DNA from: a virus
Length of the DNA: 22,929 nt
IMG/VR virus record: IMGVR_UViG_3300020215_000142
Coordinates: 1 to 22,929 of that record
Direction: 5' to 3' (one strand)
This document shows, in pieces, positions 1 to 22,929 of this stretch; within the stretch, counting starts at the first letter, position 1; the number at the start of each line of letters is the position of its first letter. The position numbers were made by a program, and so were the translations under genes. A model generated the notes under the pieces. That model did no database searches. It had not been told where the DNA came from and saw only the letters and a list, made by a program, of their open reading frames with translations.

Positions 1-80
1 CTGTAATACGCATCCTCAAGATCGCGGCAATCCGGACAAATATTGATCATATGCTTCGGCCCATGTTGACACGGAGTCAT
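1..80 (-). CDS. Small cysteine-rich (zinc-ribbon-like) protein, partial
   Basis: Only the first 26 codons are inside the window; the gene runs off the left edge. It begins with ATG at base 80, which overlaps the stop of the preceding gene as ATGA, so translation is probably coupled. The visible protein has a CQH near its start and a CPDC knuckle about 13 residues later, followed by RDLEDAYY. This is the layout of short phage zinc-ribbon proteins with a Cys/His pair and a CxxC pair. Function is not known; metal binding is inferred from cysteine spacing only. Confidence 0.55.
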   Translation of the reverse strand, partial: MTPCQHGPKHMINICPDCRDLEDAYY

Positions 81-199
81 TTGCGCTCCTTGGGCCTATC
101 CTTCAACTCCAACTGCCGTTTCATCTCCGCATCCAACCACGGCAACAGGGGATTGGCGTACCAGAGGAGACCTTCGAGCTTATTTAGTTTGGCTACCAC
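77..199 (-). CDS. Small hypothetical protein (40 aa)
   Basis: A 40-residue frame opens at GTG (base 199), preceded by AGAGGAG with a spacer of about 7 bases, and ends in a TGA that overlaps the next gene's ATG. The protein is an amphipathic helix with Leu and Trp (LLWYANPLLPWLD) and a charged tail rich in Lys, Arg and Glu. It shares the tight coupling seen through the rest of this operon, which is the main reason to accept it. No family recognised. It is separated from the RusA-like gene by about 300 bases that carry an inverted repeat and a predicted minus-strand terminator, so it may be expressed only by read-through. Confidence 0.5.
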   Translation of the reverse strand: MVAKLNKLEGLLWYANPLLPWLDAEMKRQLELKDRPKERK

Positions 200-226
200 G
201 TCTGACTCCTCTTGCCTGCGGCACGT

Positions 227-270
227 AAAAAAGCAAAAGCACCCGTCCGTTCGCTTCGCTCACGGCGGGG
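227..270 (-). terminator. Predicted intrinsic terminator of the early operon
   Basis: Read on the minus strand, a G/C stem (CCCCGCCGT pairing with ACGGACGGG, one bulged A) is followed by a broken run of T (TTTTGCTTTTTT). It lies downstream of the RusA-like gene and partly overlaps the left arm of the long inverted repeat. Confidence 0.5.
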
Positions 271-297
271 ATAAAAGCAAACCCATCCAAAGGTCTC

Positions 298-326
298 TTG
301 ACTTCCAGAGTGTCAAAACCTATAAT
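298..326 (+). promoter_or_regulatory. Plus-strand promoter of the small RNA
   Basis: TTGACT (298-303), a 17-base spacer and a perfect TATAAT (321-326). It points right, against the surrounding minus-strand genes, and sits within and just beyond the left inverted-repeat arm. Predicted start of transcription is near 333. Confidence 0.6.
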
Positions 327-332
327 TCTTGC

Positions 333-427
333 CGTTGCGAAGGGTGATGCCGGAGCAACTCCAAAGGTCGAAAGACTGAACAGAGTGAAGAGAAGCCCTC
401 GGAGAAATCTGGGGGCTTTTTCTTTTT
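333..427 (+). ncRNA. Putative small structured RNA (about 95 nt)
   Basis: The stretch from the predicted start near 333 to the terminator T-run has no credible reading frame. It can form a GTTGC/GCAAC stem, a short hairpin with a GNRA loop (GGTC-GAAA-GACT) and a terminator hairpin. I compared it by eye with common riboswitch cores (glycine, c-di-GMP, SAM, fluoride) and could not match it. No coding gene follows on the same strand, so a trans-acting or antisense RNA is more likely than a leader. Existence is inferred from promoter plus terminator spacing. Confidence 0.45.
393..427 (+). terminator. Intrinsic terminator of the small RNA
   Basis: An 8-bp stem (AAGCCCTC with GGGGGCTT, one G-U pair) with a 10-base loop is followed by TTTTTCTTTTT on the plus strand. 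Confidence 0.65.
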
Positions 428-502
428 GCAGCACACTCTGGGAGTCTGAGCGCCTTTGGATGCTTTTGGTTTTATCCCGCCCGTAAGGGCGGAACTTCCT
501 GG

Positions 503-907
503 CTAGTCCTTGCATTCGATCTTCCTCATCGTCACATTCACACAATGCTCAGTCTCACTGTGCCGCTTACTTGCCGAGCAACTCCACACCTGACTATCAT
601 CCCAGCCCTGCTTCTCACTCACAAGATCCACAACTACCTTCACCACGTTCTGCACGTCGGCCTTCCTGAAGTTGCCATTCTTGAAGTACCACGAATCCAC
701 TACCTCAAGCTCAACTGACACCTTATCCGCTGCCGTCACATCCCAGCCCGGCACGTACATCTTCATATTATTCTTGTACAACCTCACCTCCGGCTTCATC
801 TCAACGCGCTTCAACGCAAACATCACGTTATAAAGCGAGTTCATGCTCGGAGGCGCTGCGGGGAGCCGGAAGCATAACACTCCCGGTCCCGCAACAGTTC
901 CGCTCAC
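503..907 (-). CDS. RusA-like Holliday junction resolvase
   Basis: RusA-family enzymes are small dimeric endonucleases that cut Holliday junctions during phage recombination and resolution. The 134-residue protein shows the family layout: an N-terminal LPAAPPSMNSLYN stretch, then a D84-x-Q86-N87-x-x-K90-x-x-x-D94 motif and a DD pair at 103-104 before SQV. The usual pattern is DxDNxxK, so the second acidic residue is replaced by Gln here, which may lower activity or mean another residue takes its place. It starts at GTG 907 directly after the previous stop (TAAGTG); a second GTG at 880 would give a 125-residue protein that fits the family's normal length better. It is the last gene of the recombination cassette. 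Confidence 0.75.
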   Translation of the reverse strand: MSGTVAGPGVLCFRLPAAPPSMNSLYNVMFALKRVEMKPEVRLYKNNMKMYVPGWDVTAADKVSVELEVVDSWYFKNGNFRKADVQNVVKVVVDLVSEKQGWDDSQVWSCSASKRHSETEHCVNVTMRKIECKD

Positions 908-1441
908 TTATTCGGCTTTCTTAAAATTGCGAAGCCGTTCTCGATATGTGCCAACACCGACATAATTTCCGCTGGCATCCTTCGCAGTTTCTTCTTCGTG
1001 CTGAATATCAACCAGCACTTCACGTCCAAGAAGTTCATTCAGAAACGCATCATTCACATTCGGAGCCGGATTAAGCGCATACCCAAGCGCTTTCAAGAAC
1101 TTCACATACTCAATCTGATACTGCTTATTCTTCCACCAGTTCTTTTCAGCGCGGCCCTTCACGTTCAATTCTGCCCACACAACTAGGTCCATCATTCCCG
1201 TAAACAGCGGCTTATTCACGTACTGCGGCGCACCTTCTTCATTCGTGATTCCATCCACAATGCGCAACTCAAGCTTCAGGCTCTTAATATCTTTATCTTT
1301 ATTTGCCTGAACCGCAGCTTTCGCAATACGAACCTTCACATTGCTCGTCGCCGGAACAATCGAACGTTGCTCTTTAACCGCGCTCAAATCACCGACTACG
1401 ATCTCTTCATTCACATCAAAACCCACTTCTTCTGCACTCAT
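908..1441 (-). CDS. Single-stranded DNA-binding-like recombination protein
   Basis: A 177-residue, mostly beta-predicted protein with alternating charged strands (VKVRIAKAAVQ, LKLELRIVDG) and a conserved-looking middle with PLFTGMMDLVVWAE. It lies between the Sak4-like ATPase and the RusA-like resolvase. In many phages this slot holds an SSB or a DUF669-type DNA-binding protein that works with the annealing ATPase. The assignment therefore rests on position and general shape, not on a signature motif. It has a clear AAAAGGAG site 8 bases before ATG 1441. Other possibility: an unrelated phage replication accessory protein. Confidence 0.5.
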   Translation of the reverse strand: MSAEEVGFDVNEEIVVGDLSAVKEQRSIVPATSNVKVRIAKAAVQANKDKDIKSLKLELRIVDGITNEEGAPQYVNKPLFTGMMDLVVWAELNVKGRAEKNWWKNKQYQIEYVKFLKALGYALNPAPNVNDAFLNELLGREVLVDIQHEEETAKDASGNYVGVGTYRERLRNFKKAE

Positions 1442-1465
1442 TGTCCTTCTCCTTTTAGTTTGGCC

Positions 1466-2242
1466 TTAGGCCGTTTTGTTAACTGTATGAACCGCGTTCA
1501 CAAGCGCGCCGTAAGAAATGTTCTCAACCATCTCAGGCAGCCCTATGTTGTTCTTAGCTGGCTTTTTAAAAGAGGGGAGACACTGCGCGGTGTACTTCAT
1601 CTTGTCGCCAACTTTCTTTGCTTCAAGGAAGATGCTTGCATTGAAAAACCCTGCCGCATCGTTCCTAAAACCTCCAAGCGTGTTTGTGATCGTGCGTCCC
1701 GTCTTAGACGATTTTCCCGTCGCCTCATCGCGTTCCTCTTCTTCCATTTCATGTACCGGAACCACGACATTACAGGGGAGAGTCACGACTTCAGTGAGGA
1801 TAAAACGCGAGAGCCACCTGTTAAGCGCCCCGTACATTGCAAGCGTATCGGTTGCGCCGCTCTTGGTCGTTGACTTCTCGTACTTCTCAATGTACATCCA
1901 CCGCGCCTGCGATAAGTGAGACAAATTATCCAGAATGAATGTCTCAATCTTTCCTTCCTTCGCCCAAACTCGGCACTGATCAACATACTTCCCAAGCCTT
2001 TCAAACGTCACCTTGATATCCTCATCATCCTTCGGAGTAAAAAACTCCGCATCAACCATGTTCTCTTTCAAATGAGGATTAGAAGCTGCCGTAAGAATCC
2101 CGTTTGGTTCAATCATGGCGTAAGCCCACTTCGGAAATGTCATGGCAAAGTACGTCTTGCCAGCTCCGAACCCGCCGTTCGCTAGAATCTTAAACGTCAC
2201 CTTTTTTTCCTGAATCATCTTGCTCAAATCTTCTTTGTTCAT
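1466..2242 (-). CDS. Sak4-like RecA-fold ATPase (phage recombinase)
   Basis: A 258-residue P-loop ATPase. Walker A is GGFGAGKT (residues 23-30) and Walker B is TFILD (101-105) followed by NLSHL. The rest fits the AAA_24/Sak4 group, short RecA-core proteins that promote single-strand annealing together with an SSB in phage recombination. The neighbours support this: an SSB-like gene follows and a RecB/Cas4-type nuclease precedes, giving nuclease, annealing ATPase, SSB and resolvase in order. Its ATG at 2242 overlaps the nuclease stop as ATGA and has an AAAGGA site 6 bases upstream, so the two are translationally coupled. Confidence 0.75.
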   Translation of the reverse strand: MNKEDLSKMIQEKKVTFKILANGGFGAGKTYFAMTFPKWAYAMIEPNGILTAASNPHLKENMVDAEFFTPKDDEDIKVTFERLGKYVDQCRVWAKEGKIETFILDNLSHLSQARWMYIEKYEKSTTKSGATDTLAMYGALNRWLSRFILTEVVTLPCNVVVPVHEMEEEERDEATGKSSKTGRTITNTLGGFRNDAAGFFNASIFLEAKKVGDKMKYTAQCLPSFKKPAKNNIGLPEMVENISYGALVNAVHTVNKTA

Positions 2243-3066
2243 GCGATCCTTTCATTCTGCTTTATCGTGTACAGCAAATCCCTGATCTGTTCGTCTCCAC
2301 TTGCCATGCAAAGTTCATAATACTCACACCACGCACAGAGCTTATTAAGCGCCCTCGGCCAAACGTTTTCCCGCTTCGAGAACTCAATCTGCTTCAGCCA
2401 CTGCTCATCACTCTCGCGCCAGAACGCAATCTGTTGCGGACTCCGGTTAAACAACTGCCGCTCAAACTTGCACCAAAACCCAGCCGGTTCACCCTTGTAC
2501 ATCCGCGACCGATACCCAACCGCAATATTGTTGATGATCGCACCAGCGCAAGACCCGTACTTCTCCTTCACGTACACACAGTACCGCGTCAACTGTCCGC
2601 TCAACTCGAACCCGCGCCAGTACGTAGGGGAAGCAGTCTTACCAGTCGTCTTGTGATCCCACAGATAGATGTCGCCAGACTGCTTATTACGCGCAACCAG
2701 ATCGATATGGAGATCGTGATCCTCTCCACCGATACTCAACGTTCCTTCTTCCTCCGTGCTAAGCACTTCCCAATTGGTATCCTGACTTGCATAATGCCCG
2801 CGATAACGATTGAGACACTCGATGCCAGTTTCGGGTGTTTTCGCTTGATCAGTTTCATCAAGTCCTTGTGGATACTCCCGAAGAAACTCAGCTTTAACTT
2901 CTTCCCATCCTTTGCCGTCATAATGAGCCTTAAGTCCCGCATGGATTCCTTGGCCCCAGTTCTTGTCGTGCGCATCCGTTCCCTCCACTTGCTTAGTCAA
3001 ACCGTCGTGCTGCAACTTGTACTTGTAAGGGCAAGAGTTATACGCCTCCTTCTCGCTATACCTCAC
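2239..3066 (-). CDS. PD-(D/E)XK exonuclease with Fe-S cysteines (Cas4/RecB-like)
   Basis: Probably makes single-stranded ends for the downstream annealing ATPase. With the GTG start at 3066 the protein has 275 residues. Nuclease motifs are GxxxH-like QGIHAGL (39-45), D122 in IDLVAR, the D-x-K core WDHKT (136-140) and Q158 in SGQLTRY. Four cysteines, C12 near the start plus C244, C247 and C253 in CAWCEYYELC, match the iron-sulfur arrangement of Cas4 and AddB-type nucleases. I chose GTG 3066 because GGAGG lies 6 bases upstream and the family core begins right after it (RYSEKEAY). A longer frame from 3138 would add a Trp- and Arg-rich stretch that is the shadow of an overlapping small gene. Confidence 0.8.
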   Translation of the reverse strand: MRYSEKEAYNSCPYKYKLQHDGLTKQVEGTDAHDKNWGQGIHAGLKAHYDGKGWEEVKAEFLREYPQGLDETDQAKTPETGIECLNRYRGHYASQDTNWEVLSTEEEGTLSIGGEDHDLHIDLVARNKQSGDIYLWDHKTTGKTASPTYWRGFELSGQLTRYCVYVKEKYGSCAGAIINNIAVGYRSRMYKGEPAGFWCKFERQLFNRSPQQIAFWRESDEQWLKQIEFSKRENVWPRALNKLCAWCEYYELCMASGDEQIRDLLYTIKQNERIA

Positions 3067-3193
3067 GCCTTGCCTCCAACTCCACAAGTCTCGCCTCAAT
3101 CTGAAACTGCCGTTCCTCCAAACGCTCCAACACCTCAAAGATACTGCGCAGAATTTGAATCAACTGCTCTTGGTGGTTCATAATCTCACTCAT
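3056..3193 (-). CDS. Small coiled-coil protein (45 aa)
   Basis: This frame starts at ATG 3193, which overlaps the stop of the upstream gene as ATGA, and ends 11 bases inside the following nuclease gene. The protein is a continuous heptad-like helix (QEQLIQILRSIFEVLERLEERQ), rich in Leu, Ile, Glu and Arg, and probably oligomerises. The nuclease's ribosome binding site lies inside its 3' end, which again suggests coupling. No family recognised. Evidence is the coupling at both ends and the clean coiled-coil character. Confidence 0.6.
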   Translation of the reverse strand: MSEIMNHQEQLIQILRSIFEVLERLEERQFQIEARLVELEARREV

Positions 3194-3387
3194 ACCGTGT
3201 CCCTCGTCATAACTTTGAGACCACGATCAATGCACAGCGCCCACAGTTCAAACGCCAGCTTCTCAAGCTGCTCCTGACTTGCATAAATAAAGTGTGTCTG
3301 CATGCCATTCGCTTCCGTCAGCGCGTCCACCGGCGCAGTCGTTTCCAAGCACACGCCCCCATTCTTAAGCTCAATCACTTTAAACAC
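3190..3387 (-). CDS. Hypothetical early protein (65 aa)
   Basis: Starts at GTG 3387, with GGAGG 6 bases upstream, and overlaps the previous gene's end by 8 bases. A longer frame begins at 3432 but adds only an Arg-rich stretch (RKRRRR) that lies wholly inside the upstream gene. The protein has an N-terminal beta part (VFKVIELKNGGVCLET) and a C-terminal helix (SQEQLEKLAFELWALCID). It resembles small phage accessory proteins of unknown function; no family named. It is coupled to the coiled-coil gene downstream through ATGA. Confidence 0.55.
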   Translation of the reverse strand: MFKVIELKNGGVCLETTAPVDALTEANGMQTHFIYASQEQLEKLAFELWALCIDRGLKVMTRDTV

Positions 3388-3556
3388 TCGCCGCCTCCGC
3401 TTTCTCTGCGACCCGTTCAACAAATCGCTCAAACTGCTTCAGCTCAGCCCAGAACTCATTCATCTTTTCAACTTGCTGCATACTTGCGCCCTTCTGAGCT
3501 CTGACGATTACCTTCTGCAATAGCACCTCAATCTTATTGAACTCATCCCGAAACAT
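3380..3556 (-). CDS. Small coiled-coil protein (58 aa)
   Basis: Begins at ATG 3556 behind AAAGGAGGTGATC, a full match to the anti-Shine-Dalgarno sequence, so it should be translated strongly. A GTG six bases earlier is too close to that site. The sequence is one long amphipathic helix (FNKIEVLLQKVIVRAQKG, then FWAELKQFERFVERVAEKAE). It probably forms a homo- or hetero-oligomer, perhaps with the other coiled-coil protein in this operon. Function unknown. Confidence 0.6.
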   Translation of the reverse strand: MFRDEFNKIEVLLQKVIVRAQKGASMQQVEKMNEFWAELKQFERFVERVAEKAEAASV

Positions 3557-3567
3557 GATCACCTCCT

Positions 3568-3762
3568 TTATATTCTGATTCCCTTAATTTCATGGTCCAT
3601 GCAGCGCACGACGTAGAACCTATCCAATGGCGAACCGTACCTAAACCTTGGATCGCCAGGCTTCAGCTCCTTGTTACAGAACTGACAATACTCAATTTCT
3701 CCTTGCGTAAAGTTCTCTTCCATATGCGTTCCATGAAGCGATAATGTTTGTAGCCGTTGCAT
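3568..3762 (-). CDS. Small zinc-ribbon-like protein (64 aa)
   Basis: The start is set by AAAGGAGGTG 4-5 bases before ATG 3762. The protein carries CQFC (residues about 26-29) and, about 25 residues later, CMDH, a typical four-ligand Cys3His zinc site around a short beta hairpin (DPRFRYGSPLDRFYVV). It overlaps the previous small gene by 71 bases in another frame. That overlap is large for this operon, so one of the two may use a shorter form; an internal ATG (MEENF) would reduce it but has a poor binding site. Function unknown. Confidence 0.55.
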   Translation of the reverse strand: MQRLQTLSLHGTHMEENFTQGEIEYCQFCNKELKPGDPRFRYGSPLDRFYVVRCMDHEIKGIRI

Positions 3763-3874
3763 GGAGCACCTCCTTTTTAAAGTTGTCATGCCTGATACAC
3801 CGCTCCGGCTCACTTTCCCCGTAATGACACGTATACGCCTTGCACGTTGAACAGAATGCCCGTGCGTACTTCAT
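3692..3874 (-). CDS. Small Cys/His-rich protein (60 aa), Lar-like ending
   Basis: ATG 3874 overlaps the preceding stop as ATGA. The protein has CSTC, then C, C and H residues (TCHYGESEPERCIRH), likely one zinc site. Its end, ATNIIASWNAYGRELY, resembles the 'Ai..WN.R' tail of Lar-type restriction-alleviation zinc ribbons. That resemblance is weak and I do not assign the function. Its 3' third contains the strong ribosome binding site of the next gene. Confidence 0.5.
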   Translation of the reverse strand: MKYARAFCSTCKAYTCHYGESEPERCIRHDNFKKEVLHATATNIIASWNAYGRELYARRN

Positions 3875-4041
3875 AACCCCAACCGCTCCTTCGCTGCCTC
3901 AAACCCACACGTACACACATCCTCGCCCCAGCACCGAGCGCAATCCTCATCATGTCGCCCATACCGACCCACCACATACGCCATCTCCTGCATCCTTGCG
4001 TACAGCTCAAGTGGAAACATCTCAGCGTGCGCTTGTTTCAT
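3871..4041 (-). CDS. Small cysteine-rich protein (56 aa)
   Basis: Frame from ATG 4041, with AGGTGAG about 5 bases upstream, to a TGA overlapping the next ATG. The N-terminal half is helical (MFPLELYARMQEMAYVVGRY). The second half holds C34-x2-C37 and C43-x-C45 (CARCWGEDVCTC), a compact four-cysteine site suited to zinc. The five-base gap to the gene before and the ATGA after it make a real coding unit likely. Function unknown. Confidence 0.6.
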   Translation of the reverse strand: MKQAHAEMFPLELYARMQEMAYVVGRYGRHDEDCARCWGEDVCTCGFEAAKERLGL

Positions 4042-4046
4042 CTTGC

Positions 4047-4184
4047 TCACCTATCCTCATCTGCTTGCCACCGCTCATAGGCAAACGTTTCATACGCATC
4101 GAGACTCCCACTGCACTCTTCACTCTCGGCCCACATCGAAACTCCACACCACCTGCACCTTGCCCCTCTCCACTCGTGTCCCAT
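4047..4184 (-). CDS. Small zinc-finger-like protein (45 aa)
   Basis: Starts at ATG 4184, adjacent to a preceding TAA, with GGAGG 8 bases upstream. The core GHEWRGARCRWCGVSMWA, with a further Cys about 10 residues on (EECSG), follows the H-x(n)-CxxC-x(n)-C pattern of many short phage proteins. A competing frame (start 4231, end 4022) has a better ribosome binding site but reads as low-complexity Gly and Arg without motifs, so I prefer this one. Function unknown. Confidence 0.55.
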   Translation of the reverse strand: MGHEWRGARCRWCGVSMWAESEECSGSLDAYETFAYERWQADEDR

Positions 4185-4253
4185 TTAAGCAACCTCCACC
4201 GGGTCTCTGCCGGTACCGTTAGTGCCCACATAGACACCTCCTTTTGACTTCAT
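4185..4253 (-). CDS. Possible 22-residue coupling peptide
   Basis: A tiny frame (MKSKGGVYVGTNGTGRDPVE and two more residues) starts with an ATG overlapping the upstream stop (ATGA) and ends in TAA immediately before the next ATG (TAAATG). It spans the strong AAAGGAGGTG at about 4238-4247. It may be translated only to couple its neighbours, or it may not be a gene. Confidence 0.3.
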   Translation of the reverse strand: MKSKGGVYVGTNGTGRDPVEVA

Positions 4254-4513
4254 TTATTCCCAAGCCTCATCTTCATACGTTCTGACGCCTCTTTTTTCTG
4301 TTTTGCCGTCAAGGAGCGTGGTTTTGAAGGTAAACGCACGGCTCTACGTGGTATTTCAAAGACCCAAGATCCATCATCTAACTTCTCAGCCTTAAAGCCC
4401 CTTTTAGTCATACGCCTATAAATAGCTGGGGAAGCTGTATAGAGATTTGCCGCATCCTCTTCCTGATTAAAGTTAATGATCGTTTCCTGCTCTAACCTAG
4501 ACACCTTGGGCAT
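4250..4513 (-). CDS. Conserved-type phage hypothetical protein (87 aa)
   Basis: An 87-residue basic protein from ATG 4513, with GGAG 8 bases upstream. The N-terminal part ETIINFNQEEDAANLYTASP resembles a widespread phage family of unknown role that begins with '(I)I.FN..E..A..YT'. A basic strand-turn segment and a Lys/Arg-rich tail (SLTAKQKKEASERMKMRLG) follow, suggesting nucleic-acid contact. The gene overlaps the end of the exported protein gene by 17 bases. I give no function. Confidence 0.6.
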   Translation of the reverse strand: MPKVSRLEQETIINFNQEEDAANLYTASPAIYRRMTKRGFKAEKLDDGSWVFEIPRRAVRLPSKPRSLTAKQKKEASERMKMRLGNK

Positions 4514-4925
4514 AGAAAAACTCCACGTTTTTGAGCCAATGTTGATTTAGGGAATGGTGAGATAAAGGGGCGTATCGATCCCTTAAGAATTCAAGGTAAG
4601 ACAGCGAGGATTTCGAGCTAAACCAGCGTTTATAGGTGTTTCTTACGGTATTAAGGCAAATCTGGCGGCAATAGGAGGGATTATTCCAGTCACAACCCTT
4701 ATAAAACACGCCGTAGGGCCGGGACGCCTTACGCCCGCCCTCGGCCTGGTAGATCGCATCAACTAGCTTGGAGAAATTAGGAGTAGCTTCAGCATAGACA
4801 GGGGGACTTGCTAAGAGTAGAATTGCCACCACCGGCGCGGTAGCAAAGTGGTAATGCACGGGTCTGCAAAACCTGTATACGGCGGTTCTCAGCACTTCCA
4901 AACCCATATTAGCCTTGCTCTCCAT
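4497..4925 (-). CDS. Exported lysozyme-like protein (putative peptidoglycan hydrolase)
   Basis: A 142-residue protein with a long N-region, a hydrophobic stretch at about 28-45 (APVVAILLLASPPVYA) and a plausible signal-peptidase site after VYA. The mature part begins FSKLVDAIYQAEGG. The Glu at 62 in AEGG followed by a Y-G-V strand resembles the start of lysozyme-fold transglycosylases, and the end (YLEFLRDRYAPLS, LNQHWLKNV) looks like a complete small domain. Four cysteines could form disulfides outside the cytoplasm. It is the first gene of the early operon, directly behind promoter P1, an unusual place for an endolysin. The hydrolase role is inference; an exported early or lysogenic factor is the alternative. 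Confidence 0.5.
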   Translation of the reverse strand: MESKANMGLEVLRTAVYRFCRPVHYHFATAPVVAILLLASPPVYAEATPNFSKLVDAIYQAEGGRKASRPYGVFYKGCDWNNPSYCRQICLNTVRNTYKRWFSSKSSLSYLEFLRDRYAPLSHHSLNQHWLKNVEFFYAQGV

Positions 4926-4958
4926 ACATTACCTCCTTCCTCTGTCTATCTATCGGCA

Positions 4959-4987
4959 ACATTACCATTTAACTTTACACGTGTCAA
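4959..4987 (-). promoter_or_regulatory. Early promoter P1
   Basis: Minus strand: TTGACA (-35, 4982-4987), 17-base spacer, extended -10 TGGTAATGT (core 4959-4964, only 3 of 6 matches but with the TGn extension). It drives the operon 4925 down to 503. Its -35 box is inside an operator-like palindrome. Confidence 0.55.
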
Positions 4988-4988
4988 C
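4973..4988. promoter_or_regulatory. Operator-like palindrome copy 1
   Basis: Minus-strand GTTGACACGTGTAAAG matches the ideal palindrome CTTGACACGTGTCAAG at 14 of 16 positions and covers the P1 -35 box. Confidence 0.55.
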
Positions 4989-5017
4989 ATTATTTTTAAC
5001 TATTTTTATCATTAAAT

Positions 5018-5085
5018 TACAGTCTCAGTCTCAGTCTCAGCACAGTCCCTATAATATATATATATACGTGTTTTTTGAGACTGTA
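5018..5085. repeat. Inverted repeat with hexamer array and AT core
   Basis: TACAGTCTCA at 5018-5027 is the exact reverse complement of TGAGACTGTA at 5076-5085. Between them are three tandem AGTCTC units (5021-5038) and an alternating TA run (about 5053-5065). It lies between the helicase stop codon and promoter P1. It could end helicase transcription or serve as a protein-binding or easily melted site. Confidence 0.5.
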
Positions 5086-5090
5086 CGAAA

Positions 5091-6089
5091 CTAGATGCGA
5101 TTTTCATCACAATTTGAGGTGGCTTTTTTGAAGAAACCGAATTCGCGCTCGTCTTTCACGAAGCGCGAGATAATGCCGTCCCCAACCGCTAAAACCTGCT
5201 TAATGTGTTTATAGAACGACGACTTTGGGAGTCCCATAGCGGTATAGGCTTCTTTGGCCCTATACCAGCGCTCGGGATTCGCCACGAAGAACTTCACAAT
5301 GGTATCCGGCTTCGTGGGCCATTGAGCCAGCTCCTCAAAGTACAGCGGATCAGGCTCTACCATGTTCAGCATCACCCTATCCACGATCTTGCCGGACCGT
5401 TGCAAATTGCACTGAAGCGTCCTCGCCTTAGAGGACCTATCCATATCGAATAGAAACTGATGCGTAATCCAAGCCTGAAAGAACACGCTCCCAAACACAT
5501 CATCATCGTCAGGCGGCAGGATGCACCCATCCTTATCGCGTCTACTCTTCTTAAAGTGATGCACAAGTATCATGGCGCAGTTAAACTTCTCCTGAATGAG
5601 CCTAAGACACCCTGTAAAGTCCCTAACCGCCTCATCGTCACTGAGACTGCCCTTCATGGCAAAGTACACGGGATCAATAATCACCACATCTACCTGCTTC
5701 GCGCTCTCTTCAATGCGCTTAATAAGCTGCTCAGTCTCGCTTACATTGTTCAACTGAAGCGGGGGAGAGAAAAGTAGAAAGAAGTTCTCCCTATCCATAG
5801 GCAACGCTTTCGTCATGCGCCTAAACCGGTCCTGACTATCACTCAGGCTCCCTTCAAGCTGCACGTACAGCACCCTGCACTTGCGCCTCACCTCAAACCT
5901 GTCAAGGAACGGCTCCCCACTCGTAAGAGAGCAAATCAAATTAAATAGCAGTACCGACTTTCCTGTCTTCGCCTTACCCGCAAACAGTACAGAATCCTTC
6001 TCGTAAAGAATCTGCTCTATCAGCGGCTCTCTTGACTCAAACTGCTTATTAAACAACTCATCTGCGGTATAAAACCCGAAATCTGACAT
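5091..6089 (-). CDS. RepA-like replicative helicase / AAA_25 ATPase
   Basis: A 332-residue RecA-fold ATPase of the RepA/AAA_25 group, hexameric 5'-3' helicases used by plasmids and phages at replication origins. Walker A is GKAKTGKS (38-45), the acidic strand is YVQLEG (75-80), Walker B is DVVIIDP (134-140), and LVHHFKKS (175-182) is the typical sensor segment. The C-terminal 60 residues look like a winged helix (RAKEAYTAMGLPKSSFYKH). I start it at ATG 6089. A longer frame from a TTG at 6194 would translate a structured RNA into Pro/His-rich sequence without motifs. The binding site (AGGA, 12 bases upstream) is weak, so the leader structure may control translation. It has its own promoter at 6292-6320. 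Confidence 0.78.
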   Translation of the reverse strand: MSDFGFYTADELFNKQFESREPLIEQILYEKDSVLFAGKAKTGKSVLLFNLICSLTSGEPFLDRFEVRRKCRVLYVQLEGSLSDSQDRFRRMTKALPMDRENFFLLFSPPLQLNNVSETEQLIKRIEESAKQVDVVIIDPVYFAMKGSLSDDEAVRDFTGCLRLIQEKFNCAMILVHHFKKSRRDKDGCILPPDDDDVFGSVFFQAWITHQFLFDMDRSSKARTLQCNLQRSGKIVDRVMLNMVEPDPLYFEELAQWPTKPDTIVKFFVANPERWYRAKEAYTAMGLPKSSFYKHIKQVLAVGDGIISRFVKDEREFGFFKKATSNCDENRI

Positions 6090-6155
6090 TCTGGGAGCGT
6101 CCTGTCTAGTGTGCAATGATTCAATTTCTGTGAAGTGTGCATGCTCTGGAAAGGG

Positions 6156-6267
6156 GAGAGGTCCGCAACCTGGCTGGGTGCTCCTTGCGAGCAAGAAGGT
6201 GTCTTTGCAGACACTACGGACCTCTCGAAACTTCTAGTAGGTGATGATTTCATATCTTCCAGCCAGG
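6156..6267 (-). ncRNA. Pseudoknotted leader RNA of the helicase gene
   Basis: On the minus strand, in RNA order: segment A CCTGGCTGG (6267-6259), a 32-base gap, segment B GAGAGGTCCG (6226-6217), hairpin 1 GTGTCTGCAAAGACAC (6214-6199, GCAA loop), hairpin 2 CTTCTTGCTCGCAAGGAG (6198-6181, CTCG loop), segment A' CCAGCCAGG (6177-6169), TTG, and segment B' CGGACCTCTC (6165-6156). A pairs perfectly with A' (9 bp) and B with B' (10 bp), which gives an A-B-A'-B' pseudoknot. Hairpin 1's GNRA loop is GCAA only on the minus strand, the sense of the helicase mRNA. The unit ends 67 bases before the helicase ATG. Role unknown: control of helicase expression or an origin element. Confidence 0.65.
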
Positions 6268-6291
6268 AATTTTAATTTCATAGCGCCGCGA

Positions 6292-6320
6292 ATTCTATAC
6301 GCGGTTCGCCGCTCAGTCAA
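6292..6320 (-). promoter_or_regulatory. Helicase promoter with long leader
   Basis: Minus strand TTGACT (6315-6320), 17-base spacer, TAGAAT (6292-6297). The spacer contains the dyad GCGG-CGAA-CCGC, a possible operator unlike the one at P1 to P3. Predicted transcript start near 6285 gives a leader of about 195 bases that includes the pseudoknotted RNA. Confidence 0.6.
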
Positions 6321-6323
6321 CCA

Positions 6324-6548
6324 CTATTTCAACTTTTTTCTAACAAGCCTCATATGTTTGCCGCATCGCACAGCCTCAAAGCGCTTCGCCTCACTCATTG
6401 GTATCAACCACAGCTTCGGGCTAACTTGCGTTGCCTTGATCAAATTACGCTGCGTATGATATTTTCCACTCTTATTAATATGCTGATGCACAAGCTGCCT
6501 TGTTACACCAAGCATATTGCAGAAGTCTTTTACAGTAATCAATTTCAT
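6324..6548 (-). CDS. Small helix-turn-helix protein (excisionase or Cro-like)
   Basis: A 74-residue protein with a MerR/HTH_17-like fold at its N-terminus: MKLITVKDFCNMLGVTRQLV, then HQHINKSGKY, a wing, and LWLIPMSEAKRFEA, which matches the 'W.ip..ea..f' ending of excisionase-type DNA-binding domains. The tail is strongly basic (MRLVRKKLK). It lies directly downstream of the integrase on the same strand, the usual place for an excisionase, but it has its own promoter P2 carrying the shared operator. The predicted transcript begins at or next to the ATG, so the message is probably leaderless. It could also be the early regulator that binds those operators. Confidence 0.65.
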   Translation of the reverse strand: MKLITVKDFCNMLGVTRQLVHQHINKSGKYHTQRNLIKATQVSPKLWLIPMSEAKRFEAVRCGKHMRLVRKKLK

Positions 6549-6555
6549 TCATACT

Positions 6556-6584
6556 ATTCTATATAGCAACTTGTCGCGTGTCAA
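6556..6584 (-). promoter_or_regulatory. Promoter P2 (leaderless start)
   Basis: Minus strand TTGACA (6579-6584), 17-base spacer, TAGAAT (6556-6561). The predicted start near 6549 coincides with the ATG at 6548, leaving no leader. The promoter begins just past the integrase stop codon. Confidence 0.65.
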
Positions 6585-6585
6585 G
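6570..6585. promoter_or_regulatory. Operator-like palindrome copy 2
   Basis: Minus-strand CTTGACACGCGACAAG matches the ideal CTTGACACGTGTCAAG at 14 of 16 positions and covers the P2 -35 box. Confidence 0.6.
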
Positions 6586-6587
6586 AC

Positions 6588-7448
6588 TTATCCTACAAGA
6601 CTATCATACATTTCACGTTTCTTTACCGTCTCAAAGTGCGTATAGATTGCCGTGGTATTAAAGTTCTCATGGCCCAGCAAATCTCTTAACAGAAACCTAT
6701 CTGCACCTTTCGTAAGTATCCTTGCCAAGCTATGCCTAAACTTATGCGCGAACACCCTGATCTGCGATCCCTCTGAGGAATCGCGCATATGCCTTGCAAG
6801 CGTTGACTCATGCAGTCTTTCCCACGTAGGCGAATAGAAGAGTGGATTGCCGCGCTTGAGTTTTCCCTGCATCGCAAGTGTAATCAAGTAAAACGTCAGG
6901 ACAATATGTGTGAATTTAGTAACCGGATTATACCTAACCTTTCCCGTCTTAATATTCACAATCTTAACAAGCCTTTGCTGAAACGTATCAAGCACATCCT
7001 CCACATTGAGCGCAATTAATTCCGATTTCCTCATCGCGCAATCCCAAAACAAGATCATCATGACAAAATCGCTAATGCTATGGAATGGGTTAAACGTGAC
7101 CTTGTAGAAGTCATCTTCCGTAAAGAACTCTACGCGCTTTCCATTGCCCTTTGCAAAGGTATTCTCATACGGAATACGCTCGATCAGCCTCTCACGATAA
7201 GCATAGCGCCCATAGGACTCAATCAGGATGCTGAACCTATACCTTGTCCCAGGCGACCAAAGAAACCTTGCCGCAACGTTCCTCACCACGTCCTCATACT
7301 CACTTTGCGCTCTAATCGGTATCCAAGGATGATCACCGCCAGCCTCTTCATGAAACAGCCCAATCATGCGCCTATACTCCCGCATTGTTGCAGGAGCTAA
7401 GCCCTGATTTACTTCCAAAAACTCTATAAACTTCTCTCTGATCTCCAT
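6588..7448 (-). CDS. int: Tyrosine integrase
   Basis: Catalyses site-specific integration and excision of the phage DNA. The 286-residue protein has an N-terminal SAM-like core-binding domain (about 1-95) and a catalytic domain (about 110-286). The catalytic residues are visible: R140 in CAMRKSE, a beta-hairpin Lys near 168-170, H235 and R238 in AHKFRHS, H260 in LLGHENF and the nucleophile Y269 in TTAIYTH. The start is ATG 7448; a TTG at 7460 lies inside the predicted -10 box. No ribosome binding site is seen and the predicted 5' leader is only about 5 bases. No arm-binding N-terminal domain of the lambda type is present, so it is of the simpler XerC/D-like size. Confidence 0.85.
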   Translation of the reverse strand: MEIREKFIEFLEVNQGLAPATMREYRRMIGLFHEEAGGDHPWIPIRAQSEYEDVVRNVAARFLWSPGTRYRFSILIESYGRYAYRERLIERIPYENTFAKGNGKRVEFFTEDDFYKVTFNPFHSISDFVMMILFWDCAMRKSELIALNVEDVLDTFQQRLVKIVNIKTGKVRYNPVTKFTHIVLTFYLITLAMQGKLKRGNPLFYSPTWERLHESTLARHMRDSSEGSQIRVFAHKFRHSLARILTKGADRFLLRDLLGHENFNTTAIYTHFETVKKREMYDSLVG

Positions 7449-7459
7449 CGGGGAGCGCA

Positions 7460-7488
7460 ATTTTATACACTTCGCCTCACTTTCGCAA
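7460..7488 (-). promoter_or_regulatory. Integrase promoter
   Basis: Minus strand TTGCGA (7483-7488), 17-base spacer, TAAAAT (7460-7465). The predicted start near 7453 leaves about 5 bases before the integrase ATG. Confidence 0.45.
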
Positions 7489-7672
7489 CTAAAATTTTAG
7501 ACATAAGTATAAACAATTAAACAACTTACAACCAAATTAATGCACATTTTGCCGTAATTGCACATTGCATTGGGCAAATCAAGCACCGCCAACTACATTT
7601 GTCACAAAACTAACATATCAACCTTAACTATGCCCAACACATTGTGCATAAAAATGTGCATAATGGCCATAA
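7461..7672. promoter_or_regulatory. Divergent int-repressor control region with TGTGCA repeats
   Basis: This AT-rich 212-base gap separates the divergent integrase and repressor genes. It contains four copies of a TGTGCA core: ATGCACA at 7540-7546, TTGCACA at 7558-7564, and TGTGCAT at 7643-7649 and 7655-7661. The last two are direct repeats 12 bases apart, and the first two are in the opposite orientation. A weak plus-strand promoter for the repressor could be TTAACT (7624-7629), 17 bases, CATAAA (7647-7652), which would place the repeats on and just after its -10 box. They are candidate autoregulatory operators. No gene is seen here. Confidence 0.45.
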
Positions 7673-7879
7673 ATGGAATCAAGACTTAGGTTAGGTCGAA
7701 AGATACGGGCAATGCGTAGGGAGCGCGGCTATAGTGTCTCTGAGCTTGCTAGACGCGCCAAGATAAGCCGCAATTACATTGCCATTCTTGAAGGTAGAAG
7801 GCCCTCAAAGGTTACGCTAGAGACGCTAGAGAAGATAGCGGAAGCTCTAGGTGTCACTATCTCGGACCTTTTGTCTTAA
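7673..7879 (+). CDS. XRE-family repressor (cI-like), 68 aa
   Basis: The whole protein is one lambda-repressor-type HTH domain: LRLGRKIRAMRRERGYSVSE as helices 1-2, LARRAKISRNYIAILEGRR as the recognition part, and the closing LETLEKIAEALGVTISDLL. It is the only plus-strand gene in the early half and faces away from the integrase, as expected for a lysogeny regulator. No dimerisation or LexA-type protease domain is present, so its control must differ from lambda CI. It lacks a visible ribosome binding site; a nearby out-of-frame ATG at 7663 has none either. Its stop codon overlaps the end of a minus-strand peptide gene. Confidence 0.8.
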   Translation: MESRLRLGRKIRAMRRERGYSVSELARRAKISRNYIAILEGRRPSKVTLETLEKIAEALGVTISDLLS

Positions 7880-7929
7880 TCGCTTAGAATAAGCATAATC
7901 AGCAGGATCATTACGATAGCCCACAGCAT
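7876..7929 (-). CDS. Possible 17-residue membrane peptide
   Basis: MLWAIVMILLIMLILSD, a single hydrophobic helix, begins at ATG 7929 with GGAGG 8 bases upstream, two bases after the previous gene's stop. Tiny membrane peptides are common in phage accessory operons, but a frame this short could be chance. It ends head-on with the repressor gene, sharing 4 bases. Confidence 0.4.
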   Translation of the reverse strand: MLWAIVMILLIMLILSD

Positions 7930-7931
7930 AG

Positions 7932-8096
7932 TTAGTCCCTCCAATCTGGTGCCAGCGCTGCCAGCCGCAAGACTTCCTCATCATCGACCGGCAAACGCAC
8001 GCTATACCGCTTAGCCCAGGCACGAATCTGCGCCACATTGCCGCTTGCAAGCGCCTTAGCGCGTTCCTGCTTGAACTCTTCTTGACCGTTGATCAT
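7932..8096 (-). CDS. Small hypothetical protein (54 aa)
   Basis: Starts at ATG 8096, overlapping the previous stop (ATGA), and ends at TAA 7932. The protein is helical and charged (INGQEEFKQERAKALASGN, then QIRAWAKRYSVRLPVDDEE). The 'ALASGN...IRAWAK..YSV.LP.DDE' layout resembles small phage proteins that recur in accessory operons, but their role is unknown to me. Coupled at its 5' end and two bases from the next frame at its 3' end. Confidence 0.6.
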   Translation of the reverse strand: MINGQEEFKQERAKALASGNVAQIRAWAKRYSVRLPVDDEEVLRLAALAPDWRD

Positions 8097-8281
8097 GCGC
8101 GGCCTTCTGCTTTGGCGATTGCGTCCATATTATTTACACAACTACACAAAGACGCTTTTATACCGCACCAATGACAAAATGGTGTACCTTTTAATACTCG
8201 AACAGATTTCCAGCCACGCTTTCTTTCGGACGTGGAACAATGAACCTTATAATAGTCGTATTTTTCAACATTCGCTTTCAT
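8093..8281 (-). CDS. Small zinc-ribbon-like protein (62 aa)
   Basis: I start this at ATG 8281, 7 bases after GGAGG; the ATG at 8287 is only one base from it although it overlaps the upstream stop. The protein has C-H-W-C (FCHWCGIKASLCSCV) with two further cysteines, a compact four-cysteine site. The N-terminal part is basic and Tyr-rich (VEKYDYYKVHCSTSERKRGW). Ends in ATGA overlap with the next gene. Likely a metal-bound small phage protein of unknown role. Confidence 0.6.
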   Translation of the reverse strand: MKANVEKYDYYKVHCSTSERKRGWKSVRVLKGTPFCHWCGIKASLCSCVNNMDAIAKAEGRA

Positions 8282-8283
8282 TG

Positions 8284-8562
8284 TCATGCCTCCGCTTTAT
8301 TGATGACAGTTTGCCACTTTTCAAGAAGCCACAAAGGGCAGTTTTTATCATCGGCGCACCTTCCCACAGATTCTTTTAACGCTTCCAACAACTCCGGCGC
8401 TGCTGCAATGAGGCGGGCGTTGGCCTCAGTAATTTCGGCACTATTCAGATCATAAATCTTGGCGTGGGCTGTCATTTGACCGCCATTTTCTTCATTGGTT
8501 CCGTGTACTTGCAAACCTTTGTATTTGCATCGTTCTAAAATCCACGGCCCCGGCGTGTGCAT
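8284..8562 (-). CDS. HTPGPW-type phage protein (92 aa)
   Basis: This is the widespread phage family that opens MHTPGPW and contains AEITEANARLIAAAPELLEAL, seen here exactly. Its molecular function is unknown; it is usually found among early accessory genes. Start at ATG 8562 is placed before HTPGPW, with AAAGGAG about 9 bases upstream. An in-frame ATG at 8586 would add MKTKENKT and cannot be excluded. The C-terminal part carries two cysteines (RCADDKNCP) and a helix. Confidence 0.75.
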   Translation of the reverse strand: MHTPGPWILERCKYKGLQVHGTNEENGGQMTAHAKIYDLNSAEITEANARLIAAAPELLEALKESVGRCADDKNCPLWLLEKWQTVINKAEA

Positions 8563-8618
8563 CGTCTTATTCTCCTTTGTTTTCATCGTGTACGATCCTC
8601 TCTCCGCGCTAGGCGGCT

Positions 8619-9086
8619 TTAGTTCAATAACTCAAGTCTGTTTTGCTGTGTGCGCTTCAGCTTATCTATGGGCCACCTTTGGCCCTTTTCATATCCAGCA
8701 GGAACATCATCGACTAGCTCAATGACAAACGTTCTTGCGTTAATTTTGACTACCTTAACTACCGCCGAGTAAGCAGAGCCGCAATTTGTCCAAAATAAAC
8801 GGGCCTTTGATCCGATGGCAGCAGCGGCAAGCGGCGAGTTTGTGGCATTAAGCATTGCCGTTGTTTCTTGCGCTATCCTATCCATTTTTGCTTGATGCCT
8901 TTGACTTGCCTCTTCGCGTTCCTTTTGCTGAATATAGGCTGTATACGCCTTATCAACAGAAGCCCATGCCTTGTTATGACGTTCTACCGGATAGCGTGCA
9001 GGACCAGCCACAACCGAGCCAGGAAAACGCGCTTCTATTCTTTCACGTCTTGCTTTATAGATTCCGTATAATTTAGCAGCGTTCAT
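8619..9086 (-). CDS. Hypothetical early protein with coiled coil (155 aa)
   Basis: Starts at ATG 9086 with GAGAGG about 8 bases upstream; a longer start at 9104 would overlap that site. The N-terminal third is basic and helical (AAKLYGIYKARRERIEARF), followed by a charged helix (YIQQKEREEASQRHQAKMDR), then a beta-rich C-terminal domain with hydrophobic strands (SAVVKVVKINARTFVIELVD) and a basic tail. The domain order suggests a nucleic-acid or protein-binding accessory factor. No family recognised. Confidence 0.6.
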   Translation of the reverse strand: MNAAKLYGIYKARRERIEARFPGSVVAGPARYPVERHNKAWASVDKAYTAYIQQKEREEASQRHQAKMDRIAQETTAMLNATNSPLAAAAIGSKARLFWTNCGSAYSAVVKVVKINARTFVIELVDDVPAGYEKGQRWPIDKLKRTQQNRLELLN

Positions 9087-9118
9087 TGTCTGACCTCTCC
9101 GCACCGTCGAGGGTGCTG

Positions 9119-9322
9119 TTATGCTGCAAATCCGTTAAGAGCTTTGTCCCACTTCTTGTTTTCATACGGGAATTGAACCTGATCAACGTAGCCGATAAAT
9201 TCCTCGCCTTGGTCATTCTTAACGCGCCTTCCGTAAAGCGCATAGTCATGGCGAAGGAATGTAATGCGGTATTCGATCCCATATCTGTCTTTAACTATTG
9301 TCCCGTTGCTGTATGGTTGCAT
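9119..9322 (-). CDS. Small hypothetical protein (67 aa)
   Basis: ATG 9322 is preceded by GGGAAGAGAG. The protein is short, beta-rich and aromatic (GTIVKDRYGIEYRITFLRHD, then RVKNDQGEEFIGYVDQVQF), probably a single small barrel or SH3-like fold. It lies in the accessory operon behind promoter P3, between the clamp-like gene and the coiled-coil gene. Function unknown. Confidence 0.6.
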   Translation of the reverse strand: MQPYSNGTIVKDRYGIEYRITFLRHDYALYGRRVKNDQGEEFIGYVDQVQFPYENKKWDKALNGFAA

Positions 9323-9344
9323 TCTCTCTTCCCTCCGTGGTTAG

Positions 9345-9839
9345 TTATGATTTAAGCTTCATTGGCATAATGAGGCCATGAGCTTCGTCTGTTATGTTGC
9401 CGTACATATCAGTAGGGCTTACCTTGAAAGCCTTTTCCTGGTGAATGATCTCTATTTTTACCTTATCCGATCCAAGCGCCTTGCCTAAAGCTACAAGCAA
9501 GGAAATATCAAGACCGAAAGAGACAACCGGCTCGCCTTGAGGAAATACTTGCTCAAAGTTAGGGTAAGGCGAAGCGATCGGCTCAAGAGCGCAAAACATT
9601 TCATCTTTTTTCTTTAGAGCCGGATTCTGTCTCTGAAACTTAAAGTCACTGGCCTTGATAGAGTTACCGCGAGATAACTCTCCTTCCTCAATAGTCACAG
9701 GCACTTTTGCTAAAGCCTTGCCTTCAGTAACTACGGCCCAAGTTCTCCCGTTTTGGTAGACATATACAGATTGAAGCGGTATTCGTGTTTCATCTTTAGA
9801 GCAAAGTTCTTCAAGTTTGTATTTTTTATTGATATTCAT
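9345..9839 (-). CDS. Sliding-clamp-like protein (164 aa)
   Basis: Resembles the short DnaN/beta-clamp-like proteins of phages, which may act as processivity factors or as decoys for the host clamp. Supporting features are YVYQNGRTWAVVTEGKALAK (like the 'v...ATDG.rL' strand of clamp domains), the NFEQVFPQGEPVVSFGLDIS stretch typical of clamp domain 2 ('yP....vfP'), and the repeated LGKALGSDKVKIEI and FKVSPTD strands. It is about half of a bacterial clamp, so only one or two of three domains would be present. First gene behind P3, with a leader of about 50 bases. Confidence 0.55.
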   Translation of the reverse strand: MNINKKYKLEELCSKDETRIPLQSVYVYQNGRTWAVVTEGKALAKVPVTIEEGELSRGNSIKASDFKFQRQNPALKKKDEMFCALEPIASPYPNFEQVFPQGEPVVSFGLDISLLVALGKALGSDKVKIEIIHQEKAFKVSPTDMYGNITDEAHGLIMPMKLKS

Positions 9840-9898
9840 GGTCTACTCCCTTCCGTTTATCCATCCCGTTAACCTGCACCGTTCCTAGAACTGTAAGA

Positions 9899-9927
9899 AG
9901 TATAGCCCGTGTCTTGACCCGTGTCAA
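9899..9927 (-). promoter_or_regulatory. Strong promoter P3
   Basis: Minus strand TTGACA (9922-9927), 17-base spacer, TATACT (9899-9904), the best promoter in the window. The spacer repeats GACACGGG from the -35 region. It drives the 9839-7876 operon. Confidence 0.75.
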
Positions 9928-9928
9928 G
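9913..9928. promoter_or_regulatory. Operator-like palindrome copy 3
   Basis: Minus-strand CTTGACACGGGTCAAG differs from the ideal palindrome CTTGACACGTGTCAAG at one of 16 positions and covers the P3 -35 box. A half-copy (GACACGGG) follows at once. Confidence 0.65.
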
Positions 9929-10065
9929 ATTATTTTATGAACTATTTATCGTCCTATTCATTCCAACCTTGAGGGTCAATTGCGAACTAAGCCCAATTTG
10001 TGCGTGATAGGGGCGGATTAATGTTCCTTTTAGGGATGGAAAAGGAGGGAGAATGGAGGTGCAAG

Positions 10066-10143
10066 ATGGGACTTGTCAATAAAATTGAGCAGCGCATTTA
10101 CAAAATACCGGCATTCCCGGAAAAAATTCAACAAACGCTCTAA
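10066..10143 (+). CDS. Possible 25-residue peptide
   Basis: ATG 10066 has GGAGG 6 bases upstream and reads MGLVNKIEQRIYKIPAFPEK plus five residues to TAA. The binding site is good, but length and lack of a promoter make it doubtful. A second AAGGAGG-ATG pair just before it gives only 9 codons. Confidence 0.25.
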   Translation: MGLVNKIEQRIYKIPAFPEKIQQTL

Positions 10144-10254
10144 AAAACGCGCAAGAGTCCTATAACTATAATTATAAGGCGCATGCACGTTAAGGTCTGA
10201 TATCATTTGATTTACGTTGCTATAAAAAGTGCATATTAAGCCTGTATTCACAAT

Positions 10255-10263
10255 TTATCCACA
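10255..10263 (+). promoter_or_regulatory. DnaA-box match
   Basis: TTATCCACA is identical to the strongest bacterial DnaA box. Single copy, in AT-rich DNA of the divergent control region. It may mark a host-dependent origin or be chance. Confidence 0.35.
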
Positions 10264-10283
10264 GCTAATATTGAGTCTGAACT

Positions 10284-10374
10284 GGGGTGGCACCTGTTGG
10301 ATTTGAATCCCTGGGACAAAATTAATTTTATATATCCCTCTTCCTGCATGAACCTGTGTAGCGAGGCCCACCCC
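10284..10374 (-). other. tRNA-like or tRNA-derived inverted-repeat element
   Basis: GGGGTGG (10284-10290) and CCACCCC (10368-10374) pair perfectly over 7 bp, the length of a tRNA acceptor stem, 91 bases end to end. On the minus strand the 3' half contains GGATTCAAATCC, close to a T-arm (GGTTCAAATCC) but with the invariant G53 replaced by A, and I cannot fold proper D and anticodon arms. The middle holds AAAATTAATTTT, an AT-rich palindrome. It may be a decayed tRNA, an attachment-site remnant or packaging-site structure. Confidence 0.35.
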
Positions 10375-10442
10375 CCTAGAACACAACGCGAACGTAGCGT
10401 TACAGGGCATGTGGAGTCGTCTCCAAAGATTTTGAAGCTGCG

Positions 10443-11906
10443 ATGAACGAAGACTTTGAGGGTAAGACGCCGGAGGAGATTGAGGATCTGTTAAAGCAGG
10501 CGCGCGAGGAGCGTGACCGGGCGGTTTTTGAGATTCAGGGCAGGAAGCGGTTGCGCGGGATGGATTTTTATATCCCGAACAAGATGCAGTTTGAGGCGCA
10601 TTGCACGCTGGCGAAGACTGTGCTGGTATGCGCAGGCAACCGCAGCGGCAAATCGACCTATGGCGCGATGGAGCTTTGCTATCACCTGACTGGAAAGTAC
10701 CCCGCCTGGTACCCGATGGGACGCCGTCTTAAGCAGCCTATCAAGGCCGCCGTCTCAGCCACCTCCTTTGCGATGGTTCAGCGCGTTATCGAGCCCAAAC
10801 TCACCTCGCTTTTACCCCTTGGCAAGTACCGCGTTCGCCGCTCGCCGCAAGGCTATCTTCAGCGCATACAATACGACAACGGAAGCTTCGTTGATATCTT
10901 GACACTGGAAATGTCTGATATGGCCTATGAATCTGCCGACTTTGACTTTGTCTGGGAAGACGAGCCGCAGCAGAAGCGTAAGCGCGAAGCTTTGTGCCGT
11001 GGCTTAATTGACCGCAACGGCCTCGAAGTGGTTACATTTACACCGCTCGTTGAGCCCTGGATGAAGGACGAACTCATTGACCGCGCAGACGGCAAGAACA
11101 TCGCGCTCTTTACGGCCTCCACCTACGACAATATGTTCGACATCAACGGCAATCCGATTCTCTCCCAAGAATCAATTAAGCGCTTTGAGGATTCCGTATC
11201 AGAGGACTACAAGGAGACCAGGCTTCACGGCGTCTTCTTCACTGCTCGCGGCATTATCTACAAGGCTTTTGGGGCTCCGCACATCTCTGATGATATGCGT
11301 TATGAGTACCCGAATCCTGTCATATGCGTCCTTGACCCGCACGACCGCCTTCCGCATCACGTCATCTGGGCTTACATAGATCGTCAGGACGACATTCACG
11401 TTGATTACGAGATGGCTGTGCATTGCGAGCTTCCGGAGCTTGCCAAGCATATCCTGCGCATTGAAAAAGAGCGCGGCTACAAGATGCGAAAGCGTCTCAT
11501 TGACCCAAACTTCGGACGAAAACCAGCCGCCGCAGGCAGCAATTTCAGTGTTATCCAGGAAATGCGCAAGCATGGCGTCGGTTTCTACGAGCCCTGCGAC
11601 GACGTAGAGCTTGGCCACATGGTTGTGCGCGAATATCTCCACTATGACAAAGATAAGCCCATTACGGCAGTCAATAAGCCCAAGCTCTTCTTTAGCCGCG
11701 AGCGCTGCCCCATCACGATCCGCAGCATGCGCAACCTTCAGTACCAAGAATGGGCTGGCAAGACCAAGGATGACAGAAACGCAAAGGAAGTCGAGAAGGA
11801 GAAAGACAATCATGGAGCAGACACCGTCAGATATCTCTGCATTGGAAGACCCAAATACGAAGGATTTAGGGTTGCCGAAGAGAATCTACAAGAATCGCCG
11901 TACTAA
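10443..11906 (+). CDS. terL: Terminase large subunit
   Basis: Motor and nuclease that packages DNA into the prohead. The 487-residue protein has an ATPase domain with Walker A GNRSGKST (65-72) and Walker B FDFVWEDE (167-174), followed by an RNase H-like nuclease domain with acidic residues D298 (CVLDPHD), D354 (LIDPNFG) and D460 (DNHGAD). Length is normal for the family. ATG 10443 has only a weak upstream site (GAAGC), and a small hairpin (TGGAG-TCGT-CTCCA) precedes it, so expression may be modest. It opens the late operon. Unusually, the small-subunit-like gene comes after it and overlaps its 3' end by 95 bases. Confidence 0.9.
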   Translation: MNEDFEGKTPEEIEDLLKQAREERDRAVFEIQGRKRLRGMDFYIPNKMQFEAHCTLAKTVLVCAGNRSGKSTYGAMELCYHLTGKYPAWYPMGRRLKQPIKAAVSATSFAMVQRVIEPKLTSLLPLGKYRVRRSPQGYLQRIQYDNGSFVDILTLEMSDMAYESADFDFVWEDEPQQKRKREALCRGLIDRNGLEVVTFTPLVEPWMKDELIDRADGKNIALFTASTYDNMFDINGNPILSQESIKRFEDSVSEDYKETRLHGVFFTARGIIYKAFGAPHISDDMRYEYPNPVICVLDPHDRLPHHVIWAYIDRQDDIHVDYEMAVHCELPELAKHILRIEKERGYKMRKRLIDPNFGRKPAAAGSNFSVIQEMRKHGVGFYEPCDDVELGHMVVREYLHYDKDKPITAVNKPKLFFSRERCPITIRSMRNLQYQEWAGKTKDDRNAKEVEKEKDNHGADTVRYLCIGRPKYEGFRVAEENLQESPY

Positions 11907-12465
11907 GGACACGATTGTAGAGGAAGAAATTAAGCAGCTTGAGAAGCGAGGCGGCGTTCCTGAGACTCAAAGGCACTGCCGCATCAGCTACGAAGAGCAG
12001 CTTAAGGTTGTCTACTGGATTGCGACTTATCACTCCATTGATCAGATCAGGGAAAAGTTTAGAAATGAATTCGGCAAAGAAATATCGAAGTCTCAGGTTT
12101 ATTACTACCAGGAGTACAAGGGGTGGAAGTCCCACATTGAGAAGTACAGAGAGGAATTTGAGGCTCGCATTGCAGATGAGGAGCTTGCTTCAAAGCGACG
12201 CCGCATTCAGGAATACTCGAAGCTCTACATGAGGCTTGAGGCTAAGCATCCTCGCCAAGCCATGCAAGCCTTATCAAGCATTCGTGAAGAAGTTGAAGGG
12301 AAAAGTTCCGGGCCTATGAGTATCAACCAGTACAATCAATACAACGGACTCTCAGACGAAGACCTGCGCAAAATTATTGATGAGAACACGCGGTTTCTTC
12401 AAATCGCAGAGAAACGCAAGCAAGAAATAACCGTGGAGGCTGAGCCTAGTGGCGAGGGAAATTAA
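11812..12465 (+). CDS. Terminase small-subunit-like DNA-binding protein
   Basis: A 217-residue protein with an HTH-like region at about 55-95 (YEEQLKVVYWIATYHSIDQI, then FGKEISKSQVYYYQ) of the kind seen in DUF2280-type terminase small subunits, a charged helical middle (EEFEARIADEELASKRRRIQ) likely to oligomerise, and an acidic C-terminus. Small subunits recognise the packaging site and regulate the motor. Start ATG 11812 is chosen because AAGGAG lies about 10 bases upstream; the frame is open further up but reads Ser/Arg-rich shadow sequence. It overlaps the large subunit by 95 bases and the portal by 17. Assignment rests on HTH character and position. Confidence 0.6.
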   Translation: MEQTPSDISALEDPNTKDLGLPKRIYKNRRTKDTIVEEEIKQLEKRGGVPETQRHCRISYEEQLKVVYWIATYHSIDQIREKFRNEFGKEISKSQVYYYQEYKGWKSHIEKYREEFEARIADEELASKRRRIQEYSKLYMRLEAKHPRQAMQALSSIREEVEGKSSGPMSINQYNQYNGLSDEDLRKIIDENTRFLQIAEKRKQEITVEAEPSGEGN

Positions 12466-14710
12466 AGACGAACGCGAAGTTGAAGAGTTGCCGCAAGAAG
12501 AGCCTGCCCAGCCTATTTCTCCCATCCAGATTGTAATCAGTCCCGAAATGGAAGACACGCTTGTGCGTGTCGTGATGGAAGACTTCGATGCAGCAAAGGA
12601 AGCAAGAGCCCAGCGCGAATACGGCCAGGCCTCAAAGGGCGAGAAACTTGATTTCGAGAAGTGGTTCAAGGGGCTTCAAGATCTCTACAACGGTCGGCGC
12701 ATCCCCAAAGACAAGCCTTGGAAGTTCTGTTCAAACCGCTCCCTCATGATTGCGGCTGCAATTATGGACATGCTGCACGCCCGGCTTTTTGCAGCCATTA
12801 TTCAGCCTGAGCTTACGCGCTTTAAGGCCACAAACGTTGAGGATTTTCCAAAGACTGAGCGCATTACGAAGCTCATGTCCTGGTGGTTTTGGGTTCGCTC
12901 GCGTATGGAAGGCACGCTCGATCAGTGGATCAAGGTGGTGCTTGGCTACGGCGATGCGGTGACTGAGTCGGCATGGAAAGCCGTACCTCGTGACACAGGG
13001 AAGTCTCAGGAAACGCCAATTGTAGATGAGATGGGCAACCAGATTGGCCTCGACCGCCAGCGCATTATCGAGCTATTCGAGTCTACTGCATCTAAGATTT
13101 ATCTTGCTGATAAGTTTTATCTGCAAAAGGGATCAACGGATATTCACCGTGAGCCGGTTATCTTGGAGGACATGCTTCTTTACCGCGACCTTGAAGAGGG
13201 CGAGGCGCAGGGCAAGTTCCTCAACGTGACGAACATCCTCAAGGATAAATTGCCATTCTCGAAGGAGTCTGTGCAGAACAAAAGTCCCGAGGATGCGGAG
13301 CGCATCAGGAATATCAAGCTGCGCAATGAGCCCGTTAAGCTTCTGATCTGGTACGGCAACTATGACGCTGATGGTGATGGCTTTGCTGAGGACGTTCGCA
13401 TCGTAATCTCACCTGAGTATCAAATCTATCTGGGCGGAATCCAGATGACGAACATCACGAAGTCGGGAAGGCGTCCTCTTGACTACACAAAGCTTGATTC
13501 GCGCATCGAGTGCCCAGCAGAGAACTTCGGCATTGGTATCCTTGAGAAGGTTAAGGAGCTTGCCGAGGAAGTGGACGCGATATTTAACCAGTTAACAGAC
13601 GGCAATACGCTTAGCATTCTACTCCCAGGTTTCTTTGATCCGGGAGGCGATTTAGACGCGGCATCACTCAGCCTTGCGCCCAACAAACTTGTCCCAGTCT
13701 CAGATCCGCAGCGCAACGTCTACTTTCCACAAATCAACGTGCAGACTGAGAAGCTTCTTAATGCGATTCGGCTTGTGCTTGAGTTTATCGAGCGCCTAAC
13801 TGCCGCGTCATCTTATGTTCTCGGCAAGGAATCTGAAGTGGTGGGCGGATCGGGGACAGCTACACGCACAAATGCCATCGTCGGAGCTGCTAACGAACGA
13901 TTCGCTCTCCCTTCCAAACGACTTCGTGAAGGCGCGGGCCGCATTATAGGCAACCATCTTGATTTATTGCAGCTTAATATTCCTCCCGGCCTTGAGAAAC
14001 GCATTTTAGGCGAGGACGGTCAGCCGTTATTTACAGCCGATGAGCTTACTGCAATGGGCATTAGCGGCGAGTACGACTCTTACCTTTTGGAAGACCCTGC
14101 CTTTGGCTCATCCGACATGGAAAAAGAAGTAAGTTCCATGATCTACTCGGTCCTCATGCAGAATATGATCGTAGCGACAGACCCGGTTAAGGTCTACGAA
14201 GTTACGGCAGACCTAATCAAGGCATACGGTAAAGAGCCCGAGAAGTACCTTGGTCCGAAGCCTGATACGGATATGATCGATTCGGCAGAGGACGAGAACA
14301 CGCTCATGATTCAGGGAGATTTTAAGCGTGTTCGGGCTATGATTACGGAGAATCACGTTGAACATCTTCGTGTTCATGCAGAGCTAGAGCAATCGGACTC
14401 ACTTTCACAGATTGCATTACAAGCCCCTGAACTTGTGAATCAAATTATCATGTTTAACCGTCAGCATATGCAAGAACACATGCTGATGCTGCAAGCGATG
14501 CAGGCAACAATTTCAAAGTTTGGCGGAGGTCCAGGTGGACAACCAGGTGGAATCATGGGAAAAGGGCCAGGAGATGAAAAGGGAGCAGGAGGACCTCAGA
14601 CGCCTGGAGGACTCGGAGGGATGGAGCAGGCTGCTGGACCGCTTGGAGCGGCACTTAACCAGCAAAGAACGGGTCAAAGCGAACCTCCTGCGTCAAGCAA
14701 AGCTGGATGA
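12449..14710 (+). CDS. Portal protein
   Basis: Dodecameric head-tail connector through which DNA passes. At 753 residues it is the size of P22-type portals. Supporting segments are the helical DFEKWFKGLQDLYNGRR start, the SWWFWVRSRMEGTLDQWIKV helix, the ECPAENFGIGILEKVKELAE stretch before a stem helix, and GGSGTATRTNAIVGAANERF, typical of portal wing and crown parts. The start is GTG 12449 with GGAGG about 10 bases upstream, overlapping the small terminase by 17. The last 60 residues are Gly- and Pro-rich, low complexity, and coincide with an overlapping gene in another frame, so this tail may be shaped by that frame rather than by portal function. Confidence 0.85.
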   Translation: MAREIKDEREVEELPQEEPAQPISPIQIVISPEMEDTLVRVVMEDFDAAKEARAQREYGQASKGEKLDFEKWFKGLQDLYNGRRIPKDKPWKFCSNRSLMIAAAIMDMLHARLFAAIIQPELTRFKATNVEDFPKTERITKLMSWWFWVRSRMEGTLDQWIKVVLGYGDAVTESAWKAVPRDTGKSQETPIVDEMGNQIGLDRQRIIELFESTASKIYLADKFYLQKGSTDIHREPVILEDMLLYRDLEEGEAQGKFLNVTNILKDKLPFSKESVQNKSPEDAERIRNIKLRNEPVKLLIWYGNYDADGDGFAEDVRIVISPEYQIYLGGIQMTNITKSGRRPLDYTKLDSRIECPAENFGIGILEKVKELAEEVDAIFNQLTDGNTLSILLPGFFDPGGDLDAASLSLAPNKLVPVSDPQRNVYFPQINVQTEKLLNAIRLVLEFIERLTAASSYVLGKESEVVGGSGTATRTNAIVGAANERFALPSKRLREGAGRIIGNHLDLLQLNIPPGLEKRILGEDGQPLFTADELTAMGISGEYDSYLLEDPAFGSSDMEKEVSSMIYSVLMQNMIVATDPVKVYEVTADLIKAYGKEPEKYLGPKPDTDMIDSAEDENTLMIQGDFKRVRAMITENHVEHLRVHAELEQSDSLSQIALQAPELVNQIIMFNRQHMQEHMLMLQAMQATISKFGGGPGGQPGGIMGKGPGDEKGAGGPQTPGGLGGMEQAAGPLGAALNQQRTGQSEPPASSKAG

Positions 14711-14813
14711 GGCGTATGCCATGCAGAGTTATATCGACGGTATTCATTTCGTGATGGACGAACCTAATCGCGTCATTTCCGCTCTCACTCCATCTGAGGG
14801 CGAGGAACTGTAA
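14574..14813 (+). CDS. Small head-region protein overlapping the portal end (79 aa)
   Basis: Frame begins at ATG 14574 (a TTG at 14520 would add 18 residues) and overlaps the last 137 bases of the portal gene out of frame. The protein is helical and charged, with the pattern 'GWSRLLDRLERHLTSKERVK...LLRQAKLDEAYAMQSYIDGI...MDEP' that recurs in small phage head proteins. The non-overlapping half has normal sequence complexity, which supports it being real. Function unknown; its position suggests a head-assembly or portal-associated role. Confidence 0.6.
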   Translation: MKREQEDLRRLEDSEGWSRLLDRLERHLTSKERVKANLLRQAKLDEAYAMQSYIDGIHFVMDEPNRVISALTPSEGEEL

Positions 14814-14826
14814 CAAGGCTTTAAAA

Positions 14827-14927
14827 CCCGGCTGCTGATCACAGCTCGGGATAACCAACAAAGCAAGACCTTAACGTTAAGGCACATTGAGGGGCTAAGC
14901 GGCCTCTTGGTGTGCCTTTTTTGTTGG
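14827..14927 (+). terminator. Attenuator-like terminator before the scaffold gene
   Basis: An intrinsic terminator (AAGGCACA 14879-14886 with TGTGCCTT 14911-14918, inner GAGG/CCTC pairing, TTTTTT) is preceded by a 14-bp perfect palindrome CCTTAACGTTAAGG (14869-14882) that shares its 5' arm. A bulged hairpin lies at 14827-14850, and CCAACAAA (14855-14862) can pair with TTTGTTGG (14920-14927). These folds are mutually exclusive, so read-through into the capsid genes may be set by RNA folding. Confidence 0.65.
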
Positions 14928-14948
14928 CCAAGCCATAAAGGAGTCGTA

Positions 14949-15797
14949 ATGCCCAAGCCAAGCCCTGCTCCGCAGGAGAAAGAGTCAAACCAACCTGAGA
15001 TCGAAGTGATCTCGGAGGAACATAAACCATCGGCAGAAGTCGAGGTTGATTTAAACCCAGCCTCAAAGCCAGGTGACGCCGCACCTGATCCGACTGAAAA
15101 ACTCCGCAATCAGATGTTTTATGAGATGCGCCAGCAAGAAAAGAAAATCCTGGCCGCTCAACAGCGAATGATGGAGGAGATGATTCAGAGGATGTCGGGC
15201 GCTCAAGCCCAGCCCGCCAAGCGCGGATCGGAACAGCTCGATGAGTTTGATGAAGAAGTGGAACGAGTCGCTCAGACAGACTGGCGCAAGGCCGTCGATA
15301 TGCGTGCTGAGCGAATCGCAGAGAAGAAACTTGAAGAAAAGCTTCGTGCCCAAGAAGAGTTGAGAAAGCAGGAAGAAGCTCGTCAACAAGCGCTTCGTGT
15401 TGAAGCCAAGGGGAGACAAAAGGTCTTAAATGAGTTTCCCGACATCATGGACGAGTCAACTCCTGAATTCAAAGCATACATGGACATCTACAACCGTGAA
15501 GTCGCTGAAGATCCCATGTTTATCTACAACCCTCGTAAGCACGAGATTATTCTTCCGGAACTGCGCGAGAAACTTGGTGCTCGTCCTGTAGAAGCAAATC
15601 CTGAGATTGAACGTCTCAAGCGTGTTGCAGCGGGCAGTGCAGCGCCGTCTCGCCCATCAACATCCTCAAACAAAGTCATGCTGACCCAGGAAGAAATCGA
15701 AATGTGCAAACGTTCAGGAATTCCGTTTGAGACCTATGCGCGTACAAAAAAATTAGGCGCTGCTGGCTTGAAAGAAGGAGTGGTGATCGATGAGTAA
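14949..15797 (+). CDS. Scaffolding-like protein
   Basis: A 282-residue, highly charged protein from ATG 14949 (AAGGAG 6 bases upstream). The N-terminus is acidic and disordered (about 1-50), followed by long coiled coils (QMFYEMRQQEKKILAAQQRM and AERIAEKKLEEKLRAQEELR), then a compact C-terminal part (EFPDIMDESTPEFKAYMD). Acidic, coiled-coil genes between portal and major capsid are usually internal scaffolds that shape the prohead and then leave. The role is inferred from composition and position; no protease gene is seen nearby. Confidence 0.65.
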   Translation: MPKPSPAPQEKESNQPEIEVISEEHKPSAEVEVDLNPASKPGDAAPDPTEKLRNQMFYEMRQQEKKILAAQQRMMEEMIQRMSGAQAQPAKRGSEQLDEFDEEVERVAQTDWRKAVDMRAERIAEKKLEEKLRAQEELRKQEEARQQALRVEAKGRQKVLNEFPDIMDESTPEFKAYMDIYNREVAEDPMFIYNPRKHEIILPELREKLGARPVEANPEIERLKRVAAGSAAPSRPSTSSNKVMLTQEEIEMCKRSGIPFETYARTKKLGAAGLKEGVVIDE

Positions 15798-16326
15798 TGA
15801 AACCAAGCAGGAGAAACAGAGCGTCCCTGCCGCTCAAGATCGTCCTTCGCCTACTGTTCTTCTTTCTCAAGCAGATGCCTATGTGCATGAGCGCATTAAG
15901 GCCCAGCCAAAGACTCTTAAGGATCTAGATGTTCAGGTTGAAGATAAGGTGGAGCCCAATCTCCACCGCCTATCTCTTCCCAAAGAGCTTGATTCCCATC
16001 TCAAGAAATACACGTTTCATTGGATCATGAAAAATCCGCGTGCGATTTCTGAGGCATGCGATCTAAAAGGCTGGGTACTTGCGAATCGCACTCACTTTCC
16101 CGAACTTCCAGGTCACTTATTCTCGGTCACTGGCTCCATTGAGCGAGGAGATTTAATCCTCGGATTCATGAAAGCAAATAAAGCTGAGAAGTACCGCAGT
16201 GATGTGATCTTGAAGTCGCGAGAAATGGTGAAGTCCCGCATCGGCGCTCATAAGAATAATCCTGACTTTTATGTTCCCAGAGACAAGTCTGAAGAAGGCG
16301 ACAAGTCGCAGGTAATCGGACTCTAA
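15790..16326 (+). CDS. Hypothetical head-module protein (178 aa)
   Basis: ATG 15790 overlaps the scaffold stop by 8 bases, so the two are coupled. The protein has a disordered start (about 1-25), a core with HLKKYTFHWIMKNPRAISEA and GWVLANRTHFPELPGHLF, and a basic end. Late position between scaffold and capsid genes implies a virion or assembly role. No family recognised. Confidence 0.6.
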   Translation: MSNETKQEKQSVPAAQDRPSPTVLLSQADAYVHERIKAQPKTLKDLDVQVEDKVEPNLHRLSLPKELDSHLKKYTFHWIMKNPRAISEACDLKGWVLANRTHFPELPGHLFSVTGSIERGDLILGFMKANKAEKYRSDVILKSREMVKSRIGAHKNNPDFYVPRDKSEEGDKSQVIGL

Positions 16327-16342
16327 AACAGGAGCTTTTATC

Positions 16343-16969
16343 ATGGCAAATGATGACTCAATCAGGGCTCGGGGTGGTCTTTTGCCTGTCCAGTTTCCTT
16401 TCGGCAATTTTAAGAAGGAATACTACAGGCTTACGACCGGCGTTGCGGCTGCCAATATTTTTATCGGCATGCCTGTTGACCTCGATGCGAATGGACGTGC
16501 GGTTCCGATCGAACTGACTACGTCAGGTAATTATCTCTTAGGCAGCGTGGTTGGATTCGCTGATACGAATCTCGAAGCGCTTCCTTCCGCAATGGAAACG
16601 ACTCAGGCTGGCGCTTATCTTCCCGGCAATACGGATGCTTTCGTTCTGGTAGCTGATGACCCGAACCAAGAATTTGTGATTCAGGAAGATACGGGCGGTA
16701 CTGCGCTTGCGCTTGCCGATGTCGGCCTTAACGCGAATATGGTCTATCGCTCTTCTTCGGGCGACACGATTACGGGCTATGCGACCGCTGAGCTTGATGC
16801 TTCGAGCGCCGGAACTGGAACAGGCGGCGTTCTTATCATTAAGCAGCTTGCTCGCAACATGAACTCAGACGGCACGCAGAACGCTGTTGGCGATTACGCG
16901 AAATGGGTCGTGAGAATTGCTCGCCACCGTCATAACGCTGCCCAATTCCAGGGCGGTCAACCTATCTAA
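16343..16969 (+). CDS. Capsid-associated beta protein (decoration-like)
   Basis: A 208-residue, Gly/Thr/Ala-rich, mostly beta protein directly before the major capsid gene. It has the 'YRLTTGVAAANIFIGMPVDL' and 'GSVVGFADTNLEALP' strands common to small virion proteins that coat or decorate the head. ATG 16343 has AGGAG upstream. It could instead be a minor capsid or head-fibre base. Role inferred from position and fold character. Confidence 0.55.
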   Translation: MANDDSIRARGGLLPVQFPFGNFKKEYYRLTTGVAAANIFIGMPVDLDANGRAVPIELTTSGNYLLGSVVGFADTNLEALPSAMETTQAGAYLPGNTDAFVLVADDPNQEFVIQEDTGGTALALADVGLNANMVYRSSSGDTITGYATAELDASSAGTGTGGVLIIKQLARNMNSDGTQNAVGDYAKWVVRIARHRHNAAQFQGGQPI

Positions 16970-16981
16970 GGAGCCTGAACA

Positions 16982-17902
16982 ATGAATAGGTCACAATTTA
17001 ATAAATTCATCGTTCCTGGCCTCTTTAGTGTGGCTAACGAACGATACAAGCAGAAATCAAAAGAAGCGATTTGGAAGAAGTTATGCTCGGTCAAAACTTC
17101 AGACAGAGCCTATGAGGAGTCCGCTTACTGGGCTGGTCTCGGTCTTCCTGTCGTGAAACCTGAAGGTAAAGAGATTCAATACGACGATCCCGTTCCCGGT
17201 CCGACGAAACGCTGGAACCATAAGACTTATGGTCTCGGCATGCGGATCACGGAAGAGGCGATTGAAGATATTCTCTATCCTTCCATTCCTACCAAGATGT
17301 CGGCGCAGTCTGGAGAACTTACCAGCTCTTTTGTGGAACTCTGGGAAGTCCTTGTGCATGACATCATCAATAGCGGCACGGCTACGACCTCGCATACTTG
17401 CGGTGATGGTGGAGCGATATTCGCTTCCAATCATCCGAGTCTTCGCGGCGGGACGTGGTCAAACCTTCTGAGCCCGGCTTCTGATCTTTCCGTGACCTCG
17501 CTTCAGACTGCGATTGATCAGTTTACTCTGACCAAAAGCGATGAAGGCCGCTATCAAGTGATTAAACCTCGTCTCATTCTTGTTCATCCGAACAACGCAT
17601 GGAAAGCTCATGAACTTCTTGAGTCGAAGTTTGATCCTGAATCTCCGAATAACAGCGTGAACTCGATCACGAAATGGAGCCTTACTACGCTCGTGAGCCC
17701 GTTCCTTACGGACACGGATGCCTTTACGCTCATAGCTGATCCTCCGCACGAAGACGGCGGTGTGATTGCGTACATGCGTCGCCCTGTGACCGTGAAGCAA
17801 GACTCTGACTTTGAGACCGGCGATCTTAAGATTAAGGCAACCGCTCGTTTCAGCGTCGAGGTGAATAAACCGAACAACCTGTTCCACTCTGCTGGAGCAT
17901 AA
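16982..17902 (+). CDS. Major capsid protein (HK97 fold, Mu gpT-like)
   Basis: A 306-residue protein with the layout of Mu gpT-like major heads. It has an N-terminal helix, a YEESAYWAGLGLPVV segment like the 'E.Y.wLG..P' motif, then KTYGLGMRITEEAIEDI, which matches the 'v.v.rd.ieDD' E-loop/spine region, a central domain with GGAIFASNHPSLRGGTWSN, and a C-terminal strand (ARFSVEVNKPNNLF). It is followed at once by a strong hairpin terminator, which fits a highly expressed coat gene. Start ATG 16982 has AAGGAG about 7 bases upstream. Confidence 0.8.
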   Translation: MNRSQFNKFIVPGLFSVANERYKQKSKEAIWKKLCSVKTSDRAYEESAYWAGLGLPVVKPEGKEIQYDDPVPGPTKRWNHKTYGLGMRITEEAIEDILYPSIPTKMSAQSGELTSSFVELWEVLVHDIINSGTATTSHTCGDGGAIFASNHPSLRGGTWSNLLSPASDLSVTSLQTAIDQFTLTKSDEGRYQVIKPRLILVHPNNAWKAHELLESKFDPESPNNSVNSITKWSLTTLVSPFLTDTDAFTLIADPPHEDGGVIAYMRRPVTVKQDSDFETGDLKIKATARFSVEVNKPNNLFHSAGA

Positions 17903-17916
17903 CCTGGGTGCTACTG

Positions 17917-17949
17917 GAGGTGGGGAGCTAATCACTCCTCACCTCTTTT
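17917..17949 (+). terminator. Hairpin terminator after the capsid gene
   Basis: GAGGTGGGGAG (17917-17927) pairs with CTCCTCACCTC (17935-17945) except for one position, with a 7-base loop and then TTTTA. The short T-run suggests partial termination, lowering expression of the genes that follow. Confidence 0.6.
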
Positions 17950-17965
17950 AGCGAGAAAGGTAAAT

Positions 17966-18658
17966 ATGGGTGACTTTAGAATTCCTTTTGGACGCGCTTT
18001 AGGCCGTCAGAATAATTTCTTCGCGCGTACCGATGGCTTAGCTGCTGTTGGTGATACGACTCCTGATGTGACAGATATCGGGCTTCTCTACACGAGCAAT
18101 ACCTCGAATACGTCTATTACGTACTTCGATCTGAGAACTCCGCAAGGCAATAACACGCAGCCTGGATGGTTCGAGGGCAAAGAGCTTCGCGTAATCTTCC
18201 TAGACGATTCCACGACTCTTGTCAGAAGCGCTCAGCTTGTGCTTGACGGCGGCAACTCTACGTTTGGTCAAAACGGCGTGATTGACCTTATCTTCCACAA
18301 TAGCTCGTGGATTGAAGTGCATCGCTCAGAGAATCAGGGCGCAGTTACGGCGAATTCAGCGGGTCTTGGAACTACCGGAATCGTTAATGTGGCGGGTGTT
18401 AAAACATTGCTTCTTACGACCTTTTCTGGTTCTTCCGCGATTCTGCGCCGGGCTCTTAAAGGTGACAACGGCGACGTGATTAACGTGCTTAACATTGGCG
18501 GCTCAGATTCCCTAATTATCGTGAACTCTGCCGCGAACGATACGTTTGTCAGCACGACTTCTGGAAGCTCTACCCAGATTACGCTTGCTTCAAGCGCTGG
18601 CATTTCATTCGTTAAGAACGGCAACTTCTGGTTTGAGCTTAGAGACGTAATTGCGTAA
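17966..18658 (+). CDS. Beta-rich virion surface protein (230 aa)
   Basis: A 230-residue Ser/Thr/Asn/Gly-rich protein from ATG 17966 (GAAAGG upstream). It contains GVIDLIFHNSSWIEVHRSEN (about 104-123) and a similar ending GISFVKNGNFWFELRD, the 'strand-turn-W-x-E-x-R' pattern of phage fibre and head-fibre beta modules. The next gene ends with the same pattern, so the two are probably paralogous. Likely a surface-exposed fibre or decoration protein; receptor binding is possible but not shown. Confidence 0.55.
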   Translation: MGDFRIPFGRALGRQNNFFARTDGLAAVGDTTPDVTDIGLLYTSNTSNTSITYFDLRTPQGNNTQPGWFEGKELRVIFLDDSTTLVRSAQLVLDGGNSTFGQNGVIDLIFHNSSWIEVHRSENQGAVTANSAGLGTTGIVNVAGVKTLLLTTFSGSSAILRRALKGDNGDVINVLNIGGSDSLIIVNSAANDTFVSTTSGSSTQITLASSAGISFVKNGNFWFELRDVIA

Positions 18659-18668
18659 GGGCTAATCC

Positions 18669-19220
18669 TTGGCTAAGCAGAAACGCTACAAGCTCAGGGA
18701 TTCAGACCGTTCCGGATTTACGTTCAAGGAAATTGAGCTTGTTAAGGACGGCTCAATCCTTGTCGGTCCAAACGAGTACGATTCACCTCCTCCTTCCCGT
18801 CAATCTACCGGCGGGGAGGGGGAGATGGACCGTTCCGGAATTCGAGCCAATTGGGATACGTATGATCCTGTTAATTCCAGGACTACTTACGTTATCTCAG
18901 CAGGCGGCGGCATAACATTCCCAACGGTTCCTGACTCTCAAGGAAAATCTGATCCAAACAATGCCTGGATTTACATAGCTGGCGCTTCTGCCGCTGTGGA
19001 CATCACGAAGAATCCCCAAATTTCTGCTGGTCGTCAGAACTCCATTATGACAGTTCAGTGTGTCTCAAATAGCGTTCTACTACAGAACGGAAGCGGCCTT
19101 AGCCTGCGCCGACACTTCAATATGGATTCAGGCGCAATTATCAATCTCATCTACAACGCAACGGACAACCTCTGGTATGAGACTTCACGCTCTCATGAGA
19201 CCAGACCAATTGAGGGCTGA
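18669..19220 (+). CDS. Beta-rich virion surface protein (183 aa)
   Basis: Begins at TTG 18669 with AAGGG about 8 bases upstream. The basic N-terminal 50 residues (AKQKRYKLRDSDRSGFTFKE) may anchor it to the capsid, a Pro/Ser/Gly linker follows, then a beta domain ending GAIINLIYNATDNLWYETSR. This closing motif matches the one inside the preceding gene, pointing to tandem duplication of a fibre-type module. Role in host recognition or head decoration is inference. Confidence 0.55.
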   Translation: MAKQKRYKLRDSDRSGFTFKEIELVKDGSILVGPNEYDSPPPSRQSTGGEGEMDRSGIRANWDTYDPVNSRTTYVISAGGGITFPTVPDSQGKSDPNNAWIYIAGASAAVDITKNPQISAGRQNSIMTVQCVSNSVLLQNGSGLSLRRHFNMDSGAIINLIYNATDNLWYETSRSHETRPIEG

Positions 19221-19222
19221 AA

Positions 19223-19510
19223 ATGGCTAACAGAATAAGGGGCAACGTTTACATCTTAGACTCGGGATCAATTAACTTATCCTGGCCAAACAAGGCTAAC
19301 GTAACAGGGTTTGCCTTCTATGCTACGGACACGACTTCAGTAATCAATATTACGCTTGTTACGGATTCAGCAGACTCGGTATTCGCTGCTGCAAATCCAA
19401 ATAATACTCCAGTTCTTACCGGAATTTCGTTTGGCAAGCCCGTTGAATTTGGATCGCAGCTTCGCGTTCATGTATTAACTGCCGGAACTGGCTACATCTA
19501 CTTGGTCTAA
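19223..19510 (+). CDS. Small beta-rich virion protein (95 aa)
   Basis: ATG 19223, two bases after the previous stop. Short repeating strands (RGNVYILDSGSINLSW, FAFYATDTTSVINITLV, GSQLRVHVLTAGTGYIYLV) indicate one small beta sandwich. Lies in a run of surface-type genes; probably a cap or adaptor of the same structure. No family recognised. Confidence 0.5.
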   Translation: MANRIRGNVYILDSGSINLSWPNKANVTGFAFYATDTTSVINITLVTDSADSVFAAANPNNTPVLTGISFGKPVEFGSQLRVHVLTAGTGYIYLV

Positions 19511-19514
19511 TACC

Positions 19515-20246
19515 ATGCCTAGCTCAGCAACGCAGTTTGATACGGATTGCAAGTTGATGTTGCATGCTGATGGCGTTGATGGCGGCACGACATTTACCGA
19601 TTCCTCATCGAGCGCCCAAACTGTTACCGCTAATGGTAACGCCCAACTTGATACGGCTCAAAAACAATTTGGGACAGCTTCGGCGCTTTTTGATGGAACA
19701 GGTGATTTTCTCTCAATAGGTGACAGTGAAGATTGGAACTTCGGCACAGGTGATTTCACGATTGATTTCTGGATAAGGTTCAATGCAACTGAAGCAGGTG
19801 CGACAGATACTCTTCTTGACATTGGCGATGGAAATGTTGACGGAATCCAAATTAACCAGACTGAGATTGCTGGTCCTACAGAAGTCTTATCAGTAGTTAT
19901 CAATGGGAATACATTTACCTTTGACTGGAACCCATCAACAGCAACTTGGTATCACGTTGCAGTTACGAGAAGCGGTACTAATCTCAGGTCTTTTATTGAC
20001 GGCACTCAGATCGGTGTAACGGAGACTAATAACTCTGATATTACAAGCGGGGCAGGCGGTGTCAAGATAGGCTCAAACTCTGGTGGTGGTTCTGCCATTA
20101 ACGGTTGGATTGATGAGTTACGTATCGTCAAAGGCACAGCGGTATGGACCTCAAACTTTACACCTCCAACTGCTGCTTACACTCAATTCGTCGCGTCTGC
20201 ATCCAGAACCGTCAATAACTCAATATTAACTCTCGGGGTTGGATAA
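19515..20246 (+). CDS. LamG/concanavalin-like carbohydrate-binding virion protein
   Basis: A 243-residue protein that is a single LamG-type (concanavalin A-like) jelly roll. It has LMLHADGVDGGTTFTDSSSS at the start, then FGTASALFDGTGDFLSIGDS, FTIDFWIRFNATEAG, WYHVAVTRSGTNLRSFIDGT and NGWIDELRIVKGTAVWTSNF, the classic order for these domains. Such domains bind sugars, so this may contact host surface glycans. The C-terminal 25 residues are an extra tail. A LamG-like start also appears at the window's right edge. Confidence 0.75.
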   Translation: MPSSATQFDTDCKLMLHADGVDGGTTFTDSSSSAQTVTANGNAQLDTAQKQFGTASALFDGTGDFLSIGDSEDWNFGTGDFTIDFWIRFNATEAGATDTLLDIGDGNVDGIQINQTEIAGPTEVLSVVINGNTFTFDWNPSTATWYHVAVTRSGTNLRSFIDGTQIGVTETNNSDITSGAGGVKIGSNSGGGSAINGWIDELRIVKGTAVWTSNFTPPTAAYTQFVASASRTVNNSILTLGVG

Positions 20247-20251
20247 ATCAC

Positions 20252-20593
20252 ATGAATAACTGGGACGGATCTGAAAGGAGAAAGCAGGGAAGCGATATGG
20301 ATCAGATCAAGCAAGACCTGTCCGATATCCGAAGCGATGTGAGGCTGCTGAACAATAAAGTTGATGCTAATCATGAAAGCTTAAGACGAAGCATCATCAA
20401 AATAGACGAGCTATTGGAGAAGCACAATAAAACTCTATATGGAAACGGCGATGAAGGAATCACGACAAAAGTTAAGGTTCTTGAACACAGCAAGGGAGAA
20501 CTCAAAGACCACGTTCTCTCTGATAGATGGCTTCATGGAACTCTTGTAACGATTCAAATAGGAATCTTACTCAAACTGTTTTGGCCACACTAA
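20252..20593 (+). CDS. XhlA-like coiled-coil membrane protein (holin-type)
   Basis: 113 residues: a charged start, a long coiled coil (MDQIKQDLSDIRSDVRLLNN through KIDELLEKHNK), and one C-terminal transmembrane helix (about 95-112, GTLVTIQIGILLKLFW). This is the shape of XhlA-type haemolysin/holin accessory proteins, which sit in the inner membrane with the coil in the cytoplasm and help lysis. It opens a cluster of four small membrane-related genes. Confidence 0.65.
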   Translation: MNNWDGSERRKQGSDMDQIKQDLSDIRSDVRLLNNKVDANHESLRRSIIKIDELLEKHNKTLYGNGDEGITTKVKVLEHSKGELKDHVLSDRWLHGTLVTIQIGILLKLFWPH

Positions 20594-20609
20594 CCAAAAG
20601 GAGAACCCA

Positions 20610-20765
20610 ATGTTAACGAGCTTAATTTCAGTTCCGGTTATTGGAGCAATCGTTGTTGGAGTTGGTAAAGCAGCTTGCTTTGTTTCATCCCTTCCTGTGC
20701 AGACAACTGAGAATGCTAAGCAAGCAGTGAAGCTTACGCTACACATTCTCGGCATTCCTTGCTAA
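20610..20765 (+). CDS. Small membrane protein (51 aa)
   Basis: ATG 20610 follows AAAAGGAG with a 6-base spacer. The first 27 residues form a hydrophobic helix (LTSLISVPVIGAIVVGVGKA), followed by a short polar tail with a second weakly hydrophobic helix (VKLTLHILGIP). Placed between the XhlA-like and other small membrane genes, it is probably part of the lysis or membrane module. No family named. Confidence 0.6.
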   Translation: MLTSLISVPVIGAIVVGVGKAACFVSSLPVQTTENAKQAVKLTLHILGIPC

Positions 20766-20776
20766 AGGAGGATGCT

Positions 20777-20974
20777 ATGAAATGGCTTCTACGTATTTGG
20801 GTTGAGAAGTGGTTGAAGCGGGCAATCTTAGCTGGGCTTGCTTGGGTAGCGGGTCACAACTTGGAGCGCTTCGGCATTACGGTTAATCCGCAGGCGGCTT
20901 CCGTTGCAATCTGGGCCGCTCTTGATGCGGCTCGAAACTACGCCAAAGTTCAGTGGGGTCTAAAGTGGCTCTGA
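20777..20974 (+). CDS. Small amphipathic membrane-associated protein (65 aa)
   Basis: Start ATG 20777 has GGAGG 6 bases upstream; an earlier TTG in the same frame overlaps the site. The N-terminal half is Trp-, Leu- and Lys-rich (KWLLRIWVEKWLKRAILAGL), likely an in-plane or membrane-inserted helix; the second half is another helix (ASVAIWAALDAARNYAKV). Fits a holin or antiholin-type component by composition and place, but there is no sequence signature. Confidence 0.55.
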   Translation: MKWLLRIWVEKWLKRAILAGLAWVAGHNLERFGITVNPQAASVAIWAALDAARNYAKVQWGLKWL

Positions 20975-21261
20975 CGCCTGGAGGCATCGCTAGAACCGTT
21001 GGTTTATGGATATTAATCCTTGGCGCAATCGCTTCTTCTGCCGTGGATTTCACAAAGAACAACTCGCAATGGGGCTGGGCTAAGGTCATGGTGGCAGTGC
21101 TCGTGATTGCCCATGAGATTTTTCGTTACGTAAATCACGGAGAGACGATCTCGACGAAGTATAAGAAATTCATCGAGCACTCTCCTTTTTGGGGATACGT
21201 AAGCCTAGCATTATTTGCGCTTTCACTTTTAGGTCTCATACTGCATTTAGCGGTATGGTAG
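20965..21261 (+). CDS. Two-helix membrane protein, holin candidate (98 aa)
   Basis: I start this at GTG 20965, with GGGGTC about 6 bases upstream; GTG 20953 is an alternative. Predicted transmembrane helices are about 11-27 (ARTVGLWILILGAIASS), 38-50 (VMVAVLVIAHEIF) and 77-98 (GYVSLALFALSLLGLILHL), the middle one being weak. Size and topology fit a class I or II holin. It overlaps the preceding small gene by 10 bases, and the neck adaptor gene follows 7 bases on. Confidence 0.55.
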   Translation: MALTPGGIARTVGLWILILGAIASSAVDFTKNNSQWGWAKVMVAVLVIAHEIFRYVNHGETISTKYKKFIEHSPFWGYVSLALFALSLLGLILHLAVW

Positions 21262-21268
21262 GAGCGAA

Positions 21269-22387
21269 ATGTCTAAGAATACGAATGAGATACCCGTAAC
21301 GGAAATCGTTGAGCGCGTTAAGTCTCTTAGCCGATCTGGGAGTAATACAGGTTCAAAGATTCGCGGCGTAGTCCAAGATCTCGCAATCCGTGAAATTCCT
21401 TCTAAGTTTGATTGGAACTTCATGCTTGCCTCAAGCGGTCTTACTACGATTGCGGAATATGACACGGGCACAGCAAGCGTCAATACGGGGGATACATCAG
21501 TCGTGTTTTCTTCCAATGCAGCAATTACAGCCGCAATGGTTGGAAGAAAATTAAATATCTCAGGAGATGGAGCTATCTATGAAATTACCTCCATGTCGTC
21601 AACAACTTCTTGCACAATTACGCCGCCCTACCAAGCGACGCAAAACGCCTCGAACCAAGCTTACTCTATCTACCAGCCTCTTTATGCTCTCGCTCGGGAC
21701 TTTGATAGATTTCCTAAACCTGGAGGCATCTATAGGCAAATTGGCGGTGACAAGAAGGTTTTAGAAGAGGTGCAGTACAGGCCATACCTGGATTCTTATC
21801 GCTTAACTCCGGTTACGCAGCCGGATAAGTGCCGTATTGTGGGCCAAGACACTGCAGGAAATCAGCTTGTGGAGATAATTCCTCCTCCATCACAGGCTGA
21901 GAACTGGGGCTATGACTACTATAAGCAACTTCGCCCTCTTATCGAGACTACGGCAGGAACAATTGCGAGTATTAACGCTGGTGGAACTGTGGTTACGGGA
22001 AATAACAATACGCGCTTTACAGAGGCAACGACTGGAGACTGGTTCCGGATTGACGCTCTTGGAACCGGAGCTGATTCACAGTGGTATAGGATTATTGCAA
22101 TTCCTCATGACTCATCCTTAACGCTTGCTACGGTGTTTGCGAATACGGGTATTACATCTGGGGCAAATTACACCATCGCACGAGCGCCTGAGATGCCAAG
22201 CCGAATGCACATCGCGGTTCTCTATGGATCTCTCAGGGCCTTAGAACTTGACCAGACCGATGAGAATTATCTCTTCTACCATACCCAATACGCCCAAGTC
22301 ATGTCTGATTGTAAACGCATCTACGTCAGCCGTCCTTACAACCAAGAAGTTACAGGCGTTCACGAAGACTATATGTACCGGAGATAA
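21269..22387 (+). CDS. Neck adaptor / tail-tube-A-like protein with duplicated insert
   Basis: A 372-residue protein. Its helical parts (IVERVKSLSRSGSNTGSKIR near the start, LYALARDFDRFPKP, and the C-terminal MHIAVLYGSLRALELDQTDE helix with HTQYAQVMSDCKR) look like the bundle of head-tail adaptors (P22 gp4 or T7 gp11 type). Inserted are two similar beta domains, residues about 67-136 and 230-306, each of the form GT(A/I)xS(V/I)N.G..(T)VV...., (Y/W)YRI or YEI, S(S)LT or SCTI, and Y(S/T)I. An internal duplication is therefore likely. It would dock onto the portal ring and connect it to the nozzle. Confidence 0.65.
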   Translation: MSKNTNEIPVTEIVERVKSLSRSGSNTGSKIRGVVQDLAIREIPSKFDWNFMLASSGLTTIAEYDTGTASVNTGDTSVVFSSNAAITAAMVGRKLNISGDGAIYEITSMSSTTSCTITPPYQATQNASNQAYSIYQPLYALARDFDRFPKPGGIYRQIGGDKKVLEEVQYRPYLDSYRLTPVTQPDKCRIVGQDTAGNQLVEIIPPPSQAENWGYDYYKQLRPLIETTAGTIASINAGGTVVTGNNNTRFTEATTGDWFRIDALGTGADSQWYRIIAIPHDSSLTLATVFANTGITSGANYTIARAPEMPSRMHIAVLYGSLRALELDQTDENYLFYHTQYAQVMSDCKRIYVSRPYNQEVTGVHEDYMYRR

Positions 22388-22388
22388 A

Positions 22389-22640
22389 ATGTCTATAAGC
22401 GATAAGGTCATATCTGCAAATCCAGTAGCGAGGCAGACTGTAACGGTTGATGGCGTTCGCTTCAACTATGTGCAGCATGGCGCAAATCACATCATTGCGG
22501 TCGGCAATACTAACCTTTTTCTCTTCGACAATTCAGCAGATTGCGCCGTATGGGTAAATACGTTAAACGGAGCGCTGCAACCTGCGCTCTCGGCTCTTCG
22601 CTCTTACTACGACTCCAAAGTGAGCAATATCCTTGCTTAA
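22389..22640 (+). CDS. Hypothetical virion-module protein (83 aa)
   Basis: Start ATG 22389, with GGAG 6 bases upstream inside the end of the adaptor gene. The frame is open further upstream, but that part is the adaptor's shadow. The protein has a beta front (VARQTVTVDGVRFNYVQHGA, IIAVGNTNLFLFDN) and a C-terminal helix (LQPALSALRSYYDSKVSNIL). Sits between adaptor and nozzle-like genes, so probably a small neck or assembly protein. Confidence 0.55.
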   Translation: MSISDKVISANPVARQTVTVDGVRFNYVQHGANHIIAVGNTNLFLFDNSADCAVWVNTLNGALQPALSALRSYYDSKVSNILA

Positions 22641-22929
22641 AAACGTCTCTGATATTACCTCTGAGGGTAAGCAAACAGGGTTAAATACCCAGGACAACAT
22701 TCTGGCAATTGATAAGTCTCAGTCGCCAGACATGATGAATGTTGTCGTCCATTTTGACGGAAGCTTAGAAAAGCGGCTTGGCTCCAATACGCAAAACTCA
22801 GTTGTCATAGCGAACTCTGCGGCTGCTGGATTTTCGCCTACCGGAAGCATCACCTCAAATATCATTGCGTTCTGGAAACTGGACGAAGCTTCTGGAACAA
22901 GGTCTGATGCAATCGGCGGTCACACGCTC
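22633..22929 (+). CDS. Nozzle/stabilisation-like virion protein with LamG start, partial
   Basis: Runs off the right edge; 99 codons visible. It starts at TTG 22633, overlapping the previous stop by 8 bases. The N-terminus (GLNTQDNILAIDKSQSPDMM, then NVVVHFDGSLEKRLGSN) follows the 'G......d.pd..N....dGsl.kR.G' opening of podovirus nozzle and DNA-stabilisation proteins. At about residue 80 a LamG-type opening begins (IIAFWKLDEASGTRSDAIGG), suggesting a sugar-binding domain inserted early in the protein. Assignment is tentative until the rest is seen. Confidence 0.55.
   Translation, partial: MLKNVSDITSEGKQTGLNTQDNILAIDKSQSPDMMNVVVHFDGSLEKRLGSNTQNSVVIANSAAAGFSPTGSITSNIIAFWKLDEASGTRSDAIGGHTL

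Follow-up and report, generated by a model that had tools for sequence, protein, structure and literature searches.

What is a stretch of about 250 bases (242-492) doing between two replication-region genes of a phage? The window, i.e. the whole stretch of DNA analysed, is a 22,929-base virus record from a virus of bacteria. A leftward operon with helicase-, exonuclease-, Sak4-, SSB- and RusA-like genes fills its left half, and the terminase and head genes of the right half run rightward. The earlier note had placed the unit inside a minus-strand operon, and this is the case: rusA-, ssb-, Sak4- and exonuclease-like genes lie to its right and a 40-aa minus-strand ORF to its left. The rusA-like gene (503-907, minus strand; Pfam PF05866) is upstream of the cassette in the operon. 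The 40-aa ORF (77-199, minus strand), read from the sequence with a GTG start and an AGGAG site, is downstream and gave no family match. The GC content of the first kilobase is close to that of the remainder of the window.

Three other signals were observed elsewhere in the window. On the minus strand at 9899-9930, a promoter (TTGACA-17-TATACT) overlaps a palindrome (9911-9930), perhaps marking the start of the leftward operon with its operator; another strong minus-strand promoter (TTGACA-17-TAGAAT) is at 6556-6584; and a strong plus-strand intrinsic terminator of 18 pairs and a T run is located between structural genes (14879-14918).

Inverted repeat arms and outer hairpins

The cassette contains two inverted arms, the left (L) at 259-313 on the plus strand and the right (R) at 433-487 on the minus strand, each 55 nt long, 76% complementary and separated by 119 nt. 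The pair was recovered both by blastn of the window against itself (E 2e-7) and by a repeat search. There, 200-520 scored 53, a value that no dinucleotide shuffle among 1000 attained, and elsewhere in the window the highest score of 276 pieces of 321 nt was 23. It is the window's only long inverted repeat and its strongest by far; the repeat first described at 264-482, with 38 of 50 positions matching, is the same one slightly trimmed. In the predicted fold, 270-313 pairs with 433-476 (from 270/476 through 313/433) in 39 pairs.

The outer hairpins that had been reported are also present, and each abuts an arm. The left GC hairpin (242-269), seen in the fold, has the loop TTCGCTTCGCTC, which is GAGCGAAGCGAA on the operon strand; the right one (477-492) has the loop GTAA, or TTAC on the operon strand. 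The window has just two perfect 6-bp GC-rich hairpins, and of these the right outer one alone carries a GTAA loop. The proposal of a minus-strand terminator at the left end is no more than suggestive: on that strand the GC hairpin is followed by TGCTTTTGCTTTTTT, but the terminator scan did not flag it.

Outside the left hairpin, a partial extra copy of the A-rich end box (219-244, plus strand; 73%, D1), aligned with the solo unit described below, gives the appearance of tandemly stacked ends. Together with GGGATAAAACC, the right hairpin presumably resembles type I-E CRISPR repeats. A solitary CRISPR-repeat mimic was set aside, given the inverted orientation of the unit and the presence of a similar one around a protein gene.

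Promoter, terminator and the predicted small RNA

The near-perfect plus-strand promoter of the earlier note is borne out. The sigma70-type sequence TTGACT-17-TATAAT (298-326) matches at 11 of 12 positions with 17-nt spacing, its -35 box falls within the left arm, and a match this good on either strand occurred in 1 of 3000 shuffles of the cassette. The plus-strand intrinsic terminator was likewise found, with its stem at 390-421 and a T-rich tail to about 427. A small RNA of about 95 nt (333-427, plus strand) is predicted, with putative start and end. The fold of 333-426 has z -3.5, that of 333-500 z -5.8 and that of 240-500 on the plus strand z -8.4 relative to shuffles; minus-strand folds are less strong (z -5.0 for 259-487, z -2.4 for 200-505). 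Fold scores do not by themselves establish that an RNA exists; promoter, terminator and fold together make a plus-strand RNA from the cassette plausible.

The Rfam search that had been proposed as a check returned nothing for this RNA: with Rfam 15, no match in the window reached the gathering score, and the two best sub-threshold hits displayed as alignments rest on the terminator. Among weak resemblances is ctRNA_p42d (E 0.01; 22.8 bits, where the gathering score is 50), again over the terminator only. A riboswitch or ribozyme was rejected, Rfam support being absent. No credible ORF was found in the window cassette; ORF 298-486 was discarded as a cargo gene, as it begins at the -35 box and runs through the terminator.

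The site after rusA in related phages

Public phage relatives of the window are distant. The nearest long relative, G001, is a 43,575-base phage contig with the same gene order, found by searching viral contigs with a two-sequence Sak4 alignment; its Sak4 is 53% and its RusA 48% identical. In MW202524, RusA is 44%, Sak4 43%, the SSB-like protein 32% and the exonuclease 39% identical. Protein scans of viral contigs with the SSB-like and Sak4-like proteins found no relative, nor did a two-sequence RusA alignment, and the terminase scan found two contigs, too short to hold the rusA region.

Sites with and without the cassette were compared, as the earlier note had suggested: neither of the two relatives that share the gene order has it after rusA. 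In G001 the ORF that follows rusA starts 8 nt beyond it, and in MW202524 rusA is overlapped by the gene that follows. Genes downstream of rusA vary among the phages compared, so the site is not a clean before-and-after pair.

A second cassette and a solo end

G001 has a long inverted repeat of its own, with arms at 5644-5706 and 5859-5920. It lies downstream of rusA, at a distance of about 7 kb, within the same leftward operon. The arms are A-rich and similar to those of the window, and the hairpins, with loop TTCGCTTCGCTC on the left and GTAA on the right, are on the same sides relative to the operon. The cargo is a 68-aa minus-strand ORF, for which no family was found, and the cassette has no promoter comparable to the window's (best 9/12). 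A match to the cargo protein in a 635-kb phage was discounted, as it is not within such a cassette. Because the same build and polarity occur in G001 with different cargo and in a different place, exchangeable cargo is suggested. Across about 198 kb (the window, the whole of G001, MW202524, MW202795 and MW202601, scanned for arms of at least 26 nt, E of at most 0.01 and less than 900 nt apart), just two such inverted repeats were found, that of the window and that of G001.

The similarity of the ends was scored against 2000 shuffles. The score was reached by 1 shuffle for left against left, 2 for right against right and 4 for the window's left against G001's right; window right against G001 left was not significant (194). 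When 1780 pieces of G001 were ranked by their match to the ends of the window cassette, the G001 left end came first for the left end, and a G001 solo unit and the G001 right end were the top two distinct matches for the right end. The margins are small, with an unrelated G001 piece scoring 27 against 29 for the left end and 24 against 26 for the right, and the shared ends are partly A-rich and simple in sequence. The solo unit, a single A-rich hairpin end at about 29,269-29,355 (L026 10770-10856), is between or near structural genes and aligns with the G001 left arm over 49 columns.

Just upstream of the G001 cassette in the operon is an HNH-endonuclease-like ORF (L025 6086-6541; phrog_99, E 1.6e-10), which could bear on how the cassette moved.

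Searches for further copies

The earlier note had also called for a search for other copies of the RNA or the arms; none was found by sequence in the collections scanned. Exact-pattern scans of viral contigs with arm and motif patterns yielded no genuine copy in three scans, two of which gave no hit. The inner-motif pattern gave two hits, a single stretch shared by two contigs that has neither hairpins nor a second copy, and these were attributed to chance. So were the seven hits of the arm pattern in genome contigs: all were inspected, little matched beyond the searched stretch, none had a paired arm, and one (L002) is inside an ORF. Blastn against plasmids gave short chance matches only, and against phages the best 20 of 87 matches cover the terminator only; the Arthrobacter phage matches listed span about 388-426 and were set aside as terminator likeness. 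The end pattern was found in 0 of 7, 0 of 398 and 0 of 296 genomes (699 distinct, from phyla chosen without knowledge of the host), and hence the cassette end is no widespread host repeat in the sampled genomes.

A search for target-site duplications, in the form of direct repeats of at least 4 nt no more than 6 nt from the edges of the outer hairpins, found none in either the window or G001. The Y1 transposase family PF01797 was found in neither of two records, that of the window, which may be a fragment, and G001. Membership in the MITEs or REPINs is therefore not claimed.

The cassette as a proposed acquired unit

With moderate confidence, 242-492 is interpreted as a hairpin-ended inverted-repeat cassette gained by the phage lineage between rusA and the next gene. 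We read it as a moron-like, MITE/REPIN-like unit carrying a gene for an RNA of about 95 nt. Read along the leftward operon, the build would be a TTAC-loop hairpin, an A-rich arm, the cargo, a T-rich arm and a GAGCGAAGCGAA-loop hairpin. The cargo of the window cassette would be a self-contained plus-strand RNA gene consisting of sigma70 promoter, body and intrinsic terminator. The ends are probably the mobile or recombining part, as is thought for MITE/REPIN ends or the promoter stem-loops of T4-type phages, and in the operon mRNA the arms would allow the insert to fold out of the way. Judging from gene content, annealing-driven recombination between units might employ the Sak4 and exonuclease that the phage encodes. 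The RNA may affect the operon as its opposite-strand transcript, may work in trans, or may have no action; insulation of the two flanking genes, raised in the earlier note, would be a further candidate role of the cassette. Against the cassette reading, there is one cassette per genome, at different sites in the window and G001.

Alternative explanations

A third, partial copy of the arm motif (I; 359-388, plus strand) lies between the arms. It matches 19 of 22 positions of a template made of the positions, in the inner part of the arms, where both arms agree; the best of 1000 shuffles matched 17. A looser local alignment is weaker, the left-arm score being reached in 20 and the right-arm score in 66 of 2000 simple shuffles. 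In a plus-strand RNA, 35 pairs (6 G-U) can form between 343-387 and 434-476, compared with 22 pairs on the minus strand; since the inner copy also pairs with 434-476, the right arm has two possible partners. The G-U bias, 2 pairs for the two arms, suggestively favours the plus strand for the inner copy only.

A different reading takes the locus to be a fixed cis-acting regulator, with the plus-strand RNA as counter-transcript of the operon mRNA. It could make that mRNA alternate between two folds, tuning the left-hand genes in the manner of plasmid counter-transcripts. The opposed promoter and terminator, the two partners of the right arm, the better plus-strand pairing of the inner copy and the faint ctRNA_p42d likeness of the terminator are all consistent with it. 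However, neither relative has the cassette after rusA; the outer hairpins and arms reappear round a protein gene in G001, a recurrence that the model would not lead one to expect; and the G001 cassette lacks a comparable promoter. We regard this fixed-regulator reading as possible but rather unlikely.

Less probable still is that the ends are transcript-boundary elements, each of which, read outward, is a T-rich stretch and a GC hairpin that mark or protect a 3' end, so that an outward-facing pair forms an inverted repeat without any mobility. The G001 solo unit fits this, being just 3' of a rightward (plus-strand) gene and behind a terminator-like hairpin. But the outer hairpins lack following T runs, the window's left end excepted (by reading), the similarity of the arms outruns the T-rich box (63 nt in G001, 55 in the window), and one outward unit per cassette has no gene inside to terminate. 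The least likely explanation, convergence of A-rich, hairpin-bearing intergenic DNA with the window repeat a local inverted duplication of the promoter region and no wider family, accords with the low-complexity arms, the nearly equal score of an unrelated G001 piece and the inner partial copy, but it sits poorly with the matching loop motifs, placed on corresponding sides, at each genome's only long repeat and with the third unit in G001.

Comparison with known systems

The cassette resembles several known elements, each in part. Like phage morons, as described in PMC1524935, it is short, is inserted between phage genes, brings a promoter and terminator of its own and is missing from relatives. 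Morons carry protein-coding cargo; the window cargo looks noncoding, whereas the G001 cassette holds an ORF. The cassette also differs in the long inverted repeats and hairpins that bound it and in a GC content near that of the rest. PeSLs are described in PMC4503421 and PMC3950731 as dense promoter-plus-stem-loop motifs in T4-like phages; these short cassettes, too, are at gene boundaries and are linked to gene shuffling. In PeSLs an early promoter is fused to a stem-loop in many copies, whereas the window has a single unit, an inverted pair around cargo. The ESAS motifs of cluster K mycobacteriophages likewise have a sigma70-like promoter in an inverted-repeat motif and are dispersed within one phage lineage; they are, according to PMC11373665, 46-47 bp long with a 15-17-bp repeat, upstream of genes and without cargo between the arms.

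REPINs and MITEs likewise consist of hairpin-bearing repeats in inverted pairs around a spacer, with solo copies besides (PMC3116915), and such a pair plus singlets is seen here, with one pair in the window and a pair and one solo unit in G001. REPINs are numerous and tied to RAYT transposases in the same source, unlike the one pair per genome seen here and the two records, in which no Y1 transposase was found. The earlier proposal of a MITE-like element gains support from its terminal inverted repeats (the 55-nt arms), an equal build with other cargo elsewhere in G001 and the lack of a cassette after rusA in two relatives, but no sequence copy of the RNA or arms, target-site duplication or Y1 transposase was found in the collections and records scanned. 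Phage sRNAs such as lambda PreS are also encoded by a small RNA gene in a phage early region; inverted-repeat arms are not mentioned for PreS-type sRNAs in the portion available of PMC12197685. A literature search for miniature inverted-repeat elements in phages gave no match within the collection and wording used. We know of no sequence relation between the cassette RNA and lambda PreS.

Implications for phage gene gain

A broader proposal, which we put forward tentatively and think rather doubtful as a whole, is that this phage lineage has its own family of hairpin-ended cassettes, of fixed polarity in the early operon, transposase-free, with cargo exchanged between phages and perhaps worked by the adjoining Sak4, exonuclease and RusA genes. 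It is poorly understood how phages come by individual small genes in the narrow spaces of a densely packed genome. Two cassettes in one lineage that have like ends and differ in cargo would supply a well-defined unit for searches, and RNA cargo would widen the moron concept to noncoding genes.

Follow-up and report, generated by a model that had tools for sequence, protein, structure and literature searches.

A pseudoknotted leader RNA behind the promoters of recombination and replication-type transcripts in uncultivated phages

The CI immunity RNA of phage P4 is a stem-closed RNA that comes from the leader of the helicase/primase operon; its complement lies near the promoter, and P4 has a second target behind CI. 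The put RNAs of phage HK022 are made of two hairpins, with conserved sequence that is needed for binding to RNA polymerase. The C4 antisense RNA of phages P1 and P7 is excised from a longer leader; its specificity resides in loop a′ (PMC5320573). The gene 32 mRNAs of phages T4 and RB69, which encode the phage SSB, begin at the 5′ end with a pseudoknot that serves as translational operator; the ribosome binding site lies behind it in a less structured region, and the sequence of the pseudoknot RNA may vary while its structure stays (PMC535899). Finally, the STAXI pseudoknot occurs near genes for SSB, integrase and other DNA-handling proteins (PMC2864571). Here, we describe a phage leader pseudoknot of a type that is absent from Rfam. 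It resembles STAXI as a pseudoknot near DNA-handling genes, but STAXI is small, comes in two or three tandem copies and often has UUCG loops, whereas the present element is single, large and without a match in Rfam.

The stretch of DNA analysed (the window) is a complete IMG/VR virus record of 22,929 bases. It belongs to a tailed phage that carries an integrase, HTH proteins, a helicase, recombination genes, a terminase and capsid genes. On the minus strand, the genes for the integrase (7460-6588) and a small HTH protein (6548-6324) are followed by a promoter, the leader and the helicase gene. The promoter is of the sigma-70 type (TTGACT-17-TAGAAT, 6320-6292, minus strand, 10/12 matches), and we infer a start of the leader transcript near 6285. 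The first gene after the leader encodes a RepA/DnaB-like AAA_25 helicase (5091-6089, minus strand), with a weak ribosome binding site and an ATG at 6089, which is 66 nt past the end of the leader fold. Further downstream on the same strand lie genes for a PD-(D/E)XK exonuclease (2239-3138), a Sak4-like ssDNA annealing protein (1466-2242), an SSB-like protein (908-1441; phrog_378, E 2.7e-4) and a RusA-like resolvase (503-907).

Several further features were observed in the same region. An inverted repeat, CCGCG-TATAGAATT-CGCGG (6286-6304, minus strand), covers the leader promoter's -10 box and is a candidate operator, and operator-like repeats (TGTGCATAA twice, and ATGCACATTTT/AAAATGTGCAT) sit at 7455-7663, in the gap from which the integrase and Cro/CI-like genes diverge. 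Iteron-like repeats (CAGTCTCAGTCTCAGTCTCAG) with an adjoining AT tract (4977-5085) closely follow the helicase gene and form a candidate replication origin; comparable repeat-plus-AT regions are found behind the helicases of the relatives L064-L067. A small exported-looking protein with an AIYxAEGG motif is encoded at 4497-4925 (minus strand); alignment indicates that it is kept in several of these phages, and a Pfam search with it returned no significant match.

The leader itself has the arm order A-B-hairpin-hairpin-A′-B′ on the minus strand, and hence pseudoknot topology. The 5′ arm of the first helix, A (CCTGGCTGG, 6267-6259), is separated by a G-poor joint of 32 nt (L1, 6227-6258) from B, the 5′ arm of the second helix (GAGAGGTCCG, 6226-6217). 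Two abutting hairpins follow, GTGTCT-GCAA-AGACAC (6214-6199) and CTTCTTG-CTCG-CAAGGAG with one T-G pair (6198-6181), and then the 3′ arms A′ (CCAGCCAGG, 6177-6169) and B′ (CGGACCTCTC, 6165-6156). Immediately after B′ comes a pyrimidine-rich tail, CCCTTTCCA (6147-6155), with three U in nine nucleotides. The joints, in order, are L1, TA, 0, CAC and TTG. Helix A/A′ is a perfect 9 bp (duplex energy -17.6 kcal/mol) and B/B′ a perfect 10 bp (-18.5 kcal/mol). An earlier note on this DNA, made by reading the sequence, had given these coordinates, helices, joints and hairpins, and proved right base for base; it had also been correct in placing a suitable promoter in front and a helicase gene with a weak ribosome binding site behind.

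The pseudoknot in the window is beyond chance, as had been supposed for two helices of this length. Among 60,000 dinucleotide shuffles of the 112 nt, crossed helices of at least 8 bp arose 41 times and of at least 9 bp twice. Even without the pseudoknot, the nested fold of the minus strand beats shuffled sequences (z = -3.73; the plus strand reaches -2.40). The window has no Rfam match at gathering score, and a search of 6000-6420 at E <= 10 gave only noise and nothing credible. This agrees with the view that the RNA matches no known riboswitch and, together with the 32-nt joint, that it does not have the HDV fold. An HDV-like ribozyme was rejected for the family as a whole: the two main helices are crossed with hairpin(s) between them, as in HDV-like RNAs, but they are too long, the first joint is 21-37 nt, there is neither a P4 nor a common catalytic core, and no Rfam match was obtained.

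Related leaders were sought by way of the terminase and portal-like proteins, which led to a group of uncultivated phages that were then searched for the helicase. Two of these, G013 and G046, encode helicases of 23% and 28% identity, respectively, and between promoter and helicase both carry an RNA with the order and spacing of the window's leader in other letters. The contig L071 was fetched only through a lysozyme-like neighbour gene, so its two leader copies (a and b, 1.6 kb apart) were not chosen by helicase. A structural descriptor of the leader fold, run on all fetched DNA, additionally gave G008, where the leader lies downstream of an integrase gene; this is the weakest member, with a poor -10 box, a promoter spacing of 19 and a helix A in two parts. 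There are thus five further leaders in four other uncultivated phage contigs.

With the leaders as BLAST queries, no homologue turned up among 50,697 phage records, and Rfam at permissive thresholds gave nothing but noise for the G013 leader (E <= 10) and for L071, L156, L069 and L066 (E <= 1). Scanning genome contigs for the terminase found nothing, and for the helicase two loci, both in one Lachnospiraceae MAG; a promoter-pattern scan of viral contigs returned L181 alone, a near-identical copy of one L071 leader. The helicase relatives G004, G009, G011, G015 and G036 and the fragment L186 lack the leader. Two other candidates were not counted, as their scores fall in or near the chance range. 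One, in the cultured Salicola phage CGphi29 (L196, 14276-14374), precedes a gene with a Transposase_20 domain and has a promoter (TTGACA/TATAGT) and a T-run behind it; the other, in phage record G002 (L079, from 14946 onward), has no gene on that strand.

All six leaders share the anatomy A-L1-B-L2-A′-L3-B′ behind a promoter-like sequence, with pairing kept while the letters differ. In G013, A (CTTGGGAAGA) is followed by 31 nt, B (GTCCCTACGGCG), two hairpins, A′ (TCTTCCCAAG), TG and B′ (CGCCGTATGGGAC); in G046, A (GCAAACAATTTATTCG) is followed by 37 nt, B (ACCCCGACGGCA), 13 nt, A′ (CGGATAAGTTGTTTGC), AA and B′ (TGCCGAAGGGGT). Helix A/A′ has 9-10 bp in the window and G013, both with hairpins in L2. 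It has 16 bp in G046 and both L071 copies, and 8+8 bp around an internal loop in G008, all without L2 hairpins; the single L2 hairpins first seen in L071 and G046 were superseded by the 16-bp helix. The two hairpins and the GCAA loop singled out in the earlier note are therefore not general. B/B′ spans 10-12 bp, with a 2x2 internal loop in G046, L1 is G-poor and 21-37 nt long, and L3 measures 0-3 nt. Since MAFFT misaligns the leaders, pair types were tallied position by position, starting at the A/B junction, in place of a covariance model: two to four occur at A positions 1-8 and two to five at B positions 1-6, with one non-pair. The earlier note's reading as a leader RNA is supported in this respect: both pairings are kept in all five further members despite changed letters, and the topology recurs in independent leaders behind promoters.

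Position is conserved as well. The leader starts 5-24 nt behind the -10 box (5-9 nt to A in L071 and G046, 15-24 nt in the window, G013 and G008), and its orientation to the promoter and asymmetric spacing are identical in kind in all six cases. Behind the GC-rich B′, five of the six leaders turn U-rich: against three U in the nine nucleotides behind B′ in the window, the other five have 5, 5, 7, 6 and 5. A Shine-Dalgarno sequence and ATG lie close behind B′ in G013, G046 and both L071 leaders, while in G008 the next sizeable frame starts some 200 nt from the leader. A second structured stretch was noticed behind the G008 leader (L089, 3100-2965, minus strand), where CCTCGTCAGGGC pairs with GCCCTGATGAGG and is followed by GGCCGAAAGGCC and a T-run; it is terminator-like, its letters recall a hammerhead core, and it has no Rfam match at gathering score.

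How far such folds arise by chance was gauged with the descriptor, which was shaped on the first members and whose thresholds were read off afterwards. With a promoter (at least 9/12 matches) just upstream, eight matches scored at least 45, as against 0.9 per shuffled set (eight sets). With the refined descriptor and a promoter, five scored at least 50 against 0.125 per shuffled set, and with a U-rich tail in addition there were four against none; these promoter-linked counts take in one overlapping second placement of an L071 leader. Anatomy and promoter together thus exceed their frequency in shuffled DNA by a factor of 9-40. When no promoter was demanded, the enrichment of descriptor matches was a few-fold at most (18 with a score of at least 50, and 10.5 per shuffled set), so the case for a family rests on the combination and on position. 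Ranked by score, promoter and downstream gene, the top places go to the window, two L071 places, G013 and G046, the last of which was first spotted by eye. For a sample of six leaders from five phages only, the fold and position of the family are well supported.

The genes behind the leaders are of a kind, though not the same. In the window, G013 and G046, the helicase comes first, followed on the leader strand by an exonuclease and further recombination-type genes (the Sak4-like and SSB-like genes of G013 and G046 were assigned by resemblance, not by profile). In L071, copy a precedes genes for a YqaJ exonuclease and an SSB, and copy b those for an HNH endonuclease and an Erf annealase. The HNH/NUMOD4 endonuclease gene (2165-2668 of L071) lies directly behind copy b and was possibly inserted there. 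The HNH and YqaJ contexts, together with the five helicase relatives that lack a leader, indicate that the RNA goes with recombination/replication-type transcripts and not with the helicase as such. The tie to the helicase made in the earlier note was not supported as written, since copies also precede an HNH gene and a YqaJ operon and one follows an integrase gene. The leader-RNA reading is upheld and extended to a small family, and the link to the helicase and to replication control is weakened.

It is probably through its shape that the leader serves as a control element. The folded 5′ end of the transcript, the GC-rich second helix that leads into a U-run, and the ribosome binding site nearby suggest a gate on elongation or initiation, and because the U-run is present in five of six leaders, attenuation is our first choice. 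We thus tentatively favour, while granting it somewhat less than an even chance, the reading that the leader is a cis-acting expression gate of phage recombination/replication transcripts. A, which comes first in the RNA, would pair with A′ as the latter emerges, and B would then pair with B′, 0-3 nt behind A′, to close a long H-type pseudoknot. The GC-rich second helix would end at the U-rich stretch, in four of six leaders directly before the Shine-Dalgarno sequence of the next frame. Depending on the order and state of pairing, B/B′ with the U-run might halt or release RNA polymerase, or block the ribosome, and A/A′ could be the switchable, copy-specific part. A phage protein, an RNA in trans or the kinetics of elongation might act as the trigger. 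Some features of the leaders argue against attenuation: the U-run of the window is weak (3 of 9) and its B′ lies 66 nt from the ATG, the B/B′ loop (30-50 nt) is long for an intrinsic terminator, and as A/A′ and B/B′ do not overlap, the sequence holds no classical exclusion between antiterminator and terminator.

The main rival, and by analogy the closest experimentally known system, is repression of the T4 gene 32 kind, in which an SSB or replication protein of the phage would read the pseudoknot shape, spread over the single-stranded RNA behind it and repress translation. Both cases have a 5′-terminal pseudoknot, constant in structure and variable in sequence, before the ribosome binding site of a phage replication/recombination mRNA, with that site close by in four of the six leaders, and the leader of the window and L071 copy a each have an SSB or SSB-like gene further along their strand. 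However, the known gene 32 pseudoknot is about 28 nt long, as against 90-112 nt for these leaders. Gene 32 is the first gene in T4, whereas here a helicase, HNH or YqaJ exonuclease gene comes first; the SSB-like gene of the window lies about 4.7 kb downstream, and an SSB in G013, G046 and G008 was not confirmed by profile. The U-run behind a GC-rich helix is a feature of the present leaders, unlike gene 32. We consider such a translational operator rather unlikely.

Other readings start from the specificity of pairing. Good pairing of A is confined to the A′ of the same leader (-14.9 to -22.5 kcal/mol); with the A′ of other members, the energy is -8.6 kcal/mol or weaker. B and B′ are interchangeable between the L071 copies (-16 to -19 kcal/mol), and those of G013, G046 and G008 also pair with one another (about -10 to -16 kcal/mol). 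The L071 copies are alike in promoter (30/35), B (9/11) and the tail from B′ to the ATG (28/33), but unlike in A/A′. Either compensatory drift in a helix under little constraint may have led to this orthogonality, or copy-specific pairing may have been selected; with A/A′ orthogonal between copies and B/B′ partly interchangeable, there is room for specificity of the antisense type. It is conceivable, though unlikely, that the leaders represent a new family of phage regulatory RNAs, in which a near-constant part (promoter, B/B′, U-run and ribosome binding site) is joined to a hypervariable A/A′ that confers specificity for the own transcript, as an operon switch or immunity system made of RNA only and based on a large pseudoknot. 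Recognition, whether by the nascent leader or by a B-B′ RNA set free from it, would then be limited to the transcript of origin.

In the case of an antisense RNA of the P1 C4 or P4 CI kind, a small stable B-B′ RNA would be released, and its exposed A′ would pair in trans with the A of other nascent transcripts and switch them off, so that a variable A/A′ would give copy and immunity specificity. The arrangement is suggestive, with a target-like A at the transcript start and its complement inside a stem-closed domain of 49-71 nt, cognate-only A/A′ beside interchangeable L071 B/B′, and integrases in the window and G008. Like P4 CI, this would be a stem-closed RNA of a replication-operon leader, but no second target was found here: in the span that reaches from 200 nt ahead of A to 900 nt past it, none of the leaders has another good complement to A′. 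C4, too, is a phage leader RNA with segments complementary within its own transcript and a variable specificity segment (PMC5320573). It differs in having three stem-loops, of which loops a′ and b′ pair with the target, and in that its targets lie near the ribosome binding site. The C4 family (RF01695) was not matched in the window at gathering score, in 6000-6420 or the G013 leader at E <= 10, or in L071, L156, L069 and L066 at E <= 1. Moreover, pairing in cis would be expected to outcompete that in trans, and plain compensatory drift also predicts orthogonality, and we regard this form of control as distinctly unlikely.

A role in mRNA protection or processing, by which a helix would shield the 5′ end from 5′-end-dependent decay, or the stacked helices (19-27 bp in total) would serve as an RNase III substrate for maturation of the early transcript, is very unlikely. 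In L071 and G046, A does lie at, or close to, the predicted start of transcription (5-9 nt from the -10 box), and A′B′ is nearly continuous (L3 of 0-3 nt), but the window, G013 and G008 would have a free 5′ tail (15-24 nt from -10 box to A), and the U-run behind B′ is left unexplained. We also give little credence to an RNA antiterminator of the HK022 put kind, in which the folded nascent leader would stay on RNA polymerase and allow read-through of terminators in a long operon; the leaders are indeed promoter-proximal, at the start of multi-gene early-type operons and, in L071, in two copies at two promoters, but they form a pseudoknot and have no sequence common to all six. Least probable is chance complementarity or a DNA-level element such as a cruciform or single-strand origin: crossed helices this strong do arise in Mb-scale DNA (10.5 per shuffled set at a score of at least 50), but they were matched by only two of the 60,000 shuffles of the window sequence, the leader recurs at the same site in the helicase relatives G013 and G046, promoter orientation and asymmetric spacing are kept in all six, and the iteron-like candidate origins lie elsewhere, behind the helicase.

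If the family holds, it would be a leader RNA defined by topology and position, of a sort that sequence-based searches miss, and it would bring a large pseudoknotted leader to the small number of RNA controls that are known for phage recombination/replication operons. The combination of a constant gate with a variable helix then raises the question of whether these phages use the leader as a gate in cis or for specificity in trans.
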